Source: an uncultured Treponema sp. (GTDB taxonomy: Bacteria > Spirochaetota > Spirochaetia > Treponematales > Treponemataceae). Taken from it: a stretch of 64,000 nucleotides of DNA. A program made the position numbers and the translations under genes. Below the pieces are notes generated by a model, which saw only the letters and a program-made list of their open reading frames with translations, had not been told where the DNA came from and searched no databases. Of this stretch, positions 1 through 64,000 are shown one piece after another. The stretch is from assembly GCA_949300145.1 (NCBI GenBank), contig CASGDA010000005.1:62001-126000 (forward strand). The letters are read 5' to 3'. Positions within the stretch are counted from its first letter, which is position 1. Each line of letters begins with the position of its first letter.

Positions 1-69
1 TACAGGGACTACGTTGTCAAAAACATCGGTAAAGCGGATGTACCGCCCGCGCCCATAACCGAAAGCTGA
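1..69 (+). CDS. 3' end of an unidentified gene (partial)
   Basis: Frame 1 is open from the window edge and stops at a TGA at 67-69, giving a 22-residue tail ending in ...PPAPITES. It converges on flgJ, which ends at 89. No domain can be assigned from so short a tail. The codon-aligned minus strand is also open, but it has no start codon, so the plus-strand reading is preferred. Confidence is low. Confidence 0.35.
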   Translation, partial: YRDYVVKNIGKADVPPAPITES

Positions 70-88
70 TGCAAAAAACAGGACAGGG

Positions 89-553
89 TTACACTGAGAG
101 CTGCAGATAAATCTGATCCGCCAGCCCGAATCCCGCGTTTTTGGTGACAGTGCGGGAGAACTGGTCATAAAGCATATCCTCGTACATACGGGAGGCGAAA
201 TTATCCTCTCCTGAAAACCCTGATTTTTGTATGGTATTCCGCATGGAGGAAATCATTATCTTTACAAAATAAGATTCAAGTTCAAGCGCCTGGGCATAAA
301 GTCTGCTTGTTCTGTCTACAGAACCTGTTTGTCCTGAATTTGCGGCCGCTCCCACAGGGGACTTTTCCGAAACCAAAGAAGAAGGAATATCAAAAGGCTG
401 TAAATAATCTCCGGAAATTCCGAGGGAAAACGCCGTTTCCGCTGCATCGGAAGGATTCAGATTCAAAGAGCCTCCGGAAAGAGCAGAGACCGCATCATAA
501 TTATTTATTATGGAATTCAGGGTGACACCGTTCATTGTAAAACCTCCCGCCAC
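89..553 (-). CDS. flgJ: FlgJ-like rod-binding protein
   Basis: A 154-residue protein made essentially of the rod-binding half of FlgJ, residues about 75-154, with the family-typical pattern LESYFVKIMISSMR followed by SRMYEDMLYDQ and a C-terminal GFGLADQIY. There is no C-terminal muramidase domain, so it is the short FlgJ form: a probable cap or scaffold for rod assembly in the periplasm rather than a peptidoglycan hydrolase. It is the last gene of a flgF-flgG-flgJ unit, 10 bases after flgG. The first 70 residues are low in recognisable structure. Assignment rests on the conserved C-terminal pattern and the rod-gene context. Confidence 0.85.
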   Translation of the reverse strand: MAGGFTMNGVTLNSIINNYDAVSALSGGSLNLNPSDAAETAFSLGISGDYLQPFDIPSSLVSEKSPVGAAANSGQTGSVDRTSRLYAQALELESYFVKIMISSMRNTIQKSGFSGEDNFASRMYEDMLYDQFSRTVTKNAGFGLADQIYLQLSV

Positions 554-563
554 TCAGCATTCA

Positions 564-1358
564 TCAACGCTTCAGATTCACCGCGGTTGACAGCATGTTG
601 TCACTTGTCTGGATGGCCTTTGAACTGAATTCATATGCCCTCTGGGCTACAATCATGCTGACCATTTCATTCACAGCGGAAACGTTGGACATTTCCAGAA
701 ATTTATGCACCGTTTTCCCGAAACCCTCAAAACCGGGTCTGCCTGCAATTGCATCCCCGCTGGCAGGCGTGGCTTTAAAAAGATTTTCCCCTACAGCGGA
801 AAGTCCGGCAGGATTCTGGAACCTGTAAAGCTCTATCCGCCCTACTTCAACGGGTTCGTCCAAATCATACACTTTGACGGTAACACGTCCGTCCTGGCTT
901 ATAGTTATTGTTTCCGGCCTGAATCCTTCAGGAAAAGTCACTTCAGGCAGAGCTTTCAAACCGTTGGATGTAACCAGCTGTCCGAGGGAATCGATTTTAA
1001 ATGAACCGTCCCTGGTATAAGCGTATGTACCGTCATACTGAAGAACACGGAAGAAACCTTCACCCTGTATCGCCAGGTCGGATACGTTTCCGGTATTCTG
1101 AAGGCTTCCCTGGTCAAACATACGCTGGGTGGCGGCGACTTTGACACCGTGCCCCATTTGTACACCCACAGGAGTCAGAGTATCTTCTGTAGCGGGGGTT
1201 CCGGCAGTCCTGACAGTCTGATATAACAAATCCTCAAATTCCACCCTTTGTTTTTTGAAACCGGTTGTGTTAACGTTCGCAAGGTTGTTCGCGACAGCAT
1301 CTATATTAGACTGCTGTCCATTCATACCGGTCGCCGCTGTCCATAAACTTCTTACCAT
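564..1358 (-). CDS. flgG: Flagellar distal rod protein FlgG
   Basis: A 264-residue axial flagellar protein. The N-terminus MVRSLWTAATGMNGQQ and the following [13 protein letters not shown] are the standard flagellar rod/hook signature. The C-terminus has the matching coiled-coil pattern NEMVSMIVAQRAYEFSSKAI and ends in NLKR. The length is exactly that expected for FlgG. It forms the distal rod crossing the peptidoglycan layer and joins FlgF-type proximal rod to the hook. The gene lies 55 bases after the flgF-like gene and 10 bases before flgJ, so it is probably transcribed from the sigma-28-type promoter at 2249-2276. Confidence 0.95.
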   Translation of the reverse strand: MVRSLWTAATGMNGQQSNIDAVANNLANVNTTGFKKQRVEFEDLLYQTVRTAGTPATEDTLTPVGVQMGHGVKVAATQRMFDQGSLQNTGNVSDLAIQGEGFFRVLQYDGTYAYTRDGSFKIDSLGQLVTSNGLKALPEVTFPEGFRPETITISQDGRVTVKVYDLDEPVEVGRIELYRFQNPAGLSAVGENLFKATPASGDAIAGRPGFEGFGKTVHKFLEMSNVSAVNEMVSMIVAQRAYEFSSKAIQTSDNMLSTAVNLKR

Positions 1359-1413
1359 ATCTCCCTTCCTGCACCTGCCGGATCAATAATCCGGATTGTT
1401 GACAACAAAAATA

Positions 1414-2232
1414 TTACCTGCCCACACGGACAACTTCATTCCATAACTTTGACATCATGGAATCTTCCGCCTGAATCGTCTTTTGATTCGCTTCGTAAGC
1501 CCTGTTAATTTCTATCATCCGGACCATTTCATTCACAACATTCACGTTTGACGCTTCAATGAATCCCTGAGTGACAACAGGACGCTTCTCTCCCTCTGCC
1601 GGAACCGCGGGACCTGAAACTGCGGAATCCTTGTACAGGCTGGAACCCTGTTTTGTGATATATCTGGGATTCTCAAAAGTCACAAGCTTCAATCTGTCCA
1701 ATAAAACAGAGTCAGCCTCATCATCCGAAATCGGGCGGACATAAATTTCACCGTCTTTATTCACTGTATATTCTGAGTCACGGAGAAAAATCCTTCCGTT
1801 TTCACCGAGAACAGGATAACCTTCTTTCGTAACCAAATAACCCTCAACCCCGACATGAAAATTGCCGTTGCGGGTATATCTTTCGCCGGACGGTGTCTGG
1901 ACGGCAAAAAAGCCCTCGCCTTCCAGAGCAAAATCCGAGTCGGATGAAGTCTGCTTCAAAGATCCCTGCTCAAAATCAGTGAAAAGCTCGTTCAATTCCA
2001 CTCCCAGCCCGATTTTTCCGATTATGGGGGCGGCATCGGCGGAACCAAAGGGATTTTTATACACACCGTCGTCATTCATACGCCTGATTAAAAGCTCAGG
2101 AAAATTCTTACTGACAGAAATATCCCTTTTATAACTTGTCGTATCGACATTCGCCAGATTGTTTGAAACAGCATCAAGCCTTTTCTGCTGGGCATTCATT
2201 CCGCTCGCCGCGGTGTACCAACCTCTTATCAT
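1414..2232 (-). CDS. flgF: Flagellar rod protein FlgF-like (FlgG paralogue)
   Basis: A rod protein of 272 residues starting MIRGWYTAASGMNAQQ, followed by NNLANVDTTSYKRD and a C-terminal NVVNEMVRMIEINRAYEANQ. The open frame extends 14 codons further upstream, but the ATG at 2232 has a clear GGAG seven bases ahead and starts exactly at the family consensus, so it is used here. Treponemes carry two FlgG-like genes side by side; the upstream one is usually taken as FlgF (proximal rod). The sigma-28-type promoter sits 17 bases upstream of the start, which would give a very short leader. Confidence 0.9.
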   Translation of the reverse strand: MIRGWYTAASGMNAQQKRLDAVSNNLANVDTTSYKRDISVSKNFPELLIRRMNDDGVYKNPFGSADAAPIIGKIGLGVELNELFTDFEQGSLKQTSSDSDFALEGEGFFAVQTPSGERYTRNGNFHVGVEGYLVTKEGYPVLGENGRIFLRDSEYTVNKDGEIYVRPISDDEADSVLLDRLKLVTFENPRYITKQGSSLYKDSAVSGPAVPAEGEKRPVVTQGFIEASNVNVVNEMVRMIEINRAYEANQKTIQAEDSMMSKLWNEVVRVGR

Positions 2233-2248
2233 ACATACTCCATGTACA

Positions 2249-2276
2249 ATATCGGCAAAAATGGAAACGGGCATTA
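2249..2276 (-). promoter_or_regulatory. Sigma-28 (FliA)-type flagellar promoter
   Basis: Read on the minus strand: TAAT, 16 bases, then GCCGATAT. This matches the flagellar sigma consensus (TAAA, about 15 bases, GCCGATAA) with a perfect GCCGATA core. It is positioned 17 bases before the flgF ATG and so would drive flgF-flgG-flgJ. The upstream lipoprotein gene ends at 2307, so the promoter is intergenic. The match is seen directly; activity is inferred. Confidence 0.72.
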
Positions 2277-2306
2277 GAGGCGGAAAAATATTATTTGAAA
2301 GGACAA

Positions 2307-3077
2307 TTACCTGTTTTCATAATCCTTATCAAGGGTGATGTAACCGAGTGAAAAAAGCTCGCTGTATATGCTCTGGAAAGATTCATCATAACCGTAGGCG
2401 GCAACATAAAACTGGGCATACAATCTGCCGTCTTCCGTGGGGGTGGAACTCCAGCTTACATCATCATCGCTGTCTTGGATATAATCAATTTTAAAACTAT
2501 AGTCATCGTTGTTGCGTGTTATACCGCCTACAGTCCTGCGGGGAATGCCGCAGTCCAGAAGAAGGGTACTGTTTTCGCCGGATTCATATACCCTTATCCC
2601 GGCGGTAATGCTGCTGTTCACGGTGTTGTACAAACGGATGTAAACATCCCGGTTGGATGAAGCCCCGGGTATCAAAGGATACTCTGAAAGCCGATGAGAT
2701 CCCGCCAGGCGTTTGTAGTTGTAAGTTGAAGTCATATAATCAAAGGCCATCGCCTGGGTTGATTCATCCTCATTATACGAATCAATCCGCAGGCGTTCAG
2801 ATTCCAAAGTAGTCAAATTCCTGTAAATACGGTAATAAACCTCAAAACCCTGGAAATATCCGGAGGCGGAACTATTATTCGCCGTGTCCGAAGTCCGGAA
2901 AGCACAATAGTTTCTGATTTCGTCATTAGTATCAGGCCAATTCAAATACGTCGTAACCGGATAAAGGTATATGTAGTTGTCAATTCCGCAAGCGCAGAGA
3001 AACAAAATCAAAAGGCAAACCGGTAAAGCGGGGAATACAAAAAAGGGATGCTTTTGTTTATACCGGGTCACAAACAT
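2307..3077 (-). CDS. Predicted lipoprotein of unknown function
   Basis: A 256-residue protein with a basic start, a hydrophobic stretch at residues about 11-27 and a lipobox-like FLCAC, so it is predicted to be exported and lipid-anchored, cleaving before the second cysteine (about residue 30). The mature part is rich in Tyr, Asn, Asp and Ser and looks like a secreted beta-rich domain, but I recognise no family. It lies between a membrane TPR gene and the rod genes. No Shine-Dalgarno is visible before the ATG at 3077, so the exact start is uncertain. Position next to flagellar rod genes is suggestive only. Confidence 0.7.
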   Translation of the reverse strand: MFVTRYKQKHPFFVFPALPVCLLILFLCACGIDNYIYLYPVTTYLNWPDTNDEIRNYCAFRTSDTANNSSASGYFQGFEVYYRIYRNLTTLESERLRIDSYNEDESTQAMAFDYMTSTYNYKRLAGSHRLSEYPLIPGASSNRDVYIRLYNTVNSSITAGIRVYESGENSTLLLDCGIPRRTVGGITRNNDDYSFKIDYIQDSDDDVSWSSTPTEDGRLYAQFYVAAYGYDESFQSIYSELFSLGYITLDKDYENR

Positions 3078-3097
3078 AAATAATCATGTCAGGAATT

Positions 3098-3784
3098 TCA
3101 CTTCTCCGCAAGTATCTCCAGCGCGATTATTCTGGAATGGGCCAAATCAGTCCACTCCGAATCAGGATACAAATCAAGCATAACATTGTAAGAAGCGAGG
3201 GCTTCCTCAATCCTGGAATTCTGTTCCTGGACCCTGGCGATATTGAACTGCGCCCGCGGCTTCTGGGTGAAAGACTCCGTATTCACCGCCTGACTGAAGA
3301 AATCAACAGCTTCATCCGCAAGCCCCATCTCATCAGCGCAAACCCCTGCATTAAAATAAGCCAGTCCCGTCAAATAGAATTTTCCGGAAGCATCCGCGGC
3401 GGCAACATAAAAGTCCCTGGCCTTCGTCCAGTCCTTCTTTGAAAAGTAAATCCCCGCGACAGACATATTGGCCCGTGCTCCCGCCAAATTACCCCTGTTT
3501 CCAGCGGCAGTCGTTTCCAGTTCGGCTATTATTTCAGATTCCCGCTCAGAATCAATTTCATCCGGATACATCTCAAGCCATTCATTCACGCAGGCATCTA
3601 TGCTTTCATAAGCAGCTTTCCTCTTGGAATAACTGACTCCCGTAAAAACCGCGATGGCGATGACAACCAGAAACAGAACCGCCAGGATTCCAAGGAAAAG
3701 CGTTTTCCTTGCCAGAAAAAAATCATTTACAATTTGAGAAAAACCACGGTTTTCTTCATTTTCAGAATTTACTCTTACAGCCAT
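3098..3784 (-). CDS. Inner-membrane-anchored TPR protein
   Basis: A 228-residue protein with a short cytoplasmic N-terminus, one transmembrane helix at about residues 29-51 (LFLGILAVLFLVVIAIAVF) and a C-terminal periplasmic domain of tetratricopeptide-like repeats (AYFNAGVCADEMGLADEAV; FNIARVQEQNSRIEEALASY). The architecture is like the YfgM family of periplasmic chaperone-associated proteins, although function here is inference. The start codon follows directly on the stop codon of the sigma-54 activator (TAAATG), and its ribosome-binding site AAGGAG lies inside that gene, so translation is probably coupled. Confidence 0.78.
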   Translation of the reverse strand: MAVRVNSENEENRGFSQIVNDFFLARKTLFLGILAVLFLVVIAIAVFTGVSYSKRKAAYESIDACVNEWLEMYPDEIDSERESEIIAELETTAAGNRGNLAGARANMSVAGIYFSKKDWTKARDFYVAAADASGKFYLTGLAYFNAGVCADEMGLADEAVDFFSQAVNTESFTQKPRAQFNIARVQEQNSRIEEALASYNVMLDLYPDSEWTDLAHSRIIALEILAEK

Positions 3785-5317
3785 TTATTTCTCCTTAATT
3801 CCCAGTTCTTTCATGACTCTTGATAAATAAGTTCTTTGTATATCCAGAACCTTTGCGGTTGCGGTTTGATTCCATTGATTCTCCTCAAGGATTTTCTGTA
3901 TATAATGTTTTTTAAAAAGAGAAATGACAGATTTCAAACTTTTATCCGCATATGTACTATTATCAGGTATCGCCCTGTTATTCAAGAGAAGATCGTCTTC
4001 CGTTATGTACGGAGGTTTTCCGATAACACAAGCCCGCTCTATCACATTCTCCAACTCACGGACATTTCCGGGCCATGAATACGAAAGCAGGACGGAGACA
4101 GCTTCTTCTGAAATTCCCAGGAAAGACTTGTTAACTTCCCTGCTGATTTTCTGTATAAAAAAGGAAACAAGCTCCGGGATATCTTCCAAACGTTCCCTCA
4201 ACGGAGGTATATACAAGGGAATGACATTCAACCGGTAATACAAATCGGAACGGAATTTTTTCTCTTCAACGAGCTTTTCCAAATCACGGTTCGTGGCGGC
4301 GACAATCCTCACATTGACATAAACGGTCTCGCTGGAGCCAACTTTTTCAAAGGAACGGCTTTGAAGTACCCGCAGAAGTTTTCCCTGCACGGAAAGCGGC
4401 AGATCCCCTATTTCATCGAGGAAAATAGTCCCGCCGTCAGCGGCCTCAAACCTCCCTTTACGGTTGCACACGGCGTCCGTGAAAGCCCCGCGTATATGGC
4501 CGAAAAGCTCGCTTTCCAAAAGGGATTCCGGAAGGGCATTGCAATTCACACGCACAAAGGGGCCTGAAGCGCGGGAAGAACGCAGATGGAGCTGTTCAGC
4601 GAAAAGCTCTTTTCCCACGCCGCTTTCCCCCAGAATAAGGACGGAAGAATCAGAATCCGCCACACGGCTTACAATATCAAGCTTCTCAAGCAAAACGGGG
4701 CTTTTCGCCACCAAAGTGTGGTAGCCGTGCTTTTCCAGCAGCTGATCCTGAAGAACGGTTATTTCATCCCGGGAAGAAATAAAGGCGGAAGCATTTGAAT
4801 ATGCCACAGCGGATTGATCCGCAAGCATCTGCAAAAAATACATATCCTCGGCGGTAAAATCCGCATCACCAGACTTGTTGATAAGCTCGATGACACCTAT
4901 GCATTTATCCTGCAGACGCATAGGCACAGCGACCATTTTCTTTGACATGTATCCGGTTGAATCCTGAACCCGTTTATCGTGGCGGGGATCGTTGGCGACA
5001 TCGTTTATGATAACCGACTCATTGTGCATGGCAACCCAGCCGGCTATGCTGCCTTCCATATCAACAATGAATTTCTTAGCCTCCACGCCTTTCGGTCCCA
5101 GGGCAACGGAAAAGAAAAGCTTCTCACCGGAATCATCAACAAAAAGGATTGAAGAGGATTCGCATGAAACAAGACGCATCGCCGACTCAAGGATATAAGT
5201 CAGCAATGCATCTATATCAGAGTATTTTGAATTTATCAGCGTACCTATCTCTATGAGAGTATCAATCTTTCCCGAAGGAATGTCCTTAACCCGTTTCATC
5301 AGCGAAGGAACAATCAA
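3785..5317 (-). CDS. GAF-domain sigma-54-dependent transcriptional activator
   Basis: A 510-residue enhancer-binding protein. An N-terminal GAF domain (about 25-175) is followed by an AAA+ domain (about 205-430) with Walker A GESGVGKE, the sigma-54 contact loop GAFTDA, Walker B GGTIFLDEIGDL, and a C-terminal Fis-type helix-turn-helix (NQTATAKVLDIQRTYLSRV). It lacks a receiver domain, so it responds to a small ligand or protein through the GAF domain rather than to a histidine kinase. It activates RpoN-RNA polymerase at distant enhancers. The gene lies two bases after rpsA and is tightly followed by the TPR membrane gene. Its targets cannot be told from the window. Confidence 0.93.
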   Translation of the reverse strand: MIVPSLMKRVKDIPSGKIDTLIEIGTLINSKYSDIDALLTYILESAMRLVSCESSSILFVDDSGEKLFFSVALGPKGVEAKKFIVDMEGSIAGWVAMHNESVIINDVANDPRHDKRVQDSTGYMSKKMVAVPMRLQDKCIGVIELINKSGDADFTAEDMYFLQMLADQSAVAYSNASAFISSRDEITVLQDQLLEKHGYHTLVAKSPVLLEKLDIVSRVADSDSSVLILGESGVGKELFAEQLHLRSSRASGPFVRVNCNALPESLLESELFGHIRGAFTDAVCNRKGRFEAADGGTIFLDEIGDLPLSVQGKLLRVLQSRSFEKVGSSETVYVNVRIVAATNRDLEKLVEEKKFRSDLYYRLNVIPLYIPPLRERLEDIPELVSFFIQKISREVNKSFLGISEEAVSVLLSYSWPGNVRELENVIERACVIGKPPYITEDDLLLNNRAIPDNSTYADKSLKSVISLFKKHYIQKILEENQWNQTATAKVLDIQRTYLSRVMKELGIKEK

Positions 5318-5319
5318 CC

Positions 5320-7041
5320 TCAGTTGGATTTATTTTTCAGCATATCGCCAAGAGTATAAGCACCGTCGTCACTTTCTTTTTCGGAAATATAACGTGAAAT
5401 CTCTTCCCGGTCAGCACGCCTCTTGTATTCCCTCACAGAGAAAGAGACCTTCTGCTTTTCAGGATTAATCTCAACGATTGATACGGTAAGCTTGTCTCCG
5501 GTATTATATTTTTTAACAACTTCCTCAAAAACATCCTCTTTGTTTTCAAGAAGGTTCTGCTTATTGATAAGACCTTCTATACCGCCGTCAACTTTCAGGA
5601 ATACCCCGAAGTCTGTTATAGACGTGATTTCACCTTCGATTGAATCACCGGGACGATGGGCTTCAGCGAAAGCCTTCCAGGGATCATCAGAAAGCTGTTT
5701 GACACCAACACGGATACGCCTGTTTTCCCTGTCAAAATCAAGAACCACCACATCGATTTCATCCCCCACATTCAAAACACCGGAGAGATTCTTCAATTTG
5801 CGTGTCCAGGAATAATCATCAGCATGGAGGAAAGCGTCCAAGGCACAGGGCAATTCAATATAGGCGCCTGAAACCGTCAGCTTGACAACCTTGCCTTTAA
5901 GTTTTGTTCCGGGAGGAGAATCCTGGGCGAAAGAATCCCAGGGATTTTCAGTGACCTGCTTGAGACCGAGAGAAACACGTCCAGCTGCAATATCATATCC
6001 CAGAATCATGCAGTCAACTTCATCCCCGATTTTAACCATATCGGCGGGGTTGGCAACTTTTTTCACCCAGCTGAATTCACTTACGTGGGCGAGACCTTCA
6101 ATCCCCTCTTTAAGTTCAATGAAAGCTCCGAAATCCGTCAGCTTTGTGACCTTTCCCTTAACGATATCGTTAACATGGAAATCATCTTCAAAACGAAGCC
6201 ACGGGTCATCGGTGAAATGCTTGAGGGAAAGATTGATACGGCGTCCGTCAGGATCAAGGTTGATAACCTTCACCTTCACTTCGGAGCCTTTTTTCACAAA
6301 ATCACGTGGTCTGGTGACATGGCCCCAGCTCATATCATTTATATGAAGAAGACCGTCAAAGCCTCCGAGATCGATGAATGCGCCGAAGCTGGTGAAACTT
6401 TTTACCACACCGGAAACAACATCCCCCACATTGGCTGTACGGAAAAACTCAGAGCGTTTTCTTTCGGATTCTTCCTCAAGATATTTACGTCTGTTGACAA
6501 CAACATTCGTCCGGCCGTTCTCAGAACCAACACGTTCTACATAAAAACAGGAAACTGTTCCAAGTAAAGAATCAAGATTATCAATTCTATCAATATCAGC
6601 CTGGCTGGCAGGAAGGAAGGCCTTGATATTGGCACCAAGATCAACTTCATAACCGCCTTTAACTGTCCTGGTTATTTTACCTTCAACAGCTTCTTTATTA
6701 TCGATTGCAGATTTTAACTTCTTCCAGATACTCTTATGATCGGCCTTTCTTTTGGAAAGGACGACCTCGCCGCCACGGCCTTCCTTCTTCTCAAGAAAAA
6801 CATCAATGACTTCTCCGACATCCGGAACCTTTTGGAATTCCGACAGAGGTATCTTTCCTTCAGATTTATAACCTATATCAACAAAAACCTGATCGTTTGT
6901 AACCTGAACGACAGTACCTTCTACAATCTGCCCCTCTTCAAGAGGTTTGAAAGTCTTAAGGTACTCCTCCTGTAAGAGTGTCTGCTGGATGTTTTCTCCG
7001 GTACCATTTTCAACATCCTTTGCCACTTCCTTCTGCTCCAT
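5320..7041 (-). CDS. rpsA: 30S ribosomal protein S1
   Basis: A 573-residue protein with six S1 RNA-binding repeats at about residues 37-102, 120-190, 208-276, 293-361, 379-448 and 466-536. Repeats 3-6 carry the pattern SFGAFIDLGGFDGLLH or close variants. S1 binds mRNA on the 30S subunit and helps start translation of weakly structured or SD-poor messages. The ATG at 7041 is preceded by AAAAGGG. It overlaps the end of cmk by 32 bases in a different frame. The C-terminus after repeat 6 is short and charged, as usual. Confidence 0.96.
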   Translation of the reverse strand: MEQKEVAKDVENGTGENIQQTLLQEEYLKTFKPLEEGQIVEGTVVQVTNDQVFVDIGYKSEGKIPLSEFQKVPDVGEVIDVFLEKKEGRGGEVVLSKRKADHKSIWKKLKSAIDNKEAVEGKITRTVKGGYEVDLGANIKAFLPASQADIDRIDNLDSLLGTVSCFYVERVGSENGRTNVVVNRRKYLEEESERKRSEFFRTANVGDVVSGVVKSFTSFGAFIDLGGFDGLLHINDMSWGHVTRPRDFVKKGSEVKVKVINLDPDGRRINLSLKHFTDDPWLRFEDDFHVNDIVKGKVTKLTDFGAFIELKEGIEGLAHVSEFSWVKKVANPADMVKIGDEVDCMILGYDIAAGRVSLGLKQVTENPWDSFAQDSPPGTKLKGKVVKLTVSGAYIELPCALDAFLHADDYSWTRKLKNLSGVLNVGDEIDVVVLDFDRENRRIRVGVKQLSDDPWKAFAEAHRPGDSIEGEITSITDFGVFLKVDGGIEGLINKQNLLENKEDVFEEVVKKYNTGDKLTVSIVEINPEKQKVSFSVREYKRRADREEISRYISEKESDDGAYTLGDMLKNKSN

Positions 7042-7732
7042 TATATATCCCTTTTCCTAGAATTTCAGCCAGCATTATGTCACAAACTTCATCAATCGTC
7101 AAGCCGGAAGAATCCAAATAGAAAGCATCCGGAGCTATTCTTAAACTGCCTTCAACCTTGTTGCGGTCCAGGGCGTCCCTCTGTTCAATCGATTCCCTGA
7201 TTTCCTCTAGGGAAAGAGAGCTGGTTCCCTGGGCGAAACGGCGCATAGCCCTGGTTTCAACAGAAGCGTCCAGGTAAAATTTGAACGGTGTATCCGGGAA
7301 AACAACGGTTGTCATATCGCGGCCTTCACATACAACCCCTGTTTTCTCCGCAACAGCACGTATTTTTTTATTAAGGATTCTCCTCACCTCAGGAATGGCG
7401 GAAACAGGGGAAACAATGCTTTCAACAGTATCGGTGCGCAGATATTTTTCAACATTCTCCCCGTTTATGGACAAACCTTCCGAAGAATACTCGAAGGACA
7501 GGGTTTCCGTAAAATCAATGACAGCCTGAGTGTCCTTCAGGTCAACTTTTTCACCTCCGCTGCCCGCGGCATCCGCTCCCTTGGAGCGCAAAAGCATAAG
7601 CGTAAGCCCCCTGTAAAAACTGCCGGTATTCATGAAAACAAGATTTAGCTTCTCCGCCAGTTTTTTAGCTATCGTGCTTTTTCCGGCACCGGCCGGGCCG
7701 TCAATTGCCACAATGATTTTCATGCTTTCCAC
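7010..7732 (-). CDS. cmk: Cytidylate kinase
   Basis: A 240-residue CMP/dCMP kinase with an N-terminal P-loop (IDGPAGAGKST), the CMP-binding FMNTGSFYRGLTL segment, CEGRDMTTVVFP and the lid region RRFAQG...EEIRESIEQRDALDRNR-like stretch. It phosphorylates CMP and dCMP for nucleotide salvage. A GTG at 7732 with upstream GGGGAAGGGGAAAA is preferred; an ATG three codons later (7723) starts exactly at the domain but has a poorly spaced ribosome-binding site. The gene overlaps rluB upstream and rpsA downstream. Confidence 0.94.
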   Translation of the reverse strand: MESMKIIVAIDGPAGAGKSTIAKKLAEKLNLVFMNTGSFYRGLTLMLLRSKGADAAGSGGEKVDLKDTQAVIDFTETLSFEYSSEGLSINGENVEKYLRTDTVESIVSPVSAIPEVRRILNKKIRAVAEKTGVVCEGRDMTTVVFPDTPFKFYLDASVETRAMRRFAQGTSSLSLEEIRESIEQRDALDRNKVEGSLRIAPDAFYLDSSGLTIDEVCDIMLAEILGKGIYNGAEGSGKGC

Positions 7733-8546
7733 GTATTTTCCCCTTCCCCAAAAGGCTGTTTATTTCCGCCGCAGTCAAGTCCCTGAAGCCTCCCGGGGGA
7801 AGATCCCCCAGACGTACAGAGCCTATCCTGACCCGGACCAGTTTTTTTATATGTATATCGAAGAATCCAAGAACCCGCCTTATTTCCCTGTTTTTCCCTT
7901 CGGCGAGAACCAATTTTATTTTCCTCGGGGAAAGTTTTTCGGCGGAGACGGCCTTATAAAAAACATTGTCAATCCGTATTCCGGATGTGAAAGCCTTTAT
8001 CACTTCCTCATTGAAAGGAAGGCTGGTTTCCACGATGTATTCCTTTTCTATTCCTGAAGACGGATGGCCTGTCTTTAAGGCAAAATCACCGTCATTTGTA
8101 AAAATTATGGCGCCCTGGGAGTACATATCCAGTCTGCCTACATTATAAAGCCGTTCGGGATAAGCATCCGCAAGGAGAGAGGCTGCCGAGGGCCGGCCTT
8201 TTTCATCCGACAAAGTAGATACGTAACCGACGGGTTTATTCAGAAGGACATACCGTTTTTTATTTTCCAGCCGGAGCAATTTCCCGTCGAGGTAAACCTT
8301 GTCAGCGGGGGAAACTTTATATCCCATTTCAGACACAGTAACGCCGTTCACCTCCACCCGGCCTGAAAGGATTATTTTCTCACCGGCCCTGCGGGAGGCA
8401 ACCCCGCAACGGGCTAAAAAGACCTGCAGTCTGATTTCCCTGTTATCATCGCAGGTTTCCTGAGCCGTATCCGTCACAACGTTTTTTTTACCGGGCGAGT
8501 TCAAAGCGTCCGCTCTCCGGTTCATCAAGTTTAGGCAAATCCGCAA
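7701..8546 (-). CDS. rluB: Ribosomal large-subunit pseudouridine synthase, RsuA/RluB family
   Basis: The core of this roughly 250-280-residue protein has an N-terminal S4 RNA-binding domain (LQVFLARCGVASRRAGEKI) and the RsuA/RluB catalytic domain, with the aspartate motif NVGRLDMYSQGAIIFTNDG and C-terminal KNREIRRVLGFF. It isomerises a uridine in rRNA, probably 23S. The N-terminal 35 residues are poorly conserved and overlap scpB by 59 bases, so the true start may lie a few codons downstream of 8546. The end overlaps cmk. Assignment to RluB rather than RsuA is by general resemblance. Confidence 0.88.
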   Translation of the reverse strand: MRICLNLMNRRADALNSPGKKNVVTDTAQETCDDNREIRLQVFLARCGVASRRAGEKIILSGRVEVNGVTVSEMGYKVSPADKVYLDGKLLRLENKKRYVLLNKPVGYVSTLSDEKGRPSAASLLADAYPERLYNVGRLDMYSQGAIIFTNDGDFALKTGHPSSGIEKEYIVETSLPFNEEVIKAFTSGIRIDNVFYKAVSAEKLSPRKIKLVLAEGKNREIRRVLGFFDIHIKKLVRVRIGSVRLGDLPPGGFRDLTAAEINSLLGKGKIRGKHENHCGN

Positions 8547-9021
8547 TACTATTCAGCCTGAAAAGCCTCAGGAATTCTTTTGTGGTTCCGAATTGAACCG
8601 GCTTTCCAGGAATATCCTTCTTCCCCACCTCTTTTATGAGGTCCCTTTCCATTAAAAGCCTTATCATATTATCAGGCGAGGCTCCGCGGATTGCCTCAAT
8701 TTCCGCGCGGGTTATTGGCTGTGAATAAGCGATGATTGACAAGGTTTCCATAGCCGCACGGGAAAGCCTTCCCTCCGATTTTTTACCGTATCTGTCCTTA
8801 AGGGATTCCCATAAATCCTTTTTCGGGCAGACCATCCATCCGCCGGAAATATGAAGGAGTTCCAACCCGAAATCAGCCGCTTCACAGCGGTTTTTCAGAT
8901 TTTCCAAAGCAATAAGCACAACATCCTTGGAAAATCCTGTCACACGTGCAATAAAATCTTCCGAAACAGGCTCGGTTTCCAAATAGAGAACAGCTTCTAC
9001 CAGAGCTGTTTCTTTTTCCAT
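8488..9021 (-). CDS. scpB: Segregation and condensation protein ScpB
   Basis: A 177-residue winged-helix kleisin-associated protein with the family pattern LVEAVLYLETEPVS and SRAAMETLSIIAYSQPITRAEIEAIRG. It joins ScpA and SMC in the condensin complex that compacts and separates chromosomes. The longer frame begins at 9048, but the ATG at 9021 has AAGGAG six bases upstream and starts MEKETALVEA, as expected. The scpA stop codon (9023-9025) lies between the ribosome-binding site and this start, so the two are coupled. Confidence 0.93.
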   Translation of the reverse strand: MEKETALVEAVLYLETEPVSEDFIARVTGFSKDVVLIALENLKNRCEAADFGLELLHISGGWMVCPKKDLWESLKDRYGKKSEGRLSRAAMETLSIIAYSQPITRAEIEAIRGASPDNMIRLLMERDLIKEVGKKDIPGKPVQFGTTKEFLRLFRLNSIADLPKLDEPESGRFELAR

Positions 9022-9022
9022 A

Positions 9023-9805
9023 CTATACTCCTTCATCGACATCAACAAAAGGCGGCTGCCATGGCTTTATCTTTATATCTCCGAACATACGGTTTTGCCA
9101 TATACTCGCTATCCTGAATTTCACAGCCTCCAAAACAGCCATAAAGGCGCAGACTATATCCATCAGATTACCTTTACGGATAATTAAATCCGTAAACATG
9201 CATTCTCCCTTTTCATCCAGCAATTCATTCATCAGGGTGAGCTTTTCGTTGACAGAGACTTCCTCGTAGAGGTCATATATAACCTGGGCATTATATTTGG
9301 AAATCAAGCTTGAAAAAGTCTTCATCAAATCCCATGTGTCAACCCGTTCCCAAAGATTGTCTTCTTCAAATGGAAGTGAACGCTGGAGCTTCTTACGTTC
9401 CAGAACCCACTCCGTCTCCGACTCTTTTTCAGTCATCAAATCAGAGAGCTTTTTATATTTTTGATATTCAATGAGCTGGTTTACAAGTTCTTCCCTTGGG
9501 TCGCCGATATCATCCCCGTCCGTTTCAATTTTTTCCACCGGCAGGAGCATCCTGCTTTTTATACAAAGCAATGTGGCGGCCAAAGCATAAAACTCAGTCA
9601 AATTATCCAAATCAGCCGGTATATAGTCAAGATATGCCAAATACTGCTCCGTGATGCTGGCGATGGGAATATCATAAATATTAACACCGTTTTCACGTAT
9701 TATCTGAAGCAATAAATCCAGAGAACCCTCAAAATTGTTCACCTTAAAATTAGCTGCCTTTTCGTTGGAAATATCCTGAACAGTAGCGGTGCCTGTCATT
9801 TCCAT
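9023..9805 (-). CDS. scpA: Segregation and condensation protein ScpA (kleisin)
   Basis: A 260-residue kleisin. The N-terminal region FKVNNFEGSLDLLLQIIRENGVNIYDIPIASITEQYL is the clearest ScpA signature (quoted in part: FEGSLDLLLQIIRE), followed by ATLLCIKSRMLLP. The C-terminal winged-helix end contains MDIVCAFMAVLEAVKFR. ScpA bridges the two SMC heads and recruits ScpB. The ATG at 9805 has GGAGG seven bases upstream and overlaps the end of folK by 10 bases. Confidence 0.94.
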   Translation of the reverse strand: MEMTGTATVQDISNEKAANFKVNNFEGSLDLLLQIIRENGVNIYDIPIASITEQYLAYLDYIPADLDNLTEFYALAATLLCIKSRMLLPVEKIETDGDDIGDPREELVNQLIEYQKYKKLSDLMTEKESETEWVLERKKLQRSLPFEEDNLWERVDTWDLMKTFSSLISKYNAQVIYDLYEEVSVNEKLTLMNELLDEKGECMFTDLIIRKGNLMDIVCAFMAVLEAVKFRIASIWQNRMFGDIKIKPWQPPFVDVDEGV

Positions 9806-10314
9806 ATTTTTTCCTCCAGTTTTCTAACCCCTTGGTCGGGCAAACGTTCCGCAATATTACGGAACAAGACTCCGCTCAAAGGATCGGCAGCATCCGGCAT
9901 AATTTCAAGTAGAGGAATGAGCACAAAAAGCCTTTTTTTCGCGGATTTGTGGGGAATTTCCAAATCAGGCTCTTTTTTTGAAAAGCACAGGTCCCCGAAA
10001 AGGATTATGTCAACATCCAGAGTCCTCGGACCTTTGTATATGCCGTTTATCCGGTCACGGCCGAATTCAGCCTCCACATTATGCACAAGAGAAAGAAGGC
10101 TCTCCGGGGAGGAGAAAAACCTGCCGGCAACAACCGCGTTATAAAAGTCAGGCTGCTCCTCATAATCCTGGGGAGCAGTCATATACAGGGAGGATACACG
10201 CATATCCCGGAGGAAAGATGAAATGAGTTTCAACGCACCGCGGATAATACCAACGGAATCACCCATATTCGAGCCCAAACCAAGAACTACTTCAGTGCCT
10301 GCATCCCCATTCAC
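9796..10314 (-). CDS. folK: Dihydropteridine pyrophosphokinase (HPPK)
   Basis: A 172-residue protein with the HPPK start LGLGSNMGDSVGIIRGAL and the signature GPRTLDVDIILFGD that holds the pterin and metal ions. It pyrophosphorylates 6-hydroxymethyl-dihydropterin in folate synthesis. The start is a GTG at 10314 with upstream GGGGTG. It sits between recA and scpA without other folate genes, so the rest of the pathway must lie elsewhere. The presence of folK argues against the most reduced treponemes such as T. pallidum, which to my knowledge lacks folate synthesis. Confidence 0.93.
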   Translation of the reverse strand: MNGDAGTEVVLGLGSNMGDSVGIIRGALKLISSFLRDMRVSSLYMTAPQDYEEQPDFYNAVVAGRFFSSPESLLSLVHNVEAEFGRDRINGIYKGPRTLDVDIILFGDLCFSKKEPDLEIPHKSAKKRLFVLIPLLEIMPDAADPLSGVLFRNIAERLPDQGVRKLEEKIWK

Positions 10315-10339
10315 ATTTCACCCCGTTATCCGTTATCAC

Positions 10340-11455
10340 CTAAAACAAATCTCCTCCGGCGGCCGGCGGTTCTTTGGGAACGGAAGCTTTTTTCTTTTCA
10401 TCCTTTACTTCATTCTTTATTTTTTGTCCGGGAAACAGCTGCTCACGCAACTGATTCATCAGAAGGGCGGCTGTCTCGGGATTTGTCTCAAGGAATTTCA
10501 CTGCATTCTCCCTGCCCTGACCTATTTTCTCTTCCTTATAAGCATACCATGCGCCCTTCTTGTCAACCAATTCATGTTTCACGGCACAATCCAGCAAACT
10601 GGCATAAGCGGAAATTCCCTTTCCGAAAATCACGTCAAGTTCAACCTTCCTGAAAGGAGGAGCCACTTTGTTTTTCACAACCTTAACCCGGACGCGGTTT
10701 CCCACTGCATTTTCCTCACCCCTATCGATTGTCTCGAATTTGCGTACTTCGAGCCTTATCGACGAGTAAAATTTCAATGCATTTCCACCGGTAGTCGTTT
10801 CGGGGTTACCGAACATGATGCCGATTTTCATGCGGATTTGGTTTATGAATACAATTATACATTTCGACTTGCCGATTATGGCGGTGAGTTTCCTCAAAGC
10901 CTGGCTCATAAGCCTGGCCTGAAGCCCCATATGGGAGTCACCCATGTCACCTTCTATTTCCGCCTGGGGTGTCAGGGCGGCGACGGAGTCAACAATGATA
11001 ATGTCCACAGCGCCGGAACGCACAAGGCTCTCCGCAATTTCGAGGGCCTGTTCACCTGTATCAGGCTGGGAAACCCACAAGTCGTCTATATTGACGCCCA
11101 GGTTTTTCGCATACTGGGGGTCCAACGCATGCTCAGCGTCTATAAAAGCCGCGATGCCTCCGAGCTTCTGGGCTTCGGCAACAGCGTGAAGAGCGAGCGT
11201 GGTTTTACCGGAAGATTCCGGACCGTAAATTTCGATAATCCTTCCACGTGGATAACCTCCGATACCCAGAGCTTCATCCAAAAGGATACTTCCGGACGGA
11301 ATAACGTCAATTCCTGAAACATCGGCGTTCGTTCCGAGTTTCATCAAAGAACCCTGTCCGAACTGTTTTTCAATCTGGAGCCGGGCCGCCTCGAGAGCCT
11401 TCAGCTTCTCGGTCATGTCGGCATCCTGTTTTAATTCTGTCATCATTTTCGCCAC
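10340..11455 (-). CDS. recA: Recombinase RecA
   Basis: A 371-residue RecA. It carries the Walker [20 protein letters not shown], Walker B segment [13 protein letters not shown], loop L1/L2 region [15 protein letters not shown] and [19 protein letters not shown], and a charged lysine/proline-rich tail. It carries out strand exchange and, where LexA exists, triggers the SOS response. The GTG start at 11455 follows GGGAGGGGAAAG. The upstream gap of 79 bases holds a 21-bp palindrome and an extended -10 element. Divergence from neighbours is not apparent. Confidence 0.97.
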
Positions 11456-11475
11456 CTTTCCCCTCCCATTATTAA

Positions 11476-11481
11476 TTTATA
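11476..11481 (-). promoter_or_regulatory. recA: Possible extended -10 element of recA
   Basis: On the minus strand the sequence reads TGCTATAAA, an extended -10 (TG, one base, TATAAA) about 21 bases before the GTG start of recA. No good -35 lies 17 bases upstream. An alternative promoter is TTGAAA, 16 bases, TATACA at about 11511-11538, which would overlap the palindrome at 11509-11529. Weak call. Confidence 0.35.
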
Positions 11482-11508
11482 GCAGCAAAATTGCATGGTG
11501 CATTCATT

Positions 11509-11529
11509 TTTGTATAAATTATATACAAA
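11509..11529. promoter_or_regulatory. 21-bp palindrome upstream of recA, possible operator
   Basis: TTTGTATA, five bases, TATACAAA: a perfect 8-bp inverted repeat about 55-75 bases upstream of the recA start. Such a site in front of recA suggests a damage-response operator. Leptospira LexA1 is reported to bind a TTTG...CAAA palindrome, although with a 5-base gap rather than the 13 bases here. The same 8-bp arms recur in the palindrome at 63495-63536. Confidence 0.5.
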
Positions 11530-11534
11530 TAATT

Positions 11535-12674
11535 TCAATCTGTCTCCGCAGGAAGGTTCCCCTGTGTTTTATTTCCCTGGCTTCCGATTTCCGGATGCAC
11601 GGTCTGAAAAATTGAATTCCCGTTTATGAATACAGACCCGCCGGATTTTTTTATCTGTCCAAGCAGCTCGAAAGGCTGTTCCTGATCAAAAGACAATGCC
11701 CTTGGAAAATGAACCCTCACAACGCCTTCAAGATCCGAATTCCTGTCATAGCCGACAAGAAAATTGAAATCAGTACTGTTGTCTGTCCTGACGATATTTG
11801 TTGCCATTCCCTTCCAGACAACCCAGCAATTAAGGTAAAGGACGGGCTCCGCCCTCACCTGCGAATAGGAGTAATTGTCTTTAATCGTGTCGAATCCCGG
11901 CTCGGACAAATAATCCATAAGCATCATGACTTTTTTCCGGACGGAAGCAGAGGCGTTTGAATTTAAAAGACGGTTTATTTCAACCTGCGCCGCATTGTCC
12001 CTGTATTGGTTGAAATAAGATTTTATGGATTCATAGGAATCCAGAATCTGCCTGGATGTCAGGATATAACTGTAGGAACCGCCGGTTTCCGTGGGATTTT
12101 TCTTTTCTTCCAGAGTAAGGGTGAAAGAGGACAAATCAGCCCGCTCGGAATAAACCCGGTTTGATTTGCCTATAAAGAATGAACCCGCGGCCACGAGCAG
12201 TAAAAACGCCGTCAGAACGCCTAAAAATACCGGCGGTGAAGATTTTTTCAGAACGGGATAAAACCTGACGATTTTTCCGCTTTCAATCAGCCGGGAGACA
12301 TCCTCATCATCCGCCCAGCGCAAAAAGTTAAGGGCCTTTTTCGCCTTGGGGTGGGAAGGTTCCTGTCTCAGGGCGTCAAGATAATAACTGCACGCTTCCG
12401 CCGTCTTTCCCTGCCGAAGATAAACGGCCGCCTGTCCCACCATAAGATCTGCATCACGCATCCTGATTTTTCTCGCCCTGTCAAAATAGGACGAAGCACC
12501 GCCCGTATCTCCCGTATAAAGGCAGGAAAGAGCCAGAATAAAATAAAAATTGAATGAATTCTTGTAAGTGGAACTGTCAAAATCCAGTGCGACTGGTTCC
12601 AGAAGGGAAATGACATCACCATAACGTTTGCGGAAAAATAACTTTTTTGCGCGTTCCAGTATATCTTTAGCCAT
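11535..12674 (-). CDS. TPR protein with one membrane helix, unknown function
   Basis: A 379-residue protein with cytoplasmic tetratricopeptide-like repeats at about residues 1-130 (ALSCLYTGDTGGASSYFDRA; YLRQGKTAEACSYYLDALRQ), a transmembrane helix at about 148-168 (PPVFLGVLTAFLLLVAAG) and a roughly 200-residue extracytoplasmic domain ending in a Gln/Asn-rich tail. The C-terminal part (VVWKGMATNIVR...VRVHFP...LLGQI) has the beta-strand rhythm of an OB-type fold, but that is a guess. It is the last gene of the rpe cluster, 60 bases after the exported protein and just before recA. Confidence 0.72.
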   Translation of the reverse strand: MAKDILERAKKLFFRKRYGDVISLLEPVALDFDSSTYKNSFNFYFILALSCLYTGDTGGASSYFDRARKIRMRDADLMVGQAAVYLRQGKTAEACSYYLDALRQEPSHPKAKKALNFLRWADDEDVSRLIESGKIVRFYPVLKKSSPPVFLGVLTAFLLLVAAGSFFIGKSNRVYSERADLSSFTLTLEEKKNPTETGGSYSYILTSRQILDSYESIKSYFNQYRDNAAQVEINRLLNSNASASVRKKVMMLMDYLSEPGFDTIKDNYSYSQVRAEPVLYLNCWVVWKGMATNIVRTDNSTDFNFLVGYDRNSDLEGVVRVHFPRALSFDQEQPFELLGQIKKSGGSVFINGNSIFQTVHPEIGSQGNKTQGNLPAETD

Positions 12675-12733
12675 CTAGACCGCCGGAGAATCATGTTCCA
12701 TGGTCAAAAAAACGCAGGACCTATGTTTTTCTT

Positions 12734-13861
12734 TCATTCTTCTTCCAAAATAATATCCAGAATTCTATTCAGCTCAGCTATTTCAGAAGGAGTCACGGAA
12801 GAATCCCCCGCTTCTATTTGATTAAGCCGTTCCGAAACCCGCAAATACAGGCTGCGTTTTTCCTCAAAAGAAAGACCTGAATAAAAATCAACCTCTTCAT
12901 GCAAACCGATATTTTCAGTATCAGATGAATCATCATCAGATGCAGGGATAAAATCCAGCGGGGAACCGTAATCCATCGCGGAAAGAGCGACTTTCACGGA
13001 AAAAACTTCCCTGTGGGCAAGCTTCACCTCAGGCCAGGTGAAAAGGAGCGCAGAATCATTGGGCGCATACACAGTACTGAAAGCCCGCCCCTCCACACAG
13101 ACGGAAGAAGCTTTTTCAGTATTGGTGAGAAGCGCATCACATCTGTTCCAGTTCGCAATGTACACCGATTCGGGCTTACCGACATCCATTCCGGCCAAAA
13201 CAAAGGCGCAGGATCTTTTTCCGTTGGAGGAAAAAAGAACCCTGTCAGACTCTCCGGGAGTCAGGATGGTTTCCGCCGTTATTTTCCTTCCCGTATCCGT
13301 AATAAAATGCTCGGGATTGGAAACAGAACCGGTTTCGCCCAGCATTGTATCAAAAAGAGCCCGGCAGGAGAAATCATTTGCTTTTCCGGATGTATTTTCA
13401 ACGGAATTTTCTATAATCAGAAAAACCTCCTCATTTTCGGAGGAAGTGTTTTTTGAAAAGTAAAATTTCTGCCTCACCTGGAATTCGTCAGAAGGGGTAA
13501 AAATGAAGACCCCGGAGCTTCCTCCGTCCGAAATTTCAAAGCCTATGGACCGGAAAAGTTTTCTCTCCAGCGGGAAAACTTTTTTGCCGGCGCTGACGGC
13601 GAATTTCGTGCCGGCACCGTAATTACGGGTGTCCAAAATGGGCTCGTACTTGTCCTTCCCTATTTCCGAAAGCTTATACAAAGCGAAAGTACCGGTTTCC
13701 TTATGCAACACAACCTTCATATTCCCGGAGCGTATTTCAAAATCCCTTTGACTTTCTGCAGTGACTGAAAAAACGGGAATACACATCAGGAGGAAGCAAG
13801 CGGCCCATACAAACCCATATGGGGAGATCTGTCTAAAATTGAATATATCCTTAATATTCAC
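12734..13861 (-). CDS. Exported protein of unknown function
   Basis: A 375-residue protein with a signal-peptide-like segment at about residues 15-35 (FVWAACFLLMCIPVFSVTA). The mature region is predominantly beta-rich (repeated short hydrophobic/charged alternation such as MKVVLHKETGTFALYKL). The C-terminus is a helical acidic tail (RLNQIEAGD...ILDIILEEE). No family is recognised. It lies two bases after a periplasmic TPR gene and ahead of another TPR gene, so the three probably form one exported complex or pathway. Expected location is the periplasm. Confidence 0.65.
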   Translation of the reverse strand: MNIKDIFNFRQISPYGFVWAACFLLMCIPVFSVTAESQRDFEIRSGNMKVVLHKETGTFALYKLSEIGKDKYEPILDTRNYGAGTKFAVSAGKKVFPLERKLFRSIGFEISDGGSSGVFIFTPSDEFQVRQKFYFSKNTSSENEEVFLIIENSVENTSGKANDFSCRALFDTMLGETGSVSNPEHFITDTGRKITAETILTPGESDRVLFSSNGKRSCAFVLAGMDVGKPESVYIANWNRCDALLTNTEKASSVCVEGRAFSTVYAPNDSALLFTWPEVKLAHREVFSVKVALSAMDYGSPLDFIPASDDDSSDTENIGLHEEVDFYSGLSFEEKRSLYLRVSERLNQIEAGDSSVTPSEIAELNRILDIILEEE

Positions 13862-13863
13862 TT

Positions 13864-14826
13864 TTACTCTCCATTTCCTGCGCTGTAAATAATCCTTGCC
13901 CGTTCCGCCCGTTTTTTCAAATCCTCCAAAGCCTGGTTTTTAATTTCCATGTTCCGTGACTCCAGAGCCGCGTTTTCTTCGGTACGGGCGGATTCGGGAA
14001 TCGGCACACCAGCCACAACAAGAGCCGACAGAAGATCCGCGTTCTGGGCTTCCAGTCTGGCGGCTTCATTCAAAAGCTCCGCGTTCCTGCGCTTTTCTTC
14101 GTTCAGGGCGCTCTCCAAATCGGCGAGACGGGTGTCCTTCATCATGTCAGATATCCTCTTTTGATAAGAAGTGACAGCCTGCTCGTAAGTACGTTCACGG
14201 CGCTGGTAATCCTCCACAATCCTCAGGGCTTCTTCGTGGCTTATTTTCAGCATGGATAAAAGGGTGTCCTCATCAGAAGCCTGATCAATCAGGGCAATCC
14301 TGTAGACGGACGGCTCCCTTTTGACACTCTGCGGCCAGGTATCCGCCAAATACATATATATATTCCTTGCCTCTTCATATCTTCCGCAAGCGAAAAGGGT
14401 TTCCCCAATCCAATAATAGGCGGAAGGCACCATTTTATGGTCCGGATAGGAGGTTATAAAACTATGAAGGGTCTGCACAGCCTCATCATAGGACTTTGTC
14501 AAAAACAGAAGCCTGCCTTTCTGGTAAAGGACATCGGCCGCCCTTTTATCCTCCGAAAATGAAAGAATAAACCTGTCGATATCCTCCAGGGCCATTTTGT
14601 TTTCCCCGGCGGAAATTTCAGACATCAGGAGCCAGTACCAGGGTTCGGCGGAACCGGGGGCCTTTTTAACAGCCTCGCGGAAAAGGGAAACAGCGGATGT
14701 CCAGTCGGAGCGGGCGTAGGCGTCCAAACCCTCAAGCAGGGGATCCCGGTCCGCGGCTCCTGCCAGAGACAATCCGGCAAACAAAAAAAACACCACCGAA
14801 AGAAATTTTACTGATTTATTCAATTT
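13864..14826 (-). CDS. Periplasmic TPR/coiled-coil protein
   Basis: A protein of about 320 residues with a signal peptide (KSVKFLSVVFFLFAGLSLAGAA) and several tetratricopeptide repeats, including AVQTLHSFITSYPDHKMVPSAYYWIGETLF, seen here as AYYWIGETLFACGRYEEA, then a long C-terminal coiled coil (about residues 210-315). The longest open frame starts at 14937, but the TTG at 14826 has GGAGG five bases upstream and begins directly with the signal peptide, so it is chosen; it overlaps the end of rpe by 11 bases. The layout resembles YbgF/CpoB proteins in reverse order (TPR first, coil last). Confidence 0.72.
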   Translation of the reverse strand, partial: KLNKSVKFLSVVFFLFAGLSLAGAADRDPLLEGLDAYARSDWTSAVSLFREAVKKAPGSAEPWYWLLMSEISAGENKMALEDIDRFILSFSEDKRAADVLYQKGRLLFLTKSYDEAVQTLHSFITSYPDHKMVPSAYYWIGETLFACGRYEEARNIYMYLADTWPQSVKREPSVYRIALIDQASDEDTLLSMLKISHEEALRIVEDYQRRERTYEQAVTSYQKRISDMMKDTRLADLESALNEEKRRNAELLNEAARLEAQNADLLSALVVAGVPIPESARTEENAALESRNMEIKNQALEDLKKRAERARIIYSAGNGE

Positions 14827-15523
14827 TGCCTCCACCGGATCCATTTTTACATGAAAAAGAGCCGCAGACCGGAGACGCCGGTCTTGATGAAACACTTTTC
14901 CCCAGGGAACCGTTAAAAAAAGCGGAGCCGGAGACAATCATATCAGCGCCGAATTCAAGGACCTGATTGAAATTCTCTCCATTCACTCCGCCGTCAACAG
15001 AAATTATATACTTAAAACCTGATTTTTCCCTCAGATTCCGCAAAGTCCTGATTTTTTCAAGACAGGAATATATCATTTTCTGCCCGCCGTAACCGGGATT
15101 TACAGTCATAACAAGAACCAAATCCAGCATATCCAGTATTTCCGTCAAAAAGGAAACAGGGGTTGAAGGCACGATACTTATGCCCGCCTTCATGCCGGCC
15201 GCATGAATCTGACCGATAAGCGAATGGACATGAACCGCCGCCTCATAATGAAAAGTCAGGTAATCGGCACCCGCTTCGGCGAACATGGGGATGAAATGCT
15301 CAGGATTTGACACCATGAGGTGGACATCGAATGGCAGTTTTGTTTTTTTTCTCAAGGCGGCCACCACAGGCGCACCGATGGTTATTTCAGGAACAAAATG
15401 CCCGTCCATGACATCTATGTGCACCATATCACCGCCGGCTTTTTCGATTAAGGAAAGAGCCCCGCCCATGTCCGAGAAATCACATGCCAAAATAGAAGGC
15501 GCCAACAGGAATTTTGTATCCAT
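14816..15523 (-). CDS. rpe: Ribulose-phosphate 3-epimerase
   Basis: A 235-residue TIM-barrel enzyme. It begins LLAPSILACDFSDMG and has the metal-binding VHIDVMDGHFVPEITIG, the VHLMVSNPE strand, VMTVNPGYGGQ and the C-terminal VDGGVN and DMIVSGSAFF phosphate-binding loop. It interconverts ribulose-5-phosphate and xylulose-5-phosphate in the pentose phosphate pathway. The last 15 residues are an unusual Gly/Ser-rich tail. No Shine-Dalgarno is visible before the ATG, and a candidate promoter would give only a handful of leader bases. Confidence 0.95.
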   Translation of the reverse strand: MDTKFLLAPSILACDFSDMGGALSLIEKAGGDMVHIDVMDGHFVPEITIGAPVVAALRKKTKLPFDVHLMVSNPEHFIPMFAEAGADYLTFHYEAAVHVHSLIGQIHAAGMKAGISIVPSTPVSFLTEILDMLDLVLVMTVNPGYGGQKMIYSCLEKIRTLRNLREKSGFKYIISVDGGVNGENFNQVLEFGADMIVSGSAFFNGSLGKSVSSRPASPVCGSFSCKNGSGGGKIE

Positions 15524-15535
15524 AACTGTGTCTAT

Positions 15536-15564
15536 ATAGTAACAAATGGAATCAAATCTGTAAA
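15536..15564 (-). promoter_or_regulatory. Candidate promoter for rpe
   Basis: Minus strand: TTTACA, 17 bases, TACTAT. The -10 is a weak match. Transcription would start about 6-8 bases before the rpe ATG, consistent with the absence of a ribosome-binding site. Confidence 0.35.
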
Positions 15565-15578
15565 TACAAACCTGTTAA

Positions 15579-15606
15579 TTGACTAAAAACAAGGAATGAG
15601 TATAAT
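15579..15606 (+). promoter_or_regulatory. Promoter for the TPR-greA-VWA operon
   Basis: TTGACT, 16 bases, TATAAT, a strong housekeeping-type promoter. The predicted transcription start is about 15613, only some 6 bases before the ATG at 15619. The promoter is divergent from rpe. Confidence 0.68.
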
Positions 15607-15618
15607 ATAATCAGCCTT

Positions 15619-16557
15619 ATGATATGTGAGCCTGTGCATGAATTACTGCAGCAAGTGTTGAATTTCCTCAAATCAGGAGAAATTGAGCAGGCATCCGCTG
15701 AACTGTCAGTGATTTTGCGGCAACATCTTGATGATCCTGAGGTTCTGTACGTTCTTGCAGGGGTGGATTTCTGGCTGGAAAAACTGGACTCTCTGGACAA
15801 AAAGGCGACAGCTTTTGAAAAGGGGGAGTTTTTAATTTCCCAATGGCGCTCTTTCATCCCTTTTATGCAGAAGAAGGGGGAAGACCGGGATGCGGTGCTT
15901 TACGCGCTCAAAAGATGCTCCTTTTCGATAGCCCTCAGGTTTTACCAGTCCCTTTACAAGGAAGAGGGAGGTTCCCAGGATCCGGAAGTGTACAGGAAAA
16001 TAGGGCTGTGTTACAAGGCTCTGGGTGATTATGAAAGGGCTCTCCGGCTGTTGGAACAGGCGAAGAACGGTAACATGGACTCCGCCCCTATTCTGGCGGA
16101 ACTTGCCGACTGTTATGCGTTATGCGGCGAAATGCGTTTTGCGAAGGTGCTTTTCAGGGAGGCTTTTTTCAAGGATGCAGGGAAAATCGAGCTGTATTTT
16201 CTGGAATCCGAAATTATACAGCGGCTTGTCAAACAAGTCGAGGACATGGGATACGAAGGCGGGGAAATTGCGGAATGGATTCCGGTATACGGGCTCCTTT
16301 ACGGGGTCTTCAACGTAAAAAGGGGTTTGAGCGCTTTGGAATTCGGGAAGCTCAAGCAGAGTGTTTTCTGGCTTGAGAACGAACTGAAAAGCGCTCCTGT
16401 GGAAAGGGCGTCCCTGCTTGTTCCAAGATTGATAAACCACTACTTTTGGTTGATTGACCATTATGTCAATACCGATGATGACAAGACAAAAATCAACGAG
16501 ATTTTGTTGAAAATAAAATTGCTGGATGAAAATGTATATGAAAAATACACAATGTAA
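15619..16557 (+). CDS. TPR protein upstream of greA
   Basis: A 312-residue, apparently cytoplasmic protein made of alpha-helical repeats. A clear tetratricopeptide repeat is IGLCYKALGDYERALRLLEQ, followed by LAELADCYALCGEMRFAKVL. There is no signal peptide or membrane helix. It lies 15 bases before the large GreA gene and so is very likely co-transcribed and possibly a partner of it, whose own N-terminal part is also helical. No ribosome-binding site is visible before the ATG, and the predicted promoter leaves almost no leader. Specific function unknown. Confidence 0.75.
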   Translation: MICEPVHELLQQVLNFLKSGEIEQASAELSVILRQHLDDPEVLYVLAGVDFWLEKLDSLDKKATAFEKGEFLISQWRSFIPFMQKKGEDRDAVLYALKRCSFSIALRFYQSLYKEEGGSQDPEVYRKIGLCYKALGDYERALRLLEQAKNGNMDSAPILAELADCYALCGEMRFAKVLFREAFFKDAGKIELYFLESEIIQRLVKQVEDMGYEGGEIAEWIPVYGLLYGVFNVKRGLSALEFGKLKQSVFWLENELKSAPVERASLLVPRLINHYFWLIDHYVNTDDDKTKINEILLKIKLLDENVYEKYTM

Positions 16558-16572
16558 ACGGCATCAGGAGAA

Positions 16573-19263
16573 ATGAAAATGGCGGAAGATTTGATAAAGA
16601 ATGTACAAAATATGCTGAATGAGGAAAAATGGACGAGGGCCGCCATCGGCAATTATTCCATTGCCAACTTCAAGGAATTCGACGGAATCCTGAGGGAAGC
16701 CCAGCAGGAAAAAATGTCCGAAGACCTGAAAAAGCTTTGTGATGAACATCTGACCCATACAAAAAACAGTATTATAGCCCTTTATATTTCCGGTATCAGC
16801 GCCCTTTCGCAACAGATGCTGGACGAATCCGCGCTGAATGAACTTGTCAATATATTCACAGACAACCACAAAACCCAGATAGTGGAATATCTGTGCCAGA
16901 GGATGCTGGATTTCGGGGAATCAAGGTTCGCCTTGAGAACCCTTGCGGACTGCTACAGGGAAGAAAATGACACGGAGAAGCTTTACCCTGTATGGGAAAG
17001 GCTTGTAAAAGTCGATTACAACGAAGCCGACATAACAAAGCTTCTTGCCGAGAAATACGAGAAAGACGGCGATATGGAAACCGCCGTCGATTATTATAAA
17101 AAAGCCCTTTACCGGTACATAAACCAGAAACAGGCGAATTCCGTAAAGGAGATATGGTCCAGGCTTGTGGCTGTTATTCCGGAGGAAATAGACTTTTTCT
17201 ATCATGTACAGCGGAAAATCGCAAAAAACATCGGCGGCGACAGGAGCGCGATGGTTCTTCAGGAACTTTACGCCGTATACAAAAACGAAAAAAAATGGGA
17301 TACGGCGATTGACATCCTGAAACTCATCTTGAACTACGATGACAAGGACAGCTGGGCCCGCAAAGAAATAGCGGAATGTTTCCGGGAAAAATACGCCGGA
17401 CACAGTATGCTGGAAGAATATATCAAGGCTTCAAACCTGACACAGCCATGGCGTAATATTTTTGAAGCCATTTCTGAATTCGAAAAGCACATAGCCTTTG
17501 ACACGGGGAATTTCGTATACCACCGCACCTGGGGCGTTGGACGCATCGCGAAAGTAGGCAGGGATGAGCTTGTAATTGATTTCGCCAAAAAGCGCGGACA
17601 TACCATGAGCCTGAAAATGGGTGTAAACGCCCTCCAGACCCTGAATCGCGACCACATATGGGTCTTGAAATCAATTTGGAAGAAAGAAAAGCTTTCAAAG
17701 AAAGTGAAGGAAGATCCGGCGTGGGCTTTGAAAATCATCATCAAAAGCTACGACAACTGCTGTCATCACAAGCGCATAAAGGACGAACTGGTTCCGGCGG
17801 TTTTGACCCAGAATGAATGGACAAACTGGAATGCAAAAGCCAGGGCGATTCTGAAGGAAGATCCCGCGTTCGGGGTCAATCCCAACAATATCGATGAATA
17901 TGTTGTCAGGGACAGACCGATTTCTATTGAGGAGAAAATATACAATGAATTCAAGGCACAGAAGAACTTCTTCCCCAGAATAGATCTCCTGATGACTTTC
18001 TCGGAAAAAGCGGACCCGGATTCAGAATATTTCTCCGAAATGTTCAGCTATTTTTCCAGCTATCTGAAAGCTTTCAGTCAGGTCAACGAGCAGACAATTG
18101 CCTCCTACCTGGTGGTGAAGGAAATTGTGGCGAAGCATCCGCACTTGAATCCCGGCATACAGTACAATTTCGCCGAGCTTTTCAATGAGGTTGATGATTA
18201 CGCCCTGGTCTACACACAGATGAAAGACAATGATCTGAGGCGCAGTTATCTCCAGCATATCAGGAATTTCATACCGGAATGGCCCGATGTCTACGCGAAG
18301 CTTTTCCCGGAAATCCTTTCAACGGAAATAATTGAGGCTCTCCTGAAAGAAGGGCATGAGGATAAAGTGAAGGACATCGCCCTTCTGAGCTTTGACAATT
18401 ACCGTCATTACAGGGATGCGGTGGTATGGTTTTTCAAGAATGCCCAGGAAGAAGAATGGTTCAAATCCCTGGATATTCCCTATGAAAAACAGCTCATAAC
18501 CCTGATTCATATTATTGACATCACATTCAAGGAAATCGCGAACCACCGTAACACAACGGAGAACAGAAAAACCAACAGACAGATTGTCTCGATTCTGTTC
18601 GGAAAGGACAACCTGCTGCAGAATTATATGCTTTCCAATGACGAGGATACCATCACAAGGCTTTATACCCTTGTGAATGACGTGAAGGATTTGGATCCCG
18701 GCATTAAACTGCATCTGAGAAACAAAATCCTTGAGCAGCATAAGGACTTCAAGTTCTACGGCGTGGAAGAAAAGACGTCTTCCATGAAAGGACTTCTTGT
18801 AACAGCCAAAATGATGGTGGAAAAACAGGAAAAAGTCCGTCATATGATTGAAGTTGAGATACCTGAAAACCAGAAAGAGCTCAATTTCGCACTTTCCCTC
18901 GGTGACTTGAGGGAAAACTCGGAATACAAAGCCGCCAAGGAAAGACAGGCCATGCTGAATAATTCCGTGACAAAATACCAGGAAGAAATCGACAGGGCCC
19001 AGATTGTTGATCCGTCAACAGTATCCACCGACAGGATTTCCTTCGGAACAATTGTCTGCCTTCAGAATAATATTACCAACGAGGATGAAACATTAACGAT
19101 TCTCGGTCCATGGGAATCAAATCCCGACAAAGGTATAATTTCCTATTTGTCACCGTTGGGCTTGAAACTCTGCGGGAACAGAAAAGGAGACAACCTGAAA
19201 TTCTCTGTAAATGACATTGAACGTGATTACACGGTCAAATCCATAACGGCGGCTGAATTTTAG
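16573..19263 (+). CDS. greA: Giant GreA transcript-cleavage factor with long N-terminal extension
   Basis: An 896-residue protein, against about 158 for ordinary GreA. The C-terminal ~160 residues are a complete GreA: a coiled coil from about residue 735, the tip motif GDLRENSEYKAAKE with both acidic catalytic residues (D778, E781), and a globular FKBP-like domain to the end. Residues about 1-300 and 360-720 are helical, TPR-like. In between, about 312-355, is VYHRTWGVGRI...ELVIDF, which resembles the CarD/Mfd-RID/PcrA-tail family of RNA-polymerase-binding Tudor-like domains (inference). It should rescue backtracked RNA polymerase. T. pallidum TP0019 is, as I recall, similarly long, and Chlamydia also has an extended GreA. 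The ATG at 16579 fits the GGAG better than 16573. Confidence 0.93.
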   Translation: MKMAEDLIKNVQNMLNEEKWTRAAIGNYSIANFKEFDGILREAQQEKMSEDLKKLCDEHLTHTKNSIIALYISGISALSQQMLDESALNELVNIFTDNHKTQIVEYLCQRMLDFGESRFALRTLADCYREENDTEKLYPVWERLVKVDYNEADITKLLAEKYEKDGDMETAVDYYKKALYRYINQKQANSVKEIWSRLVAVIPEEIDFFYHVQRKIAKNIGGDRSAMVLQELYAVYKNEKKWDTAIDILKLILNYDDKDSWARKEIAECFREKYAGHSMLEEYIKASNLTQPWRNIFEAISEFEKHIAFDTGNFVYHRTWGVGRIAKVGRDELVIDFAKKRGHTMSLKMGVNALQTLNRDHIWVLKSIWKKEKLSKKVKEDPAWALKIIIKSYDNCCHHKRIKDELVPAVLTQNEWTNWNAKARAILKEDPAFGVNPNNIDEYVVRDRPISIEEKIYNEFKAQKNFFPRIDLLMTFSEKADPDSEYFSEMFSYFSSYLKAFSQVNEQTIASYLVVKEIVAKHPHLNPGIQYNFAELFNEVDDYALVYTQMKDNDLRRSYLQHIRNFIPEWPDVYAKLFPEILSTEIIEALLKEGHEDKVKDIALLSFDNYRHYRDAVVWFFKNAQEEEWFKSLDIPYEKQLITLIHIIDITFKEIANHRNTTENRKTNRQIVSILFGKDNLLQNYMLSNDEDTITRLYTLVNDVKDLDPGIKLHLRNKILEQHKDFKFYGVEEKTSSMKGLLVTAKMMVEKQEKVRHMIEVEIPENQKELNFALSLGDLRENSEYKAAKERQAMLNNSVTKYQEEIDRAQIVDPSTVSTDRISFGTIVCLQNNITNEDETLTILGPWESNPDKGIISYLSPLGLKLCGNRKGDNLKFSVNDIERDYTVKSITAAEF

Positions 19264-19289
19264 GTGTTATATTGGGAGCACAAAATCCA

Positions 19290-21419
19290 ATGAAAAAAGT
19301 TCTTTTAACATTATTCATAGTTATATCCCTTTGTCTGGGATCAGGGCTTTGGGCGCAGAATGCGGATGTTGTGGTGCTTATGGATACCTCCGGCACCCTG
19401 CTTCCCTGGTTTGACCAAATAAACAGCCGGGTTCTACCGGATATAACTGAAAAATTCATCCGTAAAGGAGACACTTTCCACCTTATCTCCTTCAATTCAC
19501 GGGTGAATCTGGAACTTGTGCAGCCTATAGAGAATGAAGCGGACATATCCAGAATTGTTTCCAGATTCATGCTCCTGTACCCTCTCGGCAAAAATTCCGA
19601 CTTTCTTTCCGGATTAAAATACACATGGCAGTATATATCCGGATTGAACCAGCAGAGACAGAAGATAATAATTGTCATTTCCGACGGAATTTTTAATCCG
19701 CCGGAGAACAGCCCTTACGCTTCCTTCACCCTGCAGCAGGTGCAGGAGGAGGTGGCGCAGTCCGCAAGAAGAATACGCGGCGCAGGATGGAATGTATACT
19801 ATATAAAACTCCCCTACCCTGAGGATGTGGAGATTGTGTCCCTGGACGGGAATTTTGTAACCGAAAAACGGGACGGAGAAGACTCCGTAAACCTGGCGGA
19901 CGGACAGGTGCCCGGCGGACAAAAAGACGCGGTTTCCGTTGCCGCCGCCACGGGTGATTCATCCGCGGATGGCGCCGGGACGGCACAATCCGGTGCAGGT
20001 GCAGGTACCGGAAGAACTTCCGGCGGAGACGAAGCCGGAACTTATCGTCCGGATGAGGGAAGAACTTCTCATACGGTTACCCCGGACACACCTATTTCCC
20101 AGTCACCTGAAAATTCCTATTACGACATATCCAGGGAATTCACCGACGAACTGGAAATCCCTCAGACTGTCCTGCCGCAGGACAGCGACACACCGCTTGA
20201 ATTCACGGACTCGGTGTTTCATCTTCCGAAAATAACATTCCCTGAAAACCTCGGGAAGCAGGCAAGGCATTTCACCCTTCCAATTGAAGTCGAAAATCCT
20301 GCTGATTATGAAGTCAATATGCAGTTGACGGAGGTGTTGGCTGATTCAATCAATATCCTTGAAAAGACTGTATTTTTGAAACTTTCCGCAGGAGAAAAAG
20401 GAACCCTGAAAGCTCCTCTTGTGTTACCCGAAACCATGGAGGGAACATCCCTGGAAATTCCTGTGGAGCTGAAATTCTCCGATAATCTGAGGGTGGATCC
20501 GCAGACGGGTATTATCCGGATGGAACTGGTTGAGGTGACGGCGGAATCCTTCTTCAGAACCCGCGGATTTATCATCTCGACAATACTGCTTATTTTGATA
20601 GCTTTGGCGGCCTTAATAGCCCTGATTCTGTTTATATCCAACAGAACGACAAAACCCGTCGCTGAAATAAACAAGGCCGCGCGCGGCACCGCAAGACGGT
20701 ATGACGAAACACCAAAACAGGAAGAGCAAAGGGCATCCGATACCGGCAGGCGGAACAAAAATAAAGAAGAAGCCGCTGACAAAAAGGCTTACACAACCGA
20801 ACCTGATACAAAAGCGGATGTGCTTTCCGCTTTCGGTTCCTCGGCATCCGCCTCCAACAATAAAAGGCACTCTTCCTCCGCAGGAACCATTTTCGCCGCA
20901 ACATCTTTTGAGCATCAAAGAAAGGCGAACGCAGAAGACATCAGGGCAAAATACAATGTCCTGGGAAACAAATCCGACGGCTTCTCCAACAGAAGGGAGT
21001 CTTATTTCAAAAACCTGCCGCCGAAATCCTCTGGGCTTACTGCGGACAGCGACGGAAAGATTATGCTCAACCTTTTCGTGGAAAACCAGAATACAAACAT
21101 CGGAAAAAGGAATGTCCACCAGATGAAGACAGGCGCAAGCCTGACGATAGGCGGAGGAGCCTCTCCCTTCCTGATTTTCCTTGTAAAATTCCCGCCTAAT
21201 CTCGCAGAGGTGCGTTTCACCGGAAGGAACTGTTCTCTTACAATCCTCAAACCGGAATATTTCCCCTATGAAAAATCAACCGTCATCAATGACTGCATTG
21301 ACAGGCCGATAACGGCGGTTTCCAGCAAAGGCTATCCGGTAACTTTCATGGTAAGGCAGTTTGAGGATCCGGTCGTAACATTGAACAGGCTTCTTAACTC
21401 AATAAATGATGAGGCATAA
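19290..21419 (+). CDS. Exported VWA-domain membrane protein
   Basis: A 709-residue protein with a signal peptide (KKVLLTLFIVISLCLGSGLWA), then a von Willebrand A domain (about 25-200) with the metal-site motif VVVLMDTSGT and strand IIIVISDGIF. A Gly/Ala/Thr/Asp-rich linker follows (about 205-280), then a beta-rich region, a transmembrane helix near residue 430-450 (IISTILLILIALAALIALIL) and a cytoplasmic tail. The end of the tail (GASLTIGGGASPFLIF) has the feel of a degenerate FHA domain. It probably senses or assembles something in the periplasm. The frame is open from a TTG at 19272, but the ATG at 19290 begins the signal peptide. T. pallidum TP0020 may be the counterpart. Confidence 0.8.
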   Translation: MKKVLLTLFIVISLCLGSGLWAQNADVVVLMDTSGTLLPWFDQINSRVLPDITEKFIRKGDTFHLISFNSRVNLELVQPIENEADISRIVSRFMLLYPLGKNSDFLSGLKYTWQYISGLNQQRQKIIIVISDGIFNPPENSPYASFTLQQVQEEVAQSARRIRGAGWNVYYIKLPYPEDVEIVSLDGNFVTEKRDGEDSVNLADGQVPGGQKDAVSVAAATGDSSADGAGTAQSGAGAGTGRTSGGDEAGTYRPDEGRTSHTVTPDTPISQSPENSYYDISREFTDELEIPQTVLPQDSDTPLEFTDSVFHLPKITFPENLGKQARHFTLPIEVENPADYEVNMQLTEVLADSINILEKTVFLKLSAGEKGTLKAPLVLPETMEGTSLEIPVELKFSDNLRVDPQTGIIRMELVEVTAESFFRTRGFIISTILLILIALAALIALILFISNRTTKPVAEINKAARGTARRYDETPKQEEQRASDTGRRNKNKEEAADKKAYTTEPDTKADVLSAFGSSASASNNKRHSSSAGTIFAATSFEHQRKANAEDIRAKYNVLGNKSDGFSNRRESYFKNLPPKSSGLTADSDGKIMLNLFVENQNTNIGKRNVHQMKTGASLTIGGGASPFLIFLVKFPPNLAEVRFTGRNCSLTILKPEYFPYEKSTVINDCIDRPITAVSSKGYPVTFMVRQFEDPVVTLNRLLNSINDEA

Positions 21420-21473
21420 AAAAGCCGGTGTGTTTTTGGCGGTGCAACCCGGAAACAGAGATTAAACGTTAAT

Positions 21474-25270
<3,797 letters not shown>

Positions 25271-25274
<4 letters not shown>

Positions 25275-26410
25275 TTGAAAATCCTGAAAGACAGGGTTAT
25301 CAAGCCCGCAATAAAAACAACAGTATTGGGAAGCCACATTGTAATTACCCCGTCAAAGCCGAGACGGAGACTTAAAGTCTGTCCGACAATAAGCAGCACC
25401 CAGTAAATCACAGCTATAATCAAACCGGAAATAAAACCGACAGCCTGACCGTTGGTCTTTGCGCCCATGCCAAGGGAAAATGCCAGCAGAACAAAAAAGA
25501 AGGCGCCGACAGGAATTGAAAATTTCTTGTTGAATTCCATCCGCCACATATTGAGGGATCTGTCGGTATCACGCTGCTCAGGGGGAACACCCGCTTCCTT
25601 GATTTTCAATTCCCTGTATAAATCCCGTGAACTCATTTCCTGGGGGGTAATCGTGCCGGAACGGGAACCCGCGATATTCCGCATAAGAAGATTATAGGAC
25701 ATCATTTCCGAATTTATGACATCATAATCACCGGGGTCTTTTCTTTTAAAAGTGAAAACAGAAGCATCTTCCATTTCAAGGCTTACTAAAATTTCAGGGT
25801 TTGAAGACTCCGCGATGCGGGTTCCCGGAGCGGAAATAACCCTTCTTTCTCCTGATGAACCGGCATCAATGACGAGAATCCTGTCCATAAGCTTTCCGGA
25901 AATATTACCTGAAACTATGACCGAATTCTGGTTTTTCTTTATTGAATTTGATTCAAGTTCCACCGCCGGTGAAGAGGCGATTATTTCACGTCTGAGCCTG
26001 TTAAAACGGATAGAACCCATCGGAAGAAAAATATCATTTGTGATGAACGAAAAAGCAGAAATACACAGTCCAACAATCAAAACAGGGAAAATCAAAAAAC
26101 GGACTGAAAAACCGAGGGCGCTGGCGGCAAGGAATTCCCGGTCCGAAACCATCCTGCCTACGGCCATCAAAGTCCCGACAAGGGCGGCAAACGGCATGGA
26201 GGTGGCGACTATTGACGGAAGGGAATAAAAAATCAACAAAGCCACATCCCTGAAAGGAACATGCTTGGAGAGGACTTCTTCCGCCAATAACAGGATTTGG
26301 TTCACGAAAAAAATAAAAAAGAAAAACAAAAAGAGGACGAAAAAATACAAAAGCACTTCTTTCGCAAGATAAATAAAAAGAATTTTACTGGGCAACAGAT
26401 TTTTTTTCAT
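25271..26410 (-). CDS. lptF: LptF-type permease (YjgP family)
   Basis: A 379-residue paralogue of the next gene with the same order: N-terminal helix (KEVLLYFFVLFLFFFFIFF), two helices at about 55-115, an extracytoplasmic domain (about 130-280) and three terminal helices (FFVLLAFSLGMG; GLIIAVIYWVLLIVG; TVVFIAGLITLSF). It likely forms a heterodimer with LptG. Which of the two is F and which is G is by gene order only. It lies 70 bases after dut with a small hairpin between. Confidence 0.83.
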
Positions 26411-26444
26411 TTTACAGATCCGTCTCCCTTCAGCAGTGGTGTTT

Positions 26445-26462
26445 GCGGTATCACCATACCGC
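26445..26462. repeat. Small perfect hairpin between dut and lptF
   Basis: GCGGTAT, four bases, ATACCGC: a perfect 7-bp stem in the 69-base gap between dut and lptF, with outer GTGG/CCAC able to extend the stem past a bulge. There is no U-tract, so an RNA-processing or pausing element is more likely than a terminator. Confidence 0.45.
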
Positions 26463-26479
26463 CACTCATCTACCGGATT

Positions 26480-26935
26480 TTACTTTCCGGTAGAACCGTA
26501 ACCGCCTTCACCCCTCTTTGTCTCGGAAAGAACATCCTTTTTTTCAAATACTCCCCTGAAAATCTGCTGCACCACAAGCTGGCCTATCCTGTCTCCGTCC
26601 TGCACTGTAAAAGGCTCGTCGCCGAAATTTACTAAAAGGGCTTTTAGTTCACCGCGGAAATCCGAATCTATGGTTCCAGGTGTATTGAGAACGGTGATCC
26701 CGTGCTTGAAAGCCAGTCCCGACCGGGGGCGCAGTTGAATTTCATATCCGGCCGGGATTTCCACAGAAATCCCGGTGGGAATCAACGCCCTTTTGCCAGG
26801 ATCGATTGTCAACGGACTGTCAATCCTGGCACGGATATCGGCACCGGACGCTTCCTCGGACTGGTATTCAGGTGCAACGGTTCCCGAAGAAGCGGTATAG
26901 AAAATCTTCACTTTCCGGATGGAGTCAGAAGCCAT
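26480..26935 (-). CDS. dut: dUTP diphosphatase
   Basis: A 151-residue trimeric dUTPase with all five motifs recognisable: SGADIRARIDSPLTI, PTGISVEIPAGYEIQLRPRSGLA (quoted core RPRSGLAFKHGITV), NTPGTIDSDFRGEL, GDRIGQLVVQQI and the C-terminal arm RGEGGYGSTGK. It hydrolyses dUTP to dUMP, keeping uracil out of DNA and feeding thymidylate synthesis. It lies 11 bases after pnp, so it is probably an extension of that operon. Confidence 0.96.
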   Translation of the reverse strand: MASDSIRKVKIFYTASSGTVAPEYQSEEASGADIRARIDSPLTIDPGKRALIPTGISVEIPAGYEIQLRPRSGLAFKHGITVLNTPGTIDSDFRGELKALLVNFGDEPFTVQDGDRIGQLVVQQIFRGVFEKKDVLSETKRGEGGYGSTGK

Positions 26936-26946
26936 AATCCGTATAT

Positions 26947-29046
26947 TTACGCCTTTTCTTCAGATTCGAGGGCATCGATATAAGACAGGTTCAAACGTCC
27001 CATCTTATCGATTTCAAGAAGCTTGACAGGAATCTGCTGGCCCTCATGAAGAACATCGGTGACATTCGCGACCCTGGTTTTGGAAAGCTTGGATATATGG
27101 CACAGGCCTTCTTTTCCGGGAAGAATCTCAACGAAAGCACCGAAGTCCATAATCCTCTTCACAACCCCGTTGTAAATTTTTCCGACCTCCGGATCATCAA
27201 CAATACCCTTTATCATGCTTTTGGCAGCCAGGGCATTCTTGGCTGTTTTTCCATAAATCGTTACTGTCCCGTCATTTTCAGTGTTGATTGTAACCTGGCA
27301 CTGTTCGGAAATAGCCTTAACGGTTTTTCCTCCGGGACCGATAAGGGCGCCTATTTTATCAACGGCGATACGCATCGTTTCAATACGCGGCGCATACTGG
27401 GAAATCTCGGGGGCGGGGGCGTTTATTGTCTTGTTCATAATTCCAAGAATATGAAGCCTTCCACGCTTAGCCTGATCCAGCGCCTTACGCATAATTTCGG
27501 AGGTAACTCCGGCAATTTTTATGTCCATCTGGAAACCGGTGATTCCATCGACAGTACCGGCAACCTTGAAGTCCATATCGCCAAGGTGATCCTCTTCGCC
27601 GAGAATATCTGACAGAATCGCATACTTCTCGTATTTATCGCCTTCGGTTATAAGCCCCATCGCAATTCCGGCGACAGGTTTTTTCATGGGGACACCGGCG
27701 GCGAGCATACACAGGGTTCCGCCGCAAACAGAAGCCATCGAAGAAGAACCGTTGGACTCAAGAATTTCAGAGACGACACGGATTGTATAGGGGAATTTCT
27801 CCCTGTCCGGAACCATGGGTTCAAGAGAACGCCTGGCAAGGTTGCCGTGCCCTATTTCCCGGCGGCCAGTCCCCATCCTTCCGACTTCACCCACAGAAAA
27901 TGGCGGGAAATTGTAATGGAGGATGAAATGTTCCCGGCGGTCACCGTCAATGTCATCATAAACCTGTTCGTCAAGAATCGTGCCAAGAGTAGCAACGGCA
28001 AGAGACTGGGTTTCACCCCTGGTAAACAGGGCGGAACCATGCGGTCTGGGAAGAATGCCGATTTCACAGGTAATTGGACGGATATCCTCCGTACCGCGGC
28101 CGTCAACACGGATCCCCTTCTCAAGAATACTCTTTCTGAGGATGTTGTATTCCATATCTTCAAAAAGGGCGTTGAAAAGTTTCAGCTGGACTTCATCTTC
28201 AAGCTGTTCCGCATACTGATTCTGTAAATCCGACTTCACAGCCTCTATAGCCTCATGGCGCAGATGTTTGCCTTTGACGAAACAGGCTTCTTCCATGCGT
28301 GGCATTGCCGCCGCAAGTATTTCCTGTTCATTCTGAAGCTCCACATTCAACGGAGCCAGCGGAAGTTTTTCCTTTCCAGCCTGAGCCCTCAGATCCTCCT
28401 GAAGACGGCACATGGCGCTTATGAATTCCTGGGCTTTTTCAAGGGCACCGAGCATAATCTCCTCGGAAACTTCCTTGGCGCCTCCTTCCACCATGGTGAA
28501 TCCATCGGCTGTTCCTGCGACAACGATTTCCAGTTCAGACCTGTCAATCTGGTCGAAGGTGGGGTTAATCACATACTGCCCGTCAATATAGGCGACCCTT
28601 GCGGCGGCGACAGGACCGTTAAAAGGAATATCGGAAATATGAACCGCGGCGGAACTGGCGATTACCGCAAGAATATCAGGAGGATTCGCCATATCGGAAG
28701 AAACGCAGGTCGGGATAATCTGGATATCGCGTCCGAAAGATTTCTCAAAAAGAGGACGCATCGGCCTGTCTATAAGACGGGAAACAAGAATCTCCTTGTC
28801 TTTCGGACGTCCTTCCCGCTTGATGAATCCTCCGGGGATTTTTCCGGCGGCGTAATATTTTTCATTATAGTCAACTGTCAGAGGGACATAATCCAATCCC
28901 TCCTGGGATGAAGAAGATGCGCAGACCGTGGCTATAACCGCGGAACCTGCATACTGAACATAAACAGCACCATTGGCCTGCTTTGCCATGCGACCGGTTT
29001 CCAGTATCAAATCATGGTCACCGATACGGTAAGTAATTCTAGTCAT
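26947..29046 (-). CDS. pnp: Polyribonucleotide nucleotidyltransferase (PNPase)
   Basis: A 699-residue phosphorolytic 3'-5' exoribonuclease with two RNase PH domains (first about 1-230, second about 310-540, with FPPFSVGEVGRMGTGRREIG and GDMDFKVAGT), a KH domain (IGALIGPGGKTVKAISE) and a C-terminal S1 domain (GKIYNGVVKRIMDFGAFVE). It degrades mRNA in the degradosome. The ATG at 29046 (MTRITYRIGD) has AAGGA nine bases upstream and is preferred to a TTG at 29055. A terminator-like hairpin lies in the gap after rpsO. Confidence 0.96.
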   Translation of the reverse strand: MTRITYRIGDHDLILETGRMAKQANGAVYVQYAGSAVIATVCASSSSQEGLDYVPLTVDYNEKYYAAGKIPGGFIKREGRPKDKEILVSRLIDRPMRPLFEKSFGRDIQIIPTCVSSDMANPPDILAVIASSAAVHISDIPFNGPVAAARVAYIDGQYVINPTFDQIDRSELEIVVAGTADGFTMVEGGAKEVSEEIMLGALEKAQEFISAMCRLQEDLRAQAGKEKLPLAPLNVELQNEQEILAAAMPRMEEACFVKGKHLRHEAIEAVKSDLQNQYAEQLEDEVQLKLFNALFEDMEYNILRKSILEKGIRVDGRGTEDIRPITCEIGILPRPHGSALFTRGETQSLAVATLGTILDEQVYDDIDGDRREHFILHYNFPPFSVGEVGRMGTGRREIGHGNLARRSLEPMVPDREKFPYTIRVVSEILESNGSSSMASVCGGTLCMLAAGVPMKKPVAGIAMGLITEGDKYEKYAILSDILGEEDHLGDMDFKVAGTVDGITGFQMDIKIAGVTSEIMRKALDQAKRGRLHILGIMNKTINAPAPEISQYAPRIETMRIAVDKIGALIGPGGKTVKAISEQCQVTINTENDGTVTIYGKTAKNALAAKSMIKGIVDDPEVGKIYNGVVKRIMDFGAFVEILPGKEGLCHISKLSKTRVANVTDVLHEGQQIPVKLLEIDKMGRLNLSYIDALESEEKA

Positions 29047-29083
29047 TATTTTCAATCCTTAATTGTTTTTCAGAAGGAGCCCT

Positions 29084-29121
29084 GGTAAAATAACAGCGTT
29101 ATCCGTATAAGGACAACGCTG
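29084..29121 (-). terminator. Terminator-like hairpin between rpsO and pnp
   Basis: On the minus strand an 11-bp stem (CAGCGTTGTCC / GGATAACGCTG, one wobble pair, loop of six) is followed by TTATTTTA. In E. coli the same gap holds the rpsO terminator and an RNase III site through which PNPase regulates itself; a similar role is inferred here. Confidence 0.65.
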
Positions 29122-29140
29122 CAGGACAACATGTGCCGGA

Positions 29141-29410
29141 TTATTTACGCAAACCAAGTTCCTTGATAAGAGAACGGTAACCTTCCAGATTTTTTCTCTG
29201 GAGATATTTGAGCAGTCTGCGGCGCTGACCGACAAGAATCAAAAGCCCGCGCTGCCCGCTCTTATCTTTTTTGAAAGTCTTGCAATGCTCTGTCAACTCT
29301 TTAATACGCTCAGTGAGAATAGCAATTTGAACATTGATGTTTCCTGTGTCTTTCTCATTGCCACCGAATTTTGAAACCAACATTTCAGTCTGTTCTTTTG
29401 TAAGTGCCAT
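29141..29410 (-). CDS. rpsO: 30S ribosomal protein S15
   Basis: The standard 89-residue S15: MALTKEQTEMLVSKFG, QIAILTERIKELTEHCKTFKKD (in part), GLLILVGQRRRLLKYLQRK and the ending YRSLIKELGLRK. It binds 16S rRNA early in 30S assembly. The open frame continues upstream to 29479, but the ATG at 29410 has AAGGAG five bases away and matches the family start. It lies 16 bases after ribF and before pnp, as in most bacteria. Confidence 0.97.
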   Translation of the reverse strand: MALTKEQTEMLVSKFGGNEKDTGNINVQIAILTERIKELTEHCKTFKKDKSGQRGLLILVGQRRRLLKYLQRKNLEGYRSLIKELGLRK

Positions 29411-29426
29411 ACTTACTCCTTGTAAA

Positions 29427-30371
29427 CTATATCTTCGCCATAAATCTAAGACCGGCATAAACACAGCCGTTTTTTTCATTCATTAAACCGGCTTTATCCG
29501 TCAACAACAACGGAAGATTGTCCCCGCATTCCAACCGGATTTTACGGTCATCAACCGAACACATGAAATCCGTGGAAAATTCCCCTTCACCGTCAAAAAG
29601 CTCAACAAGATATCTCCCGGCGGGTGGAAGAACCTGGTTAAACATTACGACAGACGCAGAGAAAACAGCGGAGATATTTTCTCCAGAAAAAGAAGCACTT
29701 AAGCCGGCGGAACCGGAAAACTGCCACTGTATTTCTGAAATATCCAATATAAAAGGACGCCCCAGCAGCCTTTCAGCTTCAAAAAAATCAGCGGAAAGAA
29801 CGGCTGAACGAACCCTGGTGGAACTAATCCTTTGTCCTGCAAATAAAACAGGAGGAAGCGGATCAAAAACAAAACCAAGACGCAGCGAAATATTTTTTAT
29901 TTCTGAATATCCTGTATCCAGCCGAAATCCGCAGCGGAAATCCTCACCCACAGCCAAATACCGCATACGGGCGTTATCAGCTAAAATTTCAAAGAACGCA
30001 GTCCCTTTTATTTTACTAAAATCAGCAGAAAAGTCAATCAGCACAGTAAAAACAAAGCCAAGCTTTTCCAGCGCATCCAGTTTCTGTTTCAGTGTGAAAA
30101 CTCCGGCTCCGGATATTTTTCCTGAACCGCCTGAAAGCCTGTTGAATGTCACCGCCCCGGGAAAAAGGAAAGGGCTTCCGCCTGCTCCGTTGCTGGAGGA
30201 AACAGCGCTGAAAACCTTGTTGAAAAGAGCCCTGTGCCCTAAATGGCAGCCGTCAAAATCCCCGATGGTAAGGGCTGAGAATGCTTCCCCGGAAGAACCG
30301 GTAAGGGAATCCAGAAATTCCTTGAAACAGAGTGGATTACCGCATATATCTTCCCAGGAAAAAACACGCAT
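29427..30371 (-). CDS. ribF: RibF-like FAD synthetase with degenerate flavokinase half
   Basis: A 314-residue protein. The N-terminal ~190 residues match the FMN adenylyltransferase domain: LTIGDFDGCHLGHRALF (the nucleotidyl-transfer HLGH), VGEDFRCGF and ISSTRVRSAVLSADFFEAERLLGRPF (quoted core ISSTRVRSAVL). The C-terminal ~110 residues occupy the place of the riboflavin kinase domain but lack its G-x-x-x-GFPTAN motif and look unrelated. The enzyme should make FAD from FMN; whether it can make FMN from riboflavin is doubtful. It sits in the canonical truB-ribF-rpsO order. Confidence 0.85.
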   Translation of the reverse strand: MRVFSWEDICGNPLCFKEFLDSLTGSSGEAFSALTIGDFDGCHLGHRALFNKVFSAVSSSNGAGGSPFLFPGAVTFNRLSGGSGKISGAGVFTLKQKLDALEKLGFVFTVLIDFSADFSKIKGTAFFEILADNARMRYLAVGEDFRCGFRLDTGYSEIKNISLRLGFVFDPLPPVLFAGQRISSTRVRSAVLSADFFEAERLLGRPFILDISEIQWQFSGSAGLSASFSGENISAVFSASVVMFNQVLPPAGRYLVELFDGEGEFSTDFMCSVDDRKIRLECGDNLPLLLTDKAGLMNEKNGCVYAGLRFMAKI

Positions 30372-30373
30372 TT

Positions 30374-31528
30374 TCAGGGCCGTCCTGCAACAAAATCATA
30401 GGAAAAACGCCCGTCAGCACAGGAAACAATCCCGGCAAAAACATCCCCGTAAAAAACAGCCCTTTTACAACCGGAAGGCAAAGACCCTACTGCATTTGCC
30501 GGCGGAAGGGGGGAAAACCATTCCTCCGAAACCGGTTTTCCGGCGCAAAAAGCAGGGAAAAACCCGTCTTTCAGGAAAAGCGGGGGTAAGCCGCAGTCAC
30601 CTGCAATCCGGGGAGTAAAATCCAGACAGGAGGAATAAAAGGAGTCTCCGCCTGAATTATCATGCTTCCGTGCGTTCACAAATAAAGAATCATCGCAGGG
30701 GAAAAGGCTGTCGGAGAATAAACGCGGGGTTACAAAATCACGGAACCGGGGAAGCGAATCACATCCGGCTGATTTCGCAAGTGAAAAAGGCCCGACCGAC
30801 AACCGTCTCAAAGCGTAAAGAAAAGCCGATGAACCGGCGGCGGCTGCGATATCCCTTGCCAACGCCCGGATATATGTGCCCTTTGAACAGAAAACATTCA
30901 GGACAGCCGCCGCCACGGGTTTTCCGCAATATTCCCTGTAAAAAACAGGCGAAACAGCGGAACCGTCCGGAAGAAAGAATTTCTCTATGGAAAGATTGTA
31001 GACACTGATTTCCCTAGGTTCCGTCTGCACATCGGCCCCTTCCCTCACTAAATCGGAAAGACGCTTCCCGCCGGACTTCAAAGCGGAATATTCCGGCGGA
31101 CGCTGCAGGATTTTCCCGGTAAATTCCGGCAGTACAGAAAAGAGTTTTTCCACGCATGGAAGTCCAGTACGGCCGGAAAGCATCCCGTAAGGGTCAAGTG
31201 TGTCAGTCCGGAAGCCGAAACGGACAAGAGCCTTATACCGTTTCGGCAGGGCGGTGATACAGGGCGCCAGACGCGTCAGTTTTCCGGTCAAAACCACCAG
31301 AAGACCGTCCGCGAATGAATCCAGTGTCCCGGTATGGCCGACCTTCACCCTTCCCGCTTTTCCGGCGGCGGCGTTTTCCACGGACGGAACACAGGGGTTC
31401 CGCCGCAACGCTTCCTTTACGGAATTCAACGCCGAAAAACTTGTGACGCCGCGTGTTTTCGCAAAAGGTATAATCCTGCCGGCGGCAAAATCAATGGAAG
31501 AAGGCATCAGTATTCCGGTATCACTCAT
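30374..31528 (-). CDS. truB: tRNA pseudouridine-55 synthase
   Basis: A 384-residue protein with the TruB catalytic motif KVGHTGTLDSFADGLLVVLTGKLT (core GHTGTLDSFADGLL, catalytic Asp), the KRYKALVRFGFRTDTLD strand, RPPEYSALKSGGKRL and CSKGTYIRALARDI. It modifies U55 in the T loop of tRNAs. It is longer than the usual ~300 residues: the region after about residue 260 is family-atypical and rich in Pro, Phe, Cys and Asp. The start overlaps the end of rbfA by eight bases. Confidence 0.93.
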   Translation of the reverse strand: MSDTGILMPSSIDFAAGRIIPFAKTRGVTSFSALNSVKEALRRNPCVPSVENAAAGKAGRVKVGHTGTLDSFADGLLVVLTGKLTRLAPCITALPKRYKALVRFGFRTDTLDPYGMLSGRTGLPCVEKLFSVLPEFTGKILQRPPEYSALKSGGKRLSDLVREGADVQTEPREISVYNLSIEKFFLPDGSAVSPVFYREYCGKPVAAAVLNVFCSKGTYIRALARDIAAAAGSSAFLYALRRLSVGPFSLAKSAGCDSLPRFRDFVTPRLFSDSLFPCDDSLFVNARKHDNSGGDSFYSSCLDFTPRIAGDCGLPPLFLKDGFFPAFCAGKPVSEEWFSPLPPANAVGSLPSGCKRAVFYGDVFAGIVSCADGRFSYDFVAGRP

Positions 31529-31886
31529 CCTGTAAAGAAGAAGACATTAAACTGTCTATTTTTCTCACCATTTCGAAGCTTTCTTTCACGCTTTCATCAA
31601 AGATAAACGAAAGATGCGGGAAATGACGCAGCCGGAGTTTTTTCCCCAGCACAGACTGAATAAAACCCGAAGCGTTCTCAAGTCCCCGGACACCTTTTTT
31701 CGCGGCATGAACATCCATAAAACTTGAGACATAAACCTTGGCAAAAGCCAGATCGGCGGAAACCTCAACCCTGGTGACAGAAAGAAAAGAGGAAACCCGG
31801 GGATCTTTTATTTTCCCGGAAAGGATAAGGGCCGATATTTCTTCCCTTATCTGTTCCCCCAGCCTATTCAACCTGAATTCGCCCAT
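31521..31886 (-). CDS. rbfA: Ribosome-binding factor A
   Basis: A 121-residue KH-type protein (RLGEQIREEISALIL, KDPRVSSFLSVTRVEVSADLAFAKVYVS in part, LRLRHFPHLSFIFDES). It binds 16S rRNA during late 30S maturation. It lies five bases after infB and overlaps truB, the usual gene order. Confidence 0.95.
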   Translation of the reverse strand: MGEFRLNRLGEQIREEISALILSGKIKDPRVSSFLSVTRVEVSADLAFAKVYVSSFMDVHAAKKGVRGLENASGFIQSVLGKKLRLRHFPHLSFIFDESVKESFEMVRKIDSLMSSSLQDE

Positions 31887-31891
31887 AAGTT

Positions 31892-34573
31892 TTATTTCCC
31901 GCCGTCTTCCACATCATCGGAGTCATTGCGGGCGCTGTCCTTCAGTTTTCTTGCTATTTCAACCAGCTCAATGAATTCGAGCTGATCTCCCGGCTGTATA
32001 CCGTCGTAATTCTCAAGTCCGATTCCGCATTCAAACCCGGCGGCGACCTCTTTAACATCATCTTTGAAACGCCTGAGCGAAGAAACCCTGCCGGAGTGAA
32101 CCACGATGCCTTCCCTGATTACATTAACCTGGGCGGACCGGCGGACGACACCCTGAAGAACATAGGAACCAGCGATTACACCGACCTTGGAAATACGGAT
32201 GCATTCGCGGACTTCGGCGGAACCTATCACTTCCTCCTTGATATCCGGCTTGAGCATTCCTTCCATGGCAAGTTCTATTTCCTCCACAGCCTTATAAATG
32301 ACATTGTATTTGCGGATATCAACCTTTTCCTGCTCGGCGAGAGCCTTGGCCTGCGGAGTGGGACGCACATTGAAACCGATTATGATGGCATTCGAGTCAG
32401 CGGCCGCCAGCATAACATCGGAATCGTTTATCGCACCGGCGGAAGCATGTATGACATTCAGCCTTATTTCTTTTGTGGAAAGTTTCTCCAGAGACTGTTT
32501 CAGGGCTTCAACCGAACCCTGGACATCGCCCTTAATGATAACCTTAAGCTCGGTAACCTCTCCGTCATCAATGGTTTTATACAGATTCTCAAGGGTGACT
32601 TTCTTGACATTGCGCGCATTTTCAAAGCGCTTGAGTTCCTGCCGTTTTGAAGAAATCTGGCGGGCGAAGCGCTCGTTTTCCGTCACCTGGAATGGATCTC
32701 CGGCATTGGGCATACCCTCCAAACCGAGGATTTCCACCGGCATACTCGGAGTCGCCTCGTCTATCTTTTCACATCGGTCATTGAAAATAGCACGCACACG
32801 GCCCGAGAAAACGCCCGCCACATAGGCGTCACCGGTACGGAGGGTTCCGCGCTGCACAAGAATTGTAGCGACAATACCGCGCCCGTGGTCTATCCTGGAT
32901 TCGATGACCTTTCCCTCTGCCCTGCATTCATAATTGGCTTTAAGCTCAAGGATTTCAGCCTGAAGAAGAATGGCTTCCATCAAATCATCCAAACCTTCTT
33001 TCTTGAGGGCGCTTATGTGAACAAACATGGTGTCCCCGCCCCAATCTTCCGGGGTCAAACCCAACTCGGAAAGCTGGGTTTTCACCTTATCGGGATTGGC
33101 TTCCGGCTTGTCTATTTTGTTTACAGCCACGATAATCGGAACCTTGGCGTCCTTGGCATGGTTGATGGCTTCCACAGTCTGGGGCATCACACCGTCATCC
33201 GCGGCGACAACGAGGACAACAATGTCGGTGACCTCGGCGCCACGGGCACGCATCATCGTAAAGGCCTCATGGCCGGGGGTGTCAAGGAAAGTGATTTTAC
33301 CCTTCGGCGTTTCCACCATGTAAGCGCCGATGTGCTGCGTAATGCCGCCGAATTCCCCTTCTGCCACGTGGGTACTGCGGATTGCATCAAGGGTTTTTGT
33401 CTTACCGTGGTCAACGTGACCCATTATGGTGACGACGGGAGGACGGACCTGAAGATCCGCGCCTGCATCACTTTCACTTTCAATTACAGTTTCATCATAC
33501 AAACTGACAATATGAACTTCGCAATCATATTCAGAGGCGAGAATGGTGGCTGTATCAGCATCTATGGACTGATTCACCGTAACCATCATGCCCATGGTCA
33601 TAAGCTTCGCTATGATTTCCGAAGACTTCAGATTCATTTTACGGGCGAGCTCGGATACAGAAACCGACTCCATTATCTCGATTTCTTTTGGTATTGCGTT
33701 TATTTTATCCTGCTGCTTCTTCTTCTGCTGCATCAGCTTCTGTTCGAAATCGTCTTCCTTGTCTTTCCGGCCGTAAACCTTCTTTCCCTTGAAAGCCTTT
33801 TTCCCGGAAACGGGACGCGTGTCAACAGGTATCGGGGCGGGATTTCTGGGCAGTCCGCCGAAACCGCCTGGACGGGATCCCGCGAAAGAACCGCCCCTGC
33901 CGCCGCCTGACGACCAGGAACCCGGCTTTCTGTCCCGGTCACCGGAAGAGGAATATCCGCCGTGACGCTCTTTTTGTCCGTCCCGGAAAGAACCTTCACG
34001 GGCATTCTCCCTCGCCTGGGCGCCTGAAAAATTATTCCGGCCGCCTGTGTTATTTCCTCCGGAAGAATAACGGTTCTGGGAACCATGATATGGTCTGTCA
34101 CGATCCCTGTCACGGTCTGAAAAACGGGGACGGTCCATCAAATTACCGGCCTTCACGTTCGGCCGGGGAGGACCCAGAACATTCCTGGAATTCTGATAGG
34201 CATTTCTCTGCTGTACGTTTTCCTGGGTTTTCTCAGGCTGGGATGTCCCTGAAGCTTGATTCTGGGGCTGGGGCTGATTTTGATTCTGTTCCTGATTTTT
34301 TTCCGCAGATGAGGCGGAACCGGATGATTCACCGGCCGCCTCCCGGCTTTCTTTTTCACGGTTGTCGGAAGAAGGTTTTTTCTTGACAACGACAACTTTT
34401 TTGCGTACAGCCTGATTCCCCTGCGTATTTGATGCAGACACAGAATCCCCGTCACTTTTTACAGTGTCTGCCGCCTGAATATCCTCACTTGAAACAGGGG
34501 GAACAGATTCAGTCTTGGATTTCTTGCTGAGAATAACTTTTGGCTTTTGGATGTTTTTGGAATCTTCTGGCAT
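31892..34573 (-). CDS. infB: Translation initiation factor IF-2
   Basis: An 893-residue GTPase. Residues 1-270 are a low-complexity, disordered stretch: Gln/Asn repeats, then an Arg/Gly/Ser/Asp-rich segment ([12 protein letters not shown] and GGGRGGSF). The G domain starts near residue 383 with [16 protein letters not shown] and NKID, followed by domains II, III and IV. It brings fMet-tRNA to the 30S subunit. The ATG has AGGAG closely upstream and lies six bases after nusA. The RGG-like N-terminus may add RNA binding (inference). Confidence 0.96.
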
Positions 34574-34579
34574 ATACTC

Positions 34580-35998
34580 CTATTCTCCGTCCTCTTCGTC
34601 CTCATATTCAAAACTCAGACCGATACCGCATTTAGGACAGGATGTCATATCGATCGTAATCCTGGCGCCGCATTCCGGGCACTCGTAATATTCTTCTTCC
34701 TCAGATTCTTCGGTTTCAGTTTTTCCGGAAGCCAAAGCGTTCTGCAGAAGCTGCCTGAATTCATCGGTCATACCTTCAAGGGCATACAATTCATCTTCGT
34801 GCCATCCGGCCGCTTCATGCAAATTATGGATACCGGCGCCTTCAAGCAGAGAAACAAGCTCTTCAGGGAAGGATTCAAAACCGGTGACATAATTTTCCTG
34901 GTATTCATCGTTTGAGAACAAATTATCGACGGCTTTACGGGATTCAGCGGAAATATCCATTTCCTCAAAATCCTTCTTCGTCTTAACATCGATATTCCAG
35001 TCCACCAGCCTGTTGGCAAGGCGGACGTTTCTGCCTTCCTTTCCTACGGCCACAGAAAACTGGCTTTCAGAAACCACCGCACAGGCGGAACGTTTCGCTG
35101 CGTCAAGGATTACAACATCCTCAACCTCCGCAGGGGAAAGGGCATTCTTTATGAAAACACGGGGATCATCATCGTATTTGAGGATGTCGATTTTCTCACC
35201 TTCCAGCTCGTTTATGACGGCCTGGATACGCACGCCTTTCAAACCCACACAGGCACCCACCGGATCCACATCCTCCCGGTGGGAGAAAACCGCGACCTTA
35301 GTCCGGTAACCCGGCTCGCGGACGATTTTATATATCTCAACGGTTTTATCGTAGATTTCAGGGATTTCAAGCTCCAGGATTCTGCGCACAAATTCGGGGT
35401 CAGTCCTGGAAAGAATTATCTGGAGACCCGCCGGGGTTTTCTTAACCTCCGCAATATAAGCCTTTATCCTGTCATTGAGATGATACACTTCACGAGGTGA
35501 CTGGTACTTGCGGGGAAGTATACCTTCGGTCTTTCCCAAATCAACATAAATATTGCCGTTACGCTCCCTCTGGTAATAGCCGATTATAATCTCCCCCACC
35601 TTGTCCTTGAAGTCTGAATACAGGGTATCCTTCTGGATATCCCTGATTGACTGGTGGGCGGTCTGCTTTCCAGACTGGACTGAAATCCTGTCAAATTCGC
35701 GGGGGTCCACCTCAATTAAAAGCTCGTCACCGATTTCGCAGTCCGGATCCAATTCAAGGGCTTCCTCAAGCTCGATTTCTATCAAAGGATTGTAAACACC
35801 GTCAACGATTGTCTTTTTTGAATATATCGAGACGGATGAATGGTCATCATTGAATTCTATAACCGCATTATCGTTACTGCCGAATTTTCGCTTATAAGCA
35901 GCTTTCAGAGTATCTTCAATCATCTTGAGAACAAGAGCCTCGTCGATACCTTTTTCCTGAACAAGCTGCCGTATTGCATCCGCCATTTCTGTAGACAT
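34580..35998 (-). CDS. nusA: Transcription factor NusA with C-terminal zinc ribbon
   Basis: A 472-residue NusA. It has the N-terminal RNA-polymerase-binding domain, S1 (about 130-200), two KH domains (IVREPGYRTKVAVFSHREDVDPVGACVG, core RTKVAVFSHREDVDPVGACV; and VAVGKEGRNVRLANRLVDWN), then a helix-hairpin-helix-like segment (LVSLLEGAGIHNLHEAAGW) and, unusually, a Cys4 zinc-ribbon pattern YECPECGARI...SCPKCGIG at the end. NusA modulates pausing, termination and antitermination. The ATG at 35998 with GAGG six bases ahead is preferred to an upstream start at 36028. Confidence 0.95.
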   Translation of the reverse strand: MSTEMADAIRQLVQEKGIDEALVLKMIEDTLKAAYKRKFGSNDNAVIEFNDDHSSVSIYSKKTIVDGVYNPLIEIELEEALELDPDCEIGDELLIEVDPREFDRISVQSGKQTAHQSIRDIQKDTLYSDFKDKVGEIIIGYYQRERNGNIYVDLGKTEGILPRKYQSPREVYHLNDRIKAYIAEVKKTPAGLQIILSRTDPEFVRRILELEIPEIYDKTVEIYKIVREPGYRTKVAVFSHREDVDPVGACVGLKGVRIQAVINELEGEKIDILKYDDDPRVFIKNALSPAEVEDVVILDAAKRSACAVVSESQFSVAVGKEGRNVRLANRLVDWNIDVKTKKDFEEMDISAESRKAVDNLFSNDEYQENYVTGFESFPEELVSLLEGAGIHNLHEAAGWHEDELYALEGMTDEFRQLLQNALASGKTETEESEEEEYYECPECGARITIDMTSCPKCGIGLSFEYEDEEDGE

Positions 35999-36024
35999 TA
36001 AAAACCTCGCTATATGTAATTCTA

Positions 36025-36483
36025 TCAAGTGCCGGAATTTTCAGAAAGCTTGGCTTTCGATATTTCCGAATACAAATATTCTTTCTTTTCACCGCCGGTG
36101 TCCAAAACAACGGACTTTTCACCGGAAGAAACTATCAAACCTTCAATCCAATCGGAAACCGGGATATACCATATCCTGACTTTCCGTCCGGTGAAAACCT
36201 TGAATTCCCCGGCGTTTTTTAAAACACGCTCAATTCCGGGGGAAGTGACTTCCATGTACATATCCTGGGAACCAAGCAGAACCTCCAGTCTGGCCTGAAG
36301 GAGCCGGTGGACGGAAGCGCAGTCGTCAATTCCGACAACATCCGTACCGGTTATAACGGCACGTACCTGCCATTTCCCCGCCCTTTTAAAAACTTTAAGC
36401 TCAACAAGGGCATAGCCGAGGGAACGGGCAAGCTTGTCACAGTCCTCAAACCAGGGGGTTTTCTCCAACGCGATATAATCCAC
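36025..36483 (-). CDS. rimP: Ribosome maturation factor RimP
   Basis: A 152-residue RimP: an N-terminal alpha/beta domain (LARSLGYALVELKVFK, DDCASVHRLLQARLE, YMEVTSPGIERVLK) and a C-terminal SH3-like barrel (FKVFTGRKVRIW). It acts in 30S maturation. The start is a GTG at 36483 with AAAGG six bases before it. It opens the rimP-nusA-infB operon and is preceded by a strong promoter and a terminator-like hairpin in the leader. Confidence 0.94.
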   Translation of the reverse strand: MDYIALEKTPWFEDCDKLARSLGYALVELKVFKRAGKWQVRAVITGTDVVGIDDCASVHRLLQARLEVLLGSQDMYMEVTSPGIERVLKNAGEFKVFTGRKVRIWYIPVSDWIEGLIVSSGEKSVVLDTGGEKKEYLYSEISKAKLSENSGT

Positions 36484-36507
36484 CGCACACCTTTCCCTGC
36501 CGCATAC

Positions 36508-36532
36508 AAAAAAAGAGCCGCAAAAACGACTC
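36508..36532 (-). terminator. Attenuator-like hairpin in the rimP leader
   Basis: Minus strand: GAGTCG, six-base loop, CGGCTC, followed by seven T. This is a short intrinsic-terminator shape located between the promoter at 36563-36591 and the rimP start at 36483, so it could attenuate the operon in a NusA-dependent way (inference). Confidence 0.6.
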
Positions 36533-36562
36533 CTTTATCCTGAAGTATCTTAATATACCTGT

Positions 36563-36591
36563 ATTGTAATAAAACATACAGGAAATGTCAA
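36563..36591 (-). promoter_or_regulatory. Housekeeping promoter for the rimP-nusA-infB operon
   Basis: Minus strand: a perfect TTGACA, 17 bases, TACAAT. The predicted start is about 36556, leaving a leader of some 70 bases containing the hairpin at 36508-36532. Confidence 0.82.
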
Positions 36592-36614
36592 CACCGGGAC
36601 AAGCCGGCGTTGAC
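36587..36614. repeat. Inverted repeat after flhG overlapping the rimP -35
   Basis: GTCAACACCGG, six bases, CCGGCGTTGAC: 11-bp arms with one mismatch. It begins 14 bases after the flhG stop and includes part of the TTGACA -35. There is no U-tract. It may end the flagellar transcript, act as an operator for rimP, or both. Confidence 0.6.
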
Positions 36615-36627
36615 GGGAAGCGTACAG

Positions 36628-37557
36628 CTATTCCCACTTCCTTCCGAAAAGTTTCCGCATAAAACGGCCGAAGCCCTCACCGGAATCGAAATCAAGCTTC
36701 TCAAGCCTGGAAACGATGTGTCTCAGGCAAATTGTCGGCTTGCCCTTGGGGTCAAGTACGGAAAATGGTTTCTGGCGCAGTACAGACTGTGGCACCAGAG
36801 GATCATTGTAAATAAACCCGAGATATTCCAGTTTCAGGTTTAGGAACTGGGCTGCGATTGTTATCATCCTGTCGGCGACACGTTTCCCTTCGGCGGCGGA
36901 AGAAACCCTGTTGACAATCATCTTAAGATTGATGTTGAGGTTATCGACTTCGGTGGCTATTATCTTTATGATTCCGTAGGCGTCGGTAATTGAGGTGGGT
37001 TCCGGAGTGGTGACAACCACAACCTCGTCAGCGGCGGCCACAAACCCGAGCACGTTTTTCGATACACCGGCACTTGTGTCAATTATAATGATGTCCGCGT
37101 CGGAAAGGGTGTACATTTCGTCTATGAATGCGTTGCGCTCATCCTCCGTCATGTTGGCAATCTTTGAAAAGCCGGACGCACCTGCAACAAGTTTTATGCC
37201 GTATTCTGTATCCTGGATTATCTCCGACATTTTTTTCTGTTTGCGGATAACGTGATACAGATTGTATTGCGGGATTATGTTCATCATGACATTGACATTC
37301 GCCAATCCCAAATCAGCGTCAATGACAATAACCTTTTTCCCCATCTGCGCATAGGTAATAGCCATGTTGGTGGCGACATTTGTCTTTCCGACACCACCCT
37401 TACCGCTCGTGATTGTTATTATACGGGTTTTACGCTGCGCCCTCACATTGGTTTCTTCTTCCATTTCCGGTTTTATTCCCGGGAAATAGGTTCCTGTTCC
37501 TGTCCTTTCTTCCTTTTCTTTCATCAGAAGTCTTAATTCTTCAGCCTGATCAGCCAT
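36628..37557 (-). CDS. flhG: Flagellar number regulator FlhG (MinD/ParA-type ATPase)
   Basis: A MinD-like ATPase of about 309 residues with the deviant Walker A SGKGGVGKTNVATNMA, the strand VIVIDADLGLANVNVMM, and DIIIIDTSAGVSKNVLGF. With FlhF it controls flagellar number and placement at the poles. The ATG at 37557 (MADQAEELRLL) is chosen because GGAG lies six bases ahead, inside the end of flhF, whose stop is at 37560-37562. It is the last gene of the flagellar operon; in T. pallidum, from memory, fliA follows here, but in this window rimP does. Confidence 0.92.
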   Translation of the reverse strand: MADQAEELRLLMKEKEERTGTGTYFPGIKPEMEEETNVRAQRKTRIITITSGKGGVGKTNVATNMAITYAQMGKKVIVIDADLGLANVNVMMNIIPQYNLYHVIRKQKKMSEIIQDTEYGIKLVAGASGFSKIANMTEDERNAFIDEMYTLSDADIIIIDTSAGVSKNVLGFVAAADEVVVVTTPEPTSITDAYGIIKIIATEVDNLNINLKMIVNRVSSAAEGKRVADRMITIAAQFLNLKLEYLGFIYNDPLVPQSVLRQKPFSVLDPKGKPTICLRHIVSRLEKLDFDSGEGFGRFMRKLFGRKWE

Positions 37558-37559
37558 TG

Positions 37560-39059
37560 TCAACTCCATTCAAAACGGTTTTCGGAAACGGGGAATTCTT
37601 CCTCAAGCTTGAAACGGTCCACAGAGAAACCGTCCAGCGCGAGAAGAAACTTCAACACCGTAGCCGGCTCAAAATCCCTCGGGACACCCTGACCTGTCGT
37701 AATATACGATACCGGGATTCCGGTATCCGCAAGCACACTCACGATGTTTCCGACATGTGTAGTCTCATCAAACTTAGTGACAATAATTCCCTCACAGGCA
37801 AAAGTATCATACTGGCGGAAAATGTCCCGCAAATCGCTGACTTTTGTGCTGGCACTGACTGTAAGAAGCATCTCACAGCTGTTGTGAATCCCGTCAAAAA
37901 AAGTCCGCATATTTGCAATTTCAACATAATCCCGCGGACTTCTGCCGGCTGTGTCAATAAGAATTATATCCGCGTCCCGATAGCACGACACAAGCTTCTG
38001 CAAATCGGAGGGAGTCTCAGCGGACGAAACGGTCACACCCATAATCTCCCCGTATTTTTCCAGATGCTGTTTGGCGCCTATACGATAATTATCGAGAGTT
38101 ATGACGCGAACATTAAGGGGGCGCGGCGCTTTTTTATAACCACGGATATAGGCGGCGGCCAGTTTGGCGATGGTCGTGGTTTTCCCGACTCCTGTAGGAC
38201 CTACAAGGGTCATAATATGGGGACGCATCACTGAATGATCGGGGGCGATTTTTATTGACTGCCCTATCCATGAAACAACTTTGTTCCGGAGTGCGTCAAA
38301 ATCGGAAAGTTTTTCAATCGTGAATTCCGAACGTATTTTTGACAGAATTCCATTCGTATATGAAGGCGAAAAATCATTCTTTTCAAGAAGTTCCATAATC
38401 CTCTTTATATTTTCATGTTCACCGCCGCCACGGTTGGGTGCGTCTATATCGAGCCGCCGCTCTATTTTACGTATGGCCTGCAACACGGAATTCATGTCTT
38501 CCCTGCTTTCCGTCCCTGAATCGGACGAAGAATCCGGCGCGGGCTGCGTTTTTTTTTCAGTTTCAGGCGCTTCCAGGTCGGAGTCCGGAATTAAATCCAG
38601 CTGGACAGCAGGCCTGGAGGAACCCGCGGAACGGCCGGAGGAATGGACCGCAGGGAAAGGGATTTCAGAGACTGAAAGCTTCTGCTTGATTTCCGGATTG
38701 GATTCAATCACGGAGGAAAGTATTTTCCTGCGGTTTTCATCAAAGGATGTAGTCTGGGAATAAGAGGAAGTTTTCTCCGCGGAAAGATTGCCGGCATCAC
38801 CGTATTTTTTAAAACCGGCGGCCTGGCCTGCATAAGGGTTTGGGTTTGCATAGGAGTAATTTTTTTTCGGCTGCGCGGGCAACACCGGAGGATTAAAGGA
38901 ATAAGTTATTTCCACGATTTCTCTTTTAAATAATCCGAACAATCCTCCCCGGGTTAACTCGTGAACACGTATTATGTTTACCTGCTCCCTGTCGTGGCGT
39001 TTATATATTTTTGACAGACATTCCTCTTTCGTCGCAGCCTCTTCCGTATACACTGTCAT
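37560..39059 (-). CDS. flhF: SRP-type GTPase FlhF
   Basis: A 499-residue flagellar GTPase. A variable, charged N-terminal ~200 residues precede an NG domain with GPTGVGKTTTIAKLAA (P-loop), DNYRIGAKQHLEKYGEIMGV, DIILIDTAGRSPRD and TKFDETTHVGN. It directs polar assembly of the export apparatus and is stimulated by FlhG, encoded immediately downstream. It starts three bases after flhA. Confidence 0.95.
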   Translation of the reverse strand: MTVYTEEAATKEECLSKIYKRHDREQVNIIRVHELTRGGLFGLFKREIVEITYSFNPPVLPAQPKKNYSYANPNPYAGQAAGFKKYGDAGNLSAEKTSSYSQTTSFDENRRKILSSVIESNPEIKQKLSVSEIPFPAVHSSGRSAGSSRPAVQLDLIPDSDLEAPETEKKTQPAPDSSSDSGTESREDMNSVLQAIRKIERRLDIDAPNRGGGEHENIKRIMELLEKNDFSPSYTNGILSKIRSEFTIEKLSDFDALRNKVVSWIGQSIKIAPDHSVMRPHIMTLVGPTGVGKTTTIAKLAAAYIRGYKKAPRPLNVRVITLDNYRIGAKQHLEKYGEIMGVTVSSAETPSDLQKLVSCYRDADIILIDTAGRSPRDYVEIANMRTFFDGIHNSCEMLLTVSASTKVSDLRDIFRQYDTFACEGIIVTKFDETTHVGNIVSVLADTGIPVSYITTGQGVPRDFEPATVLKFLLALDGFSVDRFKLEEEFPVSENRFEWS

Positions 39060-39062
39060 ACA

Positions 39063-41156
39063 TCAATCCTCCAATTTAATTTCGCCTACAGCCTCAACTT
39101 GAATATCCGCCGATATTTCCGGAACGGAAAGCACAACCAAATCAGGAATTTCACGTTCGGTTGAAACCTTTATCAGTATACGAGCTTCCTCAGGACAGAG
39201 GATAACAGGTGTATAACCGGCTTTCTGGACAGCCGCAACTGTATGGGTCAACGCCTTTATCCAGGCACGGTGGACGGCAGGTTCCAGAGCGGCCACAGGG
39301 CCGTTCACAGTATCCAAACGGCTGTCAACTATTTTCTGGACAAGGGAGTTTTCAACCGTTATAACCCGGAGAACCTTGTCATCACCGGCGTACTGGAGGC
39401 ATATCTGTCTTCCAAGAGCCTGCCTGACTTTTTCAACCAGAATCGACGTGTCCTTTGTGACAGGCCGGAAATCCGCCAGGGTCTCCAATATGGCGACAAT
39501 ATTCCTGATTGAAACCTGTTCACGCAGGAGCCCCTGGAGGACCTTTTCGATTTCACCTGTTCCCATAAGTTTGGTAACTTCCTCACATACGGCGGAATAA
39601 TCCTTTTTGATTCTGTCGAGGATATTCTGGACTTCCTGCCTGCCGATGATTTCAGAAGCGTGGCGCTTGATAATTTCCGTCAAATGGGTGGCGACAATGG
39701 AAGGCGGATCCACGACAGTGTAACCGTACTGTTCAGCCAGAGACCGCTTGTCCTCGGAAATCCATACAGCAGGAAGGGAAAAAGCGGGATCCACTGTCTT
39801 TTCTCCCGGAAGCTCCTCTGAGACTGTGCCGGGGTTTATACCCAGATACCAGCCCATACGTATTTTTCCGCGGGCAACCTCCACCCCCTTCAGCTTCACG
39901 CAGTATTCGCTGGGATCAATCCTCATATTATCCACGATTCTGATGCTCGGAACCCTGAGCCCCAAATCAAGGGCGACCTCCCTTCTTATCCGGGTGATTC
40001 TTTCCAGAAGCTCCGCACCCTTATCCTTGTCAACCAACGGAATAAGCGCATACCCGAGCTCGATGGAAATGGGATCGGGCGGATCCACAGCCAAAGCGTC
40101 GGAAGGCGCCGGGCCGGCAGCCTTTTTTTCTGCGGCTTCCGCCTTTTGCAAATCCGCCAGGAAAGAAGCTTTCTCAGTGCGCTGCAATCTGAACCCGACA
40201 TAGCCCAGCCCGGCCGCAAGCGGAATAAGGATATACCATGGGAACTCAGGCAGAAATGAAATCACCAGAAGAGTCCCGGCCCCGATGAAGTACACCCATG
40301 CGTTTTGGGAAAACTGGTTCTGTATGTCCCGTCCGAATGTACCGTCAGAAACAGATCTGGTAACGAGAATACCGGTCGCAATTGAAATAAACAGGGAAGG
40401 AAGCTGGGTAAGAAGGCCGTCACCGATTGTCAGAGTCGCATAGGTTTCAATGGCTGTGGAAAAAGGTTCATTGTGGAAAACCATTCCGACAATCAACCCT
40501 CCGACAAGATTTATAACGGTTATGAAAATTCCCAGTTTGACATTGTTGGAAACGAATTTGCTGGCACCGTCCATGGCTCCGTAAAAATCAGCTTCCTTCT
40601 GGATTTCCTGCTTTCTTTTCCGGGCTTCCTCTTCCGTTATGGCGCCTGAATTATATTCAGCCTCCACCGCCATTTGTTTCGGTCCCATGGCATCCAGGGT
40701 AAACCTTGCGGCGACCTCGGACACACGTGTAGCGCCCTTCGTGATTACGAAAGCCTGCACCGCAACCAATATGATGAACATTATAAACCCGATGACAAGA
40801 CCTTCCGTTCCCTCCGCACCCACAACAAAGCTGCCGAAAGCCCGTACCATTTTCCCTTCAAATTTACTTCCCTGGGACAAAATAAGACGGGTGGAGGAAA
40901 TATTCAGTCCTAATCCGAGAACCGTACTTACCAGAAGAATCGTAGGGAAAACTGAAAAATCTATCGCCCGGCGGGTATATAAAACTATGAGCAGAATAAT
41001 GATATTCAGAATCAGGTTCAGGGACATGAGCAAATCAAGCAGAACAGCCGGCAGCGGAATAATCAGCATAAGCACAATCACAACCGCACATATTGCCACC
41101 AGTACTTCAGAAGACGCGAACCCGTTGTTTTTTCCCCGGGACAAAACATCCGCCAT
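39063..41156 (-). CDS. flhA: Flagellar export gate protein FlhA
   Basis: A 697-residue FlhA. The N-terminal ~320 residues hold about eight membrane helices and the conserved FHIPEP-family cytoplasmic segment (VVGAEGTEGLVIGFIMFIIL; RFTLDAMGPKQMAVEAEYNSG in part). The soluble C-terminal domain has DKGAELLERITRIRREVALDLG (core) and RHASEIIGRQEVQNILDRIK. It forms the nonameric export ring and docks substrate-chaperone complexes. It overlaps nothing; flhB ends three bases upstream. Confidence 0.97.
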   Translation of the reverse strand: MADVLSRGKNNGFASSEVLVAICAVVIVLMLIIPLPAVLLDLLMSLNLILNIIILLIVLYTRRAIDFSVFPTILLVSTVLGLGLNISSTRLILSQGSKFEGKMVRAFGSFVVGAEGTEGLVIGFIMFIILVAVQAFVITKGATRVSEVAARFTLDAMGPKQMAVEAEYNSGAITEEEARKRKQEIQKEADFYGAMDGASKFVSNNVKLGIFITVINLVGGLIVGMVFHNEPFSTAIETYATLTIGDGLLTQLPSLFISIATGILVTRSVSDGTFGRDIQNQFSQNAWVYFIGAGTLLVISFLPEFPWYILIPLAAGLGYVGFRLQRTEKASFLADLQKAEAAEKKAAGPAPSDALAVDPPDPISIELGYALIPLVDKDKGAELLERITRIRREVALDLGLRVPSIRIVDNMRIDPSEYCVKLKGVEVARGKIRMGWYLGINPGTVSEELPGEKTVDPAFSLPAVWISEDKRSLAEQYGYTVVDPPSIVATHLTEIIKRHASEIIGRQEVQNILDRIKKDYSAVCEEVTKLMGTGEIEKVLQGLLREQVSIRNIVAILETLADFRPVTKDTSILVEKVRQALGRQICLQYAGDDKVLRVITVENSLVQKIVDSRLDTVNGPVAALEPAVHRAWIKALTHTVAAVQKAGYTPVILCPEEARILIKVSTEREIPDLVVLSVPEISADIQVEAVGEIKLED

Positions 41157-41159
41157 ATA

Positions 41160-42329
41160 TTACAAGACCTCCTCAAAATCTCCGTTTTTCTTCTTTGAGT
41201 CCATGGCGAAAACCTTCGACAGAACAACAGCCATAGCCTGAAAATACTCTGGAGGAATAATATCGCCTATTTTAACCTGGGAAAACAAAGCCCTTGCAAG
41301 AGGTTTGTTCTCCATCACCGGAACATTGTTTTCCCTGGCAATCTCTTTGATACGCAACGCCAGATTATCCTGCCCCTTGGCTATAATCATGGGGGCGGGC
41401 ATTGTCGCCCGGTCATACTGAACCGCGACAGCGTAGTGGGTCGGGTTTGTTATGACAACATCAGCTTTAGGAACATTGAGAGCCATATTCCTTCCCAGCA
41501 TTTCCCTCATACGCTGTTTCATCCTTCCCTTCACAAGGGGATCACCTTCCAGCTCCTTATACTCTTCTTTCACTTCCTGCTTTGACATCTTGAGGGATTC
41601 CATAAACTGATGCCTTTGGAAAAGATAGTCAGGAATCGAAACCAGCAGAAAAAACACCGCTGAAATCAAAAGCAGACGGAGCGCAAGAGAGGCGATATAT
41701 GAAACGGAATCAAACAGACCGGCTTCAAGTATCATTATGATTTTTGGCAGTTCGGAACGTATGCAGATGTAGCATATAAACACAAGGACAATAATTTTCA
41801 CAAGGGATTTTGCAAGATTAAACAACCCCTCCGCGGAAAAAAGGGCGCGCTTGAAAAACCTGCCCAGATTCGGAACGATTTTGCTGAATTGCGGGGACAG
41901 CGGCTTCATGCTGAAAAGAAATCCCCTGGTTTGAACCAAATTTGAGATTATGGCGGCGAATACAGCGGAAAAAGCTACGGGCGCCACGAGAATCACAAAA
42001 TACCGCAAAAACGCGCCGATTACGGCCGGATCAGTCAGGCTGCCTTCCGTAGCCCGCAGAAGATAAAAGCGGGTCATTTCCATGAAAGTCTCAAACATAT
42101 ATTTCGCCGAAAAAGCGATGACAATGACAGGAACAAGAAGTACCAGCGCCCCGCTTATTTCCGGACTTTTTGCGACACGGCCTTCTTCCCTGGCTTTCCG
42201 CAGTTTATGCTCGGAAGGGGCTTCTGTGCGGCCTTCCTCCTCCGCGGAAGCGAACCACTGTAAATCTATGCGCCGGCCGCATGTTTCAGTCCAGCGGCTG
42301 TAAGGCAATTCATCAAAATCCAACGTCAT
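41160..42329 (-). CDS. flhB: Flagellar export switch protein FlhB
   Basis: A 389-residue protein: four membrane helices in residues about 60-245, a charged linker (KEEYKELEGDPLVKGRMKQR) and a C-terminal cytoplasmic domain with the self-cleavage motif NPTH (VVITNPTHYAVAV) whose cleavage switches export from hook to filament subunits. The N-terminal ~45 residues (RTEAPSEHKLRKAREEG) are typical. The start overlaps the fliR stop by four bases. Confidence 0.97.
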   Translation of the reverse strand: MTLDFDELPYSRWTETCGRRIDLQWFASAEEEGRTEAPSEHKLRKAREEGRVAKSPEISGALVLLVPVIVIAFSAKYMFETFMEMTRFYLLRATEGSLTDPAVIGAFLRYFVILVAPVAFSAVFAAIISNLVQTRGFLFSMKPLSPQFSKIVPNLGRFFKRALFSAEGLFNLAKSLVKIIVLVFICYICIRSELPKIIMILEAGLFDSVSYIASLALRLLLISAVFFLLVSIPDYLFQRHQFMESLKMSKQEVKEEYKELEGDPLVKGRMKQRMREMLGRNMALNVPKADVVITNPTHYAVAVQYDRATMPAPMIIAKGQDNLALRIKEIARENNVPVMENKPLARALFSQVKIGDIIPPEYFQAMAVVLSKVFAMDSKKKNGDFEEVL

Positions 42330-43126
42330 AGGGATGCCCCCAAAGAGACCAGAAGTTTCTGGAAAACGAAGAACCCGTGATCCATCACGGCGATAAAAAC
42401 ATTGACCATCCGGGGAAGCATAAGAACAAGTATAAGAAACGTAACCAGAATCGTCACGGGGAAGCCTTCCGACAACAGGTTCATCTGCGGAGCGGCCTTT
42501 GACAAAAGCCCCAGCGTAATGTGAACCAAAAAAAGCGTACCGATTACAGGCAGGGAAATAACAGCCGCATACATAAAAAGGGTTGCAAGGGATTTTATAA
42601 GAAAGGGGACAACGGCATCACCTCCGTTAATAAGCGAAAAACAATTCACCCCCTGAACGCTGTGCATGATTCCCCGTATAAACAACTCATGGAATCCGTT
42701 TATCTGCAGAAAAACGAGCATCGCCATGAGATTGAAAAACTGTCCGAGCAGAGGGTTCTCAATCTGCGCCAGGGCATCATAAACCTCGGAAGCACCGAAA
42801 CCCATCTGATATGAAAAAAACTGTCCGGCGGAGCTGAAAGCGGAAAAAACAATGCTCACAAACAGACCCGTCAAAACCCCCAGCAACGCCTCGCCTATAA
42901 TCAAAAGGAGGAAAAAAAGCGTAAACGGATCAGTGCTCCAGCCTTCATTGTACGCGTTGGGGAATACAATGAATCCGGTCAAGCCGGCAAGTCCGAATTT
43001 CGCGATGCGCGGCACCGACTGGATTGAAAGGAGGGGAGAAGTCATTATGACAGCGAGAATCCTTACCGTCACCAGAACAAAGAAGGGAAGCCGGGCAAGG
43101 ATATCCGAAAAGGGAGTTAAATCCAT
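42326..43126 (-). CDS. fliR: Flagellar export gate protein FliR
   Basis: A 266-residue integral membrane protein with about six helices (FFVLVTVRILAVIMTSPLL, FLLLIIGEALLGVLTGLFVS, and VTILVTFLILVLMLPRM at the end). It is a core subunit of the FliPQR export gate. Its start shares bases with the fliQ stop (TGATG arrangement) and its stop overlaps flhB, indicating tight co-translation. Confidence 0.96.
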   Translation of the reverse strand: MDLTPFSDILARLPFFVLVTVRILAVIMTSPLLSIQSVPRIAKFGLAGLTGFIVFPNAYNEGWSTDPFTLFFLLLIIGEALLGVLTGLFVSIVFSAFSSAGQFFSYQMGFGASEVYDALAQIENPLLGQFFNLMAMLVFLQINGFHELFIRGIMHSVQGVNCFSLINGGDAVVPFLIKSLATLFMYAAVISLPVIGTLFLVHITLGLLSKAAPQMNLLSEGFPVTILVTFLILVLMLPRMVNVFIAVMDHGFFVFQKLLVSLGASL

Positions 43127-43395
43127 CAGCCGTTAATCCCGGAAATCATCATGAAAAGCCGGCGGGTGTATTCAGCACATCTGGAGAACATCCATCCTCC
43201 CAAAATGGCGAGGACGGCTAAGATGGTAATCAGCTTCGGAACAAAAGTCAGGGTTTGTTCCTGTATGGAAGTGGCGGCCTGTAAAATGGAAACAATAAGC
43301 CCGACTACAACCGCCGCGGCAAGAACAGGGGTAACTATAATCAGAAGTTCAATAATCCCTTCCCTCATAAGGGAAACAACATCACCTAAAGACAT
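43126..43395 (-). CDS. fliQ: Flagellar export gate protein FliQ
   Basis: The standard 89-residue FliQ with two membrane hairpins: IELLIIVTPVLAAAVVVGLIVSILQAATSIQE (core PVLAAAVVVGLIVSILQAAT) and FVPKLITILAVLAILGGWM. It forms part of the FliPQR pore. It lies 20 bases after fliP. Confidence 0.96.
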   Translation of the reverse strand: MSLGDVVSLMREGIIELLIIVTPVLAAAVVVGLIVSILQAATSIQEQTLTFVPKLITILAVLAILGGWMFSRCAEYTRRLFMMISGING

Positions 43396-43415
43396 TCACC
43401 GCCTCCTTATACCTT

Positions 43416-44237
43416 TCACTTGAACGAAACAAAAAGCTGTTGGGTCAAAAGCGTCCATCCGTCCACAAGCACAAACAGAATCAGCTTAAAGGGCATTGAT
43501 ATCTGGACAGGCGGAAGCATAATCATACCCATCGACATCAATATACTTGCGACAACCATATCAATTATGATAAACGGTATGTAAAGATAAATACCTATTT
43601 TAAAAGCCACTGTAAGCTCATGGAGGACATAAGCCGGTATCAGCACATGCGTAGGAATGTCAGCCAGTGTATTCGGACGCTCCAATCCGGCCATGGATAT
43701 AAAAAGCTGGAGGGATGTGGTGTCGTCAGACATCTGCCGGAACATAAAAAGCCTCATGGGCTTGGCGGCCTCCTGATAAGCTGTCTCGACATTCATCTCG
43801 CCGTCGGACAACGGCCTGAATGCATTTGAATAAACATCCGAAAAAACCGGCCACATGATGAATAATGTCAGGAAAAGGGCGATTCCATTCAACACCTGGG
43901 TGGGGGGAACCTGCTGAAGTGAAAGAGCCCTTTTTATAAAATCAAGGACTATGGAAACACGCAGAAAACTTGTCGTAAGAATAAGAATGCTCGGAGCGAG
44001 GGACAGAATCGTAAGAAGAAGAAGTACCTGAACTGAGAAAGCCACTTCCTGTGATGACTCCGGCTCGCGGATTTCAAAGTTGATGAAGGGGAAACGTCCC
44101 GCCTGCCGTTCCGCGTTTATTTCCGTCGTTCCGGAGGTGGAACCCTGCGGAAAATCCTGGGCGGCCGCTTCAAAAGGCAGTAAAAGCAAAATACCGGAAA
44201 TTACGGCGGCAATCCTTAAACGAAAAAATCCGGTCAT
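43416..44237 (-). CDS. fliP: Flagellar export gate protein FliP
   Basis: A 273-residue FliP with a cleavable-type signal sequence (LRIAAVISGILLLLPFEAAA) and four membrane helices. Family hallmarks include RVSIVLDFIKRALSLQQVPP (core SIVLDFIKRALSLQQ), GIALFLTLFIMWPV, PTHVLIPAYVLHELTVAFKIG (core) and the C-terminal GMIMLPPVQISMPFKL. It overlaps the fliO stop by four bases. Confidence 0.96.
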   Translation of the reverse strand: MTGFFRLRIAAVISGILLLLPFEAAAQDFPQGSTSGTTEINAERQAGRFPFINFEIREPESSQEVAFSVQVLLLLTILSLAPSILILTTSFLRVSIVLDFIKRALSLQQVPPTQVLNGIALFLTLFIMWPVFSDVYSNAFRPLSDGEMNVETAYQEAAKPMRLFMFRQMSDDTTSLQLFISMAGLERPNTLADIPTHVLIPAYVLHELTVAFKIGIYLYIPFIIIDMVVASILMSMGMIMLPPVQISMPFKLILFVLVDGWTLLTQQLFVSFK

Positions 44238-44941
44238 TCCGCGCCTCCGTTTTTTCCGGAAGGATTCTCCGGATTTTCCCCGTAAGAGGAAACACCGCCG
44301 CCTGTCCTTATCCTTTCCCTGCTCTTCCTCAAAAAGTCCGCGGCAGCGGTTGTTGATGAAGAAAAATCATCCCGCCTCCCGGCTTTCGGAAAAAAGGAGG
44401 AAAGAATCTCCTGGAAGGATTTGCGGTTTTCCGCCGCAAGACCGGCATTCAAATTCATTCTGTCAACAAGCTCGGCGTCTTTTATCTCTGAAATCAAAGA
44501 AACAGAATGATCAGAAACACCTATCAAAAAAGCCTGATCCCCCAGCGTAACAACGGAAACGGACTTTCCGGGCGCGAGGGGGATTGAGGCGACATTTTTC
44601 AGGAAAGGGTCGTCCGTCGAACCGGCGGAGGATTTTTTCAGGAACCTCAGGATAAAATAACAGCCGACACATACCAGGACAAGGATTATAACCAGCTTTA
44701 AAAGGGAACCTGAGGGGGATGCTTCGGAAGAGGTGTCCCCGCCGGGTTCCGGGATTTCTCCCTGCGGAATCAAAATATCCTCTTCACGTATTTCAGCGGA
44801 AGTAGTATCCGCTGCGGCGCCTTCGGGAGGAACATTGTCCTGGGCATAGAAAAACCCGCCGGCGAACACAGGTAAAAGCGCAAAAAAAACGCACAGACGG
44901 AAAAGCCGCGGCGGCACCGCCCTTTTTGAGATATTATACAT
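44234..44941 (-). CDS. fliO: FliO-like flagellar assembly protein
   Basis: A 235-residue protein with an N-terminal signal-like segment (LFRLCVFFALLPVFAGGFF), an acidic extracytoplasmic linker, one membrane helix at about 84-105 (LLKLVIILVLVCVGCYFILR) and a cytoplasmic FliO domain (ASIPLAPGKSVSVVTLGDQA; LIGVSDHSVSLISEI). FliO helps assemble the FliP ring. The C-terminal 50 residues are Ser/Gly-rich. In spirochaetes this gene is often called fliZ. It directly precedes fliP with a four-base overlap. Confidence 0.88.
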   Translation of the reverse strand: MYNISKRAVPPRLFRLCVFFALLPVFAGGFFYAQDNVPPEGAAADTTSAEIREEDILIPQGEIPEPGGDTSSEASPSGSLLKLVIILVLVCVGCYFILRFLKKSSAGSTDDPFLKNVASIPLAPGKSVSVVTLGDQAFLIGVSDHSVSLISEIKDAELVDRMNLNAGLAAENRKSFQEILSSFFPKAGRRDDFSSSTTAAADFLRKSRERIRTGGGVSSYGENPENPSGKNGGAE

Positions 44942-44971
44942 AAAACCCCCACCCAGTAAGTTTTAATCTAC

Positions 44972-46171
44972 CTATACATCAGAGACCCGCTCCGACGGTG
45001 AAAGTATTTCCGTAACACGCACACCGAAATTTTCATCTATAACGACAACTTCACCTTTTGCTATAGGTTTATGATTGACAAGTATATCCACGGGCTCACC
45101 GGCAAGTTTATCCAATTCGATGATAGTCCCCTCACCCATACCGAGAATCTCTTTTATGACCTTCTTGGTACGGCCCAGCTCCACGGTCATCTCCATGTAA
45201 ACGTCCATGATGAGACCGATGTTTCCCTGTTCCTGCGTCATCGCGGCATTCTGAAGATTGGGGAACTGGACGGGCTGGACATTGGGATTCATGCCGGGCA
45301 TAACGGATCCGCCCATCATAGAGGCGGAATTTCCTCCGAATCCGCCCATATTCATACCGCCCATGTTCATCCCTGACATATTCATGCCGGCCATATTCAT
45401 TCCGTTCATCCCATTCATCCCGGCCATGTTCATACCGCCCATATTCATGGCGGCGGCGGGATCAGGGGCGCCGGCGGGCTGCTGCATAGCGGCGGAAGGC
45501 TGCGCGCCGATGTCCGCGGAAGAATCAGAGGCACCGAAAGCCCTGGCCAAATCAACGGCGGCCTGATACTGCATGATTTCCCACAAAGGATAGGAGGAGC
45601 CTTCTATTCCTATGGAATACTGGAAAACAGCGAAATCCTGCTGCGGGAACCGGATCATGGCTTTCGGAACATGCACAGTCTCCGCGGGATTATTCGCGGC
45701 CCCGGCGATACCGCCCTTCCCCATTTCGGTTTCCTCCACGCCCACATGCTGGGAAATTGTTTCGCTCAAAACGGAGAAAGCCATGTCGTCAAGCTCAGCC
45801 CCCGGCTCATTATTAACCATACTGACAATTTTCTGGGCGAGCTCAGGCTGCATAATGAACAGATGGTCGCCGGACAATCCGCCTGAAAAATCAATCACAG
45901 TGGTCAGAACCATCTCCGGCAGATTCCGCAGCATTCCGTCCCTGGTCTTTACGGAAATCTCAGGGCCGTCAACGGAAACATTTCCCCCGGTCATGGAATC
46001 ATAGTTCGACTTGATTGAAGGCTTTATATTCTGGAAAAAAGTGTCAAGAGCAGCTTTCTGGGAGTCAGAGAACATCTTTGCAGAAGAAGCCGGCGCGCTT
46101 CCCATTCCGCCCATATCAACACCAGCCAGCAAAGCATCAATTTCATCCTGTGATATGGATCCATCACTCAT
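44972..46171 (-). CDS. fliY: Switch/C-ring protein FliY (FliN-family)
   Basis: A 399-residue FliN-family protein. The start carries SISQDEIDALLAGVD, similar to the FliM EIDxLL motif. A middle CheC-like part (VLTTVIDFSGGLSGDHLFIM in core; DMAFSVLSETISQHVG) resembles FliY phosphatases. The C-terminal ~80 residues are the FliN/SpoA domain (EMTVELGRTKKVIKEILGMGEG in part; VNHKPIAKGEVVVIDENFGV). Between them lies a Met/Asn/Gly repeat linker (about residues 238-285). It forms the base of the C-ring. The start overlaps fliM by eight bases. Confidence 0.93.
   Translation of the reverse strand: MSDGSISQDEIDALLAGVDMGGMGSAPASSAKMFSDSQKAALDTFFQNIKPSIKSNYDSMTGGNVSVDGPEISVKTRDGMLRNLPEMVLTTVIDFSGGLSGDHLFIMQPELAQKIVSMVNNEPGAELDDMAFSVLSETISQHVGVEETEMGKGGIAGAANNPAETVHVPKAMIRFPQQDFAVFQYSIGIEGSSYPLWEIMQYQAAVDLARAFGASDSSADIGAQPSAAMQQPAGAPDPAAAMNMGGMNMAGMNGMNGMNMAGMNMSGMNMGGMNMGGFGGNSASMMGGSVMPGMNPNVQPVQFPNLQNAAMTQEQGNIGLIMDVYMEMTVELGRTKKVIKEILGMGEGTIIELDKLAGEPVDILVNHKPIAKGEVVVIDENFGVRVTEILSPSERVSDV
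45335..45460 (-). repeat. In-frame Met-Asn-Gly repeat tract within fliY
   Basis: About ten tandem copies of a degenerate unit encoding (G)MNM(A/S/G)G occur here; on the plus strand they appear as repeated ttcat.ccg.ccat words. The tract links the CheC-like and FliN domains and is prone to copy-number change. Confidence 0.8.
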
Positions 46172-47198
46172 ATTCGTCTCCTTCTACAGATAGTTCTTCA
46201 AAATCATCCTGCTCTATCTCCGCCAGTTTTTTCAGAATTTGAACAGCAACTTTTTTCCCGATAACTCCTGCCTGGCAGAGAAATTTCTTCCTGCTTCCAA
46301 CGCTTAAAGTGAAGGGATCGCCCACACGGACATTGGAAAGCTTTATTACATCGCCTGTACGGAGTGCCAGAACATCCCGCACAGGAAGATTTATCGTCCC
46401 TATTTCAGCAACAACATCCATTTCCACGGAAGAAAGCTTTTCCTTCAACACACCCATATACTGGGTTGTGGAACTCCTTCTGACGGAGGAAAACCAGAAC
46501 TGGCTGGACAACTTCGAAATAATGGGTTCAATCGTAATATAGGGGATGCAGAAGTTCATCATCCCCTCCTCCTCGCCGACCTTGGTCTCAAGGGTGACAA
46601 GGACAACCATTTCAGACGGAGGAACAATCTGGGCGAACTGCGGATTGGTTTCAATCTGCCCCAGCCTGGGCCTGAGGTCGATAACCTGGGTCCAGGCCTC
46701 CCTCATGTTCGCCAGAATACGGACGATGATACCTTCCATGACCGACTGCTCGATATCAGTCAAATCACGCTGGACCTTCGCACCGCCCTGGCCCGTACCG
46801 CCGAAAAGCCTGTCAATAATCGAAAATGTCACGGAAGGGTCTATTTCCAGGATGGCGTTGCCCTTCAGCGGGTCCATATTTATTACGGCAAGCGTTGTAG
46901 GCGTGGGGATGGAACGGATAAATTCCTCGTATGTAAGCTGATCGACGGAGGCCACATGGACATGAGCCATGCTGCGCAACTGGGCTGAAAGCGCCGTTGT
47001 TGTCAGACGGGCGAAAGTTTCATGCATTATGGAAACTGTACGGATTTGTTCCTTTGAGAATTTATCAGGCCTCTTGAAATCGTAAATCTTTATTTTACGG
47101 GTATCGGTGGTCGGGCGGAAATCCTCCGTATCCGTGTCTCCGGCGCTTATTGCGGTGAGTAGCTGGTCAATTTCGTCCTGTGATAAAACTTCTGTCAT
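46164..47198 (-). CDS. fliM: Flagellar switch protein FliM
   Basis: A 344-residue FliM with the N-terminal CheY-P-binding motif LSQDEIDQLLTAI, the middle domain (MHETFARLTTTALSAQLRS; RLFGGTGQGG) and a C-terminal SpoA domain (RTGDVIKLSNVRVGDPFTL in part). It couples chemotaxis signals to motor direction. It is 27 bases after fliL and overlaps fliY. Confidence 0.97.
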   Translation of the reverse strand: MTEVLSQDEIDQLLTAISAGDTDTEDFRPTTDTRKIKIYDFKRPDKFSKEQIRTVSIMHETFARLTTTALSAQLRSMAHVHVASVDQLTYEEFIRSIPTPTTLAVINMDPLKGNAILEIDPSVTFSIIDRLFGGTGQGGAKVQRDLTDIEQSVMEGIIVRILANMREAWTQVIDLRPRLGQIETNPQFAQIVPPSEMVVLVTLETKVGEEEGMMNFCIPYITIEPIISKLSSQFWFSSVRRSSTTQYMGVLKEKLSSVEMDVVAEIGTINLPVRDVLALRTGDVIKLSNVRVGDPFTLSVGSRKKFLCQAGVIGKKVAVQILKKLAEIEQDDFEELSVEGDEYE

Positions 47199-47225
47199 CG
47201 CCGTCCTTACATAGCCGAAAAATCA

Positions 47226-47765
47226 CTATTGTTCAATGATGTCGTATCTGGTGAAACGCACATCCCTGATTTTCGTCCTCGTCAAAATATTGTCGTTTAT
47301 ATAATTCCTGATTTCAATCTTGATTTTCGCTTCATTTTTGAGCTCCGCGACCGTCTTGCTGTTAAAAAACGAACGGAGAAAATCCCTCAGCTCGACAATG
47401 CGGGAGGACAATTCAGCCGGAGTGGATTTATCACCGAAGGTAAATCCCAGGGCTATGTCCACCATTATGGAAGCGGGAATGGTATCAGCCGAACGGGTTT
47501 GTATGGTGTTCACCGCCTGGTACCAGTCCAGAACATCCTGCTGGCCGATATACTCTTCAGAAACGGGAGCCGTGGTGGTGGAACGGCCGGTCAAGCCCAT
47601 AACATTCACTGTTATCACCACAACCGTCACAATAAAAATGAGAGCGCCCAGAGAAATTGCTATCCATTTTAAAAGCTGGGGTAAAAACCCTATTCCGCCT
47701 TTTGACGATCCGTCGGACACGCCGGCATCGCCGGAATCCATTTCAATATCATTTTGATCGCTCAT
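47226..47765 (-). CDS. fliL: Stator-associated protein FliL
   Basis: A 179-residue FliL: a cytoplasmic acidic/Gly/Ser N-terminus, one membrane helix (WIAISLGALIFIVTVVVITV), and a periplasmic domain ending in IEIRNYINDNILTRTKIRDVRFTRYDIIEQ (in part). It reinforces stator engagement. The ATG at 47765 has AAAGGAAG six bases upstream and is preferred to the longer frame at 47801. Confidence 0.92.
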   Translation of the reverse strand: MSDQNDIEMDSGDAGVSDGSSKGGIGFLPQLLKWIAISLGALIFIVTVVVITVNVMGLTGRSTTTAPVSEEYIGQQDVLDWYQAVNTIQTRSADTIPASIMVDIALGFTFGDKSTPAELSSRIVELRDFLRSFFNSKTVAELKNEAKIKIEIRNYINDNILTRTKIRDVRFTRYDIIEQ

Positions 47766-47839
47766 ACCACACTTCCTTTCTGTCAAGAGGGACCTTACCA
47801 AAAGGATTCAAGTCCCGACATCATCCGAATATTATATCA

Positions 47840-48553
47840 TTAAAAATGACCTTCATCAAGAATAATTATATCAACACGCCTGTTATATGCACGGCCCTCG
47901 GCTGTGTCATTTGAATAAAACGGCCTTGTATCCGCATATCCGGCGACTGAAAAACGCTTTTCATCAACACCGAAATCCGTAAGATAATGGAGGACATTTA
48001 CGGCCCTTGCGGTGGAAAGCTCCCAGTTGCTGGGCCAGACATCAGGATCCGTATCGCCGGAATCAGTGTGCCCTTCTATGCGGAAACGGCGGGAGGCGAG
48101 CCCCTCATCGGAAAGAAAGCCCGCGATTTTCAAAAGGGTTTCCCTTGTCTCATCGATATTCAGCTCCGCGCTGGCTGTCCGGAAAAAGGAGTCGGCGGCA
48201 AGGGTTATAACAAGCCCCCTCTCGTCACTTGTTATCGTTATTTTGGACGACTTTATTTCAGGGGCAAAAAGGCTTACGGCTTTCTTTTCCGCAAGACCAA
48301 GGGAACGGCCCTTTTCCATTGAAGGCATGGAATTGATGTTGTTACCTAAATCGGACAACCTACCCGCCGCAAGGGATCTGCCGCCCTGGGTCGGGTCTCC
48401 GCTTATGGAAGCGGTAAGGGCCGCCAATTCAGTAATGTCAACCTCGGACGGATTGAAAAGCATGACAAAAAAGCAGAGCATGAGGGTTACCATGTCCGCA
48501 TAGGTGTTAAGCCATCCTGATCCCGCCGCCCTGGGGGCCTGTTTTCTTCCCAT
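47840..48553 (-). CDS. motB: Stator protein MotB
   Basis: A 237-residue MotB. The single membrane helix carries the proton-accepting Asp ([18 protein letters not shown]). A plug region follows, then an OmpA-like peptidoglycan-binding domain ([49 protein letters not shown]). It anchors the stator to the cell wall. It starts nine bases after motA. Confidence 0.96.
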
Positions 48554-48562
48554 ACTCTGTCC

Positions 48563-49342
48563 TTAATCCTTAAGTACATCCGATTCAATGACTTTCTTGT
48601 CTTTCGGGGAAAGATAAGTAAGCAGCTTCTGGGCCAGGATACGGGGGTTATCCCCGGTTTGAATCGAAAGGACACCTTCTATAATCATTTCTTTTGACTT
48701 AACTTCCAGTGAATTATGGTACCCCAGTTTTCCCGCTATAGGCACAAAAAGCCAGTTCTGGAGAATAGAGCCGTACAGGGTGGTGACAAGAGCGACAGCC
48801 ATATTGGGACCGAGGGAGGTTTTATCCTCAAGGTTATTGAGCATTCCTATAAGACCTATAACCGTACCGAGCATTCCGAAACCAGGACCAAGAGTAGCCC
48901 AGGTGTTTACAAGGGATATCCATGTGTTGTGCCGGTTTTCCATCTGGTTCAGCTCGTTTTCCATAAGGGAGCGGATAACCTCGCCGTCCGTACCGTCAAC
49001 CACAAGGCGCAGGCCGTTGCGCATGAATTCATCATCCAAATCCTGGATTTCTTCTTCCAGGGCAAGAATACCTTCACGGCGGGCTTTTTCGGAAAATGTA
49101 ACGAGTCTCTGGACAATGGCCTTTTCCTCAAAGTCCCAGGTTTTAAAAACACGGCCCATAACCTTGAAGATACCCACGGCATAGGACAAGGGATAAGTAA
49201 TGAACAGACAGGCGTAGGAACCGCCTATGGTTACAAAAACAGACGGAAGGTCAAGAAGTCCATTCAAAGAACCGCTCATATAAGAACCGAAAATAACACA
49301 ACCCATGCCGCCGAAAATTCCAATGAAGGTAGCTATATCCAT
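48563..49342 (-). CDS. motA: Stator protein MotA
   Basis: A 259-residue MotA with four membrane helices (IFGGMGCVIFGSYMSG; FVTIGGSYACLFITYPL; LGPGFGMLGTVIGLIGMLNN; VALVTTLYGSILQNWLFVPI) and a cytoplasmic loop (RREGILALEEEIQDLDDEFM) that contacts FliG. With MotB it forms the proton-driven stator. It begins seven bases after flbD. Confidence 0.97.
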   Translation of the reverse strand: MDIATFIGIFGGMGCVIFGSYMSGSLNGLLDLPSVFVTIGGSYACLFITYPLSYAVGIFKVMGRVFKTWDFEEKAIVQRLVTFSEKARREGILALEEEIQDLDDEFMRNGLRLVVDGTDGEVIRSLMENELNQMENRHNTWISLVNTWATLGPGFGMLGTVIGLIGMLNNLEDKTSLGPNMAVALVTTLYGSILQNWLFVPIAGKLGYHNSLEVKSKEMIIEGVLSIQTGDNPRILAQKLLTYLSPKDKKVIESDVLKD

Positions 49343-49349
49343 CCGGGTT

Positions 49350-49547
49350 TTACTCCTCGTTTTTGAATGCGCCTATACGCTTACGGTATTCAACGATACG
49401 GTCAAGAATCTCTTCCGGAGTCTCGCGTATAACAAGTTTTTTTCCGGAAAGCATTGACAAAGTAACATCAGGATTGGTTTCGATAGCTTCAATCTGGTGA
49501 GGATTAATCCAATACTGTTTGCCGTTAAGCTGTGTCACTTTAATCAT
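49350..49547 (-). CDS. flbD: FlbD-family flagellar protein
   Basis: A 65-residue FlbD: MIKVTQLNGKQYWINPHQIE and the typical SGKKLVIRETPEEILDRIVEYR (in part). The family sits next to motA in many phyla and its role is unclear. The ATG at 49547 follows AAGGA, and a good promoter lies immediately upstream, so it may start a second transcript within the flagellar operon. Confidence 0.92.
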   Translation of the reverse strand: MIKVTQLNGKQYWINPHQIEAIETNPDVTLSMLSGKKLVIRETPEEILDRIVEYRKRIGAFKNEE

Positions 49548-49563
49548 TGCATATCCTTAAAAC

Positions 49564-49592
49564 ATTCTATCTTATTTTGCTTTAAGTTTCAA
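49564..49592 (-). promoter_or_regulatory. Internal promoter for flbD-motA-motB and downstream genes
   Basis: Minus strand: TTGAAA, 17 bases, TAGAAT. The predicted start is about 49557, 10 bases before the flbD ATG, so the ribosome-binding site AAGGA would be at the 5' end of the message. Confidence 0.65.
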
Positions 49593-49646
49593 ATATAAAA
49601 CATAATACGGATTTCAGGGCGTGATAACCATCCCTGAATCCGTATT
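49590..49646 (-). terminator. Strong hairpin between flgE and flbD
   Basis: Minus strand: a 15-bp stem (AATACGGATTCAGGG pairing with CCCTGAAATCCGTATT, one bulged A) with a 12-base loop, followed by a U-rich stretch (ATGTTTTATATTT). It lies 15 bases after the flgE stop. It fits a partial terminator or a 3'-end stabiliser separating the highly expressed hook gene from motor genes. Confidence 0.72.
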
Positions 49647-49660
49647 AAATCCGGCTGCTA

Positions 49661-51046
49661 TCAGCGTTTCAGGTTGATAACAGTTTCCAGCATCAGGTCC
49701 GAAGTCTGGATGGTTTTGGAACTCGCCTGGAAACCACGCTGGGTGACAATCATGTCGGTGAACTGCTCCGTCAAATCAACGTTACTCATTTCAAGGGCGC
49801 CGGCAATCAGTTTCCCCTTTCCGGCTATACCGGAAACACCGATGTTCGCTGCCCCGGAGTTGTTGGATTCGACGTAGGTGTTCTCACCCGCTTTTTCCAA
49901 ACCGCCCTGGTTCGCGAAGGTGGCGAGCCCGATCTGGCCGAGGGTACGGTTGGCGCCGTTTGAATAAACGCCGGTTATAATCCCGGACTGGTCTATCTTG
50001 AAATTCTCAAGATACCCCATTGTATAACCGTCCTGCTCATAGGCCTTTGTCGAGCTTTTCTCGGCGAACTGCGTGACGGTGTTTTCGACGCTTCCGATTT
50101 CACCGAGATTCAGGTTAAAGGTCTGGCGGACGGGGTTTCCTTCCGCATCCGGATTCGCGCCGGGAACATTGAAAGACACCTGCATGTTTATGATACCCTC
50201 CGGCGCGCTCACGTTTCCGAGGGTATCCGTAACGGAAGCAAGCATACCGTTATTGTCGAAGTTCACAACAAAGGTGTTTCCTGTGCCTTCCGTTGTGCCG
50301 AGGCCGACACGGGTTTCCGTCTCATCGGCTCCGTTTACGTTTACAGTGGCCTGCCATTGGTTCTGGGTGCCGGGTACTCTCGTGAAGGAAACGTTCAAAT
50401 CATGCTGCTGTCCGAATTCATCATAAATATTGAAAGAAGTCTGCCAGGTGGCGTTCCTGACATCGGCTTCGCTTGCCCCTTCCGTTATTTCAGGAAGCCT
50501 CTTGTCCAGGTTGCAGGCATACTGAACCGAAGTCGTGGCCCGCGCGTCGATTTTCTGCCCGACAGGAATAACCAGGTCTTCAGGCTGGGAGGAGACATCA
50601 AGGACGGTCTGTCCGTCAATGTCCCTGGCCTGCCATCCCTGCACACGCATACCGTTAGCGGGATTCACAAGGGTTCCTTCCCTGTCCACGCCGAAGTTAC
50701 CGGCACGGGTGAAGTATGTTTTCTCCCCGGATTTCATGATAAAGAAACCGTTGCCCTGGATCGCGACATCGGTCTGGACTCCGGTTGTCTGGAGTGAACC
50801 CTGGGTGTGTATTGTATCGATACTGGCAATATTCATGCCGAGTCCCACTTCCTTCGGGTTTACACCGCCGATTTCATCGGTGGGACGGGCAGCCCCGCTC
50901 ATCTGCTGGGAAAGAAGGTCATGGAAATTCACCCTTCCCCTCTTGAAGCCGGTTGTATTTACATTGGAAATATTGTTTCCGATTACATCCATGCGGGTCT
51001 GGTGGTTTTGCATTCCGGAAACGCCGGAATAAAGAGATCTCATCAT
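49661..51046 (-). CDS. flgE: Flagellar hook protein FlgE
   Basis: A 461-residue hook subunit with the axial start [29 protein letters not shown], hook-domain [20 protein letters not shown] and C-terminal [26 protein letters not shown] (core). In T. denticola the hook self-crosslinks through lysinoalanine between Cys178 and Lys165; here Lys165 (PVGQK) and Cys178 (VQYAC), with the following Asn179, fall at exactly the same numbers. The start is the first of two tandem ATG codons, two bases after the flgD stop. Confidence 0.97.
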
Positions 51047-51048
51047 AA

Positions 51049-51522
51049 TCAGTTACCCCCGTAAATGTTTTTGTCCGCGTATACAGTCTTTACCGCCGAC
51101 CAGTCGTACCAGTTTCCGTTCACCTGGACAGTCGGATTTTCCCCTCTCGAGGCCGCGGTTATGACACCGGAAACAGTGTTCCCGCCGGCATCAATATCCA
51201 CTGTTTTGCCGACAGCGGAAGAAGCCTCGGAACTGCCGAGAAGAGAGGCCAGTTTGGAAAAACCTGAACTCATGTTCGTCATCTGTTCAAGGCTGGAAAA
51301 CTGGGCCATCTGCGCTATAAACTGCGTGTCTTCCATCGGAGCCGTCGGATCCTGGTGAGAAAGCTGCGCGATGAGAAGAGTTAGAAAATCATCCTTGCCG
51401 AGTTCAGTTTTGGCCGTCCTTCCGTTGACAGCCAGTGTTTTGTTGAAAGAATCAACCTGGAGCTGGACAAGAGTTTGTTCCTGAGAGCTCATCGAAGTAT
51501 TCAACAACGTTCCAATATCCAT
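51049..51522 (-). CDS. flgD: Hook-capping protein FlgD
   Basis: A 157-residue Flg[41 protein letters not shown] is the family core (quoted parts [14 protein letters not shown] and [14 protein letters not shown]). The C-terminal ~70 residues are the small Ig/Tudor hook-cap domain ([19 protein letters not shown]). It caps the growing hook. The ATG at 51522 (MDIGTLLN) has GGAGG five bases ahead and is preferred to an upstream in-frame start inside fliK. Confidence 0.93.
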
Positions 51523-51535
51523 CAAAACCTCCGCA

Positions 51536-52936
51536 TCAGGCAAAAACATCCACGGCATACCAAGAGCCGCGGACACGCGCACCGTCGCGCGCCATTTTAT
51601 TATCGGACGATATTCCCCCGGGCATTACATCCGGAATGCTGGAAGCGTAAAAAGGAGAGCTGATTTTACCTTCCATGTTCCTTTCCTCCGAACCCGCGCC
51701 GCCGCCGGCCCATGAAAGGTCGAATCCTGCCGTATCAAAGCCTTCCCCGTTGAAAGACCGGACAAGACTGTCCATGCTTCCTTCAAAGGCATCCCAGGCT
51801 TCCTGTGAAGAAACCATGATTTTTCCTGAAAGCTTTTTATCCCCGGACATTTCCAGACTGATACGCACAGGCCCCAAAGTCTCAGGATGAAGGGTCAGGC
51901 GTATCATCCCTTCACTGCCGTTGCGCAGGACAATCTGTCCCGCCCTAACAAATTCAGACGCATTCGCGCGTATTTCTGCTGAAAGTTTCTCGGCGAAGGA
52001 ACCGTAGACACTGTTCCCGCCGTTGCCGGCAGACTCAGCTCCGGATCTGAACATGGAAGATGTCCTGAAGGAAAAACCGTCGCCGCGGGAATCCAGGCTT
52101 CTTCCGCTGTCCTGAAACGAGGAAGGGTCATCGGACGAAAATTCCTGTGACACGAACATATGCATTTCCACATCTGTACCGGCGGAATCCGCCGTCAAAG
52201 GAACCCGGACTTCAGCTTCCGCACCCTCAGCGGCTTTGCGCCGTAAATCAATTACGGAAAAAACAGCCTCCTTACGCCCTTCCGCCTGCTCCTCCCGTGT
52301 TACGGAAAGCCTTTCTCCGGAGTCAGACCACTGCGGGGAATCAGGAACAGGAATTTCCGCGGAAGGGGAACTATTCTTCCGCACCGGGATTTCCCGGTCA
52401 GCATTTTCCCCGTCCGCCAGCGGAAGCCCGGAGCCGGGAGCATCCCCTGTCTTTTCCAAGGTGTCTTTGTCCCCCGTCAGACTTGAAAGAAGCTCTCCGC
52501 CGTCACCGGAATGTTCCGGATTCCCACGCCGGGCTTTACCGGCACCGTCCGCGGGAACGGAATTCTTTTCCGCAAAAACGGGAATCCCGGTATATTCCGG
52601 GTAAACCTGCGGCTTTTCCTCTTCCACTCCGGGATCAACCCCTTCTTTCACGGCAGTTTTTTCTTCTGTTTCCAATGTTTCCAAAGCGGCACGTTCTTCA
52701 ACGTCCACTGTTTCCCCGTCCGGCTTTACGCGGGAAGTTTTCCCTTCCTCATCAGCCTTGTCCATGGCACCGTTCTGAATACTTTCCAGCATTTCGGGGA
52801 ATGAATCTCCGTTTCGTACAGTTTCAGCATCAGCTTGTCCGCTTTTCCCGCTGTTTCCCTCATACAAACGGCCGCAGGAACGCATCCGCTCCATTTCACC
52901 GGGAAACGGGGTAAAGCCATCAGTCGCCAGCATCAC
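51536..52936 (-). CDS. fliK: Flagellar hook-length control protein FliK
   Basis: A 466-residue protein. The long N-terminal ~320 residues are Glu/Gly/Ser/Lys-rich and disordered, as expected for a molecular ruler. The C-terminal domain carries the FliK core [20 protein letters not shown] and [20 protein letters not shown]. It measures hook length and flips FlhB specificity. In T. phagedenis and T. pallidum the equivalent gene was called tap1. The start is a GTG with AGGAGG nine bases upstream, followed directly by an ATG. Confidence 0.85.
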
Positions 52937-53046
52937 TTACGCAAACCTCCTGAAACGGATATCCGCAAAATTGAATAAAACGCGGAACAGTCCGTTTCTT
53001 CTATTGTCGAGTAAAAAAGCGCAAGTGTTGAATTATTTTTTCAGAT

Positions 53047-53670
53047 TTATTCGATGGATCTCGGTTTTGAGGTCATTTTCCGCTGTATTTCGGCGGCTCT
53101 TTCCGGGGGCATCAGGGAGAACCAGTAAGCCACGGAGGAAACTTCCCCTGCCGCGGTTGCCTCATCCTCAACAGCCCGCAGAATGTCAATCACATCCTGG
53201 TCATCCATGGCCAGCAGATTGTCCACGGCGGCCTGCGGCGGCATACCATTCATGTATCCCGCGATGACACGGATATTCGCGGCCCTGTCCTCCGTGGCGC
53301 GCATCAGTTCGGAGAATGAGCGTTCCCTCTCCTCCACGGTGCTCTGCCTGTCCTCCAGCTCCTGGGAAACCTGCAGTATTTCCCTTTCCCTGCGGTCAAG
53401 CTCCTGCTCACGCATATCCAGTTCCTGGCTGCGTATGTCAATTGACTCGAGCCTCTTTGCAATCCGGTCTTCGTCCAGATTCCCGGGTGCGGTCGGAAGG
53501 GTTGAAACGCCCTGCCTGTTGTGGAGTCCGAAAAGGGAATAAACGGGCGCAAAAAGGTGCCTTGTGCGCATTATCCCCAGATAATCGAACCATAAAAGTC
53601 CGCCGCATATCAAAATAATTATAAGGATAAGCAGGACAATAACCCTGCCCAACGTTCCGCGCCGAGCCAA
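53047..53670 (-). CDS. flbB: Periplasmic-flagellar collar protein FlbB
   Basis: A 207-residue membrane protein. After a basic start (ARRGTLGR) comes a membrane helix (VIVLLILIIILICGGLLWF), an extracytoplasmic stretch, a long heptad coiled coil (about 85-150: RSQELDMREQELDRREREIL in part) and a MotE-like C-terminal segment (MPPQAAVDNLLAMDDQDVIDIL in part; AAEIQRKM). In Borrelia FlbB builds the spirochaete collar and recruits stators. The open frame runs to 53979, but TTG 53670 with GGAGG just upstream, lying 30 bases below a promoter, is the likely start. Confidence 0.85.
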   Translation of the reverse strand: MARRGTLGRVIVLLILIIILICGGLLWFDYLGIMRTRHLFAPVYSLFGLHNRQGVSTLPTAPGNLDEDRIAKRLESIDIRSQELDMREQELDRREREILQVSQELEDRQSTVEERERSFSELMRATEDRAANIRVIAGYMNGMPPQAAVDNLLAMDDQDVIDILRAVEDEATAAGEVSSVAYWFSLMPPERAAEIQRKMTSKPRSIE

Positions 53671-53698
53671 TTTCCCCTCCACTGTAGAGACTGGGATA

Positions 53699-53727
53699 AG
53701 TATATCCTCTATCAAACTTATAAACAA
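53699..53727 (-). promoter_or_regulatory. Promoter of the flbB-to-flhG flagellar operon
   Basis: Minus strand: TTGTTT, 17 bases, TATACT. The predicted start is about 53692, which gives a leader of about 22 bases holding the GGAGG of flbB. It looks like a housekeeping promoter, not sigma-28. Confidence 0.62.
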
Positions 53728-53780
53728 GCATAAAATTACACATAAAATACAAACATCCGGGCAATATACGCCCCAGATAA

Positions 53781-53810
53781 TTGAAACAGAACGCTTAAAT
53801 ATGGTATGAT
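53781..53810 (+). promoter_or_regulatory. Promoter of the amino-acid ABC operon
   Basis: TTGAAA, 18 bases, TATGAT, about 35 bases before the substrate-binding-protein ATG. It is divergent from the flagellar promoter. Confidence 0.7.
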
Positions 53811-53845
53811 TCTGTGCTAAGTAAATCGTTATCAGGAGTAAAACT

Positions 53846-54616
53846 ATGAAAAAACTGGTTTCCGTTGCGGTTTTTGTTGCCGCGGTTTTCACATTTTTTT
53901 CATGCGCGAAGAAGGAAGTCGACATAAAAAGTGCCGAAGACCTTGCAGGCAAGAAGATAGGCGTCCAGGCCGGAACCACAGGAGAAAGCTGGGTTCAGGA
54001 AAACGTGAAGGATGTCAAGCTTTCGTCATTTAAAAGCGGAATTGACGCCGCCCTTGACCTGAAAAACGGAGCCATCGACGCCGTTGTTCTGGACGAACTT
54101 CCTGCAAGGGAGATAGTGGCCCGCAACGACGACCTCCAGATTCTCACAGGCTCTTTCGCAAGGGAGGAATACGCCATCGCCGTCAAAAAAGGCAACACGG
54201 AGCTTCTGGAGAAAATCAACAGCGCCATCCAAAAAATGATGGACGGGGATGACTACACAAAACTCCGCCAGTCCTTCATGCCGGCGGACGGGGAAATCAC
54301 CATTCCGGTCATCGATGTCCCCGAATCGGATAAAACAATCAGGCTCGGAACAAACGCCGCTTTTCCTCCCTTTGAATACGTCGGCGGAAACACGATTGTA
54401 GGATTCGACATAAGCATGGGACAGCTCATAGCGATAGAATGCGGCGCGAACCTCGAGGTCGTGGACATGGCCTTTGACAGCCTTATTCCCGCCCTCGCAT
54501 CGAATGCCATCGACTTCATCGCGGCGGGTATGTCCGTAAACGAAGAACGCAAAAAGAACGTGGATTTCTCCATCCCGTATTTTGAATCAGAGCAAGTAAT
54601 CATAATCCGGAAATAA
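53846..54616 (+). CDS. Amino-acid ABC transporter substrate-binding lipoprotein
   Basis: A 256-residue family-3 solute-binding protein. The signal peptide ends in a lipobox-like TFFSC (Cys20), so it is membrane-anchored. The fold is complete: KKIGVQAGTTGESWV, AALDLKNGAIDAVVLDELPA and IRLGTNAAFPPFEYVGGN...IVGFDISMGQLIA. Interestingly, the two lobes appear in swapped order: the second-lobe half comes first and the usual N-terminal half last, a circularly permuted arrangement seen in some family members. It captures a polar amino acid. AGGAG lies seven bases upstream. Confidence 0.9.
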   Translation: MKKLVSVAVFVAAVFTFFSCAKKEVDIKSAEDLAGKKIGVQAGTTGESWVQENVKDVKLSSFKSGIDAALDLKNGAIDAVVLDELPAREIVARNDDLQILTGSFAREEYAIAVKKGNTELLEKINSAIQKMMDGDDYTKLRQSFMPADGEITIPVIDVPESDKTIRLGTNAAFPPFEYVGGNTIVGFDISMGQLIAIECGANLEVVDMAFDSLIPALASNAIDFIAAGMSVNEERKKNVDFSIPYFESEQVIIIRK

Positions 54617-54619
54617 ACA

Positions 54620-55288
54620 GTGTTCCAGGCTTTTTATGACACGATGATATACGGCAGCCGGTGGCTCCTGATCCTTCAGGGGCTGTGGGTTACCGTATGC
54701 ATCGCTTTTTTCGCGATTATAATAGGAACCGCGCTGGGTGCCGGCGCCGCGCTCTGTAAAATATCCGGCAACCGCTGGTTGAAGGCGGTCGCGGAATTTT
54801 ACACGACGGTTATCAGGGGGATTCCTCTGGCGACACAGCTCATGATTTTCTATTTTGTCGTATTCGCACCCCTCGGACTTAACAATTTCCTTGTTGCGGT
54901 AATCGCCTACGGCATCAACTCCGGAGCCTACTGCACGGAGATTTTCCGCGCGGGCATCCAGGGGGTGGACAAGGGGCAGATGGAGGCTGGCCGGTCGCTG
55001 GGCCTTTCAAAGAAGCAGACCCTGTCCAAGATTATCCTGCCCCAGGCAGTCAAGATGATTCTTCCTACATATACAAGCGAATTCATTGTCCTGATAAAGG
55101 AAACCTCCGTTGCCAGCTTTATCGCTGTAATGGATTTGACAAAGGCCGGGGACATGGTGCGCAACGCGACCTACAACGCATGGATTCCGTTGATAACATG
55201 CGCGGTGATTTACCTGTGCCTCACCCTGGGCCTGACGAAAATTTTCGCTATTCTTGAAAAAAGGCTGGCCAGAAGTGATAGAAGTTAA
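54620..55288 (+). CDS. Amino-acid ABC transporter permease
   Basis: A 222-residue HisM/GlnP-type permease with about five membrane helices. It carries the signature [19 protein letters not shown] near residue 60 and the EAA loop [20 protein letters not shown] (with [23 protein letters not shown] in part). The start is a GTG at 54620, three bases after the binding protein; only a weak GGAA is visible. It overlaps the ATPase gene by 14 bases. Confidence 0.92.
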
Positions 55289-55997
55289 AGGGTTAAAGAA
55301 AAGATTCGGCAATCTTCAGGTTTTGAACGGAATCACGGAGACAATAAACAAAGGGGAAAAGGTTGTCATCGTGGGTCCCTCCGGTTCGGGAAAATCCACT
55401 TTTCTCAGGTGCCTCAACTGGCTGGAAATCCCAGACTCCGGGGAAATCTTCTTTGAGGGGACTCTTTTGAATGATCCTGAAACGGACATCGACATGATAC
55501 GCAGGAAAATGGGGATGGTGTTCCAGCATTTCAACCTGTTCCCGCATCTGACCATCCTGCAGAACATAACCCTCGCCCCCGTGACACTCAAACTCCAGAC
55601 AAAGGAAGAAGCCGAAAGCAGGGCGATGTCGCTTCTTGCCAGAATCGGGCTTGAAGACAAGGCGGGCGAATACCCTTCCCGCATTTCAGGCGGACAAAAG
55701 CAGAGGATAGCCATTGTACGCTCACTCGCCATGAATCCAGACGTGATGCTCTTTGACGAGCCCACATCCGCCCTTGACCCGGAAATGGTCGGCGAGGTTC
55801 TCCAGCTTATGAAAGAGCTCGCCGACGACGGAATGACAATGGTGGTCGTAACCCATGAAATGGGCTTCGCCCGTGAAGTCGCAACCCGCGTGCTGTTTAT
55901 GGACGGCGGCGTCATACAGGAGCAGAATACACCCGGTGAATTTTTCGGGGCACCGAAAAACGAACGCCTCAAGGATTTCCTCTCAAAAGTCCTTTGA
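55275..55997 (+). CDS. Amino-acid ABC transporter ATP-binding protein
   Basis: A 240-residue GlnQ/HisP-type ATPase: Walker [17 protein letters not shown]-loop [18 protein letters not shown], signature [17 protein letters not shown] and Walker [21 protein letters not shown] (in part), then the switch His in [13 protein letters not shown]. It energises uptake with the permease encoded upstream. The frame is open from TTG 55254, but the GTG at 55275 ([12 protein letters not shown]) is the expected start, inside the end of the permease gene. Confidence 0.95.
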
Positions 55998-56030
55998 CAG
56001 ACATTTCCAACTTTACAAAACGGGGAAAAC

Positions 56031-58025
56031 ATGACCTTTGACTATAAATCCAAACTGAATGCCGCGCAGTATGAGGCGGTCACAACGATAGAAGGGCCGG
56101 TACTGATAATCGCAGGCGCTGGTTCAGGAAAAACAAGGGTCATAACCCACCGCATGGCGTACATGCTCGATTCAGGAATACCGCAGTCCCAGATACTGGC
56201 GCTGACATTCACGAACAAGGCTGCCCGCGAGATGGGACAGAGGGTCAAGGATTTGACGGGGAAAAAGCTGCAGGCGCTGACTGTAAGCACATTCCATTCC
56301 TTCGGTGTTAAAATCATAAGGGAAAACGCGCGGCTTCTTTCCAGGCGGGAAAATTTCAGTATTTATGACGAAAGTGACAAAGCCCAGCTCATAAAGGAAA
56401 CAGCCCTGGAAACGGGATTCAGCGTGAATGCGCTTGATATATACGAAACGTCAAACCTTTTTTCCGCGATAAAAACAGGGATGAAAGAATGGCAGTCGGC
56501 GAACGACAAATACAGGGTTCTGTTCGAGGAATACCAGAAAGGGCTTCAGCTTTACAATGCGGTTGACTTCGACGACCTTATCCTGCTGCCGATAAAACTT
56601 TTCCGGGAGAATCCTGACGTACTGGAAACATACCGCAACCGTTTCCGCTACATAATGGTCGATGAGTTCCAGGACACAAGCATGCAGCAATATGAATTCA
56701 TGCGTTTCCTTGCGGAAAAAAACATATGCGTTGTCGGTGATGACGACCAGTCGATTTATTCATGGCGGGGCGCTGATTTTGAGAACATCAGGAAATTCGA
56801 AAGGGATTTTCCCGGACTGAAGGAAATAAAGCTCGAGCAGAATTACCGTTCCACAGGCACAATCCTTGCCGCGGCGAACGGGGTTATTTCGCACAACACG
56901 AACCGCAAAAAAAAGTCCCTGTGGTCTGGGAACGACTCAGGAAAACCAGTCGAGATTTTCATGCCTGAGGATGAAAAAAAGGAAGCTGAATTCATTGCGG
57001 AAATGATACAGTCAATCCGGATAAGGGAGAAGCTCAATTTTTCAGACTTCGGTGTTCTCATACGGACAAACAATTTGAACCGCGCCATAGAAGAAGCTTT
57101 TCTGGACTCGAACATACCCTATTCCATGTCCGGAGGAACGAGCTTCTTCCAGCGGAAGGAAATAAAGGACGTGATAAGTTACCTCAGGGTAATCGCGAAT
57201 CCTGACGACGACATAAACCTTCTGCGCATAATAAACACGCCGAGAAGAGGTCTGGGAAGAAAAACGGTGTCGGAGATTTCCGCCACAGCCGACGCGCATA
57301 ACTGCTCGGTGTGGACGGCGATCAATTCAATCACCGGGAAAAACGAAATGCTGTTCCAGGACAAACCCGGCGACAATCTTTCGGCTTTCGCTGACTTTAT
57401 AAGAAACCACAGGGCGGAGATGCTTTCAGGGAAAGACCTCGCGAACAAGGTCAGGAAAATGGTGGAGGAAATCGATTACTGGAGCTACCTTGTGCAGGAG
57501 TACCAGAAAAACGAGAAAGCCGCCAGATACAAATTCCTCAACATAGAAAGCCTGATATCATCTATTTCAGTATGGGAAAAAGATCCCGATAATTACGACA
57601 AATCCCTTTTTGACTACCTTAACCGCATAACCCTTATGTCAAGGGATTCGCTGGAGGACGAGTATTCCGGCAAGGTTAATTTGATGACGATTCATGCGGC
57701 GAAGGGACTGGAATTTCCAGTGGTGTTTATAGCGGGGGCCGAAGACGGGATTATCCCTCATGCGAGGAGCCTGGAGGAAGGGGAAGGAAACATAGAGGAA
57801 GAAAGGCGGCTTTTTTACGTGGCGATAACCCGCGCCCAGAGGAAACTTTTCATTTCAAGCTGCATGAAAAGAAGGAAAGCGGGAAACGAGACGGAGTGCC
57901 ACCCTTCCCCGTTTCTGGATGAAATTCCGGACAATCTGGTTGAATACCACGAGCCCGCCCAACAGCTGGAAACATCCGAAGCCATAGACATCCTTGCAAA
58001 AATGAAAGCCAGATTCGGAAGTTGA
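56031..58025 (+). CDS. Superfamily 1 DNA helicase, UvrD/Rep/PcrA type
   Basis: A 664-residue 3'-5' helicase. It has the Q-motif (LNAAQYEAV), Walker A AGAGSGKTRV, motif II MVDEFQD, motif III GDDDQSIYSWRGADF, motif IV LEQNYRS, and late motifs NLMTIHAAKGLEFPVVF and RRLFYVAITRAQRKLFIS. It unwinds DNA during repair or fork restart. The protein ends shortly after the last motif and lacks the Tudor-type tail by which PcrA and UvrD bind RNA polymerase, so it is Rep-like in size. GGGGAAAAC precedes the ATG. Confidence 0.93.
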   Translation: MTFDYKSKLNAAQYEAVTTIEGPVLIIAGAGSGKTRVITHRMAYMLDSGIPQSQILALTFTNKAAREMGQRVKDLTGKKLQALTVSTFHSFGVKIIRENARLLSRRENFSIYDESDKAQLIKETALETGFSVNALDIYETSNLFSAIKTGMKEWQSANDKYRVLFEEYQKGLQLYNAVDFDDLILLPIKLFRENPDVLETYRNRFRYIMVDEFQDTSMQQYEFMRFLAEKNICVVGDDDQSIYSWRGADFENIRKFERDFPGLKEIKLEQNYRSTGTILAAANGVISHNTNRKKKSLWSGNDSGKPVEIFMPEDEKKEAEFIAEMIQSIRIREKLNFSDFGVLIRTNNLNRAIEEAFLDSNIPYSMSGGTSFFQRKEIKDVISYLRVIANPDDDINLLRIINTPRRGLGRKTVSEISATADAHNCSVWTAINSITGKNEMLFQDKPGDNLSAFADFIRNHRAEMLSGKDLANKVRKMVEEIDYWSYLVQEYQKNEKAARYKFLNIESLISSISVWEKDPDNYDKSLFDYLNRITLMSRDSLEDEYSGKVNLMTIHAAKGLEFPVVFIAGAEDGIIPHARSLEEGEGNIEEERRLFYVAITRAQRKLFISSCMKRRKAGNETECHPSPFLDEIPDNLVEYHEPAQQLETSEAIDILAKMKARFGS

Positions 58026-58061
58026 AGTATCCCAATCCAGGAATATGATGGAGGAAAAGAA

Positions 58062-58445
58062 ATGACTGAAGGCTTTAAGACAATAATGATTGTCGATGAC
58101 TCCGCGATAGAACGAAGGATTCTGAAAAACATCCTGAATAAAAATTATAAAATTATAGAAGCCGGGAACGGTTATATGGCCCTGGACAACATCCTTGAAA
58201 AAAAAATGCTCATAAATTTAATACTGCTGGATATTTCAATGCCGGTTTTAAAAGGCTTTGACGTGATAGATATACTTGAGAAAAACAATGTTACGATTCC
58301 GGTGATACTTATCACCGCGGAAGCCACCTTCGAGAACGTCATCAACGCCAGAAAAAGAAACGTAAAGGACTTTATAGGAAAACCCTTTGACGCTGAAACA
58401 GTACAACAGCGGGTGGCCTCCGTATTGGAAAAAGAAGAACAGTAA
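58062..58445 (+). CDS. Stand-alone CheY-like response regulator
   Basis: A 127-residue receiver domain without an output domain. The active site is complete: Asp12-Asp13 (MIVDDSAIERR), phospho-acceptor Asp57 (ILLDISMP), Thr85 and Lys107 (IGKPF). It probably acts by protein contact, as CheY does, or as a phosphorelay step. GGAGG is about eight bases ahead of the ATG. The partner kinase is not obvious; it converges on the sugar-sensing cassette but is on the opposite strand. Confidence 0.93.
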   Translation: MTEGFKTIMIVDDSAIERRILKNILNKNYKIIEAGNGYMALDNILEKKMLINLILLDISMPVLKGFDVIDILEKNNVTIPVILITAEATFENVINARKRNVKDFIGKPFDAETVQQRVASVLEKEEQ

Positions 58446-58460
58446 CAACTTACACAGGCT

Positions 58461-59141
58461 TTATCCGGCCGTCGGATATTCATTGCACAGAAGCCTGTAC
58501 GGAGGACAGTCTTCCTCTATTTCCGGAAATCTGCCGACCTTTTCGTAAAAACGGTTGTCAGTGTTATCGTCGTTGCACTGGGATACTTCCCCGATAAGAA
58601 CATCCCCGCTTCCATTCTCCACATTGAATTCGTGATACATATGCGGCCAGATTGTTATGCTTTCACCGGGAGTCAGGCGCACCTTCGTCCCGGCGGGAAC
58701 TACATATGAACGTCCGTCAGAATTCACAGTGACGTCAGTTGATGCAAGCCCGCCGTTTCCGTCATCATTGTAAACAGTAATCAACAGTGTCCCGCCGCCA
58801 CGGTTTATAATGTCCTCACTTTTATACCAGTGAAAATGCATCGGGGAATACTGCCCGTCCTTCAGCATCAGAAGTTTTTCCGCATACACCTTTTTATATT
58901 TCGGGTTGTGCTGGTTGCCGTTGCGCAGTGTGATAAGAGCGAAGCCGCACTTTTCAAAATTACCGAGACCAAAGTCAGTGATATCCCATCCGAGCATATT
59001 GTCCCGTATTTCATCATATTCGCCGCCTTTGTTCTTCCATTCTTCAGGTGTCCAGTTACAGAACGGAGGAAGGATGTAACCGTGCTTAGCGGCAAGGTTC
59101 TCCATGTACCTGATGATTCCGTTGATTTCCGACCTCTTCAT
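58461..59141 (-). CDS. D-lyxose ketol-isomerase (cupin)
   Basis: A 226-residue cupin sugar isomerase of the D-lyxose/D-mannose isomerase family. It has the metal site QYSPMHFHWYKSEDIINRGG (in part), the second half VRLTPGESITIWPHMYHEF, and the family ending FPEIEEDCPPYRLLCNEYP (in part). It converts D-lyxose to D-xylulose, and often D-mannose to D-fructose. The ATG at 59141 with GGAGG six bases ahead is used; the longer frame to 59213 would overlap the solute-binding gene. It ends the sensor cassette. Confidence 0.9.
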   Translation of the reverse strand: MKRSEINGIIRYMENLAAKHGYILPPFCNWTPEEWKNKGGEYDEIRDNMLGWDITDFGLGNFEKCGFALITLRNGNQHNPKYKKVYAEKLLMLKDGQYSPMHFHWYKSEDIINRGGGTLLITVYNDDGNGGLASTDVTVNSDGRSYVVPAGTKVRLTPGESITIWPHMYHEFNVENGSGDVLIGEVSQCNDDNTDNRFYEKVGRFPEIEEDCPPYRLLCNEYPTAG

Positions 59142-59160
59142 AAAAAACCTCCATGAAAAT

Positions 59161-60459
59161 TTATTTAATATAATTAGATACACGTTGCTGAACAACACGC
59201 AGTGTATCCTCAATGTTCCTGTTATCCTGATAAATTTTGCTTATTTCGCTGTCCGCAATCTGGATTGCGTCGGCATAAAGAGGAAATTTATATGCCGTAT
59301 ATCCGTTTTCAACAGCCCTTCCTATCTGCTTGTTATCAATAAGCCTGCTGTTATCATTGATGACGCTTTCAAGTATTTTCCTTGTGGTATTGGACTCGGT
59401 GATATCTTTCAACGGAGAGATGCCGACGGAATCAACAAACAGACACTGCTGTATCTTTGAATCATATGTCAAGGTTTTTAAAAAATCCCATGCAAGCTGT
59501 TTGTTCCTGCTGTTCCGGCTCATACCTATAATCAAACTGTTTACAACGGAACTGTTTTTACCGCCTGGCGTTTTCGGCATATCCACCGCATCCCACTGAA
59601 ATTCAGAGTACTTTTTTATCTGGTACGGATAAGATTTATAAGTACGGTATTCGGCTATGCTTATAGGCATAAAAGCCACATTTCCACTGTCAAAATCATC
59701 CTGTGTCACCTTATATCCTTGATTAAGATTTTCAAGCGACTGGATGAATTTTACAGCGGCGGCTACTTCCGGCGTATTGAAAAAACACTCTTTTCCGTCA
59801 AGGGAAAATAAAGATATTTTATCCGAGTAAACAGCTTCAAGCCATCCGAAACCGCATATACCGAACTGGTCAAGTATTCCGTCACCGTCATTATCTTTTG
59901 TAATCTGCCTGCACATGTCATACAAGTCCTGCCATGAATAATTATCCAAAGGCACAGAAATATTCTCTTTTTCCAATAATGTTTTGTTCACACACATGAC
60001 ATCAGGAACAGTTTCAAAAGGAAGAGCATATTGTTTGCCGTTACTTCTACCTCCGTTTAAACAAAGCTTATAATATCTGTCAATATCAAATGAAGCGTCT
60101 CCTGAAATATAAATATCCAACGGTTCAAGAATACCAAGAGACACAAGTTTAGTGAAATCGGATTCCAGGATTACAAACACATCGGGAACTGTTCCGTCAA
60201 GAACTTGCTGACTGAGCCATTCTGAATACTGGTCTTTACGGATACCGCTATTATACGTAATTTTCACACCAGGATTTTCCAATTCAAATTTATCTATGGC
60301 CCGGTCAAATAGTATCGCGCTATCCTTGACAGCCACATCCCAATTACTTCCTGCAAAAACTCCAAAACGCAGAACTTTTTCTTTTTCGGTATCTGAGCAG
60401 GAGAAAAAAATAAAGAAAAAAATACTAAAAAAGCATAGTATTATTTTATGTATCATCAT
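59161..60459 (-). CDS. Extracellular sugar-binding lipoprotein (family 1 solute-binding protein)
   Basis: A 432-residue exported protein: a very Phe/Ile-rich signal peptide ending in FFSCSD (lipobox Cys), then a family-1 solute-binding fold (LRFGVFAGSNWDVAV, VPDVFVILESDFTKLVSLGILEPLD in part, LPFETVPDVMCVNKTLLEKENI in part, MPKTPGGKNSSVVNSLIIGM). Such proteins bind oligosaccharides for ABC importers, but no permease or ATPase is adjacent. It overlaps the response regulator by 14 bases. It may deliver sugar elsewhere or present ligand to the kinase (inference). The start could also be the ATG one codon later. Confidence 0.9.
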   Translation of the reverse strand: MMIHKIILCFFSIFFFIFFSCSDTEKEKVLRFGVFAGSNWDVAVKDSAILFDRAIDKFELENPGVKITYNSGIRKDQYSEWLSQQVLDGTVPDVFVILESDFTKLVSLGILEPLDIYISGDASFDIDRYYKLCLNGGRSNGKQYALPFETVPDVMCVNKTLLEKENISVPLDNYSWQDLYDMCRQITKDNDGDGILDQFGICGFGWLEAVYSDKISLFSLDGKECFFNTPEVAAAVKFIQSLENLNQGYKVTQDDFDSGNVAFMPISIAEYRTYKSYPYQIKKYSEFQWDAVDMPKTPGGKNSSVVNSLIIGMSRNSRNKQLAWDFLKTLTYDSKIQQCLFVDSVGISPLKDITESNTTRKILESVINDNSRLIDNKQIGRAVENGYTAYKFPLYADAIQIADSEISKIYQDNRNIEDTLRVVQQRVSNYIK

Positions 60460-61126
60460 CTTCTTCTTCAAAAAAATTATTCTTTGACTGTATGGCCCAT
60501 ATAGCGATTTGAGTCCTGTCCCTCAATCCCAGTTTTTCAAAAATAGAAGAAATATAATTTCTGACGGTTCCCATTGATAAATTCACAATATCAGCTATCT
60601 CTTTATTTGAGTATCCGTATGAAAGTGCGTTTATAACCTTTCTTTCCGCTGAATTAAGCTGCCTGACTTGTTCAACCGGAACAGAAATAATATCCCTTTG
60701 TTTTGCCATTTGCGAAAAAAAAGAAAGCATCTTTTTCGTGATATCTGGATTAATCATCGCGGAACCTGAATATACCGTAATTATCGCTTCTTTCAAACTT
60801 TCCATGGAAATTCCCTTCAAAAGATAACCGCTGGCACCGTATTTCAAAGCGTCATATACATATTCGTCATCATCAAACATGGTAAGTATAATTATTTTTA
60901 TGTCAGGATATTTTTCCTTTACGATTTTTGTACACTGCACCCCATCCATCTTCGGCATCCTGATATCCATGAGGATAATGTCAGGTTTTGAATGTGGAAT
61001 TGACCGTATTACGGACTCCCCGTCCTTGACCACACCAACAACTTCAATATCAGCATGGCTTGAAAGTATAATCTGAAGGCTCTGGCGCATAAGTTCCTGA
61101 TCATCCGCAATTAAAACCTTTATCAT
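60446..61126 (-). CDS. NarL/LuxR-type response regulator
   Basis: A 226-residue two-component regulator. The receiver domain has Asp8-Asp9, phospho-acceptor Asp54 (ILMDIRMPKMDG) and KGISMESL; the C-terminal LuxR helix-turn-helix is AERKVINALSYGYSNKEIAD...MGTVRNYISSIFEKLGL (in parts). It should be phosphorylated by the kinase whose stop codon overlaps its start by four bases, and then control genes for sugar use, plausibly its own operon. The linker ends in an acidic tail (EEEDDD). Confidence 0.95.
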   Translation of the reverse strand: MIKVLIADDQELMRQSLQIILSSHADIEVVGVVKDGESVIRSIPHSKPDIILMDIRMPKMDGVQCTKIVKEKYPDIKIIILTMFDDDEYVYDALKYGASGYLLKGISMESLKEAIITVYSGSAMINPDITKKMLSFFSQMAKQRDIISVPVEQVRQLNSAERKVINALSYGYSNKEIADIVNLSMGTVRNYISSIFEKLGLRDRTQIAIWAIQSKNNFFEEEDDDT

Positions 61127-63048
61127 TGTTCCGCCTCCAGATTTTTTCTGAGAGGGATTACAGCTTCTATCGAAAATCCGTTTTCTGTCCAGACTTTTAA
61201 TTCACCGTGCAGCATTTCTATTCTGCTTTGCATATGTGATAAGCCGAATCCAAAATGTATATCAGGACATCCAATTCCATTATCATGAATAGAAATACGT
61301 ATTGCATTTTCAGATTTTTGAATTTTTAAATCAATTGTATCTGCATGGCTGTGCTTTATCGCATTCGTAATACTTTCCTGTATTATACGGTAGACGGCCA
61401 GCTCTTCATCTTCATCAAGATCAAAATTCCTAACTGTTGACGAGAACATTACGTGTATTCCGGTTACTGATTCCGTGTTATTCACAAGCCGGCGTATGGC
61501 GGACTCAAGGGACAACCGTTCGAGCAAATCCGGCCTCAGATGATTAACAGACCTGCGTATTTCCAGGACACCTTCCCTTGCCATATCGGTAACAAGTTTA
61601 AGCTGCTGGTTGAATTTATCAGAATTACTCTGCATAAGGGTATTACAGGCATCCAATCCCGCAACAATACCTGCAAGAGTATGACCAACTGTATCGTGAA
61701 TTTCACGGGCCAATCTGTTACGCTCCTGTATTTCAATTGTCTTAACCTGTTCAAACATATATTTCTCTATTTCGTGGTTTGCCGTCTTAAGATTTGCGTG
61801 TGCCTGTGTCAGCTGAAGATACAAATCATTTATTTTGTGGAGCGAGTCCTGTTTGGATATGAGCGTTGTCGTACAAAAAACTATAAAACAGACTATAGTT
61901 CCTATCTGAAAAAAATCATACAACCCAAGGAGATATATTTGATTAACTTTGTCGTCATAAAAATTTATATAATCATGTATACTATATAAATCAAGAACTA
62001 TTGAAAGCAAACCGAAATCAGAACACAGATATACAAACATCCCGGCGCAAATAACAATGATGGATACAATTTTCCTGCGGTTATTCAGAGTATAAAGCAA
62101 AATATTCGCTAAGACCCATAAAACTATCATATCGGTGTCAACTAAAATCTGCTTAGGAACATCCTTTCCATCCAGATAACGGTATGCGGTTTCCACCGTC
62201 AGTTTACCGATTTTGACAGGATATTGGGCGGCGGTTCCTGTTATAAAACCTTTTGAAATCATTGACTTTGCATCCGGAGAACCATCAATACCGTAAATTA
62301 ATATTTTATCATCCAGTCCTCTCTGCTGCAACGCGGCAAGACTGCCAAGTGCTGTTGGATCATTATTTGCAAAAACAACATCAAAGTCCATTCCTTCCTC
62401 AAGAAAATTCCCGAACTTTTCCGTTGCCACTTCTATTTCGGATACATCCGTAATCACTTTCACAATATTAAAATTACGGTGTTTACGGACAGTAGAAATA
62501 AAACCGTCAAACCGCTGTCTTGTGGATGAAATTCGCGTGTCATAGAGAACGACAATGTCAGCTCCGCCAGACATACGATGAACCATATCTTCGGCACACT
62601 GCCGTCCGGCCATATAATTATCAGACTGGATAACAGAAATAATATTGGAAGAATCAGAGACATCCGTATCAACAATAAAAACAGCGACACCAGCCTCAAG
62701 ACAGGCATCAATAGCCGGCAGCACTTTTATCCGATCCACGGGATTCAATAAAAGAACGGATATCCCCTCATCAATCATGTCAAGAATCTGAAGATTCTGT
62801 CTTTCCTGATTCTGGGCAGGATCCCTTGATATAAAAACATCCCCGTAATCATTCACAAGACATTTCATTGTCTCATCCAGAATCTGGAAATAGGGGTTGT
62901 TCATTGTCATATATGTGGCCCCGAATTTTACCGGAGCGTTCTTTTTCAAATAGCCGGAGAAAAATACAAAAAGAAGTAATAAAACAGCGGAAGCTGTAAG
63001 AATGGAAAAACAGATTCTTAAAACAACAAAAACTATATTTTTCTTCAT
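61123..63048 (-). CDS. Histidine kinase with built-in periplasmic sugar-binding domain
   Basis: A hybrid sensor of about 641 residues. After one membrane helix comes a complete ribose-binding-protein-like domain (about 45-310: NPYFQILDETMKCLV, LLLNPVDRIKVLPAIDACLEAGV in part, VFANNDPTALGSLAALQQRG, IYGIDGSPDAKSMISKGFITG in part), then about four membrane helices (to ~400), a coiled coil, a HisKA_3 box (NRLAREIHDTVGHTLAGIV, phospho-His near residue 450) and a HATPase domain (NAIKHSHA, DNGIGCP, GFGLSHMQSRIEMLHGEL). The ligand is probably a pentose or hexose. The ATG at 63048 is chosen because a 39-bp inverted repeat spans the alternative GTG at 63072. Confidence 0.93.
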   Translation of the reverse strand: MKKNIVFVVLRICFSILTASAVLLLLFVFFSGYLKKNAPVKFGATYMTMNNPYFQILDETMKCLVNDYGDVFISRDPAQNQERQNLQILDMIDEGISVLLLNPVDRIKVLPAIDACLEAGVAVFIVDTDVSDSSNIISVIQSDNYMAGRQCAEDMVHRMSGGADIVVLYDTRISSTRQRFDGFISTVRKHRNFNIVKVITDVSEIEVATEKFGNFLEEGMDFDVVFANNDPTALGSLAALQQRGLDDKILIYGIDGSPDAKSMISKGFITGTAAQYPVKIGKLTVETAYRYLDGKDVPKQILVDTDMIVLWVLANILLYTLNNRRKIVSIIVICAGMFVYLCSDFGLLSIVLDLYSIHDYINFYDDKVNQIYLLGLYDFFQIGTIVCFIVFCTTTLISKQDSLHKINDLYLQLTQAHANLKTANHEIEKYMFEQVKTIEIQERNRLAREIHDTVGHTLAGIVAGLDACNTLMQSNSDKFNQQLKLVTDMAREGVLEIRRSVNHLRPDLLERLSLESAIRRLVNNTESVTGIHVMFSSTVRNFDLDEDEELAVYRIIQESITNAIKHSHADTIDLKIQKSENAIRISIHDNGIGCPDIHFGFGLSHMQSRIEMLHGELKVWTENGFSIEAVIPLRKNLEAEQ

Positions 63049-63060
63049 ATAAATTTTCTT

Positions 63061-63099
63061 GCTGACCTGCACATGATAATTACATGTATACAGGTCAGC
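63061..63099. repeat. 39-bp nested inverted repeat ahead of the sensor-kinase gene
   Basis: GCTGACCTG and CAGGTCAGC form perfect 9-bp outer arms; inside, ACATG and CATGT form a second pair. It ends 13 bases upstream of the kinase ATG at 63048. It could be an operator for the cognate regulator or an RNA hairpin limiting translation. Confidence 0.68.
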
Positions 63100-63183
63100 C
63101 GTAAACAGACTTATGTCCGCTGCTTTTTGATATTCCTTTCTGACGACACAAATCGGGGATTCCTTCGGACTGACGACAGGTCC

Positions 63184-63403
63184 CGTACCAGGCTCGCCGG
63201 TAAAATCGCCGTGTATGCAGCTACATTCAAAACATGAATCCGTATGTGGCTGGAATCGCGGTCATCTCGCTGGTGCTTATTTTTTTCTGCCGAGAATGAG
63301 CAGGAAAATTCCCGGTTCACTGGTGGTGATTATCGCTGTCACCATTGCAGCGAAACTGCTGGATTTTCCGACAGAAAATAGAGTGGCAGACACCGGGCGG
63401 TAA
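63184..63403 (+). pseudogene. Remnant of a SulP-family anion transporter
   Basis: Three overlapping reading frames together spell a continuous SulP-like membrane segment: RTRLAGKIAVYAATFK, then MNPYVAGIAVISLVLIFF, then LPRMSRKIPGSLVVIIAV...LLDFPTENRVADTG. The frames break at AAAACATG near 63230 and at a run of seven T near 63281-63287. Intact SulP proteins (sulfate/bicarbonate transporters) are over 500 residues, so only a decayed fragment remains. Confidence 0.65.
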
Positions 63404-63494
63404 AAACCATGCATACGATTTCTGCCCGGGAGAATCCTGTGAACGAACGGAATTGTTACAGGAGGTTGCTCATCATCTACCTACTATAGTAATT

Positions 63495-63536
63495 TTTTAT
63501 GTAATTTGTATATACAGGTATACAAATTACATAAAA
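63495..63536. promoter_or_regulatory. 42-bp perfect palindrome, probable operator of the DUF4143 ATPase gene
   Basis: Arms of 18 bp (63495-63512 and 63519-63536) match perfectly around a six-base centre TACAGG. The inner part is TTTGTATA...TATACAAA, the same arms as the recA palindrome. It overlaps the -35 position of the promoter with -10 at 63542-63547. Confidence 0.75.
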
Positions 63537-63541
63537 CCTGT

Positions 63542-63547
63542 TATACT
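63542..63547 (+). promoter_or_regulatory. -10 element giving a possibly leaderless transcript
   Basis: TATACT, seven bases before the ATG at 63554, with TATACA (63519-63524) 17 bases upstream as a partial -35. The predicted transcription start coincides with the A of the start codon, and no Shine-Dalgarno is present. Confidence 0.5.
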
Positions 63548-63553
63548 GGGCGT

Positions 63554-64000
63554 ATGATCGTATACAGAACCATAACCGGCAAACTGGAATCACTTCTCAA
63601 GACATTTCCCGTCGTGACACTCACCGGCTGCAGGCAGTGCGGAAAATCCACTCTTTTAAAAAATCTTCTTCCGGACTACACATACATTTCGCTGGAGGAT
63701 CTTGATATAAGGGAACTGGCCCGCAGAGATCCCCGCCATTTTATTTCCGCCTACAGCCAGAACGTGATAATCGACGAAATCCAGCAGGTGCCGGAACTGC
63801 TTTCCTATCTGCAAACCCATGTGGATTCCGTAAACCGAAGCGGAATGTATGTCCTTACCGGAAGCCACAATCTGCTTCTTATGCAGTCAATCAGCCAGAG
63901 CCTTGCGGGAAGAACCGCCCTTTTGACGCTGGCGCCGTTTTCCATTCAGGAACTGCGGAATGCGGATATGCTTCCCCGGTCGGTAAATGAAATGCTGTAT
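63554..64000 (+). CDS. AAA+ ATPase with DUF4143-type architecture (partial, runs off the window)
   Basis: The first 149 residues of a P-loop ATPase: Walker A GCRQCGKST (25-33), Walker B NVIIDEIQ (70-77) and LTGSHNLLLMQSISQSLAGR with the sensor region, then LAPFSIQEL. This is the N-terminal AAA_14 domain of the widespread ATPases that end in a DUF4143 winged-helix domain (the C-terminal half is outside the window). Their function is poorly known; many occur in multiple copies and in accessory regions. It is preceded by the 42-bp palindrome. The Walker A contains an unusual Cys in place of the common Arg/Pro (GPRQVGKT). Confidence 0.88.
   Translation, partial: MIVYRTITGKLESLLKTFPVVTLTGCRQCGKSTLLKNLLPDYTYISLEDLDIRELARRDPRHFISAYSQNVIIDEIQQVPELLSYLQTHVDSVNRSGMYVLTGSHNLLLMQSISQSLAGRTALLTLAPFSIQELRNADMLPRSVNEMLY

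Follow-up and report, generated by a model that had tools for sequence, protein, structure and literature searches.

In EHEC O157, lyxose/mannose induce the LmuKAIZYX locus (OI167) and are utilized through it (PMC10128022). Like the full treponeme operon described below, the Lmv/Lmu locus combines an isomerase, a CUT2 importer, a PfkB-like kinase and a class-II aldolase with a two-component system in charge. However, its kinase LmvK is a hybrid of the HAMP type, its regulator LmvR belongs to the OmpR type, and dedicated sensor substrate-binding proteins (SBPs), present in the treponeme module, are absent. In Ruminiclostridium cellulolyticum, the CuaDSR system has a dedicated lipoprotein SBP, separate from the one used in transport, which cooperates with a kinase and a regulator beside an ABC importer (PMC10384115). 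The XylFII-LytS complex discussed in the same paper, i.e. XylFII-LytS (YesN) of Clostridium beijerinckii, employs a sensor of the RbsB superfamily which acts on a kinase controlling a CUT2 importer. Finally, the fusion of an SBP with a kinase is known in Bacteroides, where the hybrid two-component system BT1754 carries a periplasmic sugar-binding-protein domain and a histidine kinase in one chain (PMC3404733).

Here we describe a locus of an uncultured Treponema sp. that resembles each of these systems in part. It is located in a stretch of 64,000 nucleotides (the window), which belongs to contig C5 of a draft genome (G000; 2.24 Mb, 94.65% complete). Compared with the Lmu locus, the isomerase is present and the importer, PfkB kinase and aldolase are lost. 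The dedicated SBP found beside kinase and regulator is a separate gene in relatives and a domain of the kinase in the window. An importer accompanies the SBP-dependent two-component system in about 20 relatives, whereas the window retains only a scar of a permease gene. CuaDSR differs in having a single sensor SBP, a kinase with a 267-residue outside domain and cellobiose as ligand, and its components are unfused; XylFII-LytS differs by its LytS-class kinase, its unfused sensor and the lack of a second SBP. As for BT1754, it carries its own regulator domain in the chain, recognizes fructose and has neither a family-1 SBP nor a polytopic HisKA_3 kinase. Receiver and DNA-binding domains are absent from the kinase chain of the window, the regulator being encoded by a separate gene.

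We consider it likely that a complete CUT2-type operon for sugar uptake, under a binding-protein-dependent two-component system, was reduced to the present locus by deletion of the importer and fusion of sensor and kinase, with sensing probably retained. The gene content, the fusion, the scar and the conservation of module and pocket were read from the sequence; the ligand, the direction of signalling, the regulator targets and the activity of the fusion protein we infer.

Gene content of the locus

All four genes are found at the expected place, run in one direction and contain no internal stops:

61123-63048, minus strand: sensor histidine kinase, 641 aa, ATG at 63048 (Peripla_BP_4, HisKA_3 and HATPase_c)
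60446-61126, minus strand: response regulator with REC domain (Asp54) and LuxR/GerE helix-turn-helix (Response_reg and GerE)
59161-60459, minus strand: family-1 extracellular binding lipoprotein (SBP1), 432 aa, ATG at 60459 (SBP_bac_1, 6.6e-26; FFSC lipobox)
58461-59141, minus strand: D-lyxose/D-mannose isomerase, 226 aa, ATG at 59141 (Lyx_isomer PF07385, 2e-100)

Kinase and regulator genes overlap by 4 nt, regulator and SBP1 genes by 14 nt, and a gap of 19 nt separates the SBP1 stop from the isomerase ATG. From this spacing, a single operon and co-transcription of the four genes are very likely, as a previous sequence-only reading of this DNA had proposed. The same reading had assigned a ribose-like binding domain to the kinase, and this is borne out by the Pfam match to Peripla_BP_4 (E = 2.4e-47), which lies within one open frame with HisKA_3. 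The isomerase matches PF07385 with 335 bits, its score against the equivalog NCBIfam model (264.6) being below the cut-off of 350. A stand-alone CheY-like receiver gene (58062-58445) is convergent with the isomerase gene and is also kept in the only congener with this locus (G005, see below).

Apart from the scar of the permease gene, no permease or ATPase genes were detected in 58461-63500, and so the family-1 lipoprotein is indeed encoded in a cassette without either component. The nearest ABC genes (53846-55997) are transcribed in the opposite direction and lie past a uvrD-like gene. They represent the sole candidate for an importer near the cassette in the window, and were rejected because they resemble a polar-amino-acid-type system.

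The ancestral module and its importer

Relatives of the isomerase, kinase, sensor and SBP1 were searched for in 195 genomes of the family. The isomerase was present in only seven of them, and relatives of the kinase, sensor domain and SBP1 were clustered in about a dozen. An SBP1 alignment scan over 84,980 species genomes yielded 25 close matches, partly from the same genomes as the family search, in treponemes, Pleomorphochaeta and Lachnospiraceae/Clostridia. Gene order in the family genomes was constant: RbsB-like sensor SBP (about 325 aa), histidine kinase (about 440 aa), response regulator, SBP1, CUT2 SBP, RbsA-type ATPase and RbsC-type permease. The operons of T. lecithinolyticum, L013/L014 and L121/L125 additionally contain genes for a class-II aldolase, a PfkB kinase and lyxose isomerase; the isomerase is an accessory component that others of these operons lack. 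In two treponeme operons (L013 and L014), the isomerase gene is directly followed by one for a chemoreceptor (dCache, HAMP and MCP signal domains; L013:11285-13453), hinting at chemotaxis coupled to the same sugar.

While the importer is located downstream in treponemes, it is encoded upstream in most Clostridia (CUT2 SBP, RbsA, RbsC, sensor SBP, histidine kinase, response regulator, SBP1). In two clostridial loci, strong terminator-like hairpins with a T run were observed between the permease and sensor SBP genes (L112:6819-6895 and L114:6821-6897), suggesting a break or attenuation that would separate the importer from the sensor genes. Genes for RbsA and RbsC were adjacent to the module in 20 loci, and the other contigs end too early for this to be judged; the exception is L085 (8.2 kb contig), where genes for PfkB and an MFS transporter occupy the importer's place. 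Identity of the window regulator reaches 94% in G005 and 57-65% in spirochaetes and Clostridia.

These comparisons only partly agree with the expectation that the four-gene order would recur in spirochaetes and Firmicutes. The order sensor SBP, kinase, regulator and SBP1 is indeed kept in both groups, but sensor and kinase are separate, an importer is present and the isomerase occurs only in some operons. Moreover, a nearby importer, which the sequence-only reading had named as evidence against itself, is found in relatives, where CUT2 SBP, ATPase and permease belong to the operon. Together with the permease scar beside the window kinase, this contradicts the idea of a self-contained cassette designed to work without an importer, and illustrates how easily a pruned operon can be misread as a designed cassette. 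The locus can serve as a useful natural experiment; it belongs, in pruned form, to a known class and does not represent a new type of system.

Probable deletion of the importer

Two features upstream of the kinase gene are shared with G005, in which the permease gene is intact:

63111..63137, minus strand: scar of the CUT2 permease gene, last codons RNIKKQRT before the stop (RNIKKQRA before the stop in the intact permease of G005)
63061..63099, minus strand: hairpin GCTGACCTG...CAGGTCAGC between permease scar and kinase, at the same position in G005

Local alignment of scar and hairpin with G005 gave a score of 75 (shuffled maximum 34), and the scar part alone scored 40 against a shuffled maximum of 32. 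Within the hairpin, a compensatory change from A-T to G-C distinguishes the two genomes. Synteny with G005 covers nine neighbouring genes on the isomerase side, and similarity stops beyond the scar. From this, it can be proposed as part of the likely explanation given above that the importer was deleted in the window lineage and that only the 3' terminus of its permease gene survived.

The DNA past the scar (63138-63400) contains degenerate, broken frames reading like fragments of a membrane protein. The segment resembles a frameshifted membrane protein, but as it gave no significant Pfam match it is treated as unassigned. Further on, a perfect 18-nt inverted repeat (TTTTATGTAATTTGTATA / TATACAAATTACATAAAA, 6-nt spacer; 63495-63536) lies immediately upstream of an AAA_14/DUF4143 ATPase gene and is possibly an operator or an element end.

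The window genome encodes many CUT2 and CUT1 permeases, none of them orthologous, and an importer elsewhere in the genome was rejected on these grounds: the best match to the operon's CUT2 permease in the 94.65% complete draft is 40% identical, compared with 71% between G005 and T. lecithinolyticum. An importer could lie in the part missing from the draft. The PfkB kinase and class-II aldolase of the full operon are missing from the window operon as well, and the sole class-II aldolase of the genome is distant (about 32% identical to that of the operon).

Since the four-gene set is intact and constrained, and an importer is lacking from the operon and an orthologous one from the genome, the cassette might have been retained by selection as an environmental sugar sensor, its regulator controlling genes elsewhere. 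We regard this as unlikely: there are no known target genes, the importer is the obvious target in relatives, and G005 appears degraded, not re-purposed.

Fusion of the sensor and the kinase

In all relatives examined (about 20 loci), sensor SBP and kinase are encoded by separate neighbouring genes, and 21 of 21 sensor SBPs checked end as a gene of their own, nearly all of them with GWQ before the stop. The fusion is peculiar to the window genome and no general feature of the system. Its parts are as follows:

61123..63048, minus strand: membrane anchor at the N-terminus; RbsB-like sugar-binding domain (up to approximately residue 308); three more membrane helices; HisKA_3 and HATPase_c
62115..62140, minus strand: fusion junction ...VDTDMI / VLWVLANIL... 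at codon 308/309, from DNA alignment with G005

At the junction, 402 bp of G005 are missing from the window, namely the sensor-SBP gene from ...VDTDMI to its end and approximately the first 115 codons of the kinase gene. The fused kinase would have arisen by a deletion of about 400 bp which joined two ancestral genes in frame, showing how a single deletion can create a chimeric sensor kinase. According to hydropathy, intact kinases consist of TM1, a short outer loop, TM2 and TM3, followed by further helices. In the fusion, the anchored sensor domain stands in place of TM1-3 and the parity of membrane crossings is preserved. Four membrane segments were predicted (12-30, 301-319, 327-345 and 373-391), a topology with the binding domain on the outer and the kinase on the inner side of the membrane. 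In the predicted structure, the binding domain (pLDDT mostly 80-98) and the catalytic core are confident, and the junction is poor (pLDDT below 50 at 310-325).

Along with the conserved GWQ tail of the sensor, the first three helices and the small outside loop of the kinase were lost through the deletion, which likely represent the docking surface. Nevertheless, catalytic motifs are retained, and as pocket, topology and signs of constraint are all kept too, the fused kinase may still be functional. The window offers a natural test of the receptor mechanism, in which one binding protein is tethered to the kinase and the outer loop of the kinase is discarded. If the fused protein still signals, it would reveal which contacts matter.

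The second binding protein

SBP1 is a conserved partner of the kinase/regulator pair in relatives, and many of its orthologues are uncleaved, membrane-anchored forms. Its predicted model is moderate (pLDDT 75, TM-scores near 0.4) and gives the fold class only, which is that of oligosaccharide-binding proteins. The sequence-only reading had left two roles for the lipoprotein, co-sensor or soluble component of a distant importer. Given the occurrence of SBP1 in the same conserved order across phyla with no CUT1 permease in those operons, it probably acts as a co-sensor. The other role, i.e. that of a substrate-binding subunit of a distant family-1 (CUT1) ABC importer, would be compatible with the fold class and with several BPD_transp_1 permease pairs in the window genome. 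It is very improbable in view of the conserved four-gene order and the membrane-anchored orthologues; furthermore, the other SBP_bac_1 match found in the genome (C7:46222) adjoins permease genes of its own (C7:48215-49656).

In the open-access literature searched, no description of two unrelated SBPs serving one kinase was found, and the two-SBP sensor module of relatives, next to a mannose/lyxose-type importer, is apparently undescribed. As a tentative and rather doubtful extension, the conserved module could be a four-component receptor in which RbsB-like and family-1 SBPs jointly gate one kinase (e.g. in response to a monosaccharide and its parent oligosaccharide). In the window, one of them would then have become hard-wired to the kinase, and the module would persist as a sensor without an importer.

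Probable ligand and proposed mode of action

The pocket of the window sensor was compared with a list of positions which we take to be the ribose contacts of RbsB. Residues N13, F16, D89, S103, R141, N190, D215 and Q235 occur in this sensor and likewise in the CUT2 SBPs which these operons encode. The two pockets are nearly identical and share their departures (M at 9 and T at 90), and so sensor and importer probably bind the same sugar. Among known structures, the sensor domain matches PDB 2x7x, presumably BT1754, and its sequence relatives include PDB 5xsj/5xss/5xsd, which we take to represent xylose sensing by XylFII-LytS of C. beijerinckii.

The full treponeme operon corresponds gene for gene to LmuKAIZYX of EHEC (35-46% identity for that of T. 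lecithinolyticum), with identities of 41-47% for the isomerase, 46% for the ATPase, 44% for the permease, 43% for the aldolase, 37% for PfkB and 35% for the SBP. The window isomerase is 47% identical to LmuI. Based on this match and on the use of lyxose/mannose by the Lmu locus, D-mannose and/or D-lyxose would be the most likely ligand, in line with what had been suggested from the isomerase gene.

In the ancestral system, a membrane-anchored RbsB-like sensor and SBP1 would signal the presence of an aldose, D-mannose and/or D-lyxose being most likely, to the polytopic HisKA_3 kinase. The kinase would phosphorylate the LuxR-type regulator, which would activate the importer genes as well as those for isomerase, PfkB kinase and class-II aldolase in operons that contain them. 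Loss of the importer by deletion in the window lineage would have left the permease 3' end, and the deletion of about 400 bp would have fused sensor and kinase. Most likely, the fused protein has remained able to sense the sugar and to activate its own operon with the isomerase gene, and the sugar would enter through another transporter.

Constraint and origin of the locus

The genus sample comprised three genomes, one of which lacked the locus, leaving G005 as the only congener carrying it. In G005, a single deletion (L009:4001-4840) joins residue ~130 of the CUT2 SBP to residue ~344 of RbsA out of frame. Its kinase gene is interrupted by a frameshift close to a run of A (L009:7124-7232), explicable as a genuine break, as a variable tract or by faulty assembly. 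As G005 originates from a metagenome bin, both of its breaks could be assembly errors. Intact copies of the locus are present in other genomes, and both genus members bearing it are damaged, each in a different way.

The window locus might be viewed as a decaying pseudo-operon, in which the fusion is recent and non-functional and the other genes are merely not yet lost. The loss of importer, PfkB kinase and aldolase from the operon, the broken importer and frameshifted kinase of the only congener with the locus, and the removal of conserved parts of both ancestral genes by the fusion would all agree with such decay. However, none of the four reading frames is interrupted, the fusion joins its two parts in frame and with the right membrane parity, the residues of pocket and catalytic motifs are retained, and window-only changes at conserved sites are not in excess. 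We therefore hold decay to be possible but less than probable.

Window-only changes were counted at outgroup-invariant sites and amounted to 4 of 105 in the sensor, 2 of 112 in the kinase, 1 of 136 in the regulator, 0 of 165 in SBP1 and 2 of 127 in the isomerase, the total being lower than that of G005. These counts speak against a decay of long standing in the window copy, but leave the fusion itself undated. Between the window and G005, dN/dS was about 0.12 for the sensor, 0.05 for the kinase and 0.02 for the regulator, rough values given that, for several genes, synonymous divergence approaches or exceeds saturation. Low dN/dS mostly reflects the time before the fusion.

As for the origin of the reduced operon, GC content of the kinase, regulator and SBP1 genes is 37-39%, compared with 47% in the window and 48% in the isomerase gene. 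In a tree of regulator and SBP1, the window and G005 group with Clostridia and not with other treponemes (clade support 0.999, exact position unresolved), and the gene order of G005 is of the clostridial type. The isomerase is placed near treponemal isomerases. Taken together, GC content, tree and G005 gene order would fit the acquisition of a clostridial importer/sensor operon beside a treponemal isomerase gene.
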